Positions 1 through 64,000 of a stretch of 64,000 nucleotides of DNA are shown in pieces. A program made the translations under genes and the position numbers. This DNA is from Acidimicrobiales bacterium (GTDB lineage Bacteria > Actinomycetota > Acidimicrobiia > Acidimicrobiales > Palsa-688): positions 1 to 64,000 of the forward strand of contig DASUWA010000045.1 of NCBI GenBank assembly GCA_036378675.1. The letters run 5' to 3'. The notes under the pieces were generated by a model. That model was not told the origin of the DNA. It saw only the letters and a list, made by a program, of their open reading frames with translations, and ran no database searches. Within the stretch, counting starts at the first letter, position 1; every line of letters starts with the position of its first letter.

Positions 1-2
1 CC

Positions 3-71
3 CACACCCGCCGCCTCGTCCGCCAACTCGAACAACTCGGCCACCACGTCACCCTGACACCCGCCGCCTAA
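3..71 (+). CDS. C-terminal tail of a CDS cut by the window edge
   Basis: The third reading frame is open from the window edge to a TAA and encodes about 22 residues containing RRLVRQLEQLGHHVTL followed by TPAA. A basic helix followed by a short hydrophobic strand at the extreme C-terminus resembles the ends of some transposases (IS110-like proteins often end this way), but the piece is too short to assign a family. Its position next to a tRNA fragment would fit a mobile-element remnant. The other two forward frames have no comparable protein-like composition. Confidence 0.35.
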   Translation, partial: HTRRLVRQLEQLGHHVTLTPAA

Positions 72-155
72 CCAACCACAAACCATTCGGGGCTCCGCCC
101 CGACCTAGGCGCGCCCGCCAGAAGAGCTATTTCGTGTCAGAGCTACAAGCCCCCG

Positions 156-191
156 TCCCCCGTAGCTCAGAGGATAGAGCGTCGGTTTCCT
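156..191 (+). other. 5' half of tRNA-Arg(CCT), probable attachment-site scar
   Basis: Thirty-five of 36 bases match the 5' half of the complete tRNA-Arg(CCT) gene at 23075-23147. The match covers the acceptor strand, D arm and anticodon arm up to and including the CCT anticodon. It stops immediately after the anticodon, and the 3' half of a tRNA is absent, so this is not a functional gene. Tyrosine integrases commonly recombine at tRNA anticodon loops, so a recombination scar is a reasonable reading. No integrase gene is visible between the two copies. Confidence 0.7.
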
Positions 192-239
192 GACTCCGTT
201 CCGGACTTCCAACTCAGTGGTTCCAGACGGAAAATCCCC

Positions 240-259
240 GGTCAAGTGGCGTTGCGAGT
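240..259 (+). repeat. 20-bp direct repeat, copy A
   Basis: GGTCAAGTGGCGTTGCGAGT matches the sequence at 21732-21751 with a single mismatch (G/C at the twelfth base), in the same orientation. It lies between the tRNA-Arg fragment and the GH26-like gene in a non-coding stretch from 72 to 432 where I see no gene. Confidence 0.55.
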
Positions 260-432
260 CCCGTCGCCCCTCACTGTCCCCCACTTTCGGGCAGACTGAT
301 TGAAAGTGCTTCGTCGACGGCCCCCGGGTGAAGGGAAAGTGAACCTCAGTTAACCGTTCGCGGGACCTTCTTCAATTTCCCCTGTTGCGGGTTACGGTAT
401 AGCAATAGGCGGCCGAGGTCGACGGAGCATGT

Positions 433-1428
433 ATGAGGCGGACCCAGAGAATCGCTTTCCTGTGCGGCACGCTATTGCCAGTCACGACTGGGACGATGAT
501 GGCCACTCCGCAGTCCCGCGTTGCCGCTCAAACGGCCGCGGCCAACTCCGCCGCGCTCACTGAGCTCCACGGAGCTCTCCACGGCAGCTCGGATAAGGTC
601 TTCGGTATCTCCCCCCAGGGCAACAGCAGCGGGATCTCGACCGTACCGCAGCTGGAGTCGGCGTTGGCCCACCCGATCGAGGTGGTGAATGTGTTCGTGG
701 GATGGGGTGAGACCTTCCCAACGACCAGCGTGAACGCGATCGTGCAGGCCGGCGCGGTCCCCGAACTCTCCTTCGAACCGTGGAACTACACCAAGGGCGT
801 CAACCAGCCGGCGTTCTCGGACAGCGTGATCGCGTCCGGCACCTATGACGCGTACCTCACCCAGTTCGCCCAAGGCGTCGCCGCTTGGCACGGAGAGCTG
901 CTTTTCCGTTACGCGCACGAGATGAACGGGAACTGGTACCCCTGGGCGGCCTCAGTCAATGGGAACACTCCTGCTGCCTACATCGCTGCGTGGCGCCACG
1001 TGCACCAGATCTTCTCCAACGCGGGTGCAACGAACGCGCTGTGGGTGTGGTGCCCGAACGCCGGCGGGCCAACGCCGGTAGCGAGCGTCTTTCCCGGAGC
1101 GAGCTACGTGAACGTGGTCGGCATGGACGGGTACAACTGGGGCACCACGAGCACGACCAACGGGGGATGGCGGAGCCCCTCACAGATATTCTCTGGGCTG
1201 CTCAGCACGGTCAGGTCGGTCGGCCCGGGGCTGCCGATCCTCCTAAACGAGACCGGAAGCGCCGAAGCCGGAGGCAGCAAGGCCACCTGGCTGAACCAAC
1301 TCTTCAGCTTCGTCGAAGGTCAGTCGGGGCTCGCCGGGGTGGTGTACTCGAACTTCGGATCGCTCTGGCCGCTTACGACGTCTTCAAGCGCGCTGGCCGC
1401 GGCAAAGGTCAGCCTCTCGACATACTGA
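433..1428 (+). CDS. Secreted GH26-like glycoside hydrolase
   Basis: A 331-residue protein with an N-terminal hydrophobic segment after basic residues (a signal peptide or anchor over roughly residues 5-32). The core carries the clan-A signature FRYAHEMNGNWYPW, with E163 as the likely acid/base. NETGS near residues 272-276 gives E273 as the likely nucleophile. GH26 enzymes usually hydrolyse beta-1,4-mannan or mixed beta-glucans in the periplasm or outside the cell. It starts at an ATG preceded by GACGGAG. It stands opposite the GT2 gene downstream and belongs to a group with GH5 and polysaccharide-synthesis genes, suggesting processing of an exported polysaccharide. Substrate cannot be told from sequence. 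Confidence 0.8.
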   Translation: MRRTQRIAFLCGTLLPVTTGTMMATPQSRVAAQTAAANSAALTELHGALHGSSDKVFGISPQGNSSGISTVPQLESALAHPIEVVNVFVGWGETFPTTSVNAIVQAGAVPELSFEPWNYTKGVNQPAFSDSVIASGTYDAYLTQFAQGVAAWHGELLFRYAHEMNGNWYPWAASVNGNTPAAYIAAWRHVHQIFSNAGATNALWVWCPNAGGPTPVASVFPGASYVNVVGMDGYNWGTTSTTNGGWRSPSQIFSGLLSTVRSVGPGLPILLNETGSAEAGGSKATWLNQLFSFVEGQSGLAGVVYSNFGSLWPLTTSSSALAAAKVSLSTY

Positions 1429-1464
1429 TACACGGTCGACTGACCGACCTACCGACGCTGACCG

Positions 1465-3057
1465 TTAATCGATGAGCGAGATGATCGGGTCGCGCCTGGC
1501 TCCCTGGGCCCGGGAAATCAATGGCATCACCACATACACGAGGGCGTACAGGAGGCCAGTCGCCTCCAGGAAGACGAAGTTCAGGGGGCGCATCGTCAGC
1601 ATCCGATAGATGCCGAGGACGAGCCATAACCCGACGGACGATCCGCCCCATACGGCGATGCCGCGCCAGATCCGCGAGGTCCGACGGGTTGCCGACTTTG
1701 CACCGGTCGTCTGCCATCCCTGGCGGCGCCCGCGGAGGATGTCGATGATCGCGAAGAGATGGGACCAGCCGTACAGGGTCTTAGCCATGAGCGCCGACGG
1801 TCCGAACCGGCCCTTGTTCCAAAGCGGGAAGATCACGAGGGTGTACGCAGCACTTGGCGCGATCCACAGGTAGTTCTTGAGCTGCACCTGAGCGGGCATG
1901 AACGCCAGAAGCAGTATGGGTATCAAGGGAACGAAGAAGGTCGCTGCCGCCGTGTGGATGTAGTAGCAGAACCCCGAGAGATAGCAGCAAAGCTGCGCCG
2001 GACGGAGGCGGGCGGACCAGAACTTGCGTGACCGGAGCAAGCTCATCGAACCGGCGCACCATCTGTACTGTTGGGTAAAGAAGGCATCAGGCTCTGAGGG
2101 GCACATGCCGGTGGCTAACGGAACCGGGATGTACACGAGCGACCATCCTTTGAGACGGAGGTCGAAACCGGTGTGGACGTCCTCGGAATGCTCTATCAGC
2201 GCGGTCCCGCCAATCGTGTCGAGCGCTGCGCGTCGGTAGACCGCGCAGGATCCCACGCAGATGGCCGCGTTCAGCCGGCCTCGGGACACCTGAATCATGC
2301 GGTAGAACAGCTCCTGGACCGCTCCGGCGCCGTGCTCCATCCATGTTTGGTGCTTATCCCACCGAAAGTATTGAGGGGTCTGGACTATCCCGACGGTGGG
2401 GTCTCTTTCGATGTAGGGCAGGGTCTCCGTTAAGAAGTCCTCCCTCGGCGCGAAGTCCGCGTCGAGTATGACGATGAACTCGCCCTCGGAGTTCTGGTAG
2501 GCGTGACGCAGGTTCCCTGCCTTCTTGAACCAGCCCCGGTTGGGGCGCACCAGATACTGGAATCCGTGCACCGAAGCCAGCTCAGCCGCCTCGGGGTCGT
2601 CTCCGTCGTCGAGCACGTAGACACTAAGGACGCCTGGATAGCCAGCTTGCAGCCGGGCGACGTTTTGCCACGTGTTGGCAAGGACCCCTAGTTCTTCGCC
2701 GCAGATCGGCAACCACACATCGACCGTGGGGAACGCCCGGGGCGCCCAGGACTGGACCAGAGCCCGGTGGGTACTCAGATCAAAGTTCCGGCTGGTCAGG
2801 TTCACCCGCAAGGAGATGAGGTAGTAGAAGAGGGTGAACCCCAGAAACGGAACCAGGGCCCACAGCCACAATCCCAAATGGATCAGGTGGACTTGGCTGA
2901 TGGTCAGGCAGGTGAGGCTCAACATCGACGCGATGAGCAGCACCGCGACCTGCCGATGTACGTAGCTGTACTTCTCCTCGTCGCTTGGCGGGCTTGGCAG
3001 AACAAGTGTGCTGACCACATCGCGGGCCGGCGGGCGGTGGATTTCGAGGGATGTCAT
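1465..3057 (-). CDS. Cellulose-synthase-like family 2 glycosyltransferase (membrane)
   Basis: About 530 residues. Two membrane segments lie near the N-terminus, then a cytoplasmic GT2 catalytic domain with the VLDDGD metal/nucleotide motif near residue 150, LDADFAP near 198-204, a HSED catalytic-base motif near 290 and QQYRW (the QxxRW motif) near 329-333. Several membrane helices follow. This is the processive beta-glycan synthase architecture: it polymerises UDP- or GDP-sugar and translocates the chain. The ATG start overlaps the stop of the upstream gene as ATGA, so the two are translationally coupled; an in-frame GTG at 3081 is a weaker start. The product could be cellulose-like, mannan or mixed-linkage glucan; neighbouring GH26 and GH5 enzymes fit such a polymer. 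Confidence 0.85.
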   Translation of the reverse strand: MTSLEIHRPPARDVVSTLVLPSPPSDEEKYSYVHRQVAVLLIASMLSLTCLTISQVHLIHLGLWLWALVPFLGFTLFYYLISLRVNLTSRNFDLSTHRALVQSWAPRAFPTVDVWLPICGEELGVLANTWQNVARLQAGYPGVLSVYVLDDGDDPEAAELASVHGFQYLVRPNRGWFKKAGNLRHAYQNSEGEFIVILDADFAPREDFLTETLPYIERDPTVGIVQTPQYFRWDKHQTWMEHGAGAVQELFYRMIQVSRGRLNAAICVGSCAVYRRAALDTIGGTALIEHSEDVHTGFDLRLKGWSLVYIPVPLATGMCPSEPDAFFTQQYRWCAGSMSLLRSRKFWSARLRPAQLCCYLSGFCYYIHTAAATFFVPLIPILLLAFMPAQVQLKNYLWIAPSAAYTLVIFPLWNKGRFGPSALMAKTLYGWSHLFAIIDILRGRRQGWQTTGAKSATRRTSRIWRGIAVWGGSSVGLWLVLGIYRMLTMRPLNFVFLEATGLLYALVYVVMPLISRAQGARRDPIISLID

Positions 3058-5351
3058 GACTGGACCGGACGGACCGTCCACACCACGTAGGCGCTACGGC
3101 CGTACTCGTCTCTGGTTGCGAAGTTGCCAACCCATCTGTAACGACCGCTGTCGTGAATGGCTTCGGCGACCGCCGTGTCGACTTGTTTTCGTTCTCCGAA
3201 ATCGAGCGCGATGACGTTGAATGAGCCGTTGTCGACGGCCGCGACATAGGCAGGGATGCCCACCAGGCGGGTTCCGCCGGGGGGCGTGTAGGCAAAGTAG
3301 TAGGTGTCCACCCAATGAGACAGCTGGACACGGTCCTGCAGGTAGTAGCGGCCGACGGGGGCGTCGTCCATGAGGACGCGACCGTTCGTGGTGCCGAGAG
3401 CCGATCGGATCGCTGCGACGACCGGGTGCGAATTCGGCCACTCGTCAAAGTGACGGTTGGCCTGGGCGATTCCTGCAGCTCCCATGGGGACGAGGATCGT
3501 CGACGCCGCCGCGCAGCGGGCGAGGTCGAGTGGTCGCCGTCCGGTCACCCCCGCGAGGATCCACCCCGCCGCGACGGCTCCGAACCATCCCCCGAAGGTC
3601 ACGTGCTTGGACAAAGACGTGGCGGTGTGGATCCGAGCCTGGTTGGCGGGGGCAAGCAAGACGCTGGAGGCAAGGACAGCCAGAACGCCAACCTGCCACC
3701 ACGCTGACTTCCGTCTCACCGCAGTAAGGACCGAAACAACCAAGGCCAACGCAGCGAGGCTGGCAATGCCTCCGACCCAGAGCCAGGACAAATGCAACAC
3801 CCGGTGAACGGAGGCCGTCGAGGGAGCCCGGTTGAGGGTCGTGCTCGCGACCCCGGTCAGATAGGAGCGCGGCGACGCCGCTAGCAGCACCGCTAGTACC
3901 ATGATCAGACCGGCAGTCAACGTGCCTGAGGCTCTGGCCGCAGCTCGGAGCCCGACCCGTCCCCAGACCGTGAAGAAGGCAAGACCAATCACGACCGGAT
4001 CGAACAGAGCCGACGCGTACTTGGTCGCGTTCGCAAGGGCGAGTACAGGTATCGCCAGATAGAACCAGCTGCCGGTTCCTGAGGACTCGGCGTTACGCAC
4101 GACGATCCAGGCCGTACACGCGACGAGCATGAGCGCCATCGCGTCAAACGTGGCGAACGCCCCAAGGAACTGTGTTCCCTGGCTGGTGACGAACACCGCG
4201 GCCGCGAACCATCCGGCAGGACGTCCGAACAACCGCGTCGCGGTCAGGTAGCAAAACGAGGTCGCCAAAAGCATGAACACGAGCGACAAGACCCGGGCAC
4301 CGACCAGGCCTCCGATCGAGTCTGCGATCCCAGCCAGGACCGGGTAGATGGTGGGTGCGCCGGAGAAGTAAGTCGGGAAGTGCAAGTCCGGCGTGCGGTG
4401 GAACCACGACCTGACCACGTACTTGCCCGCGGAGATGTAAGTGGCCTCGTCGAGGAAAGCGGTGTTGCGCGCAAGCAGCCGCGCCGAAAGCCACGCCTGG
4501 ACGGCGAGGATCGCTGCTAATGGCACGTGGTTTGGCGCCCGCCTCAGAGCCGTTCTGACCAGGCCGTGGCGGGACCTCGTCAGCCGAGCAAGGTGCCGAA
4601 GGAAGCGTGCCCCTTCCTTGAAGCCTGCCTTGGAATCGCCATGGACGCGCCGGTCGAACCGGAACGGAATCTCGATAACCCTTTGGCGGGGTGCTCGGGC
4701 CAGCAGCTCGAGCAGGATCTTGAAGCCCTCGCCACGTAGATCTAGCGCGTCGATCGTCCGGCGTGAAACAGCGAAGAATCCCGACATCGGATCCCGGACT
4801 CCCCTCGACGGCGGTACGAGGACGTGCACCATGGCGACGAAAAGACGGGAGACCATGCGCCTGGCCTTGCCGCTGAGACCGGCTGCGGAGGCGCCGCTGA
4901 CATAACGGCTCGCTATCGCAATGTCAGACTCCTCGCGCAACACCGGACCGACGAGTTCGCGGACAACCTCTGGTGGGTGTTGAAGGTCACCGTCCATGAC
5001 GACGATCACCCAGGCGTCCGATTGCTGAAAACCGGCTGCTACCGCGCCGGACAGACCGCCCCGCCTTTCCCCGGGAAGGCGATGCAGCAAGGACAGGTTG
5101 TCGTGGTCGGCGCGCAGGTCGGCGACGGTCGCCGGCGTTCGGTCGTCGCTGTCGTCGACGAAGAGCACGCTCCACGACCAGCTCGAGTCGCCGAGCGAGT
5201 CTTCCAGGCGTTCGATGAGCATCGGGATGTTCGCCGCCTCGTTGCGGGTGGGGACGACGATGCAGAGATCCGCCCGCTCGGTTTCGCTGACCCTCGCGGT
5301 GAGCGCGCCCGACCCGGGGCGTGTAGGTGCAGAAGATGCGGCTCCTGTCAA
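3054..5351 (-). CDS. Polyprenol-phosphate glycosyltransferase fused to a GT39/ArnT-like membrane half
   Basis: A 765-residue two-part protein. Residues about 28-250 form a GT2 domain of the dolichol/polyprenol-phosphate mannosyltransferase type (IVVPTRNEAANI, FVDDSDD, VVMDGDLQHPPE). The rest holds about ten hydrophobic segments and the luminal-loop motif LDEATY typical of GT39/GT83 transferases that use a polyprenyl-phosphate-sugar donor. The first half probably makes the lipid-linked sugar and the second transfers it outside the membrane. The TTG start has a GGAG five bases upstream. The gene is coupled to the GT2 synthase downstream by a 4-base overlap. Acceptor unknown. Confidence 0.8.
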   Translation of the reverse strand: MTGAASSAPTRPGSGALTARVSETERADLCIVVPTRNEAANIPMLIERLEDSLGDSSWSWSVLFVDDSDDRTPATVADLRADHDNLSLLHRLPGERRGGLSGAVAAGFQQSDAWVIVVMDGDLQHPPEVVRELVGPVLREESDIAIASRYVSGASAAGLSGKARRMVSRLFVAMVHVLVPPSRGVRDPMSGFFAVSRRTIDALDLRGEGFKILLELLARAPRQRVIEIPFRFDRRVHGDSKAGFKEGARFLRHLARLTRSRHGLVRTALRRAPNHVPLAAILAVQAWLSARLLARNTAFLDEATYISAGKYVVRSWFHRTPDLHFPTYFSGAPTIYPVLAGIADSIGGLVGARVLSLVFMLLATSFCYLTATRLFGRPAGWFAAAVFVTSQGTQFLGAFATFDAMALMLVACTAWIVVRNAESSGTGSWFYLAIPVLALANATKYASALFDPVVIGLAFFTVWGRVGLRAAARASGTLTAGLIMVLAVLLAASPRSYLTGVASTTLNRAPSTASVHRVLHLSWLWVGGIASLAALALVVSVLTAVRRKSAWWQVGVLAVLASSVLLAPANQARIHTATSLSKHVTFGGWFGAVAAGWILAGVTGRRPLDLARCAAASTILVPMGAAGIAQANRHFDEWPNSHPVVAAIRSALGTTNGRVLMDDAPVGRYYLQDRVQLSHWVDTYYFAYTPPGGTRLVGIPAYVAAVDNGSFNVIALDFGERKQVDTAVAEAIHDSGRYRWVGNFATRDEYGRSAYVVWTVRPVQS

Positions 5352-5571
5352 GGTGGCTCCGTAGGGGGTGGTCGGAGAGTTAGGACGACTTCTGGTGGTG
5401 AAAGGTGGCGTTTGTCGCTACCCCGTTTTGGTTGCGGCGAATGGGTAACACAACGTCAACCCAGGCATCAAGCAGATCCGCTACGAATTGAAGACTGTTA
5501 GCGAAGCCGTAACACACGGTGATATCTGTGCGTCGTTGGACACGATCCGGAAACCGAGACTTATAGACCGT

Positions 5572-6687
5572 TTAACTTCCGGGGCTTGGAAAGTGGCTTT
5601 GAAAGTGCTTCATGACCGCCGTGCCGTAAGCACCGTGCGGGCTGCCGGAGTAGTCGGTGATCAACGAAGGACCATGGCATCCTGGCCAGGTGTTCCAAGC
5701 CCAGGCGAGGTAACCGATTCGCCGCGCGTCGAGCCAACTCATCAGCGGACGAACGTAAGCCGACCGGCAATCGGTCTCGCCGAACTCCGTGACCGCCACC
5801 GGGGTGGTCCCGGTCTGGGAGAGTTGCCTGGTCCAGCAACTCGACGCGCAATGCTGCGGGCCGTAGATGTGCCAGGCAGCCGCGATCGACCGATCCGGAT
5901 CAGCAGGCCTGTAAACCGACCACTGGCTCAGGTCGGCCCCACGGGAGAGGCCGTCGAGGAACAGTACGTTCTTGGCGCCCGCCCCCCGGATCGTGTGGAC
6001 CAACGACTGCATACCAACGGCCTGGTACTGCCTGCCGTCCTCTGCCGACGTGGTGCAACCGTCGCGCCAGCACGACCAGCTCACACCGTAGGGCTCGTTG
6101 TAGAGCTCGAACACTACGTACGGATCGTTGCCGTACGTAGATGCCACCTGACGCCAAAAGGCGACGGAATGATCGGCGTCGGGCATCCTTTGCTGGCTCC
6201 GCGCCTGAACATTCGCGGGGGCCGACCAGTGAAGATCGAGGTCGACCACTATCCGCCTGCGTTGCAGCAGAGTGACGAAGGCCTCGATGGCCGCCCGGTA
6301 GCTCGATGCGGGCAAGCCCGAGGGGAGGCCGTTGATCCCTAGCCAGCAGTCCTCATTTATAGGGATCCGCACGATGTCGATGTGCCAGCGATCCATGGCA
6401 CCGACGGCGCTCGCGGAGCTCGGACCGGCGAACACGCCGCCTCGATTCAAGCACTCGTACTCGGTCCCAGAGACCGACACCCCGCCGAGTTGAACTGGGC
6501 TTCCCGCGGCGTTCACTAGCCGAGCGCCGGCGACGCGAACACCGCCAACCGGGCGGGCGACGGCCGGGTCGTGGGAGGCTCGGACGAAACCGAGGATCGC
6601 CGCGACAGAGCCGAGCAGGGCAATGGCCGCGGCGGCCACGACTGCTCTGGACGATCGAGCCCTGTTCTGTCGAGAGACGGCATTCAA
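5572..6687 (-). CDS. Membrane-anchored or secreted GH5 glycosidase (cellulase family)
   Basis: A TIM-barrel glycosidase with the GH5 hallmarks: FELYNEPYG (acid/base Glu) and VTEFGETDC (nucleophile Glu). A hydrophobic segment (AVVAAAAIALLGSVAAIL) lies near the N-terminus. The reading frame is open to 6945, but that would nearly abut the divergent lysyl-oxidase gene. The extra N-terminal part is basic and cysteine-rich and unlike the family, so I place the start at the TTG (6685-6687) preceded by GGGGAC; this is a judgement. GH5 enzymes cut beta-1,4-glucan or mannan. With GH26 and the cellulose-synthase-like GT2 nearby it may trim or release the polymer. About 220 bases without a gene separate it from the GT gene on the same strand. 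Confidence 0.78.
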   Translation of the reverse strand: MNAVSRQNRARSSRAVVAAAAIALLGSVAAILGFVRASHDPAVARPVGGVRVAGARLVNAAGSPVQLGGVSVSGTEYECLNRGGVFAGPSSASAVGAMDRWHIDIVRIPINEDCWLGINGLPSGLPASSYRAAIEAFVTLLQRRRIVVDLDLHWSAPANVQARSQQRMPDADHSVAFWRQVASTYGNDPYVVFELYNEPYGVSWSCWRDGCTTSAEDGRQYQAVGMQSLVHTIRGAGAKNVLFLDGLSRGADLSQWSVYRPADPDRSIAAAWHIYGPQHCASSCWTRQLSQTGTTPVAVTEFGETDCRSAYVRPLMSWLDARRIGYLAWAWNTWPGCHGPSLITDYSGSPHGAYGTAVMKHFQSHFPSPGS

Positions 6688-6949
6688 CAGTCCCCAGTTT
6701 GTCGGCGCAGCGCGGGACCGACGAACCGGAGCCCCAAGGCATCGCTTCTCAGTGCATCGGCACGTGGGTGCGCCCCAGCTGTCCCGCGTGTTGCGGGCGG
6801 GCAAGAAAAAGCACAGGCGTGCGACTCGAATTCCCCGCTGTTTATGGACCGGAAACCGGTTCGAAATACGAGCGTAGGAAGACTGACCCCGCAATACACA
6901 TCGAAATAGCGCCGGCGACGCCGCCGGAGGCCAAGGAGAATTCACAACG

Positions 6950-8272
6950 GTGCTGGGGACCAGACTCTTTCGGTTCAGCCTTGTCGCGGTCGTGCTCGTC
7001 TTCGCTGGCGGACTGTCAGCGGCCGCCCGTGCCTCCTCAACGACGCGTCAGCTCGGTCTCGGTCAGTCGCTGTTTTGGGACGGCGGATACGTGGGCAGCT
7101 CGAATGTCGACCTCCCGGGATCGGCCGCGTGCCATGTGGAGCACTGCTTCGATTATCCGCTCAAGGTGGCCGCCGGTGGATGGCGGCTGCGCGTGGCCAT
7201 CGACACACCCGACCGGGCCAACGAATTCGAGATCGATCTCATCGATCCGTCCGGCAAGACTGTAACGAGTCAGAGCAACTCGGCCCAGACCCAGTTCGAC
7301 ATGGAGCTCTACGCCCTGCATCCGGTCGCCGGTACCTGGACGGTCCAGGTCGTGCCGCAGATGGTTCAGAACGCAGCGTTCAAGTTGAGGGCGATGCTGG
7401 AGACCGGACCGCTGGTCTTCGAGCACAAGACCTTGCTGCTTCCCAACCTCAAGGTTACGCCACCCTACGGGTTCACATTCGTAGCACCAGCGAACCCCGC
7501 CAATGCCTATGCCCCCGACGGGGTGAACCCACCTCTCGAGGTGGCCGGCGAGGCGCCGCTGTCATGCACGCCCGACGAGACGCTCAACATAGGCCCGAAC
7601 GACATGCCCGGCTCCGACCATCCGATGCGATGCCTGCGTTTCACGACCGGGCCCCGCGACGCCGGGCCGGGGACCTTCGAGATCGACTACAACCCCAGCG
7701 CCGGGGCGGCCAACCTCAACGACGTCCCAGCGTTCCAGCGGCTGTATTACAGCGACGGGACCTCGTTCGTGCGGCCTGCCGGGCACGTCGAATTCCACGA
7801 CACCCATGGCCACTTCCACTACGACGGGTTCCTCAAGTTCCAGCTCTACCACGTCGGGGCGAACCACACGCTCAGCCGCGCCGGATCTGGGACCAAGGTG
7901 GGGCTTTGCCCGGCGGACGAGCTCTTCGCCGACTGGCGCACCTTCAACCAAAATGAGATCCCGGCGGAGACCTTCACCGCGAACTGCGGGTACACCACCG
8001 GACAGGCCAGCCTGGGTCTCAACGTCGGCTGGGGTGACGTGTACAAATGGCAGCGCCCCGGCCAGTACGTGGACTTCACCGGCGACGGTGACGGTTACTA
8101 CCTGCTCGATGTAGTCGTCAACGCATCCAACCAGGCGCAAACCGTCTCCAACGACCAGAACGTCGGCTATGCCTACATCCACGTAGTAGGTGACAACGTC
8201 AGCATCATCGAACGAGGCCAGGGCAACAGCCCGTGGGACCCCGACAAGATCGTCTTCACCGACCAATCTTGA
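6950..8272 (+). CDS. Secreted lysyl-oxidase-like protein with N-terminal PPC-like domain
   Basis: 440 residues starting at GTG with AAGGAG upstream. A clear signal peptide covers residues 1-28. Residues about 60-150 look like a beta-sandwich PPC-type domain (WRLRVAIDT...TWTVQVVP). Residues about 225-400 carry the lysyl-oxidase family signature FHDTHGHFHYDGF (281-293), whose histidines would bind copper, and conserved cysteines further on. Family members oxidise peptidyl lysine; bacterial copies are secreted and poorly characterised. It is divergent from the GH5 gene and followed at once by a toxin-antitoxin remnant. Catalysis also needs a tyrosine-derived quinone, which I cannot confirm by eye. 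Confidence 0.78.
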   Translation: MLGTRLFRFSLVAVVLVFAGGLSAAARASSTTRQLGLGQSLFWDGGYVGSSNVDLPGSAACHVEHCFDYPLKVAAGGWRLRVAIDTPDRANEFEIDLIDPSGKTVTSQSNSAQTQFDMELYALHPVAGTWTVQVVPQMVQNAAFKLRAMLETGPLVFEHKTLLLPNLKVTPPYGFTFVAPANPANAYAPDGVNPPLEVAGEAPLSCTPDETLNIGPNDMPGSDHPMRCLRFTTGPRDAGPGTFEIDYNPSAGAANLNDVPAFQRLYYSDGTSFVRPAGHVEFHDTHGHFHYDGFLKFQLYHVGANHTLSRAGSGTKVGLCPADELFADWRTFNQNEIPAETFTANCGYTTGQASLGLNVGWGDVYKWQRPGQYVDFTGDGDGYYLLDVVVNASNQAQTVSNDQNVGYAYIHVVGDNVSIIERGQGNSPWDPDKIVFTDQS

Positions 8273-8450
8273 CGACCTCCTCCAGGAGGCCTCGTCCCTA
8301 CTCGGTACCGTCACGATGAAGGAGACCGTCAACGAGGCCTTGGAGTCGGTAGTCCTGGCGGCACGCCAGCGCCGACATGCCGACCGCCTTGCGGCCATGC
8401 GTGGACTAGATCTCAACAAGCCCAGGGTGATGGCTGGGGCGTGGCGCTAA
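8190..8450 (+). pseudogene. VapB-type antitoxin remnant with lost or unclear start
   Basis: The last 60 residues (TNLDDLLQEA, then TMKETVNEALESVV, and a basic C-terminus) match VapB antitoxins of the ribbon-helix-helix type. The normal N-terminus is missing: the in-frame sequence upstream runs into the 3' end of the lysyl-oxidase gene in another frame. The only upstream ATG (8190) would give a nonsensical serine/arginine-rich leader, and an ATG at 8316 would remove the DNA-binding strand. The adjacent VapC is damaged at its other end, so the pair looks decayed. Confidence 0.55.
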
Positions 8451-9091
8451 GCGCCTCGCATCTGGCCGACAAGAGCGCTCTGGCTCGCATCACGCTGCCA
8501 GCGGTCGCGGCTCGACTCCGACCGCTGCTGGAAAAAGGCTTCGTCGCTACCTGCGCCATCGTCGACCTCGAAGTTCTCTTCAGCGCGAGAAGCCTGGATG
8601 ACTACCAGGCCCTGCTCCAAGAGCGTCGGGCCTTCGAATCGGCTCGGATCACTCCCGAAGTGATGTCGGATGCTATTGATCTCCAGCATCGCCTTGCCCG
8701 CAGAGGACAGCACCGCGTCCCGATCCCAGACCTAGTCATCTCAGCAGCTTCCAGGATGGCCGGACTGGTCGTACTCCACTACGACCCCAACTTCGAACGG
8801 ATCGCTCAGGTCGGCGGTGACGAACAGTCAGGGTCAGTTGACTGCGACCCGCAAGTCGATCGCGCCCGGGCGGCAATTTTCGGTGGGCGACCTAATGTCA
8901 GATGGGCGTCTCCGACACCGCAGGGCGCAGAGAACCGGTCTCAGGGAAGCGGGCTCGAAGGCCGGATCGAGCCCGTCACAGACCGGACCACCTCGTGGAC
9001 GAACGCCAGCTTGTCGATCACGACCGGGCTGAGCACGAAGGGGTACAGGTCGCTGCGGCCCATGCTGCGGGTCACCCCGTTGAGTGCATAG
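8441..9091 (+). CDS. VapC-type PIN ribonuclease toxin, C-terminus degenerate
   Basis: Residues 1-125 form a PIN domain with the four acidic residues in place: D10 (LADKSALAR), E44 (VDLEVLFSAR), D97 (PIPDLVIS) and D115 (HYDPNFERIA). VapC toxins cleave RNA and normally stop about ten residues later. Here the frame runs on for about 90 residues of low-quality sequence and overlaps the 3' end of the convergent metallopeptidase gene, which suggests that the true end was lost by a deletion or frameshift. The GTG start overlaps the VapB frame by 10 bases, the usual coupled order. Confidence 0.65.
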   Translation: MALSASHLADKSALARITLPAVAARLRPLLEKGFVATCAIVDLEVLFSARSLDDYQALLQERRAFESARITPEVMSDAIDLQHRLARRGQHRVPIPDLVISAASRMAGLVVLHYDPNFERIAQVGGDEQSGSVDCDPQVDRARAAIFGGRPNVRWASPTPQGAENRSQGSGLEGRIEPVTDRTTSWTNASLSITTGLSTKGYRSLRPMLRVTPLSA

Positions 9092-9960
9092 GTCAGCGGC
9101 AGCCAGCTGGAGAGAATTTCCTCAACGTCGTCGTCGGGCCACGAGTGCGGGGTGGCCATGAGTTGTGGATCGAGGGTCGGTCCGATCACGACGAGGCCGA
9201 ACGCCCCTGCCGTCTGAAGCGTGTCGCGGATGTGGAGGTAGTGGGCGAACGCCTCGGCCCAGTCCTCCCACGGGTGGGCAGCGGCGTAGGCGCTGACGTA
9301 GTTCGACTCCCAGCCAGCGGGAGGGCCGGCCGAGTAGTGGCGCTCGAGGGCCGGCTCGTAGGGGATCTGCTCGTCCCCGAATAGGGCACGCCAGCCTTCG
9401 AGGTGGCTGGGCGAGGGCTTCACCGAGGTCCACCAGTAGTGATGGCCAACTTCGTGGCGCAGATGCCCGAGCACGGTACGGTAGGGCTCGCCGAGCTCTT
9501 GGCGCATCCGGGTCCGGTGGGCGTCGTCCGATTCGGCGAGGTCGAAGGTGATGACACCGTCCTCGTACCCGATCCGGACGGGCTTGTCCTGAGCCCACAG
9601 CAGGTCGAAGGTCAGGTGGGAGAGTGGCAGCCTGAGCTCGGTGAGCTGGAACAGCAGTCGGCGCTTGGCCGACTCGGCCCGGATAAAGGCGGCCGCCGTC
9701 GGGTTGCCGGTGGAGAGGTCGACGTCGTGGGGCCGAGTGCGGGTGAGGACGCAAGAACGGCACAGCAGCCCGTCTCTGTCGACCAGCCAGTTGCATCCGG
9801 CTATCCCCGCGTTGGCGCACCGGAAGAGAGGGGTACCGGCTTCGAGCATCACGAGAGAACCCGCCTCGGGCGAGTATCCGATCGGTGTGCCGCACCGCAG
9901 GCACACCGAGTTTTCGAAGAACAGCAGATGGTCGCACCGTGGGCAGAAGAATGCTCGCAT
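8941..9960 (-). CDS. Putative zinc metallopeptidase with N-terminal zinc ribbons
   Basis: 339 residues starting at the ATG of MRAFFCPRC. The N-terminus has two CxxC pairs (CPRC, CLRC) and a second cysteine cluster (CNWL, CRSC), predicted zinc ribbons. A central RHEVGHHYW supplies the HExxH zinc site, and a downstream WAEAFAHYLH may give further ligands. This architecture matches the uncharacterised putative zinc-binding metallopeptidase family often found beside transglutaminase and ATP-grasp genes. It is the last gene of the six-gene operon, 10 bases after the transglutaminase. A role in cutting the peptide or amide made by the rest of the operon is inference. Confidence 0.75.
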   Translation of the reverse strand: MRAFFCPRCDHLLFFENSVCLRCGTPIGYSPEAGSLVMLEAGTPLFRCANAGIAGCNWLVDRDGLLCRSCVLTRTRPHDVDLSTGNPTAAAFIRAESAKRRLLFQLTELRLPLSHLTFDLLWAQDKPVRIGYEDGVITFDLAESDDAHRTRMRQELGEPYRTVLGHLRHEVGHHYWWTSVKPSPSHLEGWRALFGDEQIPYEPALERHYSAGPPAGWESNYVSAYAAAHPWEDWAEAFAHYLHIRDTLQTAGAFGLVVIGPTLDPQLMATPHSWPDDDVEEILSSWLPLTYALNGVTRSMGRSDLYPFVLSPVVIDKLAFVHEVVRSVTGSIRPSSPLP

Positions 9961-9970
9961 CGCAGCCGTT

Positions 9971-10873
9971 CTACCCCGTGGCGAGGCGGTCGACGTCGAC
10001 CACCACATCCAGGTCGTGGGCCGATCCCTCGGTGAAGATCACGCCCTTGAGCGGCGGGACGTCGCCGTAGTCCCGGCCCCACGCCACCGTTGTGTAGCGG
10101 TCGTTGGTGTACTGGCGGTTGGTCGGATCTACGTCGAGCCATCCCTCCCCTGGGACGAACAGCGCGGTCCAGGCGTGGGAGGCGTCGGCGCCCCGGAGCC
10201 GGGCCGCTCCCGGCGGCGGTGTGGTCTCCAGGTACCCGCTTACGTAACGGGCGGCCAGGCCCAGCGAGCGTAGGCACCCGATCACCAGATGGGCGAAGTC
10301 CTGGCACACGCCGACCCGCGCCTCGAAGGCCTCCTCCGCCGTCGTCGCGACGGAGGTGACCCCCGGCTCGTAGCGGAAGTCGTCGTGGACCCGAGCGGCC
10401 AGGTCGAGGAGCGCGTCCCGCGTCGGGCGGCCCGGCGTGAAGGACATGAGCGCGTACTCCCGCAGCTCGGGAAAGGGGAAGGCGAGCGACGACCCCAGCA
10501 CGAACTGCGTAGCGTCCAACGTCGCAGCTTCCGGAGCGCCGCCTCCCGCCGCCGAGTCCCTCAGTTGGTCGCGCGCCGCTTCCCACGGGACGTCACCGTT
10601 CGGGGCCGGGAGTCCGCCCCTGTCGATGTCGACCTCGGACGCGGACAGGACGGACAGCTTCCGGTGGGGCTTGAGAATCTCGAAGTGGATGACCCGGTTG
10701 CCGAAGAAGTCCCGGTGCTCAGCGTAGAAGTCCGGGACCGGGTCGATGACGATCGTGATGGATCGGCATGTCTGGCCGGGAAGGTCCCGGGGGATCATGT
10801 GGAGCAGGCCGTAGCTCTGGGTTACCTCGTCCTCGTAGGTGTAGGTGGTGCTGTGGTTGATCCGGAACGTCAT
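9971..10873 (-). CDS. Transglutaminase-like cysteine protein
   Basis: 300 residues: an N-terminal bacterial transglutaminase-like beta domain (INHSTTYTYEDEVTQSYGLLHMIPR) and a core with the Cys-His-Asp triad at C190 (GVCQDFAHL), H233 (ASHAWTALF) and D248 (WLDVDPTN). Such proteins act on amide or peptide bonds, either as peptidases or as amide-forming enzymes. The start ATG lies four bases after the stop of the ATP-grasp/alpha-E gene, so the two are surely co-transcribed. The C-terminus is only a few bases from the metallopeptidase start. Confidence 0.85.
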   Translation of the reverse strand: MTFRINHSTTYTYEDEVTQSYGLLHMIPRDLPGQTCRSITIVIDPVPDFYAEHRDFFGNRVIHFEILKPHRKLSVLSASEVDIDRGGLPAPNGDVPWEAARDQLRDSAAGGGAPEAATLDATQFVLGSSLAFPFPELREYALMSFTPGRPTRDALLDLAARVHDDFRYEPGVTSVATTAEEAFEARVGVCQDFAHLVIGCLRSLGLAARYVSGYLETTPPPGAARLRGADASHAWTALFVPGEGWLDVDPTNRQYTNDRYTTVAWGRDYGDVPPLKGVIFTEGSAHDLDVVVDVDRLATG

Positions 10874-10877
10874 GGCG

Positions 10878-13403
10878 TCATCGCAGCAGCGCGTGGAGAG
10901 CTCGGGCCGCCAACGGGTCTGCTGGGGTGAGGATGCCGCGCTGGGGAAGCAGGTGGGTGAAGTGGGCCGCCCGGATGGCCTCGTCCGTGGCGTGCAGGCC
11001 GCCGGTGACTCGAACCAGGAGGGCGTCGAGCTCCGGGCGGGAGGCGGCGGGTCCTGCCCGGGCCAGATCGAGGGTGTCGGCGACGCGCAGGGCCGTCGAG
11101 GTCTCCAGAAGGCGGACCTCCGCCGGCGACAGCCGGGACCCGCCGTCGGCTCGCGGCATAGCCTCCAGATCCTCCTTCAGCCGATCGAACTGGTAGACGA
11201 GGGAGCGGGGGTTGTCGGTGTCGAGCAACACGAGTTCGAGCAGCGTCGCCAGCTGTGCGCGCGAGCGGTAGCGGCGGCGGTAGGTGATGATGCTCTCGGC
11301 TGCGATGAGGACCGACTCCAGCAACAGGCTGTCGGTCGGCTCGTCGCGCTCGACGGTCACGGTGGCCCGCAGCAGGGCCGCTAGCTGCAGGGCGCGCTCG
11401 ATCCGGCGCCCGGCGTCCATGAACCGCCACCCCGGGTCGCGCACCATGCTCTCCGCTCCCAGGCCGGCGAGAGCCAGCAGGCTGGACAGCACGTGGCCCA
11501 ACGTGGCCCGCCCCAGCGTTGGCTGGTCGAGCAGATCGCGCCGCAGGGAGCTGACCACCAGCCACGTGTCGAGTGACAGCTGGTCCCGCACGGCGTGGGC
11601 GTTGTCAAGGACCAGCTGCACCGAGTGCGCCAGCGTGCCCTTTCTTCCGCTGTCAACCGCTACCGACTGCAGCTCGTCTCCTGGGTGGGCCAGACGCTCG
11701 GCGGCTCCTTCCCCGACGAAGCCGGGGAAGGTCTCCGTCACATGGGTCAGGGCCGCCAGGAGCGCGTGGAGGCAGGCCGTTCCGGCCGGGTTGGGGGCGT
11801 GCTGGAACTCGGCGCGCCGGTCGTGCACCACCCGGAGCAGCCGCACAGCGTTCTCAGCTCGCTGGGCGTGGCGTCCGAGCCAGAACAGGTGCTCGGCCGC
11901 CCGTGAAGACATGGAAGCGGCCGGCTCGACCGGGACCACGGCCGGACCCGACGTGATCCACGTAGCCGTCATCGGCTCGGGCTCGGAGGCCAGGACCCAG
12001 GTGTCCTTGCTGACTGTCCCGTTGGTTGCTGACGCGGCGCTCTCGGCGTCGGCGGAAACCCGCGCCAGGCCCCCGGCCATGGCCACGTAGGAATCGCCAC
12101 CCCTCACCGCAAAGGTGCGAATCACGCCGCTGCGGGCCTCGAGGCCGCGGTCTGTGAGTGTTGGGGTGGACGCCAGGTCGACCCGTTCCTGGCCGACCCA
12201 CGCACCGGGCTCGGCCTCGATCCGGCGGCGGAGGTCGTCGAGCGCGCCCTGGGGCTGCTGCCAGCCCCGGATGACCTCCGAGGCCCCGTTGCCCGCGATG
12301 GGCAGGACCATGAGGTCGCGGAGGTGGGTCAGGACGTGGCTGCGAGCGGCCCGCTCTCCGCACCACCACGTCGGCACCGTCGGCAGGCTCAGCTCCTCCC
12401 CCAAGAGGTGGTGTGCGATGGCGGGGAGGAAGGGCAGTATCCCGGGGTTCTCCAGCACGCCGCTTCCCAGGGTGTTGACGACCGTCACTGTGCCCCGACG
12501 GCACGCCTCGGCCAGGCCTGGCACGCCGATGGTCGTGTCGGCTTTGAACTCGAGCGGATCGCAGTGCCACGCATCGACCCGGCGGAGGATGACGTCTACG
12601 CGCTCGACTCGGCCGAGCGATCGCACCAGCACCTGTCCGCCCCGGACGGTGAGGTCCTCCCCCTCAACCAGCGAGTAGCCGAGGTTGGTGGCCAGGAACT
12701 CGTGCTCGAAGGCGGTAGTACTTTGCGGGCCGGGGCTGAGCACGACGATGCGGGGTTCGCGCGTCGTGTCGGGTGCCACCGACTCCAGGCCTGCACGCAA
12801 GGCCCGCATGAAGGGTGCCAGCCGGTGCACCTGAGCGTTGCGGTGCAGGCTTGGGAAGACTCGGGACGTGACCGTCCGGTTGGCGATGGCGTAGCCGACG
12901 CCCGTCGGGGTCTTGGCACGGTCGGCCAACACCCAGGTGCTGCCGGCGCGGTCGCGCACAAGGTCCACCGCCAGTGTAAACAGCTGCTGGGCCCCGGGGA
13001 TGAGGACCTGGTCGCACGCCCGCAGGAACCCCGGGTGTCCGTACACCACCTCCGGGGGCAGCAGCGCTTTGGCCAGCAGGTCGCGCGGCCCGTAGAGGTC
13101 AGCCAGCACCAGGTTGAGCAGCTCGGCCCGCTGGACCACCGCACTCTCGATGCGCGCCCATTCGTCGCTTGTAACGAGGATTGGCAGCGGGTCGAGTCTC
13201 CACCGCGTGATTCCTAGGTCATCGAGCAGTGATCCGGCCTCGGCCTGGCGCCGCTGCAGCTCGGCCATCCCGAGGCCCTCCAGCACCGCGCCGACGTGCC
13301 CCCAGTGCTCGCGCAGCTGGCCGGTCCCATCGACCATCTCGTCGTACACCCCGGGAAGTGGGTGGTACGCGGACAGCAGGTCAACGACGGGGGCGCTGGT
13401 CAT
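10878..13403 (-). CDS. Circularly permuted ATP-grasp fused to alpha-E domain
   Basis: 841 residues. The first part (about 1-500) is a circularly permuted ATP-grasp (CP_ATPgrasp, formerly DUF404/DUF407), with GVYDEM near the N-terminus, NLVLADLYGP, TWVLADRAKTPTG and a later WVLASEPEP. From about residue 520 follows a helical alpha-E (DUF403) domain beginning SSRAAEHLFWLGRHAQRAEN. ATP-grasp enzymes join a carboxylate to an amine or thiol through an acylphosphate; the substrate of this clade is unknown. The frame is open further upstream, but the family begins at MTSAPVVDLLSAYHPL, the ATG 22 bases after the preceding gene. The fusion parallels the split pair at 16678-19168. Confidence 0.82.
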   Translation of the reverse strand: MTSAPVVDLLSAYHPLPGVYDEMVDGTGQLREHWGHVGAVLEGLGMAELQRRQAEAGSLLDDLGITRWRLDPLPILVTSDEWARIESAVVQRAELLNLVLADLYGPRDLLAKALLPPEVVYGHPGFLRACDQVLIPGAQQLFTLAVDLVRDRAGSTWVLADRAKTPTGVGYAIANRTVTSRVFPSLHRNAQVHRLAPFMRALRAGLESVAPDTTREPRIVVLSPGPQSTTAFEHEFLATNLGYSLVEGEDLTVRGGQVLVRSLGRVERVDVILRRVDAWHCDPLEFKADTTIGVPGLAEACRRGTVTVVNTLGSGVLENPGILPFLPAIAHHLLGEELSLPTVPTWWCGERAARSHVLTHLRDLMVLPIAGNGASEVIRGWQQPQGALDDLRRRIEAEPGAWVGQERVDLASTPTLTDRGLEARSGVIRTFAVRGGDSYVAMAGGLARVSADAESAASATNGTVSKDTWVLASEPEPMTATWITSGPAVVPVEPAASMSSRAAEHLFWLGRHAQRAENAVRLLRVVHDRRAEFQHAPNPAGTACLHALLAALTHVTETFPGFVGEGAAERLAHPGDELQSVAVDSGRKGTLAHSVQLVLDNAHAVRDQLSLDTWLVVSSLRRDLLDQPTLGRATLGHVLSSLLALAGLGAESMVRDPGWRFMDAGRRIERALQLAALLRATVTVERDEPTDSLLLESVLIAAESIITYRRRYRSRAQLATLLELVLLDTDNPRSLVYQFDRLKEDLEAMPRADGGSRLSPAEVRLLETSTALRVADTLDLARAGPAASRPELDALLVRVTGGLHATDEAIRAAHFTHLLPQRGILTPADPLAARALHALLR

Positions 13404-13425
13404 CTCGGCTAGCAAGGGGAGTCGT

Positions 13426-16400
13426 TCAGGACCTGACCGTTCGGAGATCGAGAGTCCGAGGGTAGCCGTAGCCCACCGGGAAATCGGCGATCCCGGCGAC
13501 CTCAAGCGTGCCTGGCGGACTGCCGAAGGGCTCGAACCGCTCGGCCCGCCGGGCCTCCGCGGAGTTGACGTTGACTGGGAAGTCCTCGTACGCCCTGCCG
13601 CCGGGGTGGCTGACGTGATAGGTGCAGCCCCCCAGCGCCAGGCCGTTCCGCTCGTCGACGAGGTCGAACACCAGGGGGGTGTGCACTCCGATGGTGGGAT
13701 GCAGGCAAGACGGGGGCTGCCAGGCGCGGTAGCGGATCCCGGCCACTGAGACGGCGGAGTCCCCGGTTGGATGGAGCGGCACACGCACGCCGTTGCACGC
13801 CAGAACGTGGCGGCCTTCCCTGGCTCCCTCGACGAGTACCTGCAGCCGCTCCATCGACGAGTCGACGGCGCGCGCCGTGCCGACCGCGGTCACCTCGTCC
13901 CCCAAAACCGGCCACGGCTCGATAGCCGCCCGCAGCTCGATACCGACGCCACCGACGTCGACGGCGCCGATCCGGGGGAAGCGGAACTCGAAGAACGGCT
14001 CGAGCCAGCTGCGGTGAAACTGGTAGCCGTGCTCCCGGAGATCGTCCACCACCTCGGTGATGTCGGCCTCGATGAACCACGGTAGAAGGAAGCGGTCGTG
14101 CAACTCCGTTCCCCACCGGATTAGCCGCCCGCGGTAGGGCTGCTGCCAGCAGCGCGCCACCAGCGCCCGTACCAGCAGGGCCTGGACCAGCGCCATTCGG
14201 GGATGGGGTGGCATCTCGAAGCCGCGCAGCTCGACCAGCCCGAGCCGGCCTCGTTCGGTGTTGGGATCGAACAGCTTGTCGATGCAGAACTCAGCCCGGT
14301 GTGTGTTGCCGCTCACGTCAACCAGTAGGTGGCGCAGCAGCCGGTCGACCAGCCACGGTGGGGCGTCCGCACCGAGCCGGTCCAGCTCGGCGAACGCGAT
14401 CTCGAGCTCGTCGAGCGCGGCGTGGCTGGCCTCGTCGACCCGGGGCGCCTGGCTGAACTGGCCAACGAAGCGCCCAGAGAAGAGATAGGACAGCGCCGGG
14501 TGATGCTGCCAGTACGTCACAAGGCTGCGCAGCAGGTCCGGCCGGCGCAGTAGCGGGCTGTCGGCCGGGGTGGGCCCGCCGAGGGTGATGTGACATCCCC
14601 CGCCCGTCCCGCTGTGGGTGCCGTCGAGCGAGAACTTTTCGGTGCCGAGGCGCACCGCCCGGGCCTCCTCATACAGGCCGGTGACGCTAGCGACCAGCGC
14701 TGGCCAGGAGGCCGCCGGATGCACGTTGACCTCGATGACCCCAGGGTCGGGGGTGACGCTGAGGCGGCAGAGATGCGGGTCGGCCGGCAGCGGGTATCCC
14801 TCGACGACCACGGGCCGGCCGTACGCGGCCACCGCCTCTTCGACAACCGCCACTAGCTCGACGGCGTCGGCCAGGTCGGTCAGCGGCGGGAGGAACACGT
14901 GCAGCCGCCCCTGCCGAACTTCGACGCACAGCGCCGTAGGCGGGGCGTCCCGGGCGGGCACCACCCGCGCCGGCCCGGTGGGCGTCCGGTCCGCACGCGG
15001 CGGCTTTCGGGGGTCAAAGAGGGAGCGGTCCGGGTCCGGGTGCGCCGGGGACCACACCAGCGACCCCAGCGGGAGACGCAGCCCTATCGGGGAGTCCCCG
15101 GGAACGAGAAACAGCTGCCCCCGGCGGGTCTCCCACCGGCTAGTGGCCCATCCCCCGACCCCATCGTGGTGGCGATGGACCGGTACGACCCACCCCACCG
15201 GTTCGGCCCCGTCCCCCGCCAGATCGGCCAGCAGGGCGGCCCGCTCGTCGCCGGGCGGCGGCAGGCCCGGGGGGAGGGCCGCCTCTCCGGCCAGGCGCGC
15301 GACCGGATCCTCGTACACCGGCAGGCAGAACTCGTCTCGGATCCCCAGGCGCCGGGCGATGCCGAGTGCCAGCTCCCGGGCCTCCTCCGGCTCGCTGTCC
15401 CCGGGTCGGGCGGGATCGGCCAGGCGCGCCGCGTCCCGCCACAGCGGCGTGCCGTCGCCGAGCCAGCAGACGTCGATTTGCCAGCGCGGCAGCACCTCCC
15501 CCGGGTAGCTCTTGCCCTGGCAGTGCTGGATGAGGCCCGAGGGGGCGAAGCGGCCGCGCAGCCGTTCGGCCAGCTCCCAGGCCTTGGCCCGCTTGTCGGC
15601 TCCGTCAGCGGCGAATGTCCACTCCAGCGCCTCCATGTCGTCGACCGATACGAAGGTCGGCTCTCCCCCCATGGTGAGGCGGGCGTCGGTCCGCAGCAGA
15701 TCGTCGTCAACGAAGTGGCCGAGCGCGTCGATGGCGGCCCACTGGTCGTCGCGGTACGGAAGGGTGACCCGGGGGTCCTCGTGGACCCGGCGGACGCTGT
15801 TGGTGAACTCGAAGGCCACCTCGCATGGTTCGGTGGAGCCTGTGATCGGCGCCGCGCTCTCGGGCTCCGGCGTGCACGCGAGGGGGAGGTGGCCCTCGCT
15901 CGCCACTAGGCCCGACGTCGGGTCCAGCCCGATCCACCCGGCGCCCGGGACATAGGCCTCGGCCCAGGCGTGAAGGTCGGTGAAGTCGGCGGCCGGGCCC
16001 GGTGGGCCATCGAGCGGCGGCCGGTCGAGGGCCAGCTGCACCAGGTACCCCGACACGAAGCGCGCCGCCACCCCAAGGTGGCGCAGGATCTGAACCAGGA
16101 GCCAGGCGGTGTCGCGGCACGACCCGAGCGCCTTTTCCAGGGTGATGTCGGGCTCCTGGATTCCCGGCTCCATCCGCACCGTGTACGCCACGTCGTTCTT
16201 CAGGCGCTGGTTGAGCAGGACCAGGGCATCTACCGTCCGTAGCCCTACGCCCGTGGTCTGCCGGGCGTCGGCCACCCACGCTTGCAGCAGCGGACCGGCG
16301 GCGTCCACAGCCAGGTACGGCGCCAGGTCCCGGCCCAGCCCGGCCGGGTACCCGAACGGGAAGCGCTCGGCCGCCTCGTCGAGGAAGAAGTCGAAGGGGT

Positions 16401-16662
16401 TGATGGTCGTCATGTCGGCCACCAGCCCCACCGTGACCGCCAGGTCCGTCACCGGTTCCGGGAACACGACGTGGGCCACGAAGTTCCCGAACGGGTCCTG
16501 CTGCCAGTTGCGGAAGTGCGGCCGCGGGAGGACGTCGAGTGAGTAGGAGAGCACGGGTGTCCGGCAGTTGGGCGCCGGACGCAGCCGGATCAGGTGGGGG
16601 GAGAGACGCACCCGCCGGTCGAAGCGGTACGCCGTGCGGTGCTCGATGGCGACCTTGATCAC
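13426..16662 (-). CDS. Transglutaminase-DUF2126 fusion protein
   Basis: 1078 residues. Residues 1-90 are the transglutaminase-like N-terminal domain. The core follows with C182 (GSCRDTAWLL), H231 (DLHAWAEAYVPG) and D247 (GLDPTSG). From about residue 300 to the end runs the large DUF2126 region (MGGEPTFVSVDDMEALEW, GTHSGTGGGCHITLGG, SLLRRPDLL). DUF2126 has been proposed from comparative genomics to be an amidoligase-related catalytic domain; its reaction is unknown. It sits in the middle of the operon, 15 bases from the stand-alone alpha-E gene and 22 from the fused ATP-grasp gene. Its length is normal for the family. Confidence 0.85.
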   Translation of the reverse strand: MIKVAIEHRTAYRFDRRVRLSPHLIRLRPAPNCRTPVLSYSLDVLPRPHFRNWQQDPFGNFVAHVVFPEPVTDLAVTVGLVADMTTINPFDFFLDEAAERFPFGYPAGLGRDLAPYLAVDAAGPLLQAWVADARQTTGVGLRTVDALVLLNQRLKNDVAYTVRMEPGIQEPDITLEKALGSCRDTAWLLVQILRHLGVAARFVSGYLVQLALDRPPLDGPPGPAADFTDLHAWAEAYVPGAGWIGLDPTSGLVASEGHLPLACTPEPESAAPITGSTEPCEVAFEFTNSVRRVHEDPRVTLPYRDDQWAAIDALGHFVDDDLLRTDARLTMGGEPTFVSVDDMEALEWTFAADGADKRAKAWELAERLRGRFAPSGLIQHCQGKSYPGEVLPRWQIDVCWLGDGTPLWRDAARLADPARPGDSEPEEARELALGIARRLGIRDEFCLPVYEDPVARLAGEAALPPGLPPPGDERAALLADLAGDGAEPVGWVVPVHRHHDGVGGWATSRWETRRGQLFLVPGDSPIGLRLPLGSLVWSPAHPDPDRSLFDPRKPPRADRTPTGPARVVPARDAPPTALCVEVRQGRLHVFLPPLTDLADAVELVAVVEEAVAAYGRPVVVEGYPLPADPHLCRLSVTPDPGVIEVNVHPAASWPALVASVTGLYEEARAVRLGTEKFSLDGTHSGTGGGCHITLGGPTPADSPLLRRPDLLRSLVTYWQHHPALSYLFSGRFVGQFSQAPRVDEASHAALDELEIAFAELDRLGADAPPWLVDRLLRHLLVDVSGNTHRAEFCIDKLFDPNTERGRLGLVELRGFEMPPHPRMALVQALLVRALVARCWQQPYRGRLIRWGTELHDRFLLPWFIEADITEVVDDLREHGYQFHRSWLEPFFEFRFPRIGAVDVGGVGIELRAAIEPWPVLGDEVTAVGTARAVDSSMERLQVLVEGAREGRHVLACNGVRVPLHPTGDSAVSVAGIRYRAWQPPSCLHPTIGVHTPLVFDLVDERNGLALGGCTYHVSHPGGRAYEDFPVNVNSAEARRAERFEPFGSPPGTLEVAGIADFPVGYGYPRTLDLRTVRS

Positions 16663-16677
16663 GTCGCGGCGGGAGGG

Positions 16678-17634
16678 TCAGCGGACGGCAAGGACGCCAG
16701 GGTCGGTCGAGGCGAGCGGGAAGTAGGACTCGGCTACCAGATCGTGGACCCGGCCGATGCCCTTCTGCAGGTCGTCCACGAAGTGGTGGAGGGCTGGGCC
16801 GTCGAGGTCGCCAACGTCTACGTCCTCAAGCATGGCCTGGACCCAAGCGCAGGCGGCCATGGGTTTGTCGTGGTTGGGCAATTCGATGAGCGCCCTCGAG
16901 ACCTCGATGAGGCAGTGCTCGACCGAGCGCGGGAACTGGGAGTCGCTGATCAAGAATCGCAGAGCCGCAGGCCCGGAGGCGCCGCCCGGTACCCGAGCCC
17001 TGAAGGACTGGGCCGCGGCCACCGACCGCAGCACGCTCATCCACGTCACATCCGCGTAGGGGTCGTCGTCCCGGCGGCTCATCAGCACCTCGGCCTGCAC
17101 GTCGAGGACCCGGGTCGTCATGTCGGCCCGCTCGACGAGACGACCAACCTCGAGAAACGAGTAGCTGGCGTCGTGGGTCATCGTCCCTGAGATCACCCCC
17201 GCCAGCAGCTGGCAACGGCGGATCACCTGGTCGGTCCAGGCCAGGCGGGTCCGGCGGTCCACCGCCCGTGAGCAGGTGTCCAGCATCCAAAGATGGAGAT
17301 CGTTGACCTCCTCCCACGCCTGGCGGGGGAACACCCCCCGTGTGACGCGCATGTTGTGTCTCGCCATCGCGACTGAGGTCACAATGGACCCGGGATTGTC
17401 GGCGTCCACAACTAGGTAGCTCACCACGTCGTCCTCGCTGGCGTCGGCGTGGCGGACGGCATAGCGGTCCCCGCTCCCGGTGACGGCGAGCAGCGGCGTC
17501 CACGTCACGCCGGCCGAGCGCGGCAGGTCGAGGAAAAGCTCGGTGTGCACCTTCACGAGGCGGGCGCCAGCCTCGCTGCGCTCGAGGTACCGCCCGGCCC
17601 AGTAGACACACTCAGCCAATCGCGACAGCAACAC
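16678..17634 (-). CDS. Stand-alone alpha-E domain protein
   Basis: 318 residues, nearly all alpha-helical, beginning MLLSRLAECVYWAGRYLERSE, the typical alpha-E (DUF403) N-terminus. The frame is open further upstream, but the GTG start chosen has AAAGGAGG seven bases before it and matches the family start. Alpha-E proteins always travel with circularly permuted ATP-grasp proteins and probably form a complex with them. Here it follows the separate ATP-grasp gene by 40 bases, while a second copy of the pair is fused at 10878-13403. Confidence 0.83.
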   Translation of the reverse strand: MLLSRLAECVYWAGRYLERSEAGARLVKVHTELFLDLPRSAGVTWTPLLAVTGSGDRYAVRHADASEDDVVSYLVVDADNPGSIVTSVAMARHNMRVTRGVFPRQAWEEVNDLHLWMLDTCSRAVDRRTRLAWTDQVIRRCQLLAGVISGTMTHDASYSFLEVGRLVERADMTTRVLDVQAEVLMSRRDDDPYADVTWMSVLRSVAAAQSFRARVPGGASGPAALRFLISDSQFPRSVEHCLIEVSRALIELPNHDKPMAACAWVQAMLEDVDVGDLDGPALHHFVDDLQKGIGRVHDLVAESYFPLASTDPGVLAVR

Positions 17635-17674
17635 CCCGGGTCCTCCTTTGGTTCTCTGTCTCACCGCTGCTGGC

Positions 17675-19168
17675 TCACTGCTGCTGGCTCTGGGACTGGC
17701 TCGCACGATTCGTCGCCATCGGCTCGACGACCCAGGTGTCCTTGCTCCCTCCGCCTTGAGAACTGTTGACCACGATCGACCCCTCGCGGAGGGCAACGCG
17801 GGTCAGCCCACCCTGGGTAACGTAAGGACGCTGCCCGGAGAGGATAAACGGTCGGAGGTCGAGATGCCGCGGGACCACCTTCCCGTCGCACAAGGTGGGG
17901 GCAGTGGAGAGCTGCAAGATCGGCTGGGCCACGAAGTTGCGGGGGTCGGCCTGGATGCGCGCCCGCATTTGCGCAATCTCGGACCGCGACGCGAAAGACC
18001 CGATGAAGATCCCGCGGCCGCCGGACTCGTTGGTCGGCTTGATCACCAGCTCATTGAGGTGGGACAGGACGTGGCGGCGCTGGAGCGGGTCGAAGCACAC
18101 GTAGGTCGGCACGTTGGCCAGCTTCGGCTCCTCGGACAGGTAATACCTAATAATTTCCGGCATGAAGGCGTATATCGCCTTGTCGTCAGCTATCCCGGTG
18201 CCCGGAGCGTTCGCCAGCGCCACCTTCCCGGCCCGCCAGGCTCGCAGGAGCCCGGGCACGCCCAGGACCGAGTCGGAGCGGAATGCCTCGGGGTCGAGGA
18301 ACAGGTCGTCCACCCGCCGGTAGATCACGTCGACACGGACCGGGCCCCTGACGGCCAGCATGTAGACGCAGTCGTCGTCTCCCACGACCAGGTCCTGCCC
18401 CTCGACCAGGTGCGCCCCCATCTCCTGGGCCAGGATCACGTGCTCGAAGTACGCCGAGTTGTAGACGCCCGGCGTCAGCACGCAGATGCACGGTTCCTGG
18501 CCCGGTCGAGGAGACAGCGAGGCCAGGAGACCGAGCAGACGGTGCGGGTAGGAGTCGACCGGGTAGATGTCCAGATCCCGAAACAGGTCGGCGAAAACCC
18601 GCTTCGTCACCATCCGGTTCTCGAGCATGTACGAGACGCCCGACGGAACCCGGAGGTTGTCCTCAAGTACATACAAGGTGCCGCCGCTGTCGCGCACCAG
18701 GTCGGTCCCCGAGATGTGGGCCCACAGCCCGTGGACGGGTCTGACCTCCCGGCACTCGGCCCGGAAGTTGGAAGCGCTCTCGAGCAGGGCGCGCGGCACC
18801 ACTCGGTCGTGGACGATCTTCTGGTCCCCGTAAACGTCCTCGAGGAACAGGTTGATGGCGGTGAGGCGCTGAATCAGCCCGACCGAGATGGAGTGCCACT
18901 CCTGGGTCGTGATCACCCGCGGGATCACGTCGAATGGCCAGGGCCGGTCGATGTTGCCGGCATCGGAGTAGATCGTGAAGGTCACACCCATGGCGCGAAG
19001 GGCGGCCTCGGCGGCGCGCTGCCGCTCGACTAGCTCGTCCCCGAGGGCCGTCAGGTGGCCGAGAACACCGGCGCAGCCGGTCCGGGGACGGCCCTCGTGG
19101 ACCATCTCGTCCCAATAGCCATGGTTCGCGTAGCTCTCAAGGCGCATCCTCGAACGCGCCACGGGCAC
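17675..19168 (-). CDS. Circularly permuted ATP-grasp protein (peptide-ligase-like)
   Basis: About 497 residues with the type-2 circularly permuted ATP-grasp features: YANHGYWDEM at the start, INLFLEDVYGDQ, YVLEDNLRVPSGVSYMLENR, KPTNESGGRGIF (nucleotide-binding loop) and a final KDTWVV. Of three candidate starts (TTG 19183, GTG 19168, ATG 19147) I prefer the GTG because GGAGGT stands seven bases upstream. It is the first gene of the operon, with 320 bases of non-coding sequence before it. The predicted reaction is ATP-dependent amide-bond formation on an unknown peptide or small molecule. Confidence 0.82.
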   Translation of the reverse strand: MPVARSRMRLESYANHGYWDEMVHEGRPRTGCAGVLGHLTALGDELVERQRAAEAALRAMGVTFTIYSDAGNIDRPWPFDVIPRVITTQEWHSISVGLIQRLTAINLFLEDVYGDQKIVHDRVVPRALLESASNFRAECREVRPVHGLWAHISGTDLVRDSGGTLYVLEDNLRVPSGVSYMLENRMVTKRVFADLFRDLDIYPVDSYPHRLLGLLASLSPRPGQEPCICVLTPGVYNSAYFEHVILAQEMGAHLVEGQDLVVGDDDCVYMLAVRGPVRVDVIYRRVDDLFLDPEAFRSDSVLGVPGLLRAWRAGKVALANAPGTGIADDKAIYAFMPEIIRYYLSEEPKLANVPTYVCFDPLQRRHVLSHLNELVIKPTNESGGRGIFIGSFASRSEIAQMRARIQADPRNFVAQPILQLSTAPTLCDGKVVPRHLDLRPFILSGQRPYVTQGGLTRVALREGSIVVNSSQGGGSKDTWVVEPMATNRASQSQSQQQ

Positions 19169-19488
19169 GGGCGCGACCTCCAAGCGGTTAAGGATCCACG
19201 ACGCGGTGCCCCAGTTGGTTTCCGGCGTGTGAACATCCGCACGCTGCCGCGCGCGATGGCCAGGCCGTTACGTCGTTGTTACAAACAAGGTGGTACAAAG
19301 ACGGTCGGGGGTCGGGCGGTTGTACCGACGGGAGCAGGAAGCCGAGGGGAACCTTTGGCCTGGGCGTTGAACAGTTTGCCCAGGAGGGTGTCCCGAGAAA
19401 CTCGCGCACGGCTAGGTCTGCCCTCCGGAGAAGCCCTGGCCCGACGAGTCGCCCTCGAAACGGACCCGAACACAAAGGAATAACAGCC
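19169..19488. other. Intergenic region upstream of the ATP-grasp operon
   Basis: No convincing gene. It must hold the promoter of the minus-strand six-gene operon and the leader of the broken SRPBCC gene on the plus strand. A short self-complementary stretch (GTTGTTACAAAC, 19273-19284) lies near the operon side and might be an operator, but this is weak. Confidence 0.4.
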
Positions 19489-19720
19489 GTGATCGAGTTG
19501 TCCACCACTATCGACATCAACGACCCCATCGAGGAAGTGTTCGCCTTCCTGGCCTTACTTCCAGAACATGCCGCGGTGGAACTACCACTTCACCAGCGTC
19601 GGTTTCCTAAAGCGGGGAACACCTGTTCAACCCGGGCGAACGTGTACGACTCAAGCACGTTCCGTCTCCCCTGTTTTCCATCTGGTGCCATCCAACAAGA
19701 ACGAGTACGCCTCAGATGAG
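19489..19720 (+). pseudogene. Frameshifted SRPBCC (START-like) domain gene
   Basis: A GTG with AAAGGAA upstream opens MIELSTTIDINDPIEEVFAFLA, the canonical N-terminus of small SRPBCC ligand-binding proteins. Immediately afterwards the frame gives non-family sequence, while another forward frame gives MPRWNYHFTSVGFLKRG, the expected continuation around the PENMPRW motif. Further frame changes follow and no full-length product is possible. SRPBCC proteins bind hydrophobic ligands and are often polyketide-cyclase-like. This copy is about 75 codons of recognisable sequence and clearly inactive unless the frame breaks are sequencing errors. Confidence 0.7.
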
Positions 19721-19821
19721 ACAGGGAATGAGACACAGAAATCATGCAAGATAATCTCGCCTCGTATTTTGGCGTCCTTGAATCGCGGGTCGTAGTACTT
19801 CCACCCGTCGGCGTCTGATGG

Positions 19822-21309
19822 TCAAGGAGTGATGGCCTTGCGCAGCACGGGGGCTGGAGGCTTCTGACGGCGGTTCAGCGAATGGCCCATTACCGTCAGG
19901 AGAACACGGCGGGTATCCCGCGGATCGATCAGTTCGTCGAAGCCCAACCACTTGGCTGAGTTGTAGGAGGCCTCATCTTCAAGCTGCCTGAGCTGTCGGG
20001 CCGTCTCGTCGCCCGCCCCGGTCGCGCGGCTCATGGCCGACGCTCCCATCGCACCCAGCGTCGCGCCGGGGAAACCGAAAATGCCGGATTGCCGTTCGAA
20101 GCTCGCCATGGCCATGACCATCGACCCGAACCCGTACGCCTTTCGCATGGTGATGTTGATCTTGACGGTCGTTGCCTGAGCCTGAGCTGCGTACATCCGC
20201 GCGCCGCTCCGCAGGACCCCATCCGCTTCGGATTTCTGCCCGGGGAGCATGCCCGGGTTGTCGGAGAGAAATATCAGCGGCAGGTGGAACGAGTCCGCGA
20301 CCGTGATGAAGTGCGCGGCCTTGTCCGCAGCGTCGGCGTCGACAGAACCCGCCATGACCTGAGGCTGGTTGGCCACGATCGCAACCGGGTGGCCATCCAG
20401 CCTTGCGAGAGCCGTCACGATGGCCTTGCCGTAGTGAGGCTGCACCTCGAACCAGTTCCGCTCGTCGGCGACCAGCTCGATCACCTTGCGCATGTCGTAG
20501 CCTCGCCGACCGTCACGCGGAATGTGGCGGACGAGTTCCTCGATCGGAGACTCTTCGCCTTCAGCCCTCGGCTCCGAAGGCGGGTAGCTCCAGGCGCTCG
20601 ACGGGAAAAACGAGAGGTACGTCCGGATCTGGGCTAACGCGTCGCTGTCGTCCCGGGCCAGATTGTGGATCAAACCACTGCCCAGTGCTACCGAAGGGCC
20701 GCCGAGCTCCTCTTTGGAGATCTCTGCACCCATAGATTCTCTGACCACCGGCGGGCCGGCGGTGAAGATGGCTGCCTGACTCGTCATCACGGTGAAGTCA
20801 GACATGGGAGCAACTAACGCGCCGTGACCCGCGGATGCCCCGAGCACGCCGGTGACCAGGGGGACCTCGCCGCTGCACTTTGCTTGCAGGTTGAGGTCAA
20901 CGGGGCTCTTGCCTCCGGGGCTTTCGCCTGGCCTGTACCCGGCGCCTTCGAGGAGCATGATCAATGGAATCGACTCCTGCAGCGCCAGGTCGGCTGCACG
21001 GATCCGCTTGCTGTGGCTCCCCCGCCCGATGGATCCGGCCACCGTGGTGAAGTCCTCCGCCACTACGACCACGGACCGACCTTGGATACGGCCCCATCCT
21101 GTGATCACTCCATCGGCAGGGACGTCACCAACCAGCCGGCCGAGCTCAAAGAACGAGCCGGCATCAAGAAGGGCCTCAACTCGAGCGCGAGCATCGAGCT
21201 TGCCTCCGTTACGGTGGCGCGCCAGCCTCTCTGGACCACCCATGGCCTCGGCTCGGCTGCGCCTGGTCGCCAGATCCTCCAGGGTCCGTTCCCAGTCAGC
21301 GTCGGTCAT
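19822..21309 (-). CDS. Acyl-CoA carboxylase carboxyltransferase subunit
   Basis: 495 residues with the two-part crotonase-like carboxyltransferase fold (PF01039): an N-terminal half with VVVVAEDFTTVAGSIG and LIMLLEGAGYRPGE, and a C-terminal half with PLIFLSDNPGMLPG, AQATTVKINITMRKAYGFG and ATLGAMGASA. It transfers carboxyl groups from biotin to an acyl-CoA such as acetyl- or propionyl-CoA. No biotin-carboxylase or biotin-carrier gene is adjacent, so the partner must lie elsewhere. The ATG (MTDADWERT) is preferred to a TTG 24 bases upstream. Length is slightly short for the family (usually 510-540). Confidence 0.85.
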   Translation of the reverse strand: MTDADWERTLEDLATRRSRAEAMGGPERLARHRNGGKLDARARVEALLDAGSFFELGRLVGDVPADGVITGWGRIQGRSVVVVAEDFTTVAGSIGRGSHSKRIRAADLALQESIPLIMLLEGAGYRPGESPGGKSPVDLNLQAKCSGEVPLVTGVLGASAGHGALVAPMSDFTVMTSQAAIFTAGPPVVRESMGAEISKEELGGPSVALGSGLIHNLARDDSDALAQIRTYLSFFPSSAWSYPPSEPRAEGEESPIEELVRHIPRDGRRGYDMRKVIELVADERNWFEVQPHYGKAIVTALARLDGHPVAIVANQPQVMAGSVDADAADKAAHFITVADSFHLPLIFLSDNPGMLPGQKSEADGVLRSGARMYAAQAQATTVKINITMRKAYGFGSMVMAMASFERQSGIFGFPGATLGAMGASAMSRATGAGDETARQLRQLEDEASYNSAKWLGFDELIDPRDTRRVLLTVMGHSLNRRQKPPAPVLRKAITP

Positions 21310-21988
21310 TGGTCTGAGCCTAAGACCCTGCAAGGGCGCTGTCGGTCGATTGAGCTAGATGGTTGCAGGCTTAGTGGAAGGGCCTCGTTACCCATCTCGA
21401 CGATCACGTCGGTGTAGGTGATTAATTGCACGTTAACTGTGCAACCGTTCCCAGACCACCGGACCGAACGGCAAGTAGCGTCGACGCATGGTTGATGACG
21501 GGTGGATTGAATATGAGTTACTGCTCCCCAACCGACCAAGCCCTTCTCGTTATAGGGAGACAGTCGCGCAGGCACGTTCGTACGTATCGCAATGCGAGCC
21601 CGCACCCTGTCCAGCATGTCAAGCGCGTTCAAAAGCGTTAGGGCGAGCGAGCCGGCGAAAGAACGACACGGTGCAATCAGTTTTGCAGTGACTTGCGTCG
21701 GTCTGATCGGACGGTGGAGTTGTCGACACCTGGTCAAGTGGCCTTGCGAGTGTGACGGGAGAGATCCAGACCCTGTGAGTTGGTTTCAGTTCTAGACGCG
21801 AGCTAGACGCGATCCCTGCCCAAAAATCGCGGGAAACTCGCCGCATGAGATCGAATCGGACCCGCTGAGTGGATGGGCCTTCGATCCAGTTCTGGAGTGG
21901 TGGGGTGGCGTGATCAAGCTGGTTGCGTAGGTGCCGGCCATAACGGGTCTAGAGCACCCACGTGGCTTCTCTCTTTCCACCCCGTGAC
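21310..21988. other. Non-coding stretch with repeat traces
   Basis: About 680 bases without a supportable gene in either strand. It contains the second copy of the 20-bp repeat at 21732-21751 and a short tandem TAGACGCGA duplication (21794-21811). Short frames here have no recognisable composition. The stretch lies between the carboxyltransferase promoter side and the end of a toxin gene and looks like an old rearrangement zone. Confidence 0.4.
21732..21751 (+). repeat. 20-bp direct repeat, copy B
   Basis: GGTCAAGTGGCCTTGCGAGT, 19 of 20 bases identical to copy A at 240-259 and in the same orientation. The pair brackets about 21.5 kb. Confidence 0.55.
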
Positions 21989-22423
21989 CTACGAGCTCAG
22001 TTCGAGGGGCGCCACGCGAAGACGTGCTGAGCGCGCACCGGCGTGAAGTCGCTGGTCCCACACGGCGACGACCAGTTCGGGATCCCCAATGGCTATCGCA
22101 CTTGCGAGGTGCACAGCGTCGGCCCCTCTCAGTGCGTGGCGGCGGGCCAACTCCCCGGCCCGACGCTCAACTATTGGGGACAGCTCGACCGGCCGGGTAG
22201 CCGTCCAGTATTCCTCCCAGGCCGCTTCGGCTGTGGCTAGGTCGTCCTCGTCGAGGTCATGGTTGCGACCAGCGGCCGCGAGTGCTGCCCGAACCTCGGG
22301 ATAGGCGAGGCGGCTGGAAAGGGCGGCGTCGCAACCGTCCCACATATCAGCCGCCAAGTCGCTGCCGGCTTCCTCGACCACAAGCTTCACCAAGGCGCTT
22401 GAATCGAAGTAGACGAGCGGCAC
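21989..22423 (-). CDS. PIN-domain toxin (VapC-like)
   Basis: 144 residues with the PIN acidic residues at D7 (YFDSSALVKL), E43 (LAYPEVRAAL), D102 (GADAVHLASA) and D123 (VAVWDQRLH). PIN toxins are Mg-dependent ribonucleases that cut RNA such as tRNA when freed from the antitoxin. The gene begins four bases after the stop of the Phd/YefM-like antitoxin. It is full length, unlike the VapC at 8441. Confidence 0.85.
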   Translation of the reverse strand: MPLVYFDSSALVKLVVEEAGSDLAADMWDGCDAALSSRLAYPEVRAALAAAGRNHDLDEDDLATAEAAWEEYWTATRPVELSPIVERRAGELARRHALRGADAVHLASAIAIGDPELVVAVWDQRLHAGARSARLRVAPLELSS

Positions 22424-22427
22424 AGCC

Positions 22428-22691
22428 TTAACGCCGCTGTTCGCTTACGCGTGCTGAGACCGAATGGCGAGGACGAGGACGTGATCGCCCAGACGCTGTC
22501 ATTCTTTGAGTGCGTTCTGGGCGACCGATCACCCCCTCCGCCACCAAGCGCTCCAGGGTCGCCGAGGCATTGATGCCCAACAGTCGAGCGACAGGGACTC
22601 CCCGATCGGTGACGACAACTTCTTCGCCCTCTCTGGCTCGTTCTAGCCACTCGCTCAAATGTGCTCTGAGGTCACTTACGGCCACGTCCAT
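22428..22691 (-). CDS. Phd/YefM-type antitoxin
   Basis: 87 residues starting MDVAVSDLRAHLSEWLERAREGEEVVVTDRGVPVARL, the standard Phd/YefM fold that binds DNA and autoregulates. The C-terminal 45 residues, rich in Arg and Ser, would wrap the PIN toxin. The frame is open upstream, but the family start is this ATG, which has a -10-like TACAAT ending seven bases before it and no ribosome-binding site. That points to a leaderless transcript. Confidence 0.82.
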   Translation of the reverse strand: MDVAVSDLRAHLSEWLERAREGEEVVVTDRGVPVARLLGINASATLERLVAEGVIGRPERTQRMTASGRSRPRPRHSVSARVSEQRR

Positions 22692-22697
22692 CAGACT

Positions 22698-22730
22698 ATT
22701 GTACAACTGGAAAGGGCTGAAGTGTACTAT
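22698..22730 (-). promoter_or_regulatory. Probable promoter/operator of the Phd-PIN pair
   Basis: On the minus strand TACAAT (22703-22698) fits a -10 element seven bases before the ATG. Two GTAC-centred boxes (TAGTACAC and TTGTACAA) lie about 18 bases apart and could be antitoxin binding sites. No good -35 is visible. The wider stretch 22692-23039 holds no gene. Confidence 0.4.
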
Positions 22731-23039
22731 TTGTTGCCTGACCCGGCCGAGCGCTCCCACAGCCCGAATGCCAGGCCTGATCGCCGCGTTCAATGGCGCG
22801 GCGAGTTGGGCCACCAAGGTGCGATCCCCACCGCTGCCGGCCGGTGGGTGACTGCGGCATACATCGAGGTCCGCGACCGGCCCCACTTCCATGGGAGCAC
22901 TCGGAGTTCGTTCGGGTGGTTGATCTCCCCAGTCGGCGAGTTCTTCACTGGACGGTTCCTTGAATGAGACACGAATTCCGGCCCCTCCGCGAGGCGAATG
23001 AGAGACGGAATGAGATACTGTGACGGCGACCAGAGTCTC

Positions 23040-23066
23040 AAAAACCCCCTTTCACCAGGGGTTTTT
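23040..23066. terminator. Bidirectional stem-loop terminator
   Basis: A 9-bp perfect stem (AAAAACCCC / GGGGTTTTT) with a 9-base loop and T-runs on both strands. It lies nine bases before the tRNA-Arg gene and probably ends minus-strand transcription coming from the ScyD/ScyE-like gene. Confidence 0.7.
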
Positions 23067-23074
23067 AAGACCCA

Positions 23075-23147
23075 GCCCCCGTAGCTCAGAGGATAGAGCG
23101 TCGGTTTCCTAAACCGTGCGTCGCACGTTCGAGTCGTGCCGGGGGCG
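23075..23147 (+). tRNA. tRNA-Arg (anticodon CCT)
   Basis: A 73-base cloverleaf: acceptor GCCCCCG/CGGGGGC, D stem GCTC/GAGC, anticodon loop TTCCTAA (CCT, reads AGG), T arm GCACG-TTCGAGT-CGTGC, discriminator G. CCA is not encoded. The first anticodon-stem pair is a T-T mismatch. Its first half is duplicated at 156-191. Confidence 0.93.
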
Positions 23148-23162
23148 CCCTACTCAGTCGTC

Positions 23163-24347
23163 TTAGTCGTCGTCGTCCTCGTTGCCCTGCTGCTTGTTGA
23201 CGGTGATCCTTACGACCTCTCCGGGGTGGCTCGCGCAGGGCCCGTGTTGCGGAGGCGAACCGGGACAGACACTCCAGTTCGAGACGTAGATCGAGTTGCC
23301 GCTCGCTGCAAACCCGTTGGGGAAGCTGAGACCATCCGCGACCACGACCGGGGACGAGCTATGGGGTGGGACGCGGACTAGAGCACCAGTCGATGGCGCG
23401 AAGTTCTCGAACGGCTGCTGGGAGAACTCGGTGGCGTAGAACTGTCCATTGGGACCGAAACCACAACCGGTCACCGCAGTCAGTCCCGACGCCCAAACGT
23501 CAAGGTCCTCGCTTCGAGGATCGAATCTCCACACGTTCGACGATCCCGCAGGGTTCCCTCCTCCGGTCAGTTGGCTCACGTACAGCGCACCGTCTGGACC
23601 CTGGGCGATGCAGGTCGGTACTGCATCCGACGATTGCGGGTTGGGCACGAACTTCTCGACGTCGACCCGGCCGTTCTCGACGTGGTCAATCGTGTTGGAA
23701 GCAGCGTCGACAACCCACTGACCGTTCTTCTGGGCCAGTATGCCGTAGGGGTTGCAGTCGGGGAACTGATCGGGAACCAGGCTGACGTGGTCCTGGGCCC
23801 ATTCCCAGTCGACTCTTCCGACCGGTGCAACGGTGTCGAACTTGCCGTGACTGGTCACCTTGATCTCTTGCCCGGCTTGAGCTTCGAAGGCATCAGTGAG
23901 GGGGTCGGGGAAGGATCCGGCAGGGATCTGGGCAACCTGCTGAGGACACGATGTGATGATGCCGTACAAGCCACCGTTCGGATCGACCGACACTCCGTCG
24001 AGCCCGGTGGCTCCTATCCCGCCGGGATCAGATATCGAGATGAAGCCGGACACGACGCGGTGATGGTTGCCATTCCTGCTTATGACGCTGATGGCGCTGG
24101 TCAGTCCGGGGCACAATGAGTTGCCCGGTCCTGGAGATATGCAGTTCGGTCCACCTGTGCCGGCCTCAGCGACGAAGATCTTCCCCTCGTCTCCGATCGC
24201 TAGACCGCGAGGGTTGTCAAGACCACTCGCGACGACAGTGAACTTTGACGCAGCGGAGGCAGTCACGGACGCTCCACTAATAATAGTGAGCCCGATCAAA
24301 CTCATCGTCGCGGCGATGGGAATGGCGCGCGGCCATCTGCTGATCAT
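23163..24347 (-). CDS. Secreted ScyD/ScyE-like beta-propeller protein
   Basis: 394 residues. A signal peptide covers about residues 1-33 (ending ASA). The mature part has repeated beta-propeller motifs: GLDNPRGLAIGDEGKIFVAEAG, GLDGVSVDPNGGLYG, IAQGPDGALYVSQLTGG, GCGFGPNGQFYATEFS and FPNGFAASGNSIYVSN. This matches the ScyD/ScyE family named after scytonemin-cluster proteins, whose molecular role is unclear. The C-terminus is an acidic tail (NEDDDD). It is monocistronic, convergent with the tRNA. Confidence 0.75.
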   Translation of the reverse strand: MISRWPRAIPIAATMSLIGLTIISGASVTASAASKFTVVASGLDNPRGLAIGDEGKIFVAEAGTGGPNCISPGPGNSLCPGLTSAISVISRNGNHHRVVSGFISISDPGGIGATGLDGVSVDPNGGLYGIITSCPQQVAQIPAGSFPDPLTDAFEAQAGQEIKVTSHGKFDTVAPVGRVDWEWAQDHVSLVPDQFPDCNPYGILAQKNGQWVVDAASNTIDHVENGRVDVEKFVPNPQSSDAVPTCIAQGPDGALYVSQLTGGGNPAGSSNVWRFDPRSEDLDVWASGLTAVTGCGFGPNGQFYATEFSQQPFENFAPSTGALVRVPPHSSSPVVVADGLSFPNGFAASGNSIYVSNWSVCPGSPPQHGPCASHPGEVVRITVNKQQGNEDDDD

Positions 24348-24525
24348 GTCGGTCCCCTTTTCCTTCAGGCCAAACCGTGCCTGTCCGCAACCTAGCTACG
24401 CGGCCGGAAAGTCCGGACGCGAATATGTCCAATCGGACAAACCTCATGGCCAAGTATCAAGGAGGTGTGGGCTCCCATTCGGAGTGATCGCCGTATCACT
24501 CATGGTCGCATCGATCCCTGGAAGA

Positions 24526-24900
24526 ATGCCCGCCGTGAAGGAATCGTTGCTGCCGGGGATTTCCAACGAGGTTCACCACACGGTGACGAAAGAGATGTCG
24601 GCGCCGCACCTTCCCGTGGTGGTTCTTTCGACCCCGACCATGGTCGGCCTGATCGAGGGCTGCTGCCTTCTTGCTGCGACTCCGCATCTGAGTGAGGGCG
24701 AAACGACCGTTGGTACCCATGTATGTGTTAGCCACGACGCGGGGGTGTACGAGGGCGAACAGTTCCTAATCCGGTGCCGGCTTGCATCGATTGAAAAGCG
24801 GCGCCTGAACTTCCAGGTTGAGGTCGAAGGACCTCGGGGATCGGTCAGCCGGGGCACCCACCAGCGAGCTGTCGTCGACGTCAGCCGGATGGTCGGCTGA
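24526..24900 (+). CDS. Hotdog-fold thioesterase (FlK-like)
   Basis: About 124 residues with the small hotdog thioesterase pattern: VLSTPTMVGLIEGCCLLAATPHL, then TVGTHVCVSHDAGVYEGEQFLIRCRLASIEKRRLNFQ and a closing GTHQRAVVD. FlK-like proteins hydrolyse small acyl-CoAs, some fluoroacetyl-CoA. The frame is open much further upstream, but that part is antisense to the propeller gene; the ATG chosen follows GGAAG closely. It overlaps the region before the TIM-barrel gene by spacing of only eight bases, so the two are probably one operon. Confidence 0.68.
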   Translation: MPAVKESLLPGISNEVHHTVTKEMSAPHLPVVVLSTPTMVGLIEGCCLLAATPHLSEGETTVGTHVCVSHDAGVYEGEQFLIRCRLASIEKRRLNFQVEVEGPRGSVSRGTHQRAVVDVSRMVG

Positions 24901-24908
24901 AGCGCGAG

Positions 24909-25670
24909 GTGCCGGTCGAACTCGGTTTGACCTGTGACCGGCGGTGGCAAGCCGACCTTGTGACCGTGGTTGATGCGGCCGGCGAAGCCGGATTCTCTAG
25001 CGTCGGCATCGGTGCAGAGCTGGTCGACGAACGCGCCGCCACGGAGATCTCGTCCCGAGCGCAACGTTGCCACGAGCTGATGGCTCTCGTCGTCAGCAAC
25101 AACGGACCGGCCACGATCGCGTCCGCTGAACTGCTTGCAAGCAAGGCAGCGTCCGTCGGAGCGCCGTGGGTGCTAACCGTGTTCGCCGCGGCGATGAACA
25201 ACGACACCATGACAACCATCAGGCGCTGCGCCGAGATGTTTGCCGACGCCGGCGCACGAATGGCAGTTGAATTCAGCCCTCTTGGATCGGTGACATCGAT
25301 CCGGGATGGTCTGGACATCGTCACTGCGCTCGGCGGGGACCTAGCAGGACTCCTCATCGACACGTGGCACTTTTTCTCCGGAGACAGCACGTGGGAGGAC
25401 CTGGAGCACGTGCCATTGGAACTGCTCGCCTACGTCCAGTTCGCCGACGCGTTGCCTGCCATTTCTGATGACGGCATGGACGAGACCATGAACCGCCGAA
25501 CCATGCCCGGCGATGGAATCTTCGACCTCGAACGGTTCGCGTCGGCGCTCCTCGACCGCGGGTGGGCGGGCCTCGTCACCGTTGAGGTTCTCAATCGCGA
25601 CCTTGCCGTGATGCCGGTGAGCGATTTTGCCCGCATGGCATACGAATCGACGTCGCGGTACTGGCTGTAA
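24909..25670 (+). CDS. Xylose-isomerase-like TIM-barrel protein
   Basis: 253 residues resembling the AP-endonuclease-2/xylose-isomerase superfamily (PF01261): VELGLTCDRRW, VVDAAGEAGFSSVGIG, MAVEFSPLG, GLLIDTWHFF, VQFADALPA and GDGIFDLERF. His and Glu residues of these motifs would bind divalent metals. Family members isomerise or epimerise sugars or inositols, but the substrate is not evident. GTG start just after the thioesterase stop. Confidence 0.72.
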   Translation: MPVELGLTCDRRWQADLVTVVDAAGEAGFSSVGIGAELVDERAATEISSRAQRCHELMALVVSNNGPATIASAELLASKAASVGAPWVLTVFAAAMNNDTMTTIRRCAEMFADAGARMAVEFSPLGSVTSIRDGLDIVTALGGDLAGLLIDTWHFFSGDSTWEDLEHVPLELLAYVQFADALPAISDDGMDETMNRRTMPGDGIFDLERFASALLDRGWAGLVTVEVLNRDLAVMPVSDFARMAYESTSRYWL

Positions 25671-25814
25671 GGACCCGCGACGAAGTCGCGAGATGTATCA
25701 AAACAGCCGCTTGATCACTACTTCTCGGTAATGAGCAGATTGGGCTATGGCCGATCGTCCGAAGACGAACCATGATTGACATAAGTATCGAGCTACGGCA
25801 GGAGGGGTGCCGCG

Positions 25815-26009
25815 GTGCGAGCAGTGCAGCCTGCGACAGGCTTGAACAAAGAACTCGCGTCGTTGAGGGACACGCTCGACCGAATGGTCAAGCGGCGTCT
25901 CCTTTATCCCTTCAGCCCCGAAGAAGCGAAACTGTTCAACGAACTCACCGCAAGGGAGGTCCGGCTCATCGAGATCCTCGAGACCGGCGGAGCCCGAAGG
26001 GTGATCTGA
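25815..26009 (+). CDS. Small helical protein of unknown function
   Basis: 64 residues starting at a GTG with GGAGGGG seven bases upstream, which argues that it is real. The sequence is predicted helical (KELASLRDTLDRMVKRRLL, then SPEEAKLFNELTAREVRLIEIL), with the heptad look of a coiled coil. I do not recognise a family. It precedes the DyP-encapsulin operon by about 60 bases on the same strand and might be co-transcribed with it. Confidence 0.55.
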   Translation: MRAVQPATGLNKELASLRDTLDRMVKRRLLYPFSPEEAKLFNELTAREVRLIEILETGGARRVI

Positions 26010-26071
26010 AGGTCGAATTTGGGGTGATTCCGAGGCGGTAGGCCGGCTAGCCCTCCTACGCTGGGCGGCGC

Positions 26072-27100
26072 ATGGAAGCGCCCGAGCCCCAAGAGGTCCT
26101 CGCACCCATCACCGAGGCTGCGATTTTCCTCGTACTGACCATGGAACCCGGTTCGCAGACCGAAGTCCGGAATGTCCTCGCAGATGTCGGCGGTTTGACC
26201 CGGGCGGTGGGGTTTCGCTCTCCGGAGAACGGCCTGGTGTGCATAGTCGGCATCGGAGCGAGGGTCTGGGACGAACTCTACGGCCCGGCGCGCCCTGCGG
26301 GTCTCCACCCGTTCATCCCTCTCGTCGGCGCCAAGCACACCGCGGTGTCGACCCCCGGCGATTTGCTCTTCCACATCAGGGCGCGCCGTTTCGACCTGTG
26401 CTTTGAGTTGGCGCAGCGGATCGCACAACGACTGTCCGGACTCGCACGGGTGATAGATGAGGTGCATGGGTTCCGGTCCTTTGACCTTCGGGACATCCTG
26501 GGATTTGTCGACGGCACCGAGAACCCATCCGGCGGCCCGGCTGTCGAGGCGGTCCGAATCGGCGACGAGGAACCTGACTTTCGAGGCGGCAGTTACGTAA
26601 TCGTGCAGAAGTATCTCCACGACCTGAAGTCATGGGATGCGCTCCCTGTCGAGGAGCAAGAACGGGTATTCGGAAGGACAAAGCTCTCGGACATCGAGAT
26701 GTCCGACGACGTCAAGCCTTCGAACTCGCACGTTGCGCTCAACACGATCGTGGATGAAGACGGCACCGAGCACCAGATCGTTCGTTTCAACATGCCATTC
26801 GGCCGAGTCGGCGCCGAAGAATTCGGCACCTACTTCATCGGGTACGCCCGCACACCTCGTGTGATCGAGCAGATGCTGGAGAACATGTTCATCGGGCGCC
26901 CCGAAGGCAACTACGACCGTGTCCTGGATTTCTCGACTGCTGTTACCGGCAACCTCTTCTTCGTACCCACAGCCGACCTGCTCGAGAATCCCCCTGACTC
27001 GTCGGGCTCCGTCGTAGAAGTCACCGTTCCCGTGTCCGACGCGACCGGCTACACGGAAGGCTCTCTGAGAATCGGCGGTCTTAAAGGAGCAAGATCTTGA
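26072..27100 (+). CDS. DyP-type peroxidase, encapsulin cargo
   Basis: 342 residues. The DyP signature GFVDGTENP (D147 catalytic) and the proximal heme-ligand region PSNSHVALN (H220) are present, with a conserved Arg in VRFNMPFG near 238. The last residues, after a flexible Pro/Gly-rich linker, are GSLRIGGLKG (330-339), an almost exact encapsulin cargo-loading peptide. DyP enzymes oxidise phenolics and dyes with peroxide. The stop overlaps the start of the encapsulin gene by four bases, ensuring coupled synthesis of cargo and shell. Confidence 0.93.
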   Translation: MEAPEPQEVLAPITEAAIFLVLTMEPGSQTEVRNVLADVGGLTRAVGFRSPENGLVCIVGIGARVWDELYGPARPAGLHPFIPLVGAKHTAVSTPGDLLFHIRARRFDLCFELAQRIAQRLSGLARVIDEVHGFRSFDLRDILGFVDGTENPSGGPAVEAVRIGDEEPDFRGGSYVIVQKYLHDLKSWDALPVEEQERVFGRTKLSDIEMSDDVKPSNSHVALNTIVDEDGTEHQIVRFNMPFGRVGAEEFGTYFIGYARTPRVIEQMLENMFIGRPEGNYDRVLDFSTAVTGNLFFVPTADLLENPPDSSGSVVEVTVPVSDATGYTEGSLRIGGLKGARS

Positions 27101-27897
27101 ACCACTTACTACGTTCCCTGGCGCCCATAAGCGACGAGGGCTGGGGCCTCCTCGACGACGAAGCCAAACAACGCTCAATGGTCGGACTAGCCGCACGTAA
27201 GTTGGTCGACTTCTCAGGGCCACTCGGTTGGGAGCACTCGGCAGTCAACCTGGGGCGGGCTACTCCTTTGACCTCCTCACCTGCCGACGGCGTCGCTGCA
27301 AAGCAACGAAGGGTCCTTCCCCTAGTCGAGCTCAGAGCCGACTTCGACGTCGCTTTTTCCGAGATCCAGGACATTGACCGCGGGGCTCGAGACGTCGACC
27401 TCGCCGCTCTGGATCGTGCAGCGCGACAGATCGCAGTTGCAGAAAACAAGGCGGTCTTCCACGGATGGCAAGACGTCATGAAGGGCATCGCCGACTCTTC
27501 ACCCCACCAGGCCAGCCCGTTGGGAAAGAGCGGAGAGGCCTATCCCGCACGCGTCGCGGGTGCGGTGCAGCTGTTGCTCCAAAGTGGCGTCGGCGGACCC
27601 TATGGTCTCGCGCTTGGCCCCGACCAGTACCGCTTGGTAGCCGAAACAGCCGAGCATGGCGGGTACCCGTTGTTCGAGCATCTCGCCAAGATCCTCGACG
27701 GCCCGATCGTCTGGTCCCCCGGCGTCAACGGGGCAGTCGTAGTAAGCCTTCGTGGCGGCGACTTCAGACTCGAATCAGGCCAGGATCTCTCTCTTGGCTA
27801 CGACTCGCACGATGGCACACGCGTGAATCTCTACCTGGAGGAGAGTTTCACCTTTTACGTCGTGACGCCGGAGGCAGCGGTTCTCCTGCCGGCGTAG
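27097..27897 (+). CDS. Encapsulin shell protein (family 1)
   Basis: 266 residues with the HK97-fold encapsulin/linocin-M18 pattern: MNHLLRSLAPISDEGWGLLDDEA at the N-terminus, which forms the cargo-binding surface, ARKLVDFSGPLGWEHSAVN, LDRAARQIAVAENKAVFHG, GPYGLALGPDQYR and GGYPLFEHL near the middle, and ESFTFYVVTPEAAVLL at the end. Length is normal for shells that assemble as 60-subunit compartments of about 24 nm. The adjacent DyP carries the targeting peptide, so the compartment probably protects against peroxide or contains a peroxidative reaction. Confidence 0.95.
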   Translation: MNHLLRSLAPISDEGWGLLDDEAKQRSMVGLAARKLVDFSGPLGWEHSAVNLGRATPLTSSPADGVAAKQRRVLPLVELRADFDVAFSEIQDIDRGARDVDLAALDRAARQIAVAENKAVFHGWQDVMKGIADSSPHQASPLGKSGEAYPARVAGAVQLLLQSGVGGPYGLALGPDQYRLVAETAEHGGYPLFEHLAKILDGPIVWSPGVNGAVVVSLRGGDFRLESGQDLSLGYDSHDGTRVNLYLEESFTFYVVTPEAAVLLPA

Positions 27898-27909
27898 AGT
27901 TGGTACGCG

Positions 27910-28512
27910 CTAGTCCAGCGCAACGAGCAGGACGTCGGCGATGCGGTCCTGACCGAACGTCACTCCCCGCTCTGCAGCGCGCGACCTGCGCTGCTCGGTT
28001 TGCGCAAGCTGGGCGTCCAGGCACGCCTGATCTTTCCAGATCGTGCCCACCCGACCCTCACCGGTGCTGCGGTTCATCAGGTTGCGCATGGACAGGAAGC
28101 CCTCGCTGCTCTTCAACTCCGGAACGATCACCTGCTTGAAGAACTCCAGGTTCTCGTCGATCTTCGCCGGATCCATCTTGATCTCACGAATGTGAAGCTT
28201 CGACCCCACAGTCGGCCCAGGCGCCTTCACGTCCGCTGCCAACTGCTCGTAACGCTCGACGGTGTACGTGCCTCCGAAGACGTTGGCGGCCTGCTGGCGG
28301 ATCTTGTCGATCGCGCTCTCGCTCGCATCCATGTCCGCCTCGGTTTCCCATTGACTCAGGATATTGACGACACCCTTCGCCCGGTCGCCGCTGACGCTGA
28401 GCCCGCGGAATCCCTTCTGCTGCCGCACTCCAGGGATGACCTCGTTCTTCATATGTTTGATGCCGCCGTCGATGTCGGTGGCTCCGGTGACGATCGTTAC
28501 GCGAACGTGCAT
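27910..28512 (-). CDS. Tandem dimeric alpha/beta-barrel (ABM-like) protein
   Basis: 200 residues with two copies of an antibiotic-biosynthesis-monooxygenase-like ferredoxin fold. The first half carries VRVTIVTGATDIDGG, IPGVRQQKGFRGLSV and QWETEADMDAS; the second LHIREIKMD, VIVPELKSSEGFLSMRNL and IWKDQACLDAQ. Such folds occur in heme oxygenases, monooxygenases and stress proteins; function here is not determined. It is convergent with the encapsulin operon, 12 bases away, and its promoter region faces the LexA box at 28621. Confidence 0.65.
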   Translation of the reverse strand: MHVRVTIVTGATDIDGGIKHMKNEVIPGVRQQKGFRGLSVSGDRAKGVVNILSQWETEADMDASESAIDKIRQQAANVFGGTYTVERYEQLAADVKAPGPTVGSKLHIREIKMDPAKIDENLEFFKQVIVPELKSSEGFLSMRNLMNRSTGEGRVGTIWKDQACLDAQLAQTEQRRSRAAERGVTFGQDRIADVLLVALD

Positions 28513-28611
28513 GCAGTCTCCTCCTTCGGTTTGTTGCGAAGAGAGTTAGCACCACGGCGTCCGCCCAGCGCGGGACCTTGAACCTTCGGACAAAATTCCC
28601 GCGGTCGGCGC

Positions 28612-28641
28612 TTGACACGCCGAACATCTGTTCGCTAGTGC
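28612..28641 (+). promoter_or_regulatory. Promoter with actinobacterial LexA/SOS box
   Basis: TTGACA at 28612-28617 is a perfect -35, with TAGTGC at 28636-28641 as a weak -10 after 18 bases. Between them CGAACATCTGTTCG (28621-28634) is the exact CGAAC-N4-GTTCG palindrome bound by LexA in mycobacteria and relatives. It lies about 90 bases before the DUF222-like remnant. Confidence 0.7.
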
Positions 28642-28725
28642 TATGGTGACGCCTCGAGGCCGGGCGTTGATGGCCTCCCCCTCTGAAAACGAGTTCTCTC
28701 GTTGCGCGCCCTGTGGGGAGGTGGA

Positions 28726-28974
28726 ATGTCGGCACGGATTATCGATGCAGTCGATCGTCTGCTCGAGGCCACCTCGGGTTTCGACGCCGGCATCTACTCC
28801 GGTGCTGACTGTGCGCTGATCGCCGAGAAGGTTTCTTTGGCGGAGAAGGCCTGTGCGGGTGTCCGGGCACATCGTCGTTGCTCACGGCCAGCTCGACCAC
28901 GCCGTCTCAGCCGCCCGCGTACCACGCCCTCCCGAGCAGCGACACCGCTAGCGCCGTCGGGTCGAGCAGCGTGA
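28726..28974 (+). pseudogene. Truncated DUF222/13E12-repeat (HNH) gene remnant
   Basis: The first 47 residues (MSARIIDAVDRLLEATSGFD, YSGADCALIAEKVSLAEKACAGVRA) look like the N-terminus of DUF222-HNH proteins, which usually run 400-500 residues. After ACAGVRAH the frame turns into Arg/Pro-rich noise, and the following 230 bases (to 29206) contain frame breaks and no HNH motif. DUF222/13E12 genes in actinobacteria are often under LexA control, which agrees with the box upstream. Probably a dead copy. Confidence 0.5.
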
Positions 28975-29206
28975 CGTTCTCATCTGGCGGTGGGTGACGC
29001 GGTGACGTTCAGTACTGACCCGTCGGCATCGACTCCCACGATCGAGAAGCTGCACGCGAGCAACTAGTCTCTCGAGCGGCCCACCGGCCCACCCCCTGGC
29101 GGAGCCCCCGGTCCCGCTGGAAGCCGATCCACCGGCAGTACCGGTTCGACGAGCTCGATCGGCTAGCGCCAGTTGCCACCTCGCTCCCGTTGCGCACGGA
29201 TCGGGC

Positions 29207-30208
29207 GTGGCCCAACGGGGCAGCGGGTGCCGCCCATCTCGGCATCGAGTCAATAAGTATGGAAGCGCCCGTCGGCGTGATGACACGCCTGAGCCCCCAC
29301 TCCCTCCTGTGCCCACAGCCGTCAGAACCGCGAGGTCCACCCCTTCCCGCCCGTACGCCCGTCAGCACGTCAAGCCGAGACGAGGCCGGCGCAAGGGTCG
29401 TCGCGGAAGAAGGAGGATGGCGGTCGCCGTGCTGCTGGTTTCCACGTTGGCCGGGTGGATCGCGTGGACGCAGCTTTACTCCGGCAACAAAGCGGTCAGC
29501 TCGGGATGCACGGTTCCGTCTGGCGCCGGCAGACAAGCATTCAGGCTCTCGCCCGAGCAGGCCCAGAACGCGGCGATCATCGCTGCCGTTGCCCTGAAGA
29601 TGGGGCTTCCTGATCACGCGGTCACGGTCGCCCTGGCAACCAGCCTTCAAGAGTCAAAGCTCACCGACTTGACGTATGGCGACCTGGACTCAGTTGGGCT
29701 CTTCCAGCAGCGGCCGTCGCAGGGTTGGGGTACCCGTGCGCAACTCCTCGATTCGGTGTACGCGACGACGGCGTTCTACCGCCGGCTGGTGCAGGTCGCC
29801 GGGTGGTCAACGATCCCCGTCACCGAGGCCGCGCAGACCGTGCAGCTGAGCGCGGCGCCCACGGCGTACGAAAGGTGGGAGGCGGAGGCTCGCGCGCTTG
29901 CAATCGCGCTGACCGGAGAGCAACCGGCGACTTTCTCCTGCGAGCTGTCGACATTCACCGGAGGTGTGCCTAACCCGGCAGCGCTCGACGCAGCCGCAAC
30001 CCACGAGCTCGGATCTCCGATGTTGGGCGTACCGCTGAGTCTCAAGACCGGATGGCAGGTCGCTTCTTGGGCGGTGGCGCACGCCTGGGAGTACCACATC
30101 GCAGCGGTGACTTTCGGCAACTGGACCTGGACGGCGTTGACCGGAAGTTGGCAGCCTGGTCCGGCAGGCAACTCCGCAAGCACTGTTCAAGTGACGTATG
30201 GCAAGTAG
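29207..30208 (+). CDS. Membrane-anchored protein with lysozyme-like domain
   Basis: 333 residues as opened from GTG 29207; the first 65 are Arg/Pro-rich and the true start is uncertain (an ATG at 29417 sits directly on AAGGAGG). A single membrane segment (MAVAVLLVSTLAGWIAW) is followed by an outside domain with LATSLQESKLTDL and DLDSVGLFQQRPSQGWG. In many actinobacterial secreted proteins these surround a transglycosylase-like active-site Glu (here in LQESK). A role in cell-wall turnover is inferred. The gene stands alone, after the DUF222 remnant. Confidence 0.62.
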   Translation: MAQRGSGCRPSRHRVNKYGSARRRDDTPEPPLPPVPTAVRTARSTPSRPYARQHVKPRRGRRKGRRGRRRMAVAVLLVSTLAGWIAWTQLYSGNKAVSSGCTVPSGAGRQAFRLSPEQAQNAAIIAAVALKMGLPDHAVTVALATSLQESKLTDLTYGDLDSVGLFQQRPSQGWGTRAQLLDSVYATTAFYRRLVQVAGWSTIPVTEAAQTVQLSAAPTAYERWEAEARALAIALTGEQPATFSCELSTFTGGVPNPAALDAAATHELGSPMLGVPLSLKTGWQVASWAVAHAWEYHIAAVTFGNWTWTALTGSWQPGPAGNSASTVQVTYGK

Positions 30209-30336
30209 CCAGACGTTGAGTTGTGGTACTGCGTTGTCGTTATTTCGAACTCAGAGGACTTGCTTCACTGGCTGCAGGGAGTCGTCGAGTTATCGCCAGG
30301 TGCAAATGAATTAGCCCCGACCGCCTGGCACTTGGT

Positions 30337-30675
30337 TCACGGCATGCCGAGTACTTCTCTGAGCGCTTGGTCAACGGCGGCAAGGTCAGCAGCAGCAAGC
30401 GCCCCGCGTCTGCTCGAAAGGAGGCGCTGTTCGATCACTTGAAGACGACCGACCCGGACGACTGAGGGCCTTAGGAGGCCCGCTCCTTGCCAATCCCGTA
30501 CGACCACATCGCCAAGCCGCGGCGATGTCAACCGTGCTCCGCTGGTGATCATGCACACGACGACGTCTGGCCCCGCGTTGTAGGCCGGTGCTGACACCAC
30601 GCACACTGGCCGTCGTTTCGAGCCCGCCAGATCGGAATAGAGGAAGGGACCGAGGTAGATCTCGCCGCGATCCAA
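30337..30675 (-). CDS. MazF/PemK-like endoribonuclease toxin
   Basis: 112 residues beginning MDRGEIYLGPFLYSD, with SKRRPVCVVSAPAYN and VVVCMITSG, the beta-barrel core of PemK/MazF toxins. These cut mRNA at short sequences. The C-terminal half (GAGLLRPSVVRVGRLQVIEQRLL) also fits the family. It follows the upstream small gene by nine bases, the usual antitoxin-toxin order. The 130 bases beyond its end hold nothing recognisable. Confidence 0.78.
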   Translation of the reverse strand: MDRGEIYLGPFLYSDLAGSKRRPVCVVSAPAYNAGPDVVVCMITSGARLTSPRLGDVVVRDWQGAGLLRPSVVRVGRLQVIEQRLLSSRRGALAAADLAAVDQALREVLGMP

Positions 30676-30684
30676 GTTTATTGG

Positions 30685-31023
30685 TTACTGGTCGAGTTCG
30701 GCCTGATCGTCGTAACCGGGATCGTCTTCGAGGATCCAGTCGCTAACCAGCGTGGCCGGAGGTGCCCACGGAGGGCGCGCCCACCCGAGAAGGCGCTCCC
30801 GGAGATCCCACAGCCGTCGCTCAGCGCTCTCGATCCGCTCTTGAGCACTCTGAATCTCCTCCGCCCTGACGACGGTCACGGGTATCCCAGGCTGCAGTTC
30901 CCTTCCAAGGAACGCCTCGTACGCGTTAACCGCTGCGCGGAGCTCGCGATGAGCTGCTTCAAGTGCATCGCGCTCTGCCACACTCAAATCAGCTTCCGAG
31001 CGGGCAGGAACCGAAGAACTCAC
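30685..31023 (-). CDS. Putative antitoxin partner of the MazF-like toxin
   Basis: 112 residues starting at GTG with no ribosome-binding site, possibly leaderless. The frame is open upstream but would run through the tRNA-Val gene. The protein is a long charged helix (LSVAERDALEAAHRELRAAV, EIQSAQERIESAERRLWDLRERLL) ending in an acidic tail (DWILEDDPGYDD), the sort of tail that blocks the RNA groove of MazF. It has no MazE, ribbon-helix-helix or Phd N-terminus that I can recognise, so if it is the antitoxin it is an unusual type. Confidence 0.5.
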   Translation of the reverse strand: MSSSVPARSEADLSVAERDALEAAHRELRAAVNAYEAFLGRELQPGIPVTVVRAEEIQSAQERIESAERRLWDLRERLLGWARPPWAPPATLVSDWILEDDPGYDDQAELDQ

Positions 31024-31088
31024 GCTATCCAGGGTAGTGGCTGCTGTTGGGCAGCCGGTTCGAATGGAGTTTCCAACTTCGGTGTCGG

Positions 31089-31162
31089 TGGGCGCTGAGG
31101 GACTCGAACCCCCGACCACTGCGTTGTAAGCGCAGTGCTCTAACCATCTGAGCTAAGCGCCC
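31089..31162 (-). tRNA. tRNA-Val (anticodon TAC)
   Basis: A 74-base cloverleaf read on the minus strand: acceptor GGGCGCT/AGCGCCC, D arm GCTC-AGATGGTTA-GAGC, anticodon arm CTGCG-CTTACAA-CGCAG (TAC), T arm GGGGG-TTCGAGT-CCCTC, discriminator A. CCA is not encoded. Confidence 0.93.
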
Positions 31163-31182
31163 GATGTATCGGGGCTCCCATG

Positions 31183-31617
31183 CTAGAGGTCTTCTTCGGA
31201 CACCACCTGAACGCCGGCCTCGCGCAGCGCCGCTGCGGTCAGGCCCTCGCCGTCGACAAGAACATGGCGATGGGTGCCGTCGTAGATCTGATGGCAACCA
31301 CAGGACGGCGATCGCGCCTTCAGGACCGCTCGCTTCACGCCGGCGGCGATCGCGACTTGGACCGCGTGGCGGGCTCCTCGCTCGTAGAACTCGGTCACGT
31401 CCTCGCCGGCTGCGGTTCGGACGCGGCGATCGGCGCCTACTTCCGCGGCAGGCCGCGGCGTCGGAAGCCCCCCAACGACCTCCGGGCAGATCGGGATGAG
31501 GCGGGCGCCGGCGGCAAGCGCTTCTACCGCCGGCGCCGAACGCCCTTCTCCTCGGTGGTTGCATTCCACGCCGAGGAGGCAGGCCGAAACCAGGATGGTC
31601 TCCCCTCCCGAACTCAC
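31183..31617 (-). CDS. DUF523 family protein
   Basis: About 144 residues: ILVSACLLGVECNHRGEGR at the start, IPICPEVVGGLPTPRPAAEV, and KARSPSCGCHQIYDG. The cysteines of these three motifs are the conserved set of DUF523, a family of unknown function thought to bind metal or sulfur compounds. I prefer the GTG with GGCGGGGAA upstream; a GTG 21 bases earlier is possible. It lies just before the tRNA-Val gene on the same strand and downstream of WhiB by 31 bases, so it may be read from the whiB promoter. Confidence 0.82.
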   Translation of the reverse strand: MSSGGETILVSACLLGVECNHRGEGRSAPAVEALAAGARLIPICPEVVGGLPTPRPAAEVGADRRVRTAAGEDVTEFYERGARHAVQVAIAAGVKRAVLKARSPSCGCHQIYDGTHRHVLVDGEGLTAAALREAGVQVVSEEDL

Positions 31618-31648
31618 CGATTCCCCGCCGGCTCGCACGGGGTTAAAA

Positions 31649-31984
31649 CTACGCGGTGAGCTGAATCCCCGGCGTGGGGTTCTTGGGCGGCCGGCCTCGC
31701 CGGCGCTTCTGGGCGAGGATCTTGCCGTTCAGGAACAGCTGGCCTCCCCACACTCCCCAAGGCTCCCGACGATCGAGGGCACCACTGAGGCAGGGGTCCA
31801 CCAGCGGGCAAGTAGCGCAAAGTCCCTTCGCCCGGATGATGTCAGGGATCTGATCGGAGAAGAACAGCTCGGTCAGGCTTCCCGTCTCGTCACGGCAGCT
31901 CGCGTCGGCCCATTCGTCGGCCCACCCGTCGGTCCGATCCTCTGTCTCTTCGTTGAGACTATGGATTGTGTCGATGGCGAACAT
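31649..31984 (-). CDS. WhiB-family iron-sulfur transcription factor
   Basis: 111 residues with the four cluster cysteines C30, C56, C59 and C65 (CATCPLVDPC), the GVWGG turn at 77-81 and a basic C-terminus RRRGRPPKN that is AT-hook-like. Wbl proteins bind a 4Fe-4S cluster and work with the main sigma factor. They are restricted to actinobacteria and their phages. AAAGGA stands seven bases before the ATG. The target genes are not evident. Confidence 0.92.
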   Translation of the reverse strand: MFAIDTIHSLNEETEDRTDGWADEWADASCRDETGSLTELFFSDQIPDIIRAKGLCATCPLVDPCLSGALDRREPWGVWGGQLFLNGKILAQKRRRGRPPKNPTPGIQLTA

Positions 31985-32072
31985 TTCGCCCGTTCCTTTC
32001 TGGGTTCTGCGAATCGCTATTCGAAGTACTGCTCTGCTCGAACTTCTTTCTTGGCCTTGGCCCGGAAAAGAC

Positions 32073-32101
32073 AGAGGCCGCCGGGTTTCCCGGCGGCCTC
32101 T
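32073..32101 (-). terminator. Strong stem-loop terminator
   Basis: A perfect 13-bp stem (AGAGGCCGCCGGG / CCCGGCGGCCTCT) with a 3-base loop. On the minus strand it is followed by TCTTTTCC, so it most likely ends the small gene at 32132-32326 and shields whiB. Confidence 0.75.
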
Positions 32102-32131
32102 GAGCCCTTCTGCGGAACTTTGTTCAACTGT

Positions 32132-32326
32132 CTATCCAGTTGACCAGTCCTTAGGGCTCAGGGGCCACACCTTCGTGCCGTTGTGGTCAATGACGGTCAT
32201 GGCGAGCTGCTCGGAGGTCCCCTTAGCTGCGTAGAAAGCAGCAAAAGCAGCGGCCGGTCGCGCCGAGGCCGCGGGCGCGCCAGAGCGCACGCGGAGGGAC
32301 GGCTTCGATGCGAGGCAACTCAACAC
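32132..32326 (-). CDS. Small protein of unknown function
   Basis: 64 residues starting GTG (MLSCLASKPSLRV) with AAGGA eight bases upstream, and ending just before a strong terminator, which together support a real short gene. The C-terminal half (FYAAKGTSEQLAMTVIDHNG, TKVWPLSPKDWSTG) looks structured; the middle is Ala/Arg/Pro-rich. I do not recognise it. It lies between whiB and the phosphatase gene. Confidence 0.5.
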   Translation of the reverse strand: MLSCLASKPSLRVRSGAPAASARPAAAFAAFYAAKGTSEQLAMTVIDHNGTKVWPLSPKDWSTG

Positions 32327-32464
32327 CAAGTCATTCCTTTCATGTACGCCTCCGGCAGAACGCCGACGAACAGGGTCCTTCCCTGCCGCCCTTAATCCCA
32401 CCACGGGACGCCGGGCAACGCAAACTATTTATTTTTCCGGGCTCAGTTATTGGTCAGGGCTCGG

Positions 32465-33247
32465 TTATTTGTCAGGGCTCAGGTTCGGTGCAAGATGCTC
32501 GAGTCCGAGCCGGGCGGCGACCGCCTCTTCCAGCAACCCCGGGGTTGCCGCGGCCACGGGTGTCCGCCGAGGTCCGTACTCGAGGAGCAGTAGATCCTCG
32601 CCGAAGGCGTCGACGACCTGCGCGCCCGACTCGCGGCAGACCAGCACGCCCCCGAGGTAGTCCCAGGGAGCCAGCGCGTGGAAGGCGCAATCGATGAACG
32701 CGTCGATCTGCCCGCACGCCACCGCGCACAGATCCAGCGCCGCCGCCCCCAGCACCCGGTACTGCGACCAGCCGAGCCAGCGGTGGGAGTAACCGGAGAG
32801 GGCGACGATCGCCTCGCCCATCGTCTCGCAATTAGTGGGAGTAATCGTTTGGCCGTCGAGCCGGGCGCCGCCGCCCCGGATCGCCTCGAAGCGCCGGCCG
32901 ATCGCCTGATTGGCGACCACCGCTGCGACAGGACCCTCGGAATCGACCGCACATGCGCTGGTCGCCCACCAGGGCACGTCCCGGGAAGCGTTGGTGGAGC
33001 CGTCGACCGGGTCGAGCACCACAAGGATCTCCCGGTCCCGGTCGTGAAAACCTGACTCCTCCGACAGCGCGCCGAACCCCGCGGCGCCTATGACCTCGAG
33101 GGCCGCCCGGTCGGCGACCAGGTCGCTGCGGTACTGACCGTCCCGGGTGCCGGCGAGGCCCCAATCGTCGAGTCCCTTGAGGCTCGCCGCAACCGCGGTG
33201 ACTACATCATGGAGAACATCCAGCACCTGTTCGGGACGGCGGGGCAC
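32465..33247 (-). CDS. Inositol-monophosphatase-family phosphatase
   Basis: 260 residues with the metal-binding motifs of the IMPase family: ALSEESG (Glu), VVLDPVDGSTNASR (the DPxDGT/S loop) and APWDYLGGVLV (WD motif). Family members dephosphorylate inositol phosphates, histidinol phosphate or PAP; which one is not clear. The gene is monocistronic and its 5' end faces a GC-rich repeat and a divergent gene. Confidence 0.85.
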   Translation of the reverse strand: MPRRPEQVLDVLHDVVTAVAASLKGLDDWGLAGTRDGQYRSDLVADRAALEVIGAAGFGALSEESGFHDRDREILVVLDPVDGSTNASRDVPWWATSACAVDSEGPVAAVVANQAIGRRFEAIRGGGARLDGQTITPTNCETMGEAIVALSGYSHRWLGWSQYRVLGAAALDLCAVACGQIDAFIDCAFHALAPWDYLGGVLVCRESGAQVVDAFGEDLLLLEYGPRRTPVAAATPGLLEEAVAARLGLEHLAPNLSPDK

Positions 33248-33279
33248 GAAGGCGAAGCTATCTCAGCCCGCGCCCAACC

Positions 33280-33341
33280 CAGGCCGGGCTCAAGCCCAGG
33301 CCGGGGCCGAGCTCAAGCCCGGGCCGAGGCCCAAGCCGGGA
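33280..33341. repeat. GC-rich degenerate tandem repeat
   Basis: About three imperfect copies of a roughly 20-base unit of the form CCGGGxxxAAGCCCxGG lie between the divergent IMPase and the following gene. It is self-complementary in places (GGGCTCAAGCCC), so it can fold. If translated it would give a Pro/Gly/Ala repeat, which I regard as non-coding. Confidence 0.5.
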
Positions 33342-33370
33342 CCTGCGTGGGGCCAGGTAGGGTTGACCAA

Positions 33371-33934
33371 ATGGCGGTCATCGACGTCGCCGGGTACGTA
33401 GCCGAGCTGAAAGACCACGCCGTGGACCACGGTTTTCATGTCCACGACGAGAGGCACTTCGTCGAGACCTACTCGTTGCGCCAGGCGTGGGAGGTCGACC
33501 TGCATCCCGAGGAGGGTTGCAACGGCCCGCTCGACCTGCACCTCGCGCTCGAGGTCGACCCTCGGGTTCTCCTGGCGTTCGAGGACGTGGTCGTGGAGTT
33601 GGAGGAGGGCGAGGAGCCGCCGGACGAGTTCCGTTTTCCGTTGACCTTCACGTGGGCGTTGCCTCCGCTGCCCAACGGTCCTGACCTGCTTCGCCTTGCC
33701 ATCGACCTCGCCGGAGTCGGCGGGATCGAGCTTCCGCTCGAGTCGTCCGCGATCGACAGCTACGCGACTGCGACCGATCCGGCCGAACGGCGCATCACCA
33801 TCGTCGCCCGCCAGCAGGTTTCGCTGGCGAGGGTGCTCGCCGGCGAGGAGCTGCTCTGCGAGACGTTCGACAAGGCTCTCGCAGTGAGCCAGTACCTCCT
33901 CGAGCGCGCCCCCGCCTGGCTCGCCCAGGAGTAG
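33371..33934 (+). CDS. Conserved-looking protein of unknown function
   Basis: 187 residues, acidic, with an even mix of helix and strand: VAGYVAELKDHAVDHGFHVH, AWEVDLHPEEGCNGPLDLHL, WALPPLPNGPDLLRL and ARQQVSLARVLAGEELLC. No family recognised. The start is the ATG after the GC-rich repeat, because the upstream extension is repeat-derived. There is no clear ribosome-binding site. It is followed 11 bases later by a membrane protein on the same strand, probably an operon. Confidence 0.6.
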   Translation: MAVIDVAGYVAELKDHAVDHGFHVHDERHFVETYSLRQAWEVDLHPEEGCNGPLDLHLALEVDPRVLLAFEDVVVELEEGEEPPDEFRFPLTFTWALPPLPNGPDLLRLAIDLAGVGGIELPLESSAIDSYATATDPAERRITIVARQQVSLARVLAGEELLCETFDKALAVSQYLLERAPAWLAQE

Positions 33935-33945
33935 TCTCGGCCCTC

Positions 33946-34761
33946 GTGTCCAAGCAGCAGACGGGTGTTCCCGCCAGGGGCGGAGCCAAGCCACCGCCTC
34001 GGACCGGAAACCGCGGCGGCGGCAACCGCCGCCCCCCTAAGAGGCGGCCCGCCAGGTCGCAGGGGCGGTTCTACGGTCTTCTCATCGCGCTGGTCGTGGC
34101 AGTAATCGTCGCGGTGGTCGTCGTCATCGTTACGAGCGGCGGCGGCACGTCCAAGAAAGCCAACCCTCACCAGCCCCTGGTGGGTTACGTCTTCAACGGG
34201 CACAAGGCCTTCGGGGGTCTGGGGCCGGAGAACGTCCCGCTCGAGCTCGGTGACCAGCTCGCCAGCCCCAACGCCGGGCTGACCGGAGCGGTCATCGCTG
34301 GCGTCCAGTGCAACACTGGCGAGCAGCTCGTCTACCACCACCACATCCATCTGTCGATCTTCATCAACGGGGTGCCCAAGTCGGTCCCGCTCGGCATCGG
34401 GATGGTGCCGCCGGCGCTGGTCGAGAACACCACCAAAGGTCAGTTCGCAACCGGCAGCGGCTCGACTTCGAACCCCTGCCTCTACTGGATCCACGTGCAC
34501 GCCACGGACGGCATCGTCCACCTCGAGTCGCCCTCGGCCCGGAACTTCCTCCTCGGGCAGGTCTTCGGGATCTGGAACCAGGCTCTGTCCCCGACCCAGA
34601 TCGGCTCGAACACCGGGACCGTGACCGCATACGTGAACGGACAGCTCTGGACCGGCGACCCCACCCAGATCCCCCTCGACGAGCACACCGACATCGCCCT
34701 CAGCCTCGGTACCCCGGTCGCCCAGCCGCCACTGCTCGATTGGAGCGGGACCAGCCTCTAG
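33946..34761 (+). CDS. Single-pass membrane protein with histidine-rich outer domain
   Basis: 271 residues: a basic Gly/Pro/Arg-rich cytoplasmic tail (1-42), one membrane helix (about 43-63) and an outside domain. That domain has two striking motifs, YHHHIHLSIFING and YWIHVHATDGIVHLESPSA, in which seven or more histidines could bind metal. It begins at GTG. Similar His-motif proteins occur in other soil bacteria without known function. Metal or copper binding is inference. Confidence 0.6.
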   Translation: MSKQQTGVPARGGAKPPPRTGNRGGGNRRPPKRRPARSQGRFYGLLIALVVAVIVAVVVVIVTSGGGTSKKANPHQPLVGYVFNGHKAFGGLGPENVPLELGDQLASPNAGLTGAVIAGVQCNTGEQLVYHHHIHLSIFINGVPKSVPLGIGMVPPALVENTTKGQFATGSGSTSNPCLYWIHVHATDGIVHLESPSARNFLLGQVFGIWNQALSPTQIGSNTGTVTAYVNGQLWTGDPTQIPLDEHTDIALSLGTPVAQPPLLDWSGTSL

Positions 34762-34779
34762 GCCACTCGGTCCGGCAAG

Positions 34780-35691
34780 CTAGCTCGCCTGGCGGACCAG
34801 CCTCGCCGGCGTCGAATCGTCGTAGCTCTCCAGAAAACGACCCAGCCCCTCCTCCAGCTCCCCCGGCGACGACCACGCGTAGATCACCGGCTGGAAACGG
34901 GTGATGTCGTAGAGAGCGTTGCCCATCGCGAGGAAGTCCACCGGCCGGACATCCGCCTCGGAAAAGGCCGCCGTCTCCCCCACCGACGACAGGATCCCGG
35001 CACCGAACGCCTTCAGTTCGGAACCTTCGTACACCACGCCGAACTCCATCGTGTACCAGAACACGTGCGACAGGAACTTGAGCGCGTGCTCGCTCCGGGT
35101 CCGCTCCACCGCCGCGCCAACCATGCGGTACAGATCGGCGTACCCCGGACCTGCGAGCTGGTTGGCGTGGCCGATCACCTCGTGGATGACATCCGGCTCT
35201 GGCGTGTAGAGAGGCACCGACGGGTGGCGCAGGTATTGCGTCGACCAGAACACGCCGCCGGCGAACGACCCGTAGAAGTCGCGAAGCGGAGCCAGTCCCG
35301 CGACCGGGTGATACCGGAAGGCGGCCAGCGGTTCGAGCAGGGCGGTCACCTCGCTCAGCTGCGGCACCCGTTCCGACGGCAGCCGCAGGTCGTCCTTGCC
35401 TTCGAGGTAAGCCGTGCACGCGTGGCGTTCGTGCAGCTCCTCCAGCGCTGCGCTGACCTCCGCCCACACCGAGTGCTCGACGTCGGTGTACTCGGGGGTC
35501 GGGATCGGCTGCCCCGGCAGCCACGAGGCGGCCAGCGCGGCGAGCTCGTCGCGGCGGGCTCGGTAGTCGGGGTCGGTGACGCCGGGATGGTCGCCCGCAA
35601 GCTCGACGGTGACCTTGCCGCCAGGGCCTTTGCGGACCGGTGAGTACCGGCTCGGGATCACACCCCGATCATGGTCCCGTTCGGCCGTCAC
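34780..35691 (-). CDS. phhA: Phenylalanine 4-monooxygenase
   Basis: 303 residues. The iron-ligand motif VIHEVIGHANQL gives H170 and H175, and WYTMEFGVV gives E216, the 2-His-1-Glu facial triad of pterin-dependent aromatic amino-acid hydroxylases. LRDFYGSFAGGVFWSTQYLRHPS is the family core. It converts phenylalanine to tyrosine with tetrahydropterin and oxygen. Length is typical of the bacterial single-domain form. It lies next to the regulator and genes that degrade tyrosine via homogentisate, so its product feeds that route. It is transcribed away from them. Confidence 0.92.
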   Translation of the reverse strand: MTAERDHDRGVIPSRYSPVRKGPGGKVTVELAGDHPGVTDPDYRARRDELAALAASWLPGQPIPTPEYTDVEHSVWAEVSAALEELHERHACTAYLEGKDDLRLPSERVPQLSEVTALLEPLAAFRYHPVAGLAPLRDFYGSFAGGVFWSTQYLRHPSVPLYTPEPDVIHEVIGHANQLAGPGYADLYRMVGAAVERTRSEHALKFLSHVFWYTMEFGVVYEGSELKAFGAGILSSVGETAAFSEADVRPVDFLAMGNALYDITRFQPVIYAWSSPGELEEGLGRFLESYDDSTPARLVRQAS

Positions 35692-35774
35692 GTCCAGTAC
35701 CTCACGGCTTGCCTTCTGAAATGTCCAGTACCCCCTGCGTCGGCCCCATCAACCGGCCCAATCAATCAGCCCAA

Positions 35775-36251
35775 TCAATCAGCATGGATCACGTGCCGCT
35801 CCCGCCGGGCCACCCGGGTGGCGAGGATGAGCGAGGTCGTGGTGCGGACGACGCCGGGCACCTCGAGGATGAGGTTTATGACCTGGCCGAGGTGGTCGTT
35901 GTCCCGGGCGACCACCCGGCACAGCAGGTCGGACGGGCCGGTGGTCATGTACGCCTCCACCACTTCGGGGATCGCCTGCAGGTGCTCGTCGACGGCGGGC
36001 CCCCGCCCCTGGGCGATCTCGAGGCTCACGTAGGCGGACACCCCGAACCCGAGCCGCCGAAGGTCGAGGTCGGGACCGAAACCGGTGATCACGCCGGCCT
36101 CGACGAGACGGTCGAAGCGGGCCTGAGCGGTGTTCCGGGCGACGCCGACCTCACGGGCGAGCTGCAGCATCCCCGCCCTCGGAAAAAGGGCAAGCGCCGC
36201 GATCAACCGCTCGTCTACCGCATCCAGCTCGTATGGCTGCATCATATGCAC
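35775..36251 (-). CDS. Lrp/AsnC-family transcription regulator
   Basis: 158 residues: an N-terminal winged helix (YELDAVDERLIAALALFPRAGMLQLAREVGVARNTAQARFDRL) and a RAM ligand-binding domain (GVSAYVSLEI, VVEAYMTTGPSDLLCRVVARD). It is divergent from hppD with 84 bases between starts and close to phhA, so it very likely controls phenylalanine/tyrosine breakdown in response to an aromatic amino acid. The shared intergenic region must hold its operator, which I cannot define. Confidence 0.87.
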   Translation of the reverse strand: MHMMQPYELDAVDERLIAALALFPRAGMLQLAREVGVARNTAQARFDRLVEAGVITGFGPDLDLRRLGFGVSAYVSLEIAQGRGPAVDEHLQAIPEVVEAYMTTGPSDLLCRVVARDNDHLGQVINLILEVPGVVRTTTSLILATRVARRERHVIHAD

Positions 36252-36335
36252 AGTCTAGTGGCCGTTTGCTGATCAATCTGCTCAGCCTTCCAGCGGTATC
36301 TTGCAATATGAGCGCACTCGCGGTTCGCTGTCTGT

Positions 36336-37463
36336 ATGGCAACCACCGAGACCGCGCCGGCACCCACCGTCGCCAGCCTCATCACGGGCTGGGACCACCT
36401 CGAGTGGTGGGTGGGGAACGCCCGGGCGGTCACGGCGTGGCTGTGCTCGGGGTTCGGTTTCGAGGTGCTCGCCTACTCCGGTCCCGAGACCGGCGTCCCC
36501 GACCGGGTCTCCTACGTGCTCGGGCAGGGAGAGGTCCGGTTCGTGGTGACCGCGGGGCTCGGCCCCGACAGCGAGATCACCCGCCACGTCCGCCAACACG
36601 GTGACGGCATCCGCCACCTGGCCTGGCGCACCGACGATGCTTTCGTGGCTGCCAAGGCAGCGGCAGCAAAGGGAGCGACGGTCGTGGCTGAGCCCACCAG
36701 CGTCAATGGCGACGCGGGATCGGTCACGACCGCCGCCATCGCCACCTACGGCGAGACGAGGCACCTGTTCGTGGATCGCAGCGACTGGGCCGGCGACGCG
36801 GGTTGGGGACCGGGCTTCACCACCGAACGGCTTCCGGGGAGCCCCGAGGGCCGGCGATTCGGGCTCTCCTACATCGACCACGTCGTGGGCAACGTCGAAG
36901 AGGGCCGGCTCGACGAATGGGTCGCCTTCTACGAGGATGTTCTGGGGTTTACCGAAATGCGCCACTTCGACGCCGAGCAGATCTCTACCAGGTACTCGGC
37001 GCTCCGCTCGACGGTCATACACAACCGCGCAGGTGTGGTGATGCCGATCAACGAACCGGCACCCGGTCTGCGCAAGAGCCAGATAACCGAATACCTCGAG
37101 GCGTACCGCGGCCCCGGTGTGCAGCACGTCGCTCTCGGCACGCCGGACATCGTCACGTCGGTTGCCGCGATGAGGTCGCGAGGTGTGCGCTTCCTCGAGA
37201 TGCCGGCCACTTACTACGAGGACGCCAAGGTGCGGGTGAAGGGTTTCGATCTGCCTTGGGGGCAGTTGCAGAAACTTGACATCGAGGTGGACGTTGACTC
37301 CGGCGGCTACCTGCTCCAGATCTTTACCGAGACCGTCACCGACCGGCCGACGCTGTTCATCGAGATAATCCAACGGGAGGGCGCGAGCGGCTTCGGGGAA
37401 GGGAATTTCAAGGCGCTGTTCGAGGCGATCGAGCGAGAGCAGGCTCGACGAGGCAACCTATAG
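36336..37463 (+). CDS. hppD: 4-hydroxyphenylpyruvate dioxygenase
   Basis: 375 residues with two vicinal-oxygen-chelate domains. The iron ligands are H182 (YIDHVVGNV), H264 (GVQHVALGT) and E343 (LFIEIIQR). The C-terminal GFGEGNFKALFEAIEREQ is the conserved gating helix. It turns 4-hydroxyphenylpyruvate into homogentisate. The stop is three bases before the homogentisate dioxygenase start, so the two are one operon. Confidence 0.95.
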   Translation: MATTETAPAPTVASLITGWDHLEWWVGNARAVTAWLCSGFGFEVLAYSGPETGVPDRVSYVLGQGEVRFVVTAGLGPDSEITRHVRQHGDGIRHLAWRTDDAFVAAKAAAAKGATVVAEPTSVNGDAGSVTTAAIATYGETRHLFVDRSDWAGDAGWGPGFTTERLPGSPEGRRFGLSYIDHVVGNVEEGRLDEWVAFYEDVLGFTEMRHFDAEQISTRYSALRSTVIHNRAGVVMPINEPAPGLRKSQITEYLEAYRGPGVQHVALGTPDIVTSVAAMRSRGVRFLEMPATYYEDAKVRVKGFDLPWGQLQKLDIEVDVDSGGYLLQIFTETVTDRPTLFIEIIQREGASGFGEGNFKALFEAIEREQARRGNL

Positions 37464-37466
37464 GCG

Positions 37467-38633
37467 ATGACTTACTACGTCCGCACCGGTGACGTGCCGC
37501 GAAAGCGGCACACGTGGTACCGGTCAGCAGACGGGTCACGGCTGCACGAGGAGCTGATGGGTGAGGAGGGCTTCTCGGGCGCGTCGAGCCTGCTCTACCA
37601 CCTGCGGTCGCCGAGCGCGATCACCGCGGTGGAGCCGCTTTCGGTCGCGCGAGCGGCGCTTACCGCGAACAACCCCCTCGCGCCGTGGCACCTGCGGGCG
37701 TCCAAGCTCGCCCCCGGCGGAGACCCGGTTCTCGGGCGCCACGTCCTTCTCGGCAACGCAACACTGACGATCTGCTGGGTGGAAGCGTCAGCGTCGAGCG
37801 ACCTCTACCGGAACGCTGCAGGTGACGAATTGGTGTATGTGCAGTCGGGCGACGCCACCCTCGAATCGGTGTTCGGAACTTTGCGCGTGAGCGCCGGGGA
37901 CTACGTATCGATACCGGCGTCAACGACCCACCGGTGGGTGCTCCCCGACGGCGGAAGTCTGGGCGCGCTGGTGCTCGAGGCCGCCGGGCACGTCGAGATC
38001 CCCGCCCGCTACAGGACGCCGACGGGACAGCTGAAGGAAGGCGCGCCGTTCTGCGAGCGCGACCTACGGGCGCCGGAAGGTCCGCTCGTAAGTGCCGACA
38101 CTGGCCCTACGGCTGTTCTGGTGAGGACTCGCCACGGATGGGCCAGGCACCTGCATGCCACCCACCCGTTCGATGTCGTCGGGTGGGATGGCTGCGCGTA
38201 CCCCTTTGCTTTTTCCATCAGAGACTTCGAGCCGATCGTCGGGCGGATACACCAGCCGCCGCCCGTGCACCAGACGTTCGCGGGGCCTGGTTTTGTCGTT
38301 TGCAGCTTCGTCCCCCGCCTGTTCGACTTCGATCCCGGCGCAGTGAAGGTCCCCTACCACCACGCCAACGTCGACTCCGACGAGGTGCTGTTCTACTCCG
38401 ACGGTGACTTCATGAGCCGGCGGGGGGCGGGGATATCGGCGGGTTCGATCACGCTGCACCCCGCCGGCTTCGTCCACGGACCCCAGCCCGGAAGCGTCGA
38501 AGCGTCGGCCGACCAGACCAGGACAGAGGAAACCGCCGTCATGGTGGACACGTTCGCACCGTTGTCGATCAGCGCCGACGCTCGCTCCGTCGCCGATGCC
38601 GACTACCCGTGGAGTTGGGCCCAACCGCTGTAG
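37467..38633 (+). CDS. hmgA: Homogentisate 1,2-dioxygenase
   Basis: 388 residues, cupin fold. Conserved parts include YVRTGDVPRKRH, DELVYVQSGDATLES, FDVVGWDGCAYPFAFSI and VPYHHANVDSDEVLFYSDGDFMSR, followed by HPAGFVHGPQPGS, which carry the iron-ligand histidines and glutamate. It opens the homogentisate ring to maleylacetoacetate. Shorter than the 430-450-residue proteobacterial enzymes, as in other actinobacteria. The downstream isomerase and fumarylacetoacetase are not in this window. Confidence 0.92.
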   Translation: MTYYVRTGDVPRKRHTWYRSADGSRLHEELMGEEGFSGASSLLYHLRSPSAITAVEPLSVARAALTANNPLAPWHLRASKLAPGGDPVLGRHVLLGNATLTICWVEASASSDLYRNAAGDELVYVQSGDATLESVFGTLRVSAGDYVSIPASTTHRWVLPDGGSLGALVLEAAGHVEIPARYRTPTGQLKEGAPFCERDLRAPEGPLVSADTGPTAVLVRTRHGWARHLHATHPFDVVGWDGCAYPFAFSIRDFEPIVGRIHQPPPVHQTFAGPGFVVCSFVPRLFDFDPGAVKVPYHHANVDSDEVLFYSDGDFMSRRGAGISAGSITLHPAGFVHGPQPGSVEASADQTRTEETAVMVDTFAPLSISADARSVADADYPWSWAQPL

Positions 38634-38759
38634 CCGGGGTGGCATGAGGGGGCGGGGCATTCAAGGCTAATCTTGTGGGGGGAGTAGCGGGCTCGGCGAC
38701 TGCCGGACGGCGGAGACCGGAACGGGGTGTAGCGCACGAGGCGCGAAGGGAGATCGGAC

Positions 38760-39680
38760 ATGACGGACGCCATCGATCTGGGTGCTCTTGAACAACATGC
38801 ACTCGAGCAAAACGGGAGCCAGGCGAACACCATCGAGCTCGCCGCGCCGGAGATCGAGTTCTTCCACTATCTGCGCGAAGCGCCGATGCCTCGACCGATC
38901 ATGGACATGGTCCCAGGGTTCCTGCCCCACCGTGCCCACCAGTACTGCCCGCCCGTCAGCCAAGCCTCCAGTTACGGATGGGCGATCTTCCCGCCTCTCG
39001 ACTTCGCGCTCCGGTGGGACGGCAAGGAGACGCACCTTGCGTTTCTTGTGGACAACGAACCCGAGCACTGGCACTCGCTGTCAGGCGCGCGGGAGGTGTG
39101 GATCCCGGAGGAGTATCGCGACTACGGCGACCTGACCGAGCAACGACGGGCGCAACTCGGCGAGATCACCGGCCCTGGAGGCATCCTTCTCGCGAACTGC
39201 GATCCCAAGGCGCAGGAGAACGTCGAGCTGATGTTCGGGGTCATCGCCCGTACCAGCCCGGGATGGGCTTCACTCGTGCGGAGCACGCCGAACCTTCCCA
39301 CCCAGGGGTACCAGGTGCTCGAAGGGCTCCTCGAAACCTCGTGGTACCAGTCGTGGGTGCCGGTCATCATCCGCCTAACCGACCGCGACAGGGTGGTGCG
39401 CTTCTACCGCGACCTGCCGGCGGCAACTCTGAGCCTGGTCCCCGAAATTGCTTACGCCCCGAGCACCATTCGAAAGGCGAAGGTGATCGCCGGGGGCATA
39501 GCTGCGATGCCCGACGATGTGTGGGCCGACCACGTCGACATAAAGGGAGCGCGCCACCGCCACGCCGCGCCGGGGAACTACAAGACCCGGCAGGCCCGCA
39601 ACCGCAAGGGCCAAGCCGAGTCACAAGTCGACGTATCCGACATAACAGTGACAGCCGGCGTCATCGACAGCGACGACTAA
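38760..39680 (+). CDS. DUF6065-like protein of unknown function
   Basis: 306 residues. FHYLREAPMPRPIMDMVPGFLPHRAHQYCPPVSQASSYGWAIFPPLDF and the later TRSSPGW-like segment resemble DUF6065 proteins. The catalytic role is unknown. The C-terminus (RHRHAAPGNYKTRQARNRKG) is basic. It lies 127 bases after hmgA on the same strand and before an MFS transporter, so it may belong to aromatic catabolism, but nothing in the sequence proves that. My family call is from memory of the N-terminal pattern. Confidence 0.6.
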   Translation: MTDAIDLGALEQHALEQNGSQANTIELAAPEIEFFHYLREAPMPRPIMDMVPGFLPHRAHQYCPPVSQASSYGWAIFPPLDFALRWDGKETHLAFLVDNEPEHWHSLSGAREVWIPEEYRDYGDLTEQRRAQLGEITGPGGILLANCDPKAQENVELMFGVIARTSPGWASLVRSTPNLPTQGYQVLEGLLETSWYQSWVPVIIRLTDRDRVVRFYRDLPAATLSLVPEIAYAPSTIRKAKVIAGGIAAMPDDVWADHVDIKGARHRHAAPGNYKTRQARNRKGQAESQVDVSDITVTAGVIDSDD

Positions 39681-39714
39681 CGACCCTGGGGATCCCGGTC
39701 GAAGGGCCGTCCGT

Positions 39715-40989
39715 TTGAGCCACACCGCCTACCGCGCCAAGCACCTCCGCAAGCGGGGGATACAGGCAGTTCTTCGCGACCCAACCTCGGCCCGGCTGCT
39801 CGGCGCACAGACGATCTCCGAGATCGGTGACTTCGTCGGGCTCGCCGCCCTGCTGCTTCTCGCGTACCACAAGAGCGGATCGCTGGTCGCGACTGCCGGA
39901 ATCTTCGCGGCGCGCAGCCTCCCGTCGCTTTTGGTCGGCACGGTTTTCTCCGGCTGGCTCGACGTTCCCCCGCGACGCACCGCGCTGGTTTGGTTGACGC
40001 TGGCCGGCGCCGCAGTCACGACGGCCGTCGTTGTCTTTCCCACGACTGCCGCAGCGCTGGTCGCGGCGGCGTTGCTCGGCGCGATTCGCACGGCAGCCTC
40101 GTCGGTCACAGGAGGAGCGGCTGTAGACGGGCTCGACGACGAGGTGCGGGCCAGTTACTTCGCGCTTTCCAGCTCGGTGAACCAGGCCTCCCAGGTGATC
40201 GGCTTCGTCGCGGGAGCCACGGTGACGTTGCTGATATCGGCGCGAGCCGCTCTCGGGTTCGACGTCGTCACCTACTTGTTCGCAGTCGTCGTGTTGTGGA
40301 CCTTGCCGGCGATCGCGTCGCGGCCTCGGAGGCGGCGCCCGCCCCCGTTCCACGGCGTGAAGATCATCGCGTCGACACCGATCCTCGCCTTGGTGACGCC
40401 GGTGGTTTGGGCAACGGTATTCGCCACCGCGGTTCCCGAGACATTCGCGGCGAGCCTCAGCCACGGCTCGCAGTTGCCGGTGCTCATGGCGGCCTTCCCG
40501 TTGGGGACGTCTGTCATGGCCGGTTTCCTCGCGCGCCGCGAGTTCCTCGACCGCGTCCTGAACCAACTGATGCTCGCGCTCTTGTTCGCAGTCGGCTTCG
40601 CCGGCGGTGCGGTCGTGCTGGGTGTGGGAGTGAGCAGGTGGCTGCTCGTCCCCGCCAACTTCGTGGCCGGGCTCGGCAGTACATGGACCGTCGGGGCAAG
40701 GACCACGTTCGCGCTCAACACGCCGCCCGAGCACATGGCGCAGGTCGAGGCCGCGGCCATCTCCTCGAACGTCTTGCTCGAGGGTCTGGGAGTCCTCGCG
40801 CTGGCCGCGATCGGTCAGCAGGTCGGACCGGTCGGTTCGTACGCGTTCGCCGCAGCGCTCGTGTCGCTTGCGGTTGCTGTTGCGCTCGGTGTCGTCCGCG
40901 CACGGTTCCGTGTCGAGTCCAGTGTGCAGCGCAGCCATCGCCGGACGCCGAAGAAGCGCGAGGCCCCCGAGGTCGAGCTGGCTGACTAA
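39715..40989 (+). CDS. MFS-type membrane transporter
   Basis: 424 residues with about twelve hydrophobic segments. SARLLGAQTISEIGDFVGLAALLLL is typical of the first helix of MFS_3/enterobactin-exporter-like permeases, and RRTALVWLTLAGA with an Arg pair lies in the cytoplasmic loop 2-3. TTG start. The soluble tail (RTPKKREAPEVELAD) is charged. Substrate unknown; its place behind the homogentisate genes allows an aromatic compound. It converges with the GGDEF-EAL gene, four bases apart. Confidence 0.82.
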   Translation: MSHTAYRAKHLRKRGIQAVLRDPTSARLLGAQTISEIGDFVGLAALLLLAYHKSGSLVATAGIFAARSLPSLLVGTVFSGWLDVPPRRTALVWLTLAGAAVTTAVVVFPTTAAALVAAALLGAIRTAASSVTGGAAVDGLDDEVRASYFALSSSVNQASQVIGFVAGATVTLLISARAALGFDVVTYLFAVVVLWTLPAIASRPRRRRPPPFHGVKIIASTPILALVTPVVWATVFATAVPETFAASLSHGSQLPVLMAAFPLGTSVMAGFLARREFLDRVLNQLMLALLFAVGFAGGAVVLGVGVSRWLLVPANFVAGLGSTWTVGARTTFALNTPPEHMAQVEAAAISSNVLLEGLGVLALAAIGQQVGPVGSYAFAAALVSLAVAVALGVVRARFRVESSVQRSHRRTPKKREAPEVELAD

Positions 40990-40993
40990 CCGA

Positions 40994-43741
40994 CTAGCCG
41001 ACTAAGCGCCTAGTGTGCAACCGAAGGGGCGCCTCCGGTGGCTGCTCGGCAAGCGAGTCGAGCCTCGGGGCGAACCTGGAGGTGATCAGGTCGAGGAATT
41101 CCGCCGGCGGCAGCGGTCGCGAAAGGAGGTAGCCCTGGGCCACCGGGCAGCCGAGCATTTTCAGGCCGGCCAGCTGCTCGGGGTTCTCCACTCCTTCGGC
41201 GACGGCCTCGATGCACATCGCGTCGGCGAGACGGACGATCGCCTGCACGATCGCCGTGTCCACCGGGTCAGTGGCCACGCCCTGCACGAACGTACGGTCG
41301 ATCTTCACCTCGTCGACGGGGAACTGCTTGAGGTAGGAGAAGGTGGAGTGTTCGACGAGGAAGTCGTCGATCGCGATCTTCACCCCTAGCCGGCTGAGCT
41401 TCTTCATGATGTCGGCGGCGCTGGAAATGTCCTCCATGACCATCATCTCGGTGATCTCGAAGGTGATCGCCTCCGATGGGAGGCCAGCCGAGTCGAGTGC
41501 GCTGGCGACCTCGCTCAGCAGCCCGCTGTGCTGGAACTGCCTGGGCGAGAGGTTCACGCTCATGGCGAGCTCCACGCCGATCCGGTCGCGAATGAGGCGG
41601 GCCTGCTCGCACGCCTGCTCGAGGACGATGCGCCCAAGCGGAAGGATCAGGCCGGTCTCCTCGGCCATCGGAATGAACAGGTCGGGCCGGATGAGCCCGT
41701 CCGTCGGGTGCCGCCAGCGGACCAAGGCTTCGGCACCGACGATCTCTTCGTCCTCGACGGAGAAGAACGGCTGGTAGTGGACTTCGATCTCGCCCCTGTC
41801 GAGACCCTTCCGGAGGGCCGCCTCCAGCTCGAGGCGCTTCCGGGATCGCGGTCCCATCGCGGCGAGGTCGAAGACCTTGTAGGCACCCCCGCGGCCCTTT
41901 GTTTTCGCCTCGAACATCGCCACGTCGGCGTTGCGAAGGATGTCGTCCGCCGACTGCCCGGGCTCGGTTAGCGCGATCCCAACCGACACGCTCGCCACGT
42001 GCTCGAAACCGCCGGGGAGGATCAGCGGCTTCTCAACCACGGCGCATATCCGCCGCGCAGATGCGACCGCTTCCTCGATCCCGGCGACGTCCTCGACGAA
42101 CACGACGAACTCGTCACCGCCGAAACGGGCGACCAGATCCCGCTGGCCGACCGCCGATCTCAATCGGTCTGCCACCTCTCTCAGGAGGTCGTTGCCGGTT
42201 GTGTGGCCGAGGTTGTCGTTGACCGCCTTGAAGCGGTCGATGTCCACGAAGATCATCGCGTGCGTCTTGTGATCCAGGGAAGCCCGGCCGAGAGCAGCGG
42301 CCAGGCGTTCCATCAGCAACCCGCGGTTGGCGAGGCCGGTGAGGCTGTCGTAGTACGCGTGACGAACCAGTTCTTCCTGCATTGCCCTGCGCTCGGTCGT
42401 GTCCCTGAAGGCGATGACCGCGCCGACGGCTTTGCCGTGGTCGCGAACGGCCGATGCGCTGTACTCGACCGGCATCTCTTTGCCGTCCCGGCCGACGAAC
42501 CGGGCGTCGTCCTCGCGAATCACGCCCTCGGTTCTCATCGCTTCCCTCGCAGGCCCGAGCAAGAACTCCGGCGCCAACAAGGTGTCGCCGCTGATCCCGT
42601 CGTCGATCGCCACACTCAGGCTGGGGACGTCGATCATGTCGGCGGCAGCGGGGTTCACGAAGGTAATGCGGCCATCGGCGTCGATGGCGCACACCCCTTC
42701 GCCGATGTTCAACGTGATCGAAGAGAGACGCTTCTGCTCGAAGCGAACCTGGGTGAACAGCTGGGCGTTGGTCAGCGCACCCTTGCCGATAGCAGCCACG
42801 GCATCCAGCAGCATCTGATCCGCCTCGTCGAAGGGCTCCTCTCGCCGCCGGCCCGAAACGACGAGCCATTGCTGCTTTCCGTTGACGTCGAGCCGTGCTG
42901 CCATCTGCTCCTCCGCCGGCGCTTCGTCGGTGACGACCGCCTCGGGGCAACGCAGCAAGTCTTTCGCCGACGACAGAATCGAATCGACGATCTGCTGTGT
43001 CTGAAGGCTCCTGCTTGCGTCCAGCGCGACCTCGAACAGGCCCTTCATTCGAGTGCGGTCGTGCTGGGCGCTGAAGCGGCTCTTGACGAGCCCGAGCTCG
43101 ACGATGAGGGCTGGAATCACCGCTGCAATCAGCCAGGGATGCGCCTGCATGGCCAGAGCCACCACGATGCCGACGACCGCGCCACCCGCGGCCAGCGGAA
43201 CCTCGACACCGACACCTATCGCTGTCCAGCCGGAGCCCATGGACAACATCACGCTTGCCAGGGAGGCCTTGTTCACCACCAGGTAGACCGCTGCTCCGAG
43301 AAGGACCGCAGCCCCTTCCTTGGCGGTGATCGACTTCGATGGGACCGCTATCGCGCGGCTTACGGCCAACCCGAGCCCGGCGGCGAGGACGGTCTCACCG
43401 ACGTTGAACGCAGACTTGACGAACTGCCGTCTCCTCACCACCTGAGAGACGATCGCAGCCGCGGCGTAGGTGCCCAATGTAACGACAGGCGGTACCAGGA
43501 GGGCGAGGATCACGAAGAATCCTTCGTCCATCTGGAAAGTGTCGATGCGGTTGCCCATGTAGACAACGACCGGTCGCACCCAGTTGCCGGCGATCAGAGC
43601 TCCGATCGCCACCGCGATTATCCATTGGTTTCTCGTCAACCCGTGTGAGCTGGACGGTGCAAGGCTGGCAACAACCAAAGCGGCCATTCCACCGACAACC
43701 CACAGGGCAACGATCGTTCGAGTCTTCGTGGGAAGGTTCAA
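40994..43741 (-). CDS. Membrane-bound GGDEF-EAL protein with GAF- and PAS-like sensors
   Basis: 915 residues: six to eight N-terminal membrane segments (1-210), a GAF-like domain (about 235-330), a PAS domain (about 340-455), a GGDEF domain with intact RFGGDEFVVF, and an EAL domain with EALVRW, SVNLSPRQF, FEITEMM, KID and AEGVE. The EAL loop-6 motif, normally DDFGTGYSS, reads DDFLVEHST, so phosphodiesterase activity may be impaired or changed. It should make, and perhaps break, cyclic di-GMP. TTG start. The subtilase stop lies 33 bases upstream on the same strand. Confidence 0.9.
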   Translation of the reverse strand: MNLPTKTRTIVALWVVGGMAALVVASLAPSSSHGLTRNQWIIAVAIGALIAGNWVRPVVVYMGNRIDTFQMDEGFFVILALLVPPVVTLGTYAAAAIVSQVVRRRQFVKSAFNVGETVLAAGLGLAVSRAIAVPSKSITAKEGAAVLLGAAVYLVVNKASLASVMLSMGSGWTAIGVGVEVPLAAGGAVVGIVVALAMQAHPWLIAAVIPALIVELGLVKSRFSAQHDRTRMKGLFEVALDASRSLQTQQIVDSILSSAKDLLRCPEAVVTDEAPAEEQMAARLDVNGKQQWLVVSGRRREEPFDEADQMLLDAVAAIGKGALTNAQLFTQVRFEQKRLSSITLNIGEGVCAIDADGRITFVNPAAADMIDVPSLSVAIDDGISGDTLLAPEFLLGPAREAMRTEGVIREDDARFVGRDGKEMPVEYSASAVRDHGKAVGAVIAFRDTTERRAMQEELVRHAYYDSLTGLANRGLLMERLAAALGRASLDHKTHAMIFVDIDRFKAVNDNLGHTTGNDLLREVADRLRSAVGQRDLVARFGGDEFVVFVEDVAGIEEAVASARRICAVVEKPLILPGGFEHVASVSVGIALTEPGQSADDILRNADVAMFEAKTKGRGGAYKVFDLAAMGPRSRKRLELEAALRKGLDRGEIEVHYQPFFSVEDEEIVGAEALVRWRHPTDGLIRPDLFIPMAEETGLILPLGRIVLEQACEQARLIRDRIGVELAMSVNLSPRQFQHSGLLSEVASALDSAGLPSEAITFEITEMMVMEDISSAADIMKKLSRLGVKIAIDDFLVEHSTFSYLKQFPVDEVKIDRTFVQGVATDPVDTAIVQAIVRLADAMCIEAVAEGVENPEQLAGLKMLGCPVAQGYLLSRPLPPAEFLDLITSRFAPRLDSLAEQPPEAPLRLHTRRLVG

Positions 43742-43774
43742 CAGCTCAGCCCCCTGTGTGCGAGCGACCGGCTC

Positions 43775-44113
43775 CTAGTTCCACGAATTGCCGTTCCAGG
43801 AATTACCGTTCCAGGCGGCACCGTTCCACGAGTTCCCGTTCCACGAGTTCCCGTTCCACGAGTTCCCGTTCCACGAGTTCCCGTTGAAGGCGGCACCGTT
43901 CCAGGAGTTGCCGTTCCACGAGTTCCCGTTGAACGTGAAGCCGTTCCAGGAGTTGCCGTTCCACGAATTGCCGTTCCAGGAGTTGCCGTTCCACGAGTTC
44001 CCGTTCCACGAGTTCCCGTTGAAGGCGGCACCGTTCCACGAGTTCCCGTTCCACGAGTTCCCGTTCCACGAATTACCGTTCCAGGAGTTGCCGTTCCAGG
44101 AGTTCCCGTTCCA
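43775..44113 (-). repeat. 15-bp tandem repeat array coding for WNGNS units
   Basis: About 22 copies of a 15-base unit (GTTCCACGAGTTCCC and close variants on the plus strand). Copies are nearly identical at the third codon positions too, so the array has expanded or been homogenised recently. Variant units (AA, FT) recur in blocks, suggesting block duplications. Confidence 0.9.
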
Positions 44114-45487
44114 GAGGGGAACGGTCGTGCCGTTCGAGGTCGAAGTCTCGCCTGTGGTCGACTGGTTGAAGTTGACCGAGGACGGGGCGATGGAAGCGGC
44201 GTAAGCGTTGAGAGCTCCGTGGCCGTCCACGAATGGGTTGCCTATGGGTCCGGGACCTGCCCCTCCAAGGAGGTCAGCCTTGATCTGGTTGGGGCTGTAG
44301 GAAGGATTGTTGGCAAGTACCAGCGCGGCCGCGCCGGAGGTGATCGCGGCACTGAAGGAGGTGCCGGAACCGACGAAGTTGCCTGACCCGATCCGCGCGG
44401 ACGGGTAGTTGTTGTAGATCGTCGATCCGGGCGCCGCGAGGCTGACGATCGACCGGCCCGAGGTCACCAGGTCCGGCTTCACCCATCCGTCGGGGGAGGT
44501 CGGCCCGACGCTGGAGAAGTTGTTCATCTCGTCGTTGGCGACGGTGGCCTGGGCGAGATCGTCGAGAGCGCCGACAGTGATTACGAGGGGATCGTCACCT
44601 GGCGAGGTGATGGTGCCGTTGAAAGGTCCGGAGTTGCCGGCGGACACCACAATGGCGAGTCCGGAGCCCCAGGCCCGTTCGACCGCGAGGTCCAGAGGGT
44701 TGTTGACGGTGGACCGGTCGGGCTGGAATCCCAACGAGATGTTGAGGACCTTGATGTTGTAGGTGCCCTCGTTGTTGACCGCCCACTGCAATCCCGAAAT
44801 CAGGGTGCCGAGCTTGGTGGTGCCATCGGCGCCTGCAACCTTGATCGAGACGAGGTTGGCGCCTGGGGCCTCACCGCTGTACTGACCATTCGACGATGCG
44901 CCGTTTCCGGCGATCAGACCGGCAACGAACGTTCCGTGGCCGTAGCTGTCCTGGAAGGCGTTCTTCTCGCCGCTGAGATCCACACCACCGACGAGTCGGC
45001 CGGCGAAGTCGGGAAGGTTGGAAATGCCCGTGTCAACGACTGCAACGGTGACACCCCTGCCGGTGTCGCCGGCTTGGGCCAGTTGTGTTGCGCCCGTTTG
45101 AGCAAGGAATGCGTCAGAGGGAGTGTGCGGTCCCGTCGAGGGTGTGGTGCTCTGAACATTGACACTGATGTCCGGGGTGACATTGACCCCGGGCATCGCG
45201 GAGAGGACAGCAACCTCGCTGCTGAGAACCGTCGCCTCGACGCCGTTGATGATGGAGAACTGTTGGATGACCGTGCCACCCACGCTGGCGACGTCGCCGA
45301 CGATGTTCTCGCTCCCCGTCGTCCAGACGATGACCTGAACACTCGTGTCTGCAGTGGCCGCGGACGCGCCGAAGAGCGCCGCCGACCCCATTGTCAGCAG
45401 CGCTCCGGCGATCGCTAAGGCCTTACGCTTCCAGCTGAAGAATCCGCTTCGACGTTCTCCTGGAACACCGCAAGACGAAAGCTCCAT
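43775..45487 (-). CDS. Secreted subtilisin-like (S8) protease with WNGNS repeat tail
   Basis: 570 residues. Signal peptide about 20-46, then a propeptide-like region and the S8 catalytic domain with Asp in VAVVDTGIS, His in DSYGHGTFVAG and Ser in GSGTSFSAA. After a short linker the last 112 residues are 22 five-residue units of the type WNGNS, with variants WNGAA, FNGNS and WNGFT, ending in WN with no other domain. The repeat would be a surface-exposed, Asn/Trp-rich stack, perhaps binding glycans or assembling as a beta-solenoid. It is followed by the GGDEF-EAL gene on the same strand. Confidence 0.9.
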   Translation of the reverse strand: MELSSCGVPGERRSGFFSWKRKALAIAGALLTMGSAALFGASAATADTSVQVIVWTTGSENIVGDVASVGGTVIQQFSIINGVEATVLSSEVAVLSAMPGVNVTPDISVNVQSTTPSTGPHTPSDAFLAQTGATQLAQAGDTGRGVTVAVVDTGISNLPDFAGRLVGGVDLSGEKNAFQDSYGHGTFVAGLIAGNGASSNGQYSGEAPGANLVSIKVAGADGTTKLGTLISGLQWAVNNEGTYNIKVLNISLGFQPDRSTVNNPLDLAVERAWGSGLAIVVSAGNSGPFNGTITSPGDDPLVITVGALDDLAQATVANDEMNNFSSVGPTSPDGWVKPDLVTSGRSIVSLAAPGSTIYNNYPSARIGSGNFVGSGTSFSAAITSGAAALVLANNPSYSPNQIKADLLGGAGPGPIGNPFVDGHGALNAYAASIAPSSVNFNQSTTGETSTSNGTTVPLWNGNSWNGNSWNGNSWNGNSWNGNSWNGAAFNGNSWNGNSWNGNSWNGNSWNGNSWNGFTFNGNSWNGNSWNGAAFNGNSWNGNSWNGNSWNGNSWNGAAWNGNSWNGNSWN

Positions 45488-45625
45488 CTATTGGCCCCCC
45501 TCCCCTGAGTGGTCTCCTAACTACTTATCGTAAACAAACTCGGGGGTCTTTAGGAAATTTCTTTGCGTGGTTATTACCGGAAACTGAACGACCCGATACG
45601 GTTGTGCCGAATGTCTAGTTGTGGC

Positions 45626-46987
45626 CTATTTCATCGATTCGAGGACTTCGTCCACCATGGCCAATGTGGTGTGAGGATGAAGAAACGCAAGCCTAGCAAG
45701 GGTTTCTCCTTGCCACTTGGTCGGCGTGACGAGACCGACCTGGTCGGCGACCAGCTGTGCCGACCACCGGTCATAGTCCTCGGGTGACCACCCATTACGC
45801 CTATAGAGCACCACGGAAAGCGGTGGTTGGTGAAGGAGTTGAAGGTGACTTTTTGTCTCTATTAGGTCGGCTGTTTCGCGCGCAATGCGCAAGGAACTCT
45901 CCACAGCGTCACTGTAAGCGTCCGTGCCGTTGACGCTGAGTGAGAACCACAGCGCCAGCCCCCGGGCCCGCCGGGTCAAGTGGTATGCGTAATCGCTCGG
46001 GTTCCATTCGTCCGGCGCGCCGGTGTGAACCACGTCCAGGTAGCTGGCGTTCTGGGTGTGCACCGCCCGTGCCAGGTGGGGCTTCCGGTAGATCAACGCT
46101 CCACAGTCGAACGGCGCGAATAACCACTTGTGAGGATCGATGACCAGCGAATCGGCCCTTTCGATCCCCGCGAACCGGCTGCGCGCCGAGGGGGCGAAAA
46201 GTGCCGCCCCGCCGTAGGCGGCGTCTACGTGGAACCAGAGGTCCCGGTCGTTGGCGAATCGCCCCACGGATTCGAGGTCGTCGATAATTCCGGCATTGGT
46301 GGTGCCGGCTGTCGCTACGACTCCGATCACGCTGGTTGGGTCAGGGTCGGCAGCGAGCGCAGCTTCAAGTACGTCACCGGTCAAGCGATAATGCTCGGTC
46401 GGCACAACGAGTGCTTCCATGCCTGTGACCATTAGCGCTTTCGTCGCCGACGAGTGTGCCTGGTCGCTCACCGCGATTCGCAAGGTCCGGTTCCTGTCGC
46501 GTCCGAGCTTGTGCCGCGCTACTTCTCTCGCGACGACCAAGCCGGACAGGTTGGCGGCGCTGCCACCTGAGACGAAGCATCCACCAGCCTCCTCGGGAAG
46601 ACCGGCAAGGTCGGCAAGGAGTCTCAGGGCCTGGTTCTCTGCTGCGATGGCGCCAGAGGCCTCGAGCCAGGACGTCCCCTGGAGAGACGAGCAGGACACG
46701 ACCATGTCGAATAGCAAAGAGGCCTTGGTCGGAGCGGCCGGGATGAAGGCGAGAAACCGCGGGCTGTCGGCGGAGAGAACCGCGGGGGCGAGGGTGTCGG
46801 TGAACACGCGGAAGACTTCTTCGGGATCCCGTGGTTCTGCGCCGATCAGTCCCGACAACGCCTCGTCGAGAATCCTCTTGTCACCGGGGAGGTCGAGCGG
46901 GACCGGGTCGAGAGACAACCGCCAGCGGCAGTACTCGAACACCATGGAGACGAGCTTCGGATCAGGCTCGAACATCGGGTTTCCCAC
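45626..46987 (-). CDS. PLP-dependent decarboxylase (group II)
   Basis: About 453 residues. FVSGGSAANLSGLVVAREVA, GVVATAGTTNAGIIDDL, WFHVDAAYGGAAL and VIDPHKWLFAPFDCGAL (PLP-binding Lys) are the signatures of aromatic-amino-acid/glutamate decarboxylases. It removes CO2 from an amino acid; the substrate is probably aromatic but uncertain. The frame is open to 47191 but the extra part is a Pro/Asp/Lys repeat overlapping the preceding gene. I place the start at the GTG of VGNPMFEPD, with an ATG 12 bases later as alternative. Confidence 0.8.
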   Translation of the reverse strand: MGNPMFEPDPKLVSMVFEYCRWRLSLDPVPLDLPGDKRILDEALSGLIGAEPRDPEEVFRVFTDTLAPAVLSADSPRFLAFIPAAPTKASLLFDMVVSCSSLQGTSWLEASGAIAAENQALRLLADLAGLPEEAGGCFVSGGSAANLSGLVVAREVARHKLGRDRNRTLRIAVSDQAHSSATKALMVTGMEALVVPTEHYRLTGDVLEAALAADPDPTSVIGVVATAGTTNAGIIDDLESVGRFANDRDLWFHVDAAYGGAALFAPSARSRFAGIERADSLVIDPHKWLFAPFDCGALIYRKPHLARAVHTQNASYLDVVHTGAPDEWNPSDYAYHLTRRARGLALWFSLSVNGTDAYSDAVESSLRIARETADLIETKSHLQLLHQPPLSVVLYRRNGWSPEDYDRWSAQLVADQVGLVTPTKWQGETLARLAFLHPHTTLAMVDEVLESMK

Positions 46988-47045
46988 TACGCCAGCTTGC
47001 CGCAGGGCAGTTCCTGGATCGGTGAATGGTTTCCGGAGGCCGGGG

Positions 47046-47105
47046 TTGTCAGGTTGCGGCTTGTCGGGTTCCGGCTTGTCAGATTCCGGCCTGTCAGATT
47101 CCGGG
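47046..47105. repeat. Four 15-bp tandem repeats at a gene junction
   Basis: Four consecutive units of the form TTGTCAGATTCCGGC, differing at one to three positions. The stop of the membrane-protein gene lies within the last unit. In the decarboxylase frame the units would encode PESDK-like pentapeptides. Confidence 0.8.
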
Positions 47106-47627
47106 TTCTCTGCCCCTGCCGGCGCGGTATTCGGTCGCCGCGCGTATGTCGGGGACCCAGCGGGGGTCGTAGTACGCCAGTCCGCCGTCATCGCCGATCA
47201 CGACCGCGAGCTCGCCTCGCCTTCTTCTCTCGACCAGCCAGCCACCGTCGAAACGGTGAACCCGGCCCAGCTCCTGGCTCGGGTAGCCGAGGGCGGACAG
47301 CCTCTGCGACACCGAGGTCTCGACGGTCGACGGATCAACGCGGCGCAGGCCGGGATCCGGCGGGACGATGATGTCGCCTCTGTCGACGGCGGCGTTGTGC
47401 CGATCGGTCCGGTTCTTCACGTATGTGGCCGTAGCCACGCCGGCTCCTGCTGCCAGCACGGCGGCCGCGACCCCTGCTGCGACACTCGCTGCGAAGAGCC
47501 CGCCGACGAGGGCGGCGGGTGGCACGATCAGCAGGATCCGGGCCGCTTTGGGAAGTCGCTGCCACTGCACACGAACCGGCGGAAGGCGCCCCGGGTACGG
47601 TTCACCCTTGCGGAGGGGTTCGATCAA
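47094..47627 (-). CDS. Two-helix membrane protein of unknown function
   Basis: 177 residues: two hydrophobic stretches (about 30-65: ILLIVPPAALVGGLFAASVAAGVAAAVLA-type) and a cytoplasmic part with VDPSTVETSVSQRLSALGYP, FDGGWLVERRRRGELAVVIGDDGG and LAYYDPRWVP. No family recognised. It overlaps the DUF3565 stop by four bases, so the two are coupled, and its own stop lies in the 15-bp repeats before the decarboxylase. Confidence 0.65.
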   Translation of the reverse strand: MIEPLRKGEPYPGRLPPVRVQWQRLPKAARILLIVPPAALVGGLFAASVAAGVAAAVLAAGAGVATATYVKNRTDRHNAAVDRGDIIVPPDPGLRRVDPSTVETSVSQRLSALGYPSQELGRVHRFDGGWLVERRRRGELAVVIGDDGGLAYYDPRWVPDIRAATEYRAGRGREPGI

Positions 47628-47830
47628 CGGGACCCCGGTGGCTCGCCCCGGTCACACAGCGGGCACTCGAGAGGGCTTCCCAACCGCTCCTCGCGGCCAC
47701 TCGCCTCGACGACCCACGGACGGAGTTGGAAGGGGGGCTTGTGACGCACATGCTGGTTGTGGCCGCACGAAAGCTCGGCGACCCAGTCGCGGGCGTCGTC
47801 CTGGTGGAACCCGGTGATCGCTCTTTCCAC
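47624..47830 (-). CDS. DUF3565 family small protein
   Basis: 68 residues: ITGFHQDDARDWVAELSCGHNQHVRHKPPFQ and GSPLECPLCDRGEPP match DUF3565, a pre-set of Cys and His residues that probably binds zinc (SCGH, CPLCD). Function unknown. GTG start. First gene of the short minus-strand operon. Confidence 0.83.
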   Translation of the reverse strand: MERAITGFHQDDARDWVAELSCGHNQHVRHKPPFQLRPWVVEASGREERLGSPLECPLCDRGEPPGSR

Positions 47831-48007
47831 GGATGTTCCAGGCTAGAAGGTCCTGCATGGTGCGGTTAAACCCGTGAGCGCTCCAACTGCACGGCAGAGA
47901 GATTCGCAAATGGCTGTTCGGCTGCCAGATGGGACCAACGGGACATACGGCGAAGTCGAGGAAGGGGACTTCTCAGCGCCTTGTGGCGGAATGTACCGTT
48001 GCCCGAC

Positions 48008-48217
48008 ATGGGGGCAGCAGCTACGTCTATCGAGGGATATGAGGCCGCGGTACGGCATCGGGCTTACCGCTGGGCAATTCAGATGCACCATGAAGCAGCG
48101 CTGATGCACGAGCGCGCCGCGCAGCTCTACGACTCGATTCGCCAGATGGACCTGGCGGAGCGGGAGAAGAGACTGGCACGGGCCGAACGACTGGCGGCGG
48201 TCACCACCCAGGCTTGA
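48008..48217 (+). CDS. Small helical protein of unknown function
   Basis: 69 residues from the ATG of MGAAATSIEGYEAAVRHRA. Strongly helical and charged: MHHEAALMHERAAQLYDSI, MDLAEREKRLARAERLAAV. No ribosome-binding site is seen, so a leaderless transcript is possible; an in-frame ATG 27 bases upstream also exists. I do not recognise the family. Confidence 0.45.
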   Translation: MGAAATSIEGYEAAVRHRAYRWAIQMHHEAALMHERAAQLYDSIRQMDLAEREKRLARAERLAAVTTQA

Positions 48218-48258
48218 GCCTGAGGTACGCCTGGGCTACCGCCAGCTTGGTGAGTGAG

Positions 48259-48331
<73 letters not shown>

Positions 48332-48482
48332 TTGGGCGCTTGTACGGGCGCTTTATGTGGATTCCGACTGTAGCGAAATCCCGCTGACGCGAGATCCGCT
48401 CCACCATTTCAAATGCACACCCGAACCAACGGTCAAATCACGACGAACTCGTCCTAGGTCGAGCAGCGGCGTGGCTGGCTGG

Positions 48483-51152
48483 TCAGGGCTGCACTTCGAC
48501 ATCGACAACGACCGAAGGTAGCCGGGTACCCGACTCAGTTGTGAAGGTGAACGTCAAGCGGTGCGGACCAGGAACCAGCTCCCTCACATACACGGGCACA
48601 CTAACCGTCGACCCCGGAGCAGTGGACAATTGCAGTCGCCCGTTCGCGGGGGTGACCGCCACGCCGGCATCGGTGAACGAGGACCAGCTAACGCCTCCGA
48701 CCGCGGTGTCGAGGCTTCGCACCGACAGGTCGATCGGCGTCGCTTTCCCGACCGGAACGGAGATCTGCCCTGACGGCGTCGTGAATCCAAGTGCAGGGGC
48801 CGCGCCGATCGTGTACGAGGGTGGCGCCAGCGAGCCGTCGGTACCCCAAGCCGAGGCGGCCGATCCGCTGAGCGAGTACACCCAGGTGCCGCCCTCCTGC
48901 AGGGTCGCGGCGGGCACCCACGGAGCGGCGTGATCCGCGCCGTCGATCGCGAGCGACGATACGTACCTCTGCCCTTCGGACGCCCCGGGAGCTGCGATTC
49001 GCAAGGTCCGGCCGCCGACATGGAGCGTGGCCGAGTCGAACATCGGTGCGGTCAGTACGACGGTGCCCGCGGCTGGGTCTAGCGGGTACATCCCGAGAGC
49101 GGCCCAGACGTACCAGGCCGACATGGTCCCGAGGTCGTCGTTGCCCGGCTCGCCGGCGGGAGTGTCCGTGTAGTAAGTCGTGGCGATTTGGTGGACTAAT
49201 TGGGCGGTACGCCATGGTTCCCCGAACGCGTCGAACTCCCAGGGAGTGCCGAGGCCAACCTCGTTGCCCACCCACAGTTGGTCGGATTGGGGGCCGGACT
49301 CGAGCGAAGCTACGTGGGTGTCCAGGGCGGCGATCGCGGCACGGGTACCGCCGAAGGCGTCCGCCAGCTGCCCTAGGTCGAAGGGCACCATCCAGGTGTA
49401 CTGGCTGCCGGAACCTTCTTCGAAACCGGGCTGGCCGTAAGTCGGGTAAGGCTCGTATGTGTCCGGTCCGGCAGGGAATGATCCGTCCGGCGACCGAGCC
49501 GCCATGGTGCCGAATGAGGGATCGAACACCTTCTGCCAGTTGGCCGCCCGGTTCTGGAATTCGCTCGCGACCGCCACGGACCCATGGGCCGCGGCGAAAC
49601 GCGAAATGGCGAAGTCGTCGTTTGAGTACTCGAGGGTCTGGGAGCTCCCCCAGTAGGTCTCGGTGACGGGCACACCACCGCCCTGCGGGTTGCCCATGAG
49701 GGTGGGTACGTAGCCGAGCGTCTCGTAGCTCAGCAGGTCCTTTCGTTCCACGTACCATCCCTGGCCCGCTCCCGACGAGGTTGCCCCCTTCACCATGGCT
49801 GCGAGGGCCGCGGCGGCGTCGAAGTTCTTGGCTCCGAAGGTGTCCGCCTCGGCGATGAGCACGTCTGCAGAGTCGCCGTCCTGGGTCGACGTGTAGCTCG
49901 CCGCCACTGGCCATTTCGGCAACCACCCGCCCTGCTCAGCGTCAGCAAGCAGCGAGGAGACCATATCCGATGTCACGCCCGGGTCCAGGAGAGAGATCAG
50001 GGGGAACTGGGTGCGGTAGATGTCCCACCCGGAGAAGTTGGCGTACTGGACTCGCCTGCCGGCGTTGTGTACCAATCCGTCGAAACCGATGTAGCTGCCG
50101 TCGGCGTCGGAGAACACGTTCGGGTGGAGCAGCGAGTGGTAGAGGGCGGTGTAAAACACGGACTGTTGCCGGGGTGTCCCGCCGGCGACACCGATCCGGT
50201 CCAGTTGGTCGTCCCACGCCTGGTGAGCCCTACTGGCTACAGCGCCGAGGTCCCAACCGGGGTCTTCGGTCTGAAGGTTCTTCTCCGCCTCGGCAACGCT
50301 CGTGAACGACACGCCCACCTTCAAGCTCACCGTCCGCGACCCGGATGTGTCGAACGTTACGAACTCGCCGCGGTCACCAGGAGCCTGACCTGGGACAGTG
50401 AGAGAGGTGGGCACCATGCCGTTGGTGACCCACTGGCCCGACCCGCTGAACGGCCGGGAGAACTCGGCCGCGAAGTACACGGTGTAGTGGCTGGGCGATA
50501 GGCAGAAGGCCCCGTCTCCGACCGAACCGATAACGGTCCGATCACCGATGCTCGTGACAGCCGCGGCCTGAGAAGGGAACTGGCTCGCGGCCACCTTGAA
50601 CAGCACGCTGGCGGAGGGCCCCGAAGGAAAGGCGAAGCGGGCGATTCCCGTTCGCTGGGTCACTGCAAGTGATACCTGTGTGCCCGGCTCGAGCGTGGCG
50701 GAGTAGGAGCCGGGGGCGGCCACCTCGCTGCCGGGTCGGATTGTGGCGGTCGCTTGACCGGGCGAGGTCGGGACTCCCGGAACGGGCATGATCGGAACGT
50801 CGCCGAACACCGGGCAACCGGGGCCCGACAGATGCGTGAGACTGAATCCGATGGTGGTGCCGTCCCCATACGCGTAGCCGCCTCCGAAGGGTCGGTTCGG
50901 GGTGGTCTCCGGGCTCCACTGCAGCATTCCGAACGGCACGTCGGCGCCGGGGAACGTGTCAATCGGCCCGATCTGGCCAGGCCCGGAACCAGTCCCAACG
51001 AAAGGATTGACGAGGGCGGCCGGATCACCCGGAGGCTGGGCGGAGTCGGACCGGGGCGTCGCGGCGTACGTGGGAGACAGAAGGGACGCGAGCAGCCACC
51101 CCAAGACGACCAAAGTCGCGGCGGCACCGCGCTTACGCAGATGCTTCCGCAT
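48483..51152 (-). CDS. Secreted GH92 alpha-mannosidase
   Basis: 889 residues. A signal peptide covers about 1-31. The N-terminal beta domain has VNPFVGTG, DTFPGADVPFGMLQWSP and FSLTHLSGPGC; the (alpha/alpha)6 domain has NFSGWDIYRTQFPLISLLDP, KDLLSYETLGYVP and GNDDLGTMSAWYVWAALGMYP, which carries the catalytic acidic residues and calcium site. A C-terminal beta domain follows. GH92 enzymes are calcium-dependent exo-alpha-mannosidases. Its role may be nutrition or remodelling of mannosylated surface polymers. Single gene, transcribed away from the defence island. Confidence 0.9.
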   Translation of the reverse strand: MRKHLRKRGAAATLVVLGWLLASLLSPTYAATPRSDSAQPPGDPAALVNPFVGTGSGPGQIGPIDTFPGADVPFGMLQWSPETTPNRPFGGGYAYGDGTTIGFSLTHLSGPGCPVFGDVPIMPVPGVPTSPGQATATIRPGSEVAAPGSYSATLEPGTQVSLAVTQRTGIARFAFPSGPSASVLFKVAASQFPSQAAAVTSIGDRTVIGSVGDGAFCLSPSHYTVYFAAEFSRPFSGSGQWVTNGMVPTSLTVPGQAPGDRGEFVTFDTSGSRTVSLKVGVSFTSVAEAEKNLQTEDPGWDLGAVASRAHQAWDDQLDRIGVAGGTPRQQSVFYTALYHSLLHPNVFSDADGSYIGFDGLVHNAGRRVQYANFSGWDIYRTQFPLISLLDPGVTSDMVSSLLADAEQGGWLPKWPVAASYTSTQDGDSADVLIAEADTFGAKNFDAAAALAAMVKGATSSGAGQGWYVERKDLLSYETLGYVPTLMGNPQGGGVPVTETYWGSSQTLEYSNDDFAISRFAAAHGSVAVASEFQNRAANWQKVFDPSFGTMAARSPDGSFPAGPDTYEPYPTYGQPGFEEGSGSQYTWMVPFDLGQLADAFGGTRAAIAALDTHVASLESGPQSDQLWVGNEVGLGTPWEFDAFGEPWRTAQLVHQIATTYYTDTPAGEPGNDDLGTMSAWYVWAALGMYPLDPAAGTVVLTAPMFDSATLHVGGRTLRIAAPGASEGQRYVSSLAIDGADHAAPWVPAATLQEGGTWVYSLSGSAASAWGTDGSLAPPSYTIGAAPALGFTTPSGQISVPVGKATPIDLSVRSLDTAVGGVSWSSFTDAGVAVTPANGRLQLSTAPGSTVSVPVYVRELVPGPHRLTFTFTTESGTRLPSVVVDVEVQP

Positions 51153-51698
51153 TGCATTGGTTGTTCGGCGGCGAGGACTTCACCTCCTGCCGGCGGCGCT
51201 GCGCTTCCACTCCCCTCCGACAACCCGCTGCGCAGGATCGAGGGAGAGATTGCGCGGACAGTAGGGCCGCACCGTCAGGTCATCAGACTGCCACGGTCGA
51301 CTTGCCGCGAGGGCAGCGTGCTTACGCGCTGAAAGCAAACCACACAGGGTGTGTCGACGGGCGAGCTGAATCCGGATCAACGCCGGCTCTGGTCGGCTGA
51401 CTGACGCTCCGGGGTCGTGATTATGCATTCGGTGCGTGAAGCCCACCGATGGCGACGCCTCGTGCCGCGGGATCGCCGGTTCGGATCGGGCTCGAGCCAG
51501 TAGCCAATTCGTGATTATGCGCTCGTCCGCGTCGACCCGAGGGCAGTCAGCGTGCATCTCGCGGGATCGCCAGTGGTAGACGGACCGAAGCCATCATGCC
51601 CCTCGGGTCAGTGGCATACTGCGCCCTAGGACCCCTAGGTGACGAGGACCCTTGGCCTGCCGTTCCGGCCGCATGGCTAAACATTGGGAATCGACTCC
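51153..51698. other. Intergenic region before the defence island
   Basis: About 545 bases with no supportable gene. It must contain the GH92 promoter and that of the DUF4062-STAND gene. The 11-base CGTGATTATGC occurs twice (near 51417 and 51510). I see no tRNA or att-like sequence that would mark an island boundary. Confidence 0.4.
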
Positions 51699-54014
51699 AT
51701 GAATGCGATTGTTCGTCGTAGGCCAACTGTGATGATTTCGTCGACGATCGGCGAATTGGCAGCCGAACGCGAAGCCATCAATTCGGCGCTGGATGGGCTG
51801 AGCCTTGCCGATGGCTGGCTTTTCGAATTCCACGCCACGGCAGCAGGAGAGACTGCCGAAGAGCACTACCTCGCTGTTGCAAGCAGTTGCGACCTCTACG
51901 TGGTGATCGTGGCTGGCCAAGGCTCGGAGGCTACGGAAGCGGAGTATCAAGCCGCCTACGCAGACACATCCCGGAAGATCTTGCCGTTCTTCGTGGGCGA
52001 GCCGACGAAGGACACCGAGTCATTTCGGTCGCTGATCGAGTCGAGGCATGTGCGCGTACATCGGGGGGACCACAGCGACCTCGCGAGCGCAGTTGTGAAC
52101 GCGATCGCTGCATCCGTTAGGTCAGGTGAAATCGTCCGTTCTGGGTTGCTCGAGGAATTGGATGAACTGCTCCGGCGACGAGAACGAGTTGTGCGAGAGG
52201 ACCTCCCGCTCGGATTCGTCCGATATCTTCATTCGGCAGCCGACCAGGCTGGCGAGCACCACTCGGTCGCGGCAACCAGCATTGCGGACTTAGAAGTAAA
52301 TGTAGTGCTCGAGGGGATCGGTGGGTCAGGCAAGACCTACACCGCTTTGGCAACTTTGAGGCGTCACAACGCGCACGGGCGCTTGCCGATCGTCATCGTG
52401 CCGACTCGGTCGTCTCTATCAGCAGAGGGCCTCATCCTCGGGGCATTTGAGAGCGTTCGCTTCTTTCCAGGGGAGGAGCTACTTCATCAGCTCGCTCGTG
52501 ATGGGCGAATCGCTGTCGTCGTCGATGGTATCGACGCGCTTGCATCCGATGACCGACGGATCTTCCTGGCCGATCTCGATCGCTTCTGCTCTCGATTTCC
52601 TCGCTGCCGTACAACCTGTTGCGTCCGCCGGGCGATGGCGAGCGAACTAGCTTCCTTCGCTCGCTACACACTTGCGGCCCTATCGGATGTACAGACGCAC
52701 GAGATGTTTCAAGCAGTCGGTGCTCCTGAGGTTCGACGTTTCCCCGAGCAGGTCTCTGATCTTGCCCGATGGCCGCTCTGGACGTGGGCCCTGCTCGAGG
52801 TCGGGCCCGTCGCATCAACGGGTTTGGTTCTCCTAGAGAAGTTGATAGAGCATCGAATCAAGATCTCCGGGTCGTATTCGCCTCTCGAACAGCGGATGCT
52901 TGTCCATGCGGGAGGGGCGCTCGCGTTCGCGGCCTGGCCGGAACCGAACCTGTCTAGCGACCAAGCCCTTGAAGCGTTGGTGCGGTGGGCTGCGAGTGAC
53001 TATGTCCTGGCCAGATACTCGCTGCCTTCCGCTGATGTCTTGATCCAAAGACTCAGCGAGGCCGGAGTTGTACAACTCACACCCAGTGTGTCATTCGCAC
53101 ATCCCCTCTTTGCCACCTATCTCGGGGCTCTTCACGCTTCACTCACTCGACAGGTAACGGACCTGATGTCAGCAGATCCAGAGTTCGCAGTCTTTGTAGC
53201 GGCGATGTCGGGCAATGATCGTCCTGAAGAAACCGCTCTGACGCTCCAACGTCACGGTGCTGTGGGCCAAGCGCGATATCTCCGGCTGGTTCCTCTGGAG
53301 AGCCGCACCCCCCAGGCGGATGATGTGGCGGTGTTCGGCCTAGCTCTTCAAACGTTGGACGGTAGGTCTGCGGAATGCATTGTCGCGGACGACTGGACTG
53401 CGTGGCGCTCTGCCGAAGTTCCTGGGGTCGGGTCGCCAACCGCGATCACGGAGTGGATGTCGGCTGGTGAGGTCAACTTCTTGCCGGGCAACGCCTTCGC
53501 CAGCCGATCTCCTCTCGTATTGGCAACGATTGAATCGCTCGCTCGCTACAAGCAGCTAGTGGCAGAGGTCCAACCCTTCGGGGACCGATTCGATCGGCTC
53601 TCCGAACGGGAACTCCTTCGCTTGAGGCGGATGCACCAAAGGCAGCGCGATGACCTCGTTCTAGAGGCAGTGCTGAACTGGCGGACCGACTGGCGTGACT
53701 TAGCTACGACTATGAAGCTTGCGGAACTGCCGGAAGCTGCGATCGGCGAAGGGGATCCCGTCGTGACCGTGTTCGAGACCTGGCCAGACCCAATGCTGAG
53801 CGTCGATTGGAATGGCCCGCCTCATGTGACCTGGGTGCAGGGTTCGCCAGATCCCCGCTCCGGGCGTTACGAACGACTGTCCACGTACCTCGATCCCGGT
53901 CGAAAGGCTCGGGTGTACCAAGATCTCATCCGGCTTGCCGAGCAAGCGCTTGGCTGTTCTTTCAGTTCCCAAGCCTGGAGCAGGCCTGAAACAGTCGCTT
54001 CATGGGCATGGTGA
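51699..54014 (+). CDS. DUF4062-STAND/NACHT-like NTPase, candidate antiphage sensor
   Basis: About 771 residues (numbering from TTG 51684; I prefer the ATG at 51699). Residues 14-100 are a DUF4062 domain (TVMISSTIGELAAEREAI, CDLYVVIVAGQ), a TIR/nucleoside-processing-related fold. A P-loop NTPase follows with Walker A GIGGSGKT (211-218) and Walker B VVVDGIDAL (278-286). The remaining 450 residues are helical and lack recognisable repeats. DUF4062 with a STAND ATPase is known from antiphage and stress-response modules. It overlaps the next gene by 13 bases, implying a two-gene system. Confidence 0.75.
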   Translation: MNAIVRRRPTVMISSTIGELAAEREAINSALDGLSLADGWLFEFHATAAGETAEEHYLAVASSCDLYVVIVAGQGSEATEAEYQAAYADTSRKILPFFVGEPTKDTESFRSLIESRHVRVHRGDHSDLASAVVNAIAASVRSGEIVRSGLLEELDELLRRRERVVREDLPLGFVRYLHSAADQAGEHHSVAATSIADLEVNVVLEGIGGSGKTYTALATLRRHNAHGRLPIVIVPTRSSLSAEGLILGAFESVRFFPGEELLHQLARDGRIAVVVDGIDALASDDRRIFLADLDRFCSRFPRCRTTCCVRRAMASELASFARYTLAALSDVQTHEMFQAVGAPEVRRFPEQVSDLARWPLWTWALLEVGPVASTGLVLLEKLIEHRIKISGSYSPLEQRMLVHAGGALAFAAWPEPNLSSDQALEALVRWAASDYVLARYSLPSADVLIQRLSEAGVVQLTPSVSFAHPLFATYLGALHASLTRQVTDLMSADPEFAVFVAAMSGNDRPEETALTLQRHGAVGQARYLRLVPLESRTPQADDVAVFGLALQTLDGRSAECIVADDWTAWRSAEVPGVGSPTAITEWMSAGEVNFLPGNAFASRSPLVLATIESLARYKQLVAEVQPFGDRFDRLSERELLRLRRMHQRQRDDLVLEAVLNWRTDWRDLATTMKLAELPEAAIGEGDPVVTVFETWPDPMLSVDWNGPPHVTWVQGSPDPRSGRYERLSTYLDPGRKARVYQDLIRLAEQALGCSFSSQAWSRPETVASWAW

Positions 54015-55015
54015 CACCGTTAGAGCAGGCGATCTGGGACAGCGCAGAAGAGCTCAACGAGAGCCGATTCGGCCAAATTCTGCGCAATCAGTTTCGGTCT
54101 GAGCCAGACCCGACGTTGCCAGCGCCAGGTCAGGCGTTACAGATGTGGCTCGTCTCGAGCGACCCCGCCATCCAGCGCACGCTGACGGCTGTAAGCGCAG
54201 AACACATGATGCGACCATCGCAAGGGTCCCCCGACTCACCGTGGCTCCAATGGACGCTCCTAGCCCGAAAAGCAGCTGCTCGAATGGCTGCAAAATGCTG
54301 GGCCGGCATCGACTCTCAAAGGCGATTGTTGCTCGTGGACGAGGACAATCTTCCTCCGCCGCTGAGTCGCCATTACATAACGGATCTCCGATCCGACGAG
54401 TCAGGCATGCACCTCAACTTTGAAGGTCTCAACGCTCCAGACCTGAAGCCCAAGTTGAGGCACATCTTTGAAGCTGCTCGGTCCACCCCCTCGTATGAGG
54501 GCGCGCTCAGAGCTGATACGGAACTTGGCCGTTCGAGAGCACTAACGCTTCGGTGGGCAGAGCTGGCCAGAGGAGCTCACGAACACCTCCGGTCTGGCCT
54601 CCAGGGTTCGACGGTGTCCGACGCGCGAGAGCGTGCGCTGACCTTCATCGATGGCCTTTACGCCGGCACTCCCGTGGAAGCGATCGCGACTGCCTTCCGG
54701 CAACACAATCGACTTGTCCACCGGATCTTGTGGTGCATTCTGGGGCTCGCGGAGAGCCACTTCGGTGGACCACTGGTCGAAGATACCGTCGGCACCCTTC
54801 GACTGAGGCCGGATAAGAACGGCATTCCAGTAATTCGGATCACCACGGCTCAGCCGGCAGTGGTGATGTCCCGTCCCACGCATCCGATCTGGCTCAAGAG
54901 CGGAACTCCTTTGGATGGCTTGTGGTTGATCGAGGGGTACACGATGAACCTCGGAGCCTTGAGCAATGATTTCTCCCTTACGCCACTTCGGTGGTTCGCC
55001 GAGTCTTGGCCGTAG
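54002..55015 (+). CDS. Unrecognised partner of the DUF4062-STAND protein
   Basis: 337 residues, soluble, mixed helix and strand: LEQAIWDSAEELNESRFGQIL, WTLLARKAAARMAAKCWAG, LTLRWAELARGAHEHLRSGL, IRITTAQPAVVMSRPTHP and SGTPLDGLWLIEGYTM. No catalytic motif or family recognised. The 13-base overlap with the NTPase gene means the two are translated together, so it is probably the effector or the cofactor of that sensor. The same frame stays open for 51 codons after its stop. Confidence 0.6.
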   Translation: MGMVTPLEQAIWDSAEELNESRFGQILRNQFRSEPDPTLPAPGQALQMWLVSSDPAIQRTLTAVSAEHMMRPSQGSPDSPWLQWTLLARKAAARMAAKCWAGIDSQRRLLLVDEDNLPPPLSRHYITDLRSDESGMHLNFEGLNAPDLKPKLRHIFEAARSTPSYEGALRADTELGRSRALTLRWAELARGAHEHLRSGLQGSTVSDARERALTFIDGLYAGTPVEAIATAFRQHNRLVHRILWCILGLAESHFGGPLVEDTVGTLRLRPDKNGIPVIRITTAQPAVVMSRPTHPIWLKSGTPLDGLWLIEGYTMNLGALSNDFSLTPLRWFAESWP

Positions 55016-55171
55016 CCACAGGAGAGCTGGCGGCTAGAGCTGAGCGACGCCTTGGCCGATGTAAGCGAAGATGTTTGTGATGGTGACGAGTTGGATCCGG
55101 CAATCCAGAACGTCCATGACGGCACGTTCGCCATTGGCTATGTCGCGGGGTGGCGGGTCATGTACTTCTAG
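55016..55171 (+). other. Open frame continuing after the partner gene's stop
   Basis: Directly after the TAG, in the same frame, 51 codons without stop read ESWRLELSDALADVSEDV, DGDELDPAIQNVHDGTF and AIGYVAGWRVMYF, which has protein-like composition. A TTG could start a short protein, or the stop arose recently within a longer gene, or this is a remnant of another gene. Not assigned. Confidence 0.35.
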
Positions 55172-55232
55172 CCCGTCTCACGCGAGCGCTGCCTGCAGCG
55201 AGCGCGAGCGTTCGACTCAGGAGCCGAACGGC

Positions 55233-55940
55233 TCAACCCGCGGGGCCGAGGAACTTGAGCATGGAATCGAGTTCGTCATCGTCGAGGCCGCGGTCCGTGG
55301 TCTCGAGCCATACCCGGCGAATCTCCTCCCGGTCACGTGACTCGATGGCCTTTCGCATGCGCAACGCTTCTGGGCGCGCTTGGGCGAACGCGTCGGCCAG
55401 AGGTTTCTCGTCCGAGAAGATCGCTGAGTAGAGTTCGAGGATCGCGCCAATGGTGTCGAGCGCACCGGTTGCCTCCGCTCCGGTTATCCGCTCATCGGGC
55501 GTGAGTGCGACCCCGTTCACGACATCGACATATAATCCCGCCTCCCGGCGCTGCTGCTCAAGGGCCGGTTTGAGCACACCTACGAACTGGGCCACGAGGT
55601 CGTGCGGAAGCCAGCTATACATGATCTGCGCGGCACGAGCGAGCTTGTCGGCGTGGCCGTAGAACGACCTCCAGAAATCCCTCCAGTAGGCGTCGCCAGC
55701 GTCGACATGACCAACTGCGCCGATGGCGATCTGGCACTTCCCGAACTCTTCACCCGCGAGGATCGCCATCGAGTAGGCGCTCGCGACGGACCCAGCTTCC
55801 GCTAATCGGCGAGCGTCGGCGAGCAACACCACGGCGTTGGCCAAACTGGCCTCTGCCACGTCCCCGAGCTGCTCAGGAGTCAGAGGACCACGTACCTTCG
55901 AACTCCTGCTGGGCACGAGCACATGGTTGCGTCTGGACAC
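55233..55940 (-). CDS. AbiV-family abortive infection protein
   Basis: 235 residues. ANAVVLLADARRLAEAGSVASAYSMAILAGEEFGKCQIA is the hallmark of AbiV/HEPN-like proteins: helical, with a long helix pair and an EExGK motif. FWRSFYGHADKLARA is the second conserved block. The C-terminal third is helical (EALRMRKAIESRDREEIRRVW). AbiV of Lactococcus stops phage growth by blocking translation. GTG start. It is transcribed opposite to the STAND pair and sits between it and the TIR gene. Confidence 0.8.
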   Translation of the reverse strand: MSRRNHVLVPSRSSKVRGPLTPEQLGDVAEASLANAVVLLADARRLAEAGSVASAYSMAILAGEEFGKCQIAIGAVGHVDAGDAYWRDFWRSFYGHADKLARAAQIMYSWLPHDLVAQFVGVLKPALEQQRREAGLYVDVVNGVALTPDERITGAEATGALDTIGAILELYSAIFSDEKPLADAFAQARPEALRMRKAIESRDREEIRRVWLETTDRGLDDDELDSMLKFLGPAG

Positions 55941-56114
55941 TCGTATGGCAAGCGGTTGCCCGCGTGCCGGCGATGGGCACAGTATGGGGACGGCCGCTTG
56001 ATCGTACGACGATCGACCCTGATGTCGACGCGGTCTACGAGGAGTCGGTGGAATGACCGCACGTAGTGCAACTGTCTACCCGGGATCGTCGCTTGCTCTC
56101 GCTATCCTTAAGAC

Positions 56115-56714
56115 GTGACCACAGGCCCCGGATTGCGGGTGTTCTTCAGCCACAGCAGTCGGGACGCCGAGTGGGTGAAGCGCGTGGCAGCACAGGCGGT
56201 TGCCGCCGGTGTAGAGGTCTATCTTGCTGAGCATGATGTCCAGGCCGGACGCCATCTGAGCGACAAGATCAGGGCGGAGATTCGGGCGTCTGATGCGATG
56301 ATCGTGTTGCTGTCCCCAAACAGTCTGGAGTCGGTCATCGTCCAGCAAGAGATCGGCGTGGCTCACCAAGCCGAGATGCTGGTCATCCCGATCCTGATGG
56401 AAGAGGTCGCCAGCAAGGACCTTGGGCTACTCAACGGTCGGGAATATGTACTGCTCAATCCTGCAGATCCACATGAAGGACTTGCGCGCATCTCTGTTGC
56501 GCTGATCCGGCTGATCGACAAGCAGCGTGAGCAGTTACAGGCTGAGGATATAGCCAGGCTTGAGCGGGAACGGCAGCAGCAGGCTGAGGCGCTGGCGAAG
56601 GCATACGCGCAAATGGAGGCTCAGCAGCGCAAGACTCAACAGGACATGCTCGTGGCCGGTGCTGTCTTACTGGTCATTGGCCTGATAATCATCGCTGGGC
56701 AGAGCGGATCCTAG
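56115..56714 (+). CDS. Membrane-anchored TIR-domain protein
   Basis: 199 residues. Residues 7-130 are a TIR domain (LRVFFSHSSRDAEWVKRV, MIVLLSPNSLESVIVQQEIGVA), with E79 of QQEIG the likely NADase glutamate. Residues 134-177 are a Gln/Glu/Arg-rich coiled coil, and 178-195 a single C-terminal membrane helix. TIR domains in bacteria cleave NAD or make signalling nucleotides during phage defence. A tail-anchored TIR without a sensor domain suggests an effector activated by clustering. No cyclase or Argonaute gene is adjacent. Confidence 0.82.
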   Translation: MTTGPGLRVFFSHSSRDAEWVKRVAAQAVAAGVEVYLAEHDVQAGRHLSDKIRAEIRASDAMIVLLSPNSLESVIVQQEIGVAHQAEMLVIPILMEEVASKDLGLLNGREYVLLNPADPHEGLARISVALIRLIDKQREQLQAEDIARLERERQQQAEALAKAYAQMEAQQRKTQQDMLVAGAVLLVIGLIIIAGQSGS

Positions 56715-56829
56715 AGTAGGGCTCACGCTGGGGTACTTGGGAGGGATCGTGAATATCGCCGGTCTGATCGCTTACGAACAAGCGGCGGCAACGTCTGGAT
56801 ACGCCAGAACGCGCGCCCGAGATAAGTTT

Positions 56830-56844
56830 CGTATGAGCCGCACT
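56830..56844 (+). repeat. Left inverted repeat of the DUF1670 unit
   Basis: CGTATGAGCCGCACT; partner at 58630-58644 (14 of 15 bases inverted). A small hairpin CCGCAC-TTC-GTGCGG (56838-56852) overlaps its inner end. Confidence 0.6.
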
Positions 56845-56867
56845 TCGTGCGGAGCGTTGTCTTGTAG

Positions 56868-56892
56868 GCCCGCCCTGGCGGGCGGGCGTTTT
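56868..56892 (+). terminator. Rho-independent terminator after the TIR gene
   Basis: A 7-bp GC stem (GCCCGCC / GGCGGGC) with a 6-base loop, followed by GTTTTC on the plus strand. It would end transcripts coming from the TIR gene, although it lies inside the DUF1670 unit's left repeat region. Confidence 0.6.
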
Positions 56893-56916
56893 CTATTGTG
56901 CTTGATGACAATGCCC

Positions 56917-56986
56917 GTCGTTGTAAAGGGCCTGCGCTTCGCTTCGGTCCCTTCGGAACGGCCTATCGGCCGCCCTTGACAACGAC
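56917..56986. repeat. Long folded inverted repeat near the unit's left end
   Basis: GTCGTTGTAAAGGGC (56917-56931) pairs with GCCCTTGACAACGAC (56972-56986), 14 of 15 bases, enclosing 40 bases that can form an inner hairpin (GGCC-TATC-GGCC). It lies 26 bases beyond the stop of the second DUF1670 gene, in its 3' untranslated region. It could be a terminator-like structure, a protein-binding site or a structured RNA. Confidence 0.6.
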
Positions 56987-57012
56987 TGAATAGTTGTTCC
57001 TCGAGATCGCGT

Positions 57013-57810
57013 TCAGCCATGGCGGACCAGCTGCCGGGATCGCTTCGAGCGCCTGAGCATGTTGTGCTCGCTGAGGATGTCGAGGTATTGGGACACCAGG
57101 TTGGCTGACATCCCGGTCAGCAGTGGCAGTTCTTCGATGGCGTGTTTGCCGGCGAGGAGCCGGACTCGCTCGAAGCCTTGGATGTAGCGGTCGACCGACG
57201 GTTTGGAATGGTAGGTGCGGCTGGCGATCTCGGGGGTGCTAAGCCCTTGCAGGTAGAGGCGCACGATGGTCGCTTTGTGGGTGGGCCAGCATCCCATGTC
57301 GGCCACATAACCTCGGATGGGCAGCATCTCACCGGCTTTGCGCAACCTTTTCACCGCGGCGGCCACGCCACCGTCGGTGTATCCGGTGACCAGTGACAGA
57401 TCAAGCTGGGACAGCACCCCTCCTTGTTTGTAGGCCTCATGAGCCAGACGGCGGACTCGCCGATCCCGTCGGGCCAGGGCGCCCATTCCTTCGCGGATGG
57501 CCTCGATGTCGTCTTGGGCCACCACGGTCAAGCGCACCGGGACCATCTCGGTGTTCGCCATCGTCCGGCCCTTGCGGGCCCGTTCGGTCGCGGCCGGGCA
57601 GTAGTAGACCAGCTGCCCAGGCTCGAGCTGATCGGCTGAGACGAAGTAGTTGCGGACCACGTTGCAGATGTCAGCCACGATCGCCTCGACCACCACCTCG
57701 CCCTTGTCGTAGCCGTACTCGTGCAAGAACTTGTAACGCAACAAGCTGGGCAGGGTCCGACGGGCCAGACGACGGTGCAAGATCTCCGCCCGAGGAGTCG
57801 GGTTGCTCAC
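57013..57810 (-). CDS. DUF1670-type protein, second of a pair
   Basis: 265 residues: LLRYKFLHEYGYDKGEVVVEAIVADICNVV and LEPGQLVYYCPAATERARKGRTMANTEMVPVRLTVV match the DUF1670 N-terminal half. The C-terminal half contains two helix-turn-helix-like segments (GGVLSQLDLSLVTGYTDGGVAAAVKRL and HKATIVRLYLQGLSTPEIASRTYHSKPSVDRYI). This is a predicted nucleic-acid-binding protein without a visible catalytic motif. Its GTG/ATG start overlaps the stop of the preceding gene by four bases. Function unknown; I cannot tell whether it is a regulator or a transposition protein. Confidence 0.7.
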   Translation of the reverse strand: MSNPTPRAEILHRRLARRTLPSLLRYKFLHEYGYDKGEVVVEAIVADICNVVRNYFVSADQLEPGQLVYYCPAATERARKGRTMANTEMVPVRLTVVAQDDIEAIREGMGALARRDRRVRRLAHEAYKQGGVLSQLDLSLVTGYTDGGVAAAVKRLRKAGEMLPIRGYVADMGCWPTHKATIVRLYLQGLSTPEIASRTYHSKPSVDRYIQGFERVRLLAGKHAIEELPLLTGMSANLVSQYLDILSEHNMLRRSKRSRQLVRHG

Positions 57811-58595
57811 CGCCGGCCCCCCTTTTTCGCTCTCACCGGATCCAACAGATCGTTCAACCGCGGCGCGGCCGGGAACTCACGTCGGGCTCGCTCATACAAG
57901 GCGATGTACTCGCTGATCAACGACGCCGACCGCCCCGTCGCCGCCCGGATCTCAGGGATCGACGCCCCCCTCGCGTACAGGGCCGCGATCTGACGGAAGT
58001 CGCCCAGATACCTTCGGATCGCGCCCTCCGAATGGCGGGTCTGCTGCTCAATATCGGTGAACTGCAACCCCCACAGATAAAGCTGCACCACCCGCGCCTT
58101 GTGCGACACCCCCGGGCCGATGTCACGGATCTGCCCTCTGGTCGGAACCGCCACCCCATCCGCCCGGGACTCCGCCAAATCCCTCTTCACCGTCGCTGTC
58201 GACGAACAAGTCAGAAACGCCAGATCCTCCACCGTCAACAACGCACCCTGAACCTGGGCCTGACGAGCCAGGCGAGCCAGCCGGCTCTGGCGCATCTCCG
58301 CCAAACCACGATCGCGCAACACCTGTTGATCCTCCGGCGCGGCCAACTCCAAAGCCACCTGCACCTTCCGGCAAGCCAAGATCGGCTTGCCCGCCGGCTC
58401 CTCCGACGCCACCGCCAGATAACACAACTCCCCAGGACGCAACGCCACACGGCCAAAGTCCGCGAAGTAGCGCGCCATCTGCTCGTAATGAGCACAAGCC
58501 AACACCGGCGTCATATTGAAGTCCTCGCAAATGCGAGCAACGATCGCCGACTCAGCGTCCTTAGCCGCCAGTCGAGCCGTCCCGTAGGCATCCAT
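57807..58595 (-). CDS. DUF1670-type protein, first of a pair
   Basis: 262 residues, paralogous to the next gene: LRPGELCYLAVASEEPAGKPILACRKVQVALEL, then GALLTVEDLAFLTCSSTATVKRDL, the family motif VPTRGQIRDIGPGVSHKARVVQLYLWGLQ and TRHSEGAIRRYLGDFRQIAALYARG with HTH-like segments. The DIGPGVSHK block is intact here but reads MGCWPTHK in the second copy, so the two have diverged. It starts 34 bases inside the right inverted repeat. Likely acts as a heterodimer with its partner. Confidence 0.72.
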   Translation of the reverse strand: MDAYGTARLAAKDAESAIVARICEDFNMTPVLACAHYEQMARYFADFGRVALRPGELCYLAVASEEPAGKPILACRKVQVALELAAPEDQQVLRDRGLAEMRQSRLARLARQAQVQGALLTVEDLAFLTCSSTATVKRDLAESRADGVAVPTRGQIRDIGPGVSHKARVVQLYLWGLQFTDIEQQTRHSEGAIRRYLGDFRQIAALYARGASIPEIRAATGRSASLISEYIALYERARREFPAAPRLNDLLDPVRAKKGGRR

Positions 58596-58629
58596 GACCC
58601 ACCTCCGAGGTCAAATCACCGCCCACGAC

Positions 58630-58644
58630 AGTACGGCTCATACG
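58630..58644 (-). repeat. Right inverted repeat of the DUF1670 unit
   Basis: Plus-strand AGTACGGCTCATACG, the reverse complement of the left repeat except for one base. It lies upstream of the first DUF1670 gene and may overlap its promoter. Confidence 0.6.
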
Positions 58645-58768
58645 ATCCCAGAGGAGAATCCAGGTAGACCCGCGATCGGAGGCGCCCATATCGGCTCGTC
58701 CAGGTCGCTTCTTCTCCAGGTTCCTCAGGTGGGCTAAACGTAGCCGGATATCTGTAGGGTCTCCTACG

Positions 58769-59497
58769 TCATTCCTCAATCCTGATCGGTGTGATCCGCC
58801 GGAGCGCGTTCGCGTTGACGCCTTCGTCGTAGTGGACGGCGCGCGACGAACGGTGGTCACAGAATTCCGCTAACCCGCGGTACGGCGGCCAGTCGGCAAT
58901 CTCTTCGGGCGTGTATGTAGCGCGCCACTGTACGACGTTGAAGAAGCTCTCATCTCGTTCCACGATAAGGATGCCCTCATCAAGTCGAAAAAGCGGATCC
59001 AAGTCTGTACGCACAGCGTCCAGGACATAGTTGGCTGCCCGCGTCAGCTCGAACGTGAGGTCATGAATGAGCAGCACAATCCAGTCGAATTGACCGACGA
59101 GCTCGTCGTATGCCGACTGCTCGTGCCACTGGTGCTTATAGAACGTATCGATCATCAGGTCGTCGGGCCCGAAGGCTACAAATATTCGATCAACCACCGA
59201 ATTGAGATCGTTTGCCACCAGGCGGAAATTCTGCAGTGCTCTTTCAAGATTCCGCTTAGCTCCGGGCCATACACGTCGAAGGAGCCACTCATGAAGCCCG
59301 CGAAGTCGCCGAAGGTCATCTCGAGCGATCTGTGGTCGTGGAGCTAGTACCCAGGACGTCCAGGCTGACCACGCATCAAGATTCGCCCGCGCAACCCATT
59401 CGTCAACGATCACTGCGTACTGGAGTTCTGCCTCCATATCGGTCCTAACACCCGGATCCAAGGACTCGCGAACCCAGTCGTTATGACCTTCTCGCAT
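58769..59497 (-). pseudogene. C-terminal part of a frameshifted HNH protein
   Basis: 242 residues beginning MREGHNDWVRESLDPGVRTDMEAELQYAVIVDEWV. In intact members of the HNH family that matches the adjacent gene, the domain is followed by an xMKxEHExWVxESL-like helix, which is what this frame gives, so it is the continuation of that gene in another frame (the frame reads RSLKSMREG just before the ATG). The rest is helical with WIVLLIHDLTFELTRAANYVL. It might be made as a separate protein from its own ATG five bases after the HNH stop. Confidence 0.6.
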
Positions 59498-59502
59498 CGA
59501 CT

Positions 59503-59787
59503 TTAGGGATCGACAGTAAAGGTCACCGTGTCCTCATCGATCACCTTATGGTGGTCAGCACAGAGGAGGATCAGGTTGTCGTACTCGTCCCGTTGGTCCA
59601 GCGGAAGGGGGTTGTCACCTCGCGGTCCATCCGGCTTGCGCGAGACGATGTGACACTCGTTGCCGACAGTGGTGGAGCGCGACGTCAGCGTGACTTCGAG
59701 GACGAGCTCTCGTTTGCACTCCGAGTAAGCGCAACGATTCCCCGAACGGCCCCACAGGAGTTTTCGCGTCTGGACGCTGATGCTCAA
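59503..59787 (-). CDS. HNH-endonuclease domain, prematurely ended by a frameshift
   Basis: 94 residues: KLLWGRSGNRCAYSECKREL (CxxxC-type zinc Cys), ECHIVSRKPDGPRGDNPL (HNH first His) and YDNLILLCADHHKVID (LCxxHH). This is the complete HNH nuclease core of a group common in defence islands, normally part of a 250-350-residue protein. The frame stops at TVDP, just before the expected C-terminal region that lies in another frame at 58769-59497. A one-base indel (or sequencing error, or programmed shift) explains it. Confidence 0.75.
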   Translation of the reverse strand: MSISVQTRKLLWGRSGNRCAYSECKRELVLEVTLTSRSTTVGNECHIVSRKPDGPRGDNPLPLDQRDEYDNLILLCADHHKVIDEDTVTFTVDP

Positions 59788-60185
59788 ATCGCTGCTCCTC
59801 CGATGGCCAGGCCTATTGGAAACGCTAGACGAGGGGCAGGCGTTGGAGTCGCTGCTGATCTTGGACCTAGTCGTAAACCTCGATTAGGCCGCCCACGCCA
59901 AGGCCTCGGTCCCCTGGCGCGCCGGGCCGCCCGCGGAATCTGACGATCGAGGAAAGGCTTGGCAAGGGCGTCAGGGCCCTGGGCGGTCAAGCAGAAGCGC
60001 CGAACGGACGCGCCAGAACATTCGATCGATATCCCAGAGTTCGGCCTGGCCGCACCGACGCCGAACGGCACCTAGGTGTGCCTCAAATGGGGGGAACTGA
60101 AGTTGATGGGTACGACTTGTCGGCCTACGCGCCCCAGTTACCCTGAGATCAGGGAGTCTCTCCTGGGCTGTGGAATGATCAGGGT
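59788..60185. other. Intergenic region, no gene seen
   Basis: About 400 bases between the HNH gene promoter side and the MDR gene. Short open frames here are Arg/Pro-rich and lack ribosome-binding sites. It marks the right edge of the accessory block. Confidence 0.4.
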
Positions 60186-61229
60186 GTGAAGGCATGGCTT
60201 GTACACAAATTCGGCGAACCGAATGAGGTGCTCCAGCTCGAGGAGGTGCCCGAACCCAGCCCCGGGCCGGGAGAGCTCCTCGTGCGAGTAGACGCGGTGA
60301 CCCCGAACTTCAATGACGTCGATGGAGTGCGGGGCCGGTATCGAACCGTGAGCCCTCCGCTTCCTTACACGCCGGGAATGGAGGTGCTCGGCATGGTTGA
60401 GGCCGCCGGTGACGGAGCGGAGGCGTGGATCGGCAAGCGTGTCGTCACAGTGCCAACTGGAGCCTTCGGGGGCTACGCGGAACTTGCGGTGGGTATGGCC
60501 TCGATGACCTTTGAAATGCCGCCGGCGGAACAACTCCCAAACGCTCCTGCGGCGGCCGTTTACTTCCCCTTCCATCTCTCCTGGCTGGCTCTACACGAGC
60601 GCGGCAAGTTGCAATCCGGGGAGACAGTGCTCATTCACGCGGGCGCAGGCGGAGTCGGCTCCGCCGCTATACAGCTGGCGGTGTTCGGCGGCGCCAGGGT
60701 GATCGCGACAGCGGGTTCGGAGAAGAAGCTCGAACTGTGCCGTTCTCTTGGCGCGGAGGTCGCGATTAACTACTCGGAGACCGACTTCGTCGAGTCGGTG
60801 CTCCAGGTCACGGACGGACGTGGTGTCGAGGTGGCGTTCGATTCGGTGGGCGGGGATGTGACCACCAAGACGTTCAACTGCATGGCGTTCAACGGTCGCC
60901 ACTTGTTGGTCGGCTTTGCGTCTGGGATCGAAGCCGAGGATCAAGGGATCGTCCCGAGGCCTGTTCTGTTCGGCAACTTCTCGCTTTGCGGCGTGTGCCA
61001 CGCGTATGCCGATGACCCCATCGAGCTGAAGCGGGCCACGAATTTCAACTTTCCGTCGCATGCCGACGGCGTGCGGCTCCACACCGCGGTCCTGGAGCTC
61101 GTCCTCGATGGAAAGCTGAGGCCGGTCATCGGGGAGGAAATTGGGTTCGGCGAATTGCCGGCCGGGCTGCAACGGATGGCCGACCGTCAGACCATCGGTC
61201 GAACCGTTGTCCATGTCGCAAGTGAGTGA
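60186..61229 (+). CDS. Zinc-independent quinone-oxidoreductase-like MDR protein
   Basis: 347 residues of the medium-chain dehydrogenase family: a GroES-like N-terminal domain (LLVRVDAVTPNFNDVDGVRGRY, PYTPGMEVLGMVEAAG) and a Rossmann domain with the NADPH-binding loop HAGAGGVGSAAIQLA and LGAEVAINY. It lacks the structural and catalytic zinc ligands and so resembles NADPH:quinone reductases or enoyl reductases. GTG start. Single gene with the TetR gene convergent downstream. Confidence 0.87.
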   Translation: MKAWLVHKFGEPNEVLQLEEVPEPSPGPGELLVRVDAVTPNFNDVDGVRGRYRTVSPPLPYTPGMEVLGMVEAAGDGAEAWIGKRVVTVPTGAFGGYAELAVGMASMTFEMPPAEQLPNAPAAAVYFPFHLSWLALHERGKLQSGETVLIHAGAGGVGSAAIQLAVFGGARVIATAGSEKKLELCRSLGAEVAINYSETDFVESVLQVTDGRGVEVAFDSVGGDVTTKTFNCMAFNGRHLLVGFASGIEAEDQGIVPRPVLFGNFSLCGVCHAYADDPIELKRATNFNFPSHADGVRLHTAVLELVLDGKLRPVIGEEIGFGELPAGLQRMADRQTIGRTVVHVASE

Positions 61230-61392
61230 GGCTGGCTGGTGCTACCTCTCAAGCGCCGAACGACGAGGTATGAGCGGAACGATACTGAGCGACCCCCAGG
61301 CCTGCTTTTAATCGACCGCCGAACGCGCGCTCGAGAACTCGGACGCCCAGCGTGCTTCGCAGACGGAGAACGCACTACTGCGCGCCTTGTCC

Positions 61393-61998
61393 TCAACGAC
61401 CCGATTGTGATTTGCGCCGAGCAGTTTCTGTGCTCGAGTCAGCGGCTACCGGTTCGCGTTCCCGAGAGAGGAGCTTCTCGAGGGCGAATTGGATCGTGCG
61501 ATGGCGCTGATTCCTCGGCAGGCCCATGCGGATCGTGCCCTCGACGGTGGCGAGAAAGGCGGTGGCGGACAGATCAAGCTGGTCGGACGGAACATTGCCT
61601 TCGATCGCGTGGATAACTAGGTGTCGCAGGAGGCGATCGAGTTCACGGTCGAAGTCGGCTGCGGCGGCTGTGTGTTTAGCCCGCTCGCGAAGCTCAGCCC
61701 GCAGGGAGGCCAACTCATACATTTGGTCTGTGGTCCATAGCACCTGGCTGACCAGCCCGCGCCCGGGAGAGGGTTTCTTGGTTGCCAGCTCGGCCAGCAT
61801 CTGCCTTAGCACGGCAACAAACAAGTCGTCTTTGGAGGGGAAGTACCAATAGATCGAGTTCTGTGCCAAGCCGAGCTCGCGGGCAATGCCCGCCACCGAC
61901 ATGTTGTGGTAGCCGCCAGATACCAGTCGTTTCTGAGCCGACGCCAGGATCTCGTCCATCTTGGCTTGGCGGTCGATTCGGGTTCTGGCCAGCGGCAT
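61393..61998 (-). CDS. TetR-family transcription regulator
   Basis: 201 residues. The N-terminal HTH reads RQAKMDEILASAQKRLVSGGYHNMSVAGIARELGLAQNSIYWYFPSKDDLFVAVL. The C-terminal ligand domain is helical and ends in a polar tail. The start ATG (MPLARTR) has GAGGAG upstream; further upstream codons are unlike the family. It is divergent from a DinB-fold gene, with a perfect inverted repeat between them that is probably its operator, so it should repress that gene and itself. Confidence 0.85.
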   Translation of the reverse strand: MPLARTRIDRQAKMDEILASAQKRLVSGGYHNMSVAGIARELGLAQNSIYWYFPSKDDLFVAVLRQMLAELATKKPSPGRGLVSQVLWTTDQMYELASLRAELRERAKHTAAAADFDRELDRLLRHLVIHAIEGNVPSDQLDLSATAFLATVEGTIRMGLPRNQRHRTIQFALEKLLSREREPVAADSSTETARRKSQSGR

Positions 61999-62010
61999 CC
62001 ACGGCTCCTC

Positions 62011-62060
62011 TTGACTGGCTCTCAAGCTCGACTCTACACTCTCGTCATAGCTTGAGAGCC
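62011..62060. promoter_or_regulatory. Divergent promoter with perfect 12-bp inverted repeat (TetR operator)
   Basis: GGCTCTCAAGCT (62017-62028) and AGCTTGAGAGCC (62049-62060) are exact reverse complements 20 bases apart. On the plus strand TTGACT (62011-62016) and TACACT (62035-62040) form a -35/-10 pair with an 18-base spacer that overlaps the first arm. Binding there would block the promoter of the DinB-fold gene. Confidence 0.7.
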
Positions 62061-62076
62061 TTTCAAGGAGGTCGCA

Positions 62077-62739
62077 GTGGACCTGAACGAGCTGCGCCGA
62101 GACGAACGAATCGAGTTGCTGCGAACCCTCGGTGATGTCGGCGCTAACGCGCCAACGTTGTGCGTTGGCTGGTCGGCCGCAGACCTCGCCGCGCATCTGG
62201 TGGCCTCGGAGCGCTACGCGGGAGTGCCGCTGGCGATCAGCTACCCCCTAAGGGGCGTGCTACCCAGCAGAGTCGTGGTCGCCGGCATGCGCTCGTTGCA
62301 GAAGGTAAGCCAGCGCCAACTCGTTCGCGCCAAAGCTCATGGTTGGTCCTGGCTACTTGAGCGGCTCGCCGCTGGTCCACCCGCCACATTTCGTTGGGGA
62401 TCGATAGGGCTGGTCCGGTTAGTGGAGGAATGGATTCATCACGAAGACATCCGCCGGGCGAACAATGCGCGGACACGCCAACCCTCTCCTGATCTCGACG
62501 AAGCACTCTGGGAAGCCGCGACACTCCTCACCGGTTTCGCCGAGTTTCGGCCGGGTCGCGACGGCATCGAAGCTGTCCTCCCCGACGGTCGCACCAGGCG
62601 CATCGGTGACATCAGCAGAGCCCGTGTCGAAGGGACACCGGGAGAGATACTGCTGTTTGTGGCCGGACGCGTAACTGTCGCCCAAGTGAACGTCACCGGC
62701 GATCTAGCAAACATCGCAGGGCTGAACCTAGCCGTATAG
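62077..62739 (+). CDS. Maleylpyruvate-isomerase/DinB-fold protein
   Basis: 220 residues of the MDMPI N-terminal (DinB-like four-helix) family: LCVGWSAADLAAHLVASERYAG and RLVEEWIHHEDIRRANNART, whose histidines bind a divalent metal. The C-terminal third is a small beta domain (GIEAVLPDGRTRRIGD, GTPGEILLFVAGR). Such proteins are often thiol (mycothiol)-dependent transferases. GTG start with AAGGAGG upstream. The upstream operator suggests induction by a ligand of the TetR protein. Confidence 0.82.
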   Translation: MDLNELRRDERIELLRTLGDVGANAPTLCVGWSAADLAAHLVASERYAGVPLAISYPLRGVLPSRVVVAGMRSLQKVSQRQLVRAKAHGWSWLLERLAAGPPATFRWGSIGLVRLVEEWIHHEDIRRANNARTRQPSPDLDEALWEAATLLTGFAEFRPGRDGIEAVLPDGRTRRIGDISRARVEGTPGEILLFVAGRVTVAQVNVTGDLANIAGLNLAV

Positions 62740-62770
62740 CAGCGAATAGCTCACGATTCGCCAGCCAGGG

Positions 62771-63334
62771 CTATTGGAGGCTGGTGGCGGTTGCTGGTGC
62801 GATGCGCGGATCGGAAGGGCTGTGCGTGTTCAGTCCGCCGAGGTGTGATCGCTCGGGTTGTTCGGCTGGCGGCTGGTGGTTGTTGTGGGTGTAGGTGGCC
62901 ACGAGCAGGCCGATGACAGCGATCACTGTGCCGGTGCCCTCCGCCCAGGCTGAGGTGAGCTTCCCGGGGGAGACCCACGTGGGTTCGTACATGTTTGGCA
63001 GCGGCCCAAGTGCGCCAATGTCGACGTAGCGATATAGCATCACAGCCCCGAAGGCGCTGGCGGCGACCAGCAACGCGGCCGCCCACGGAATGCGCCGCCT
63101 TGGTCGCACGAGCAGGGCGAGTCCGACCGCGACGGCAAGAGCGGCTTCGACTCGGAACAGGGTTCCTTGGCTGATAGTCGAGGACTTGACGGAGTCGTAG
63201 AAGCCGGCGTCATGGAAGTGCACGTAGGCGTCGACGCCCAGCGTTGCCGCGGCGGCCACGGCGAGGACCCGTTGGGCTATCACGATCGGAGGCCATCGCC
63301 GAAGATCTCCAATGGCGCCATTACCCCTACCCAT
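62771..63334 (-). CDS. Four-helix membrane protein of unknown function
   Basis: 187 residues with hydrophobic segments at about 18-38, 65-80, 87-108 and 138-152. HFHDAGFYD and GPLPNMYEPTWVSPGK lie in loops; the C-terminal tail is Pro/Thr/Ser-rich. I do not recognise the family. It overlaps the stop of the lipoprotein gene upstream by eight bases, so the pair is co-expressed. Confidence 0.68.
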   Translation of the reverse strand: MGRGNGAIGDLRRWPPIVIAQRVLAVAAAATLGVDAYVHFHDAGFYDSVKSSTISQGTLFRVEAALAVAVGLALLVRPRRRIPWAAALLVAASAFGAVMLYRYVDIGALGPLPNMYEPTWVSPGKLTSAWAEGTGTVIAVIGLLVATYTHNNHQPPAEQPERSHLGGLNTHSPSDPRIAPATATSLQ

Positions 63335-63890
63335 TAGCTTCTAGTTTCTGGCCGGCTGGGGTTAGGACATCCCATCCGCCGCCGAAGTTCTGCAGCCCCT
63401 GGCCCGTGGTGTCGCCCGGCTTGCTGTCGCCGACGAAGTAGTAGAGCGGGTGTCCGGCGTAGGTCACCTGTGTCTTGCCGTCCCTCCGCAGGGTCGTTCC
63501 GACCAACGTTTGATTCGCGCCCCCACCCGCAGTGAGCTGGCCAGCAGCGGCGGTCACCGGCGGCCAGGCAGACGCACACGCGCCGTAACACGACGACACC
63601 GGGCCGGCGTCCTTTTCGAACAGGTACACCGTTCGGCCCCGTCTGTCAGTAAGCACCGTCCCAACCGAGGTATGTCCGGCCATGACCGCGACCCCCGCGG
63701 TCGGTGCAGGTGCGTTGGGTGCCGGTGCGGAAGTCGCCGTACTCGGAGCGGCGGACCTACCGGGGGAGCTGCCGCTAGCGGACGAGCATCCGACCGCCAG
63801 TAGGGCAACGGCGGCGGCCGCGACCGGTCCGACCACCGCCCAACGGGCTTTCTTCCCGGGGTTGCGTGATCGGTCGCGCGCGTTCGGCAT
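63327..63890 (-). CDS. COG4315-type secreted lipoprotein
   Basis: 187 residues with a signal and lipobox (LLAVGCSSA, Cys lipid site). A Ser/Ala/Pro linker follows, then two repeats of the Lipoprotein_15 type: TDRRGRTVYLFEKDAGPVSSCYGACASAWPPV and RRDGKTQVTYAGHPLYYFVGD. These domains are of unknown function, possibly redox- or metal-linked because of the Cys pair. First gene of the membrane operon. The window ends about 110 bases upstream, with no other gene visible there. Confidence 0.85.
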   Translation of the reverse strand: MPNARDRSRNPGKKARWAVVGPVAAAAVALLAVGCSSASGSSPGRSAAPSTATSAPAPNAPAPTAGVAVMAGHTSVGTVLTDRRGRTVYLFEKDAGPVSSCYGACASAWPPVTAAAGQLTAGGGANQTLVGTTLRRDGKTQVTYAGHPLYYFVGDSKPGDTTGQGLQNFGGGWDVLTPAGQKLEANG

Positions 63891-64000
63891 AGTTGATGTA
63901 CTCCTTCGTGTCCGTCGAGGGGAACGGAAAAACCGAATCAGTTACGGGCGTTCATACGACGATGCACTACGAATGGTTTGCTCGCTCAGCCTGATTTCGT

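Follow-up and report, generated by a model that had tools for sequence, protein, structure and literature searches.

Background

Insertion sequences of the IS110 and IS1111 groups encode a DEDD transposase together with a guide RNA, while the archaeal ISA1214, of the ISNCY group, is a two-gene insertion sequence of approximately 1.2 kb with an unclassified transposase. Elements of the ISAjo2 type are reported to insert in one orientation beside a specific site (PMC10132070). The locus described here lies in a 64,000-nucleotide stretch of an Acidimicrobiales genome (the whole stretch analysed, hereafter the window) and contains two genes, A and B, whose products are members of the Pfam family DUF1670 (PF07900), a family recorded as being of unknown function and here tied to a mobile element. 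Our main reading, to which we assign a probability of about 0.78, is that this locus is an insertion sequence of approximately 1.8 kb, belonging to a widespread DUF1670 A/B family in which A and B together form the transposase. No paper using the name 'DUF1670' as a whole word was found in the literature searched, nor was a description of such an element found by title or by the start of the abstract, while ISfinder was outside this comparison and may hold an unpublished entry. Because no earlier description was found, we class the DUF1670 A/B elements as insertion sequences that form a new family of their own.

Results

Two DUF1670 paralogues between inverted repeats

The genes and repeats of the window locus are as follows.

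57807-58595, minus strand: gene A, upstream DUF1670 protein of 262 aa (Pfam DUF1670, 169.8 bits, E = 7.4e-50, cut-off 25)
57013-57810, minus strand: gene B, downstream DUF1670 protein of 265 aa (Pfam DUF1670, 193.1 bits, E = 5.6e-57, cut-off 25)
58630-58645, minus strand: inverted repeat at the upstream (A) end, core read TCGTATGAGCCGTACT; genome G101 has the same first 15 bases
56829-56844, plus strand: inverted repeat at the downstream (B) end, core read TCGTATGAGCCGCACT; counterparts in G101 (3 mismatches to the upstream core) and in locus L045

The initial annotation had described two overlapping DUF1670-type genes, and this description holds: the order on the minus strand is A then B, the reading frames overlap by 4 bp, and the two full-length proteins are paralogues over nearly their whole length (hhalign 100%, E = 1.2e-49, 29% identity). 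The DUF1670 profile is covered from positions 3 to 220 in B and 17 to 220 in A, with both above the curated cut-off, and the open reading frame list gives A and B as the only genes between the repeats. These repeats, first reported as 15 bp long with 14/15 matches, are real and match at 15/16 positions. When the two 300-nt flanks were resampled 5000 times with a Markov model, a match this good arose 6 times, corresponding to p ~0.001 for the repeat taken alone; it is accepted as genuine because the same repeat is found in the same place in two related copies.

Relatives of the window pair in the Actinomycetota

DUF1670 is sporadic among the close relatives, as only two of 61 genomes were above the cut-off, these being the genome of the window itself and G016. 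The G016 copy (L002:1309-2709, G016:C75) consists of a truncated gene A with the left end kept, which runs in frame into unrelated sequence, as if a DUF1670 element had itself been hit by a second insertion. In a sample of the phylum, 17 of 396 genomes were above the cut-off, six of them (G104, G235, G346, G360, G387 and G396) only in frames of 1265-1600 aa; the large frames of G387 and G396, the two which were scanned, are regulators. In a sample of 395 genomes of the class, full-length A was found only in the genome of the window, and of the other 11 with E <= 1e-10, G775 has a fragment and G657 a 31% match, while the remaining nine matches are in frames of 962-1387 aa.

The closest pair is that of G101 (L033, G101:C47), from the same phylum and another class, with protein identities to the window pair of 82% for A and 63% for B, and a DNA identity of 72%. 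Its upstream end has the same 15 bases as that of the window and its downstream end 12/15, and a third copy, L045 from an Acidimicrobiaceae genome, has both ends present with gene A broken. The search of related genomes proposed in the initial annotation thus recovered the pair with the same repeats in G101 and L045, in both cases in different surroundings.

A family with its own end repeats in several phyla

Genome contigs were scanned once with an alignment of five A proteins, which gave 36 loci from hosts including the Poribacteria, Gemmatimonadota, KSB1, Verrucomicrobia, Saprospiraceae, Cloacimonadota, Atribacteria, Phycisphaerae, Halobacteroidaceae and Hakubella. An A-type frame is followed by a B-type frame in 29/36 loci; the remaining seven are L067 and L070-L072 with A only (L070-L072 stop at a contig end), L074 with three DUF1670 frames, L079 with a fragment and L080 without a frame. 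The end repeat is GTATCA(A/T)(A/T)TGACC or close to it in Poribacteria, Gemmatimonadota, KSB1 and Saprospiraceae, CATATGCCCCCAGGTCT in Atribacteria, TCA(T/A)(G/T)TGACCCCAGG in G152, TG(T/C)CATATGGC in L034 and L035, and TTGACAATTG(T/G)CA in Phycisphaerae. These can be read as sharing a core, TCAnnTGA(CCC), common to the end repeats of most of the distant A-B pairs, which the actinobacterial end TCG(T/A)ATGAGCC only resembles, and across several phyla the end repeats vary together with the protein group. In a blind test of 19 loci, using the best 15-mer and 1000 resamples each, the best match was the end repeat, at p <= 0.012, in nine, and another repeat, also significant, in two (L068 and L078); it was non-significant in the other eight, in four of which (L033, L034, L038 and L049) it was still the end repeat.

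A more distant group, formed by L037 (G184:C4), L036 and L074 (Hakubella) and L073 (Halobacteroidaceae), has longer A and B proteins (up to 520 aa) in units of approximately 3 kb with different inverted repeats. DUF1670 matches were also present in the control genome of Methanosarcina acetivorans, and the family therefore extends to archaea. With regard to plasmid or phage origin, there was no match in tblastn searches of plasmids with B and a Poribacteria A or of phages with A, and a scan of viral contigs with B gave no relative.

Copies and empty sites in the Poribacteria

The Poribacteria units are 1.9-2.0 kb long, and copies within one genome have approximately 2.0 kb in common before diverging abruptly on the left. 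Their left end, TAGTTTGTATCAAATGACC, has 24 exact occurrences in 8 genomes (8, 6, 3, 3, 1, 1, 1 and 1), versus none for the reversed control in the same search. Gene A comes next in 22 of these (contig ends truncate three, and in one A is split in two), and the other two are one derivative (L128) and one solo left end. The derivative, at approximately 2927-3416 of L128 (G456:C55), is about 490 bp long and lacks the A and B genes, with both ends retained (approximately 125 and 100 bp); it is a MITE-like form that arose by deletion, and sits at the same kind of target as the full copies.

Orthologous empty sites were sought for the L063 copy in 38 genomes of its genus, all of which matched some part of the query, and the site was uninterrupted in all eight aligned loci (L108-L111, L113, L118, L121 and L122, with L108 and L109 alike). 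The empty site reads CTAC-TT-CCGAATC or variants thereof, versus CTAC-TT-ATAG[element]CTAT-TT-CCGAATC when occupied, and because of this comparison the Poribacteria element is taken to span ATAG to CTAT with TT duplicated. A 4-bp duplication (TTTA), which L061 alone permitted, and the absence of any duplication, which a stop-codon reading of the other copies permitted, were both rejected since the empty sites fix the duplication at TT. TT is present on both sides in 19/19 complete Poribacteria copies, i.e. 17 survey loci plus L128 and L129; the cut loci L070-L072, the fragment L080 and the right end of L088 were outside this count.

We regard the mobility of the DUF1670 A-B family as virtually certain. 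Its members have the features of insertion sequences: genes for their own mobility only, shared terminal inverted repeats, copies at different sites and, in the Poribacteria, a target duplication of fixed length. The initial annotation had weighed a mobile element against ordinary genes with a chance repeat or an operator. An ordinary operon of two DNA-binding regulators would suit the regulator-like helix-turn-helix domains of A and B, the p of ~0.001 for the window repeat by itself and the non-significant result of the inverted-repeat test in 8/19 loci, but it is contradicted by the same ends in unrelated contexts, by multi-copy Poribacteria units with sharp borders and uninterrupted orthologous sites, and by a derivative with both ends and no genes, making this the least likely of the readings, with hardly any probability left to it. 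The mobile-element reading has been borne out, since pairs of the same type with their ends occur in different contexts and, in the Poribacteria, in several copies per genome, with empty sites and a 2-bp duplication.

A target at the last codons of a gene

Once the element is taken out together with one TT, the reading frame again terminates in K-stop in 15/19 Poribacteria copies. L056, L066 and L128 are at a gene end of this type with no stop immediately following, and the insertion of L061 is in another gene, in a repeat region. Hence 18/19 copies are at the last codons of a gene ending like RKMLIxK (variants QRMVIRK, RQMVILK and RKMLMLK), and in these 18 the orientation is fixed, with the same element end facing the gene. 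The end of the target protein is kept intact because the element supplies AAA-TAG. Two of three target genes passed the NCBIfam cut-off of 23 for the T9SS type A sorting domain (36.3 and 30.7 bits), the target gene of L064 scored below it (17.1), and that of L053 was below the Pfam cut-off for the T9SS sorting domain (21.5 vs 27). A similar target, RMVLMK, can be read from the sequence next to the Gemmatimonadota copy, and another, KMLLLK, next to the Saprospiraceae copy; no T9SS-type target was seen in the sequences flanking the KSB1 copies. The target arm TT-N4-ATCAACAT resembles the right end of the element read inwards, AA-ATAG-TATCAAATGACC, and this resemblance may be what causes the insertion specificity.

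Ends and flanks of the window element

The measured Poribacteria ends allow the window element to be delimited as follows.

56822-58654, minus strand: whole element, 1833 bp, its ends assigned by analogy to those measured in the Poribacteria and by the extra end sequence common to related copies
58655-58656, no strand: AG, proposed 2-bp target duplication on the A side, suggested by the sequence
56820-56821, no strand: AG, proposed 2-bp target duplication on the B side, suggested by the sequence
56915-56995, minus strand: hairpin in the segment from B to the B-side end (z -3.5 for the DNA fold)

Four actinobacterial left ends (window, L033, L045 and G016) share CTCT(G/C)GG(A/G)TC outside the repeat noted earlier, and the window element is therefore taken to end further out than was first placed. 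At the offsets derived from the Poribacteria, the flanks of the window (AG/AG) and L045 (TT/TT) fit the 2-bp rule, whereas the unequal dinucleotides of L033 (GT and AT), a copy with a short A-side flank, do not. By analogy, AG/AG may be the 2-bp target duplication of the window copy, an indication which by itself is weak given the 1 in 16 chance of such a match. The initial annotation had counted a missing target-site duplication against mobility; this objection no longer stands, because the duplication is 2 bp and the ends used then were 7-9 bp too far inside. The comparison with empty sites which it had proposed succeeded for the Poribacteria, where copies in several contexts are accompanied by an interruption-free site, and not for the window copy, for which no empty site was present in 32 genomes of its family, with only its own flanks matched. 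The window copy is very probably a mobile element of this family.

The hairpin after B was considered as an essential part of the element and ruled out as such, since L045 has no space for it. A further hairpin, strong and terminator-like, with a T run for plus-strand transcripts, is present just inside the B-side end at 56868-56887, and could block read-through into the element from the neighbouring TIR gene.

The very precise target, the approximately 230 nt of non-coding sequence that follow B in the Poribacteria and the strong hairpin of the window copy would all be compatible with a target choice guided by an RNA of the non-coding segment, on the model of IS110-type elements. However, the segment after B is just 50-65 nt or so in L047 and L045, the window element gave no Rfam match at the gathering threshold, the inverted repeats are at the very ends of the element, and the Poribacteria target resembles those ends, so that recognition by protein suffices; we consider guidance by RNA very unlikely.

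The A and B proteins

Among six chosen Poribacteria copies, dN/dS was 0.06-0.11 for A and 0.06-0.13 for B (15 comparisons each), and both proteins are taken to be needed because both are under purifying selection (dN/dS ~0.1). The initial annotation had remarked that no known transposase is present, and none was matched in Pfam, NCBIfam and PHROGs scans; together with fold searches of the PDB, made with models of pTM 0.46-0.48, these revealed no known transposase or nuclease domain in either protein. When 22 A and 20 B members were scanned with Pfam, all matched DUF1670 and beyond that chiefly helix-turn-helix families, with a few weak matches outside these to Terminase_5, HSDR_N_2 and pRN1_helical. 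The predicted structures (mean pLDDT 82.6 for A and 79.1 for B; pTM 0.48 and 0.46, respectively) consist of N-terminal helices, a beta hairpin, a winged helix and more helix-turn-helix units.

Structure prediction had been suggested as a way to find a nuclease or recombinase fold, and none was recognised in A or B, which is not proof of absence. Foldseek gave no match at E <= 0.001 with either model, and the best VIA-align matches were TrpR (Z 6.5, 62 residues, 3.1 Å) and Z-alpha (Z 5.8, 60 residues, 2.5 Å); in these models, the matches to TrpR, DtxR, MarR and Z-alpha indicate helix-turn-helix domains and nothing more. A match of residues 9-51 of A to an HU-like fold (Z 5.2, 41 residues, 2.6 Å) was dropped as too weak, the resolvase matches (Z 4.9-5.0) were discounted as covering the helix-turn-helix part alone, and a Foldseek match of B to IstA (E = 0.56, rmsd 19.5) was discounted as meaningless.

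Invariant residues include E66, P67, K70, D124, R153, D158, H165 and H188 in the A alignment, and D137, R166, D171, T177, H178, K179 and H201 in that of B. A loop of the form RG-x(3,4)-D-x(6)-H-(K/R) is common to both proteins and lies beside or within segments with pLDDT <50 (A 156-162, B 168-176); in wider alignments it is absent from the degenerate L044, and its R is replaced in the B protein of L037. A counterpart of A residues 53-156 forms the C-terminal tail in frames of 1265-1473 aa, three of which were aligned:

L156:4452-8246, minus strand: large frame with a tail like A 53-156
L157:931-4857, plus strand: large frame with a tail like A 53-156
L158:921-5339, plus strand: large frame with a tail like A 53-156

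These frames keep P67, G69 and the winged helix and end before the loop, and the two which were scanned have BTAD, AAA and TPR domains; because of these domains, the module of hairpin and winged helix is taken to be common to the mobile element and host regulators. Large regulators bearing part of the DUF1670 profile are not mobile-element genes. On this reading of the sequences, the middle module of A would bind DNA, and the speciality of the mobile proteins would be the loop and the last third.

It is highly probable that A and B recognise the ends of the element and the target. They might do only this, with a host recombinase or a transposase encoded elsewhere cutting and joining the DNA. 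Such borrowing is favoured by three observations: in Pfam only helix-turn-helix and DUF1670 matches had any strength among the 22 A and 20 B members, Foldseek gave no match at E <= 0.001, and large regulators carry the middle module of A as a tail, suggestive of a plain DNA-binding function. Conversely, from phylum to phylum A and B are accompanied by the ends, which differ according to the protein group, and the units have no other constant gene, so that a specific host partner would be required in all hosts; we consider a borrowed enzyme the less likely reading, albeit the strongest of the alternatives. That A and B also carry the chemistry themselves is the reading we prefer, at slightly better than even odds.

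Neighbourhood of the window element

The element is surrounded by the following genes.

51684-54014: DUF4062 protein gene, in the defence-like neighbourhood
55233-55940: AbiV-type gene, left of the element, beyond the TIR gene
56115-56714: TIR-domain gene, left of the element
58769-59497: gene without a Pfam family, right of the element
59503-59787: HNH gene, right of the element, after the gene without a Pfam family

The initial annotation had placed the boundary between two defence-type genes, which holds only in part: the TIR gene is on the left, with AbiV beyond, and on the right the gene without a Pfam family comes before HNH. Its suggestion of a defence role for the A/B pair is not supported, as neither protein matched a defence family in PADLOC up to E = 1, and the window element is a sporadic arrival in a neighbourhood of defence genes (51684-59787). 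Past the downstream end of the G101 copy, the flank at L033:4957-5241 (minus strand) codes for a partial SAVED domain (59.4 bits against a cut-off of 26.2); no homologue of the L033 flank gene spanning the junction was found, with matches starting downstream of the junction. With this CBASS-type gene part adjoining the L033 copy, 2/2 examined actinobacterial contexts are near defence-type genes.

Discussion

In the mechanism which we propose, A and B would act together as a transposase complex, with their winged-helix and helix-turn-helix domains binding the TCAnnTGA-like core of both ends. The same domains would bind a target resembling this core, which in the Poribacteria would be the TT-N4 arm described above, corresponding to the RKMLIxK codons read backwards, and the two proteins would bring ends and target together for the element to be joined across 2 bp. 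The least certain step, although the favoured one, is that A and B carry the chemistry, for which the best candidate site would be the poorly modelled loop RG-x(3,4)-D-x(6)-H-(K/R). More tentatively, and at somewhat less than even odds, the DUF1670 pairs could represent a new class of recombinase, consisting of two paralogues made up almost entirely of helix-turn-helix units with the active site in this loop, TCAnnTGA-type ends paired with an end-like target, 2-bp joining, and each group reading its own target by protein contacts.

A Pfam family of unknown function hereby gains a role, as DUF1670 pairs are mobile-element machinery across several phyla, and if A and B do carry the chemistry, they would make up a recombinase in which no catalytic fold is recognised. 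Insertion is nearly exclusive to one codon position of T9SS-type genes and leaves the protein end intact, and so amounts to a natural, harmless and site-specific integration by a two-gene unit of 2 kb.

Compared with known systems, ISA1214 is like the DUF1670 element in having two genes, and at approximately 1.2 kb it is too short for A and B (1.58 kb). The IS110 and IS1111 elements, the subject of PMC11187229 and PMC11208160, share a specific choice of target with the DUF1670 element, whereas domain scans, and Rfam on the window element, gave no sign of a DEDD transposase or guide RNA of their kind. The IS1202/ISAjo2 family (PMC10132070) is similar in consisting of small elements with mobility genes only, inverted repeats and a short target duplication. 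However, ISAjo2 as portrayed there relies on a single large DDE-domain transposase and duplicates 5 bp, while the DUF1670 element has two small paralogues rich in helix-turn-helix units, in which no catalytic domain is recognised, and duplicates 2 bp.
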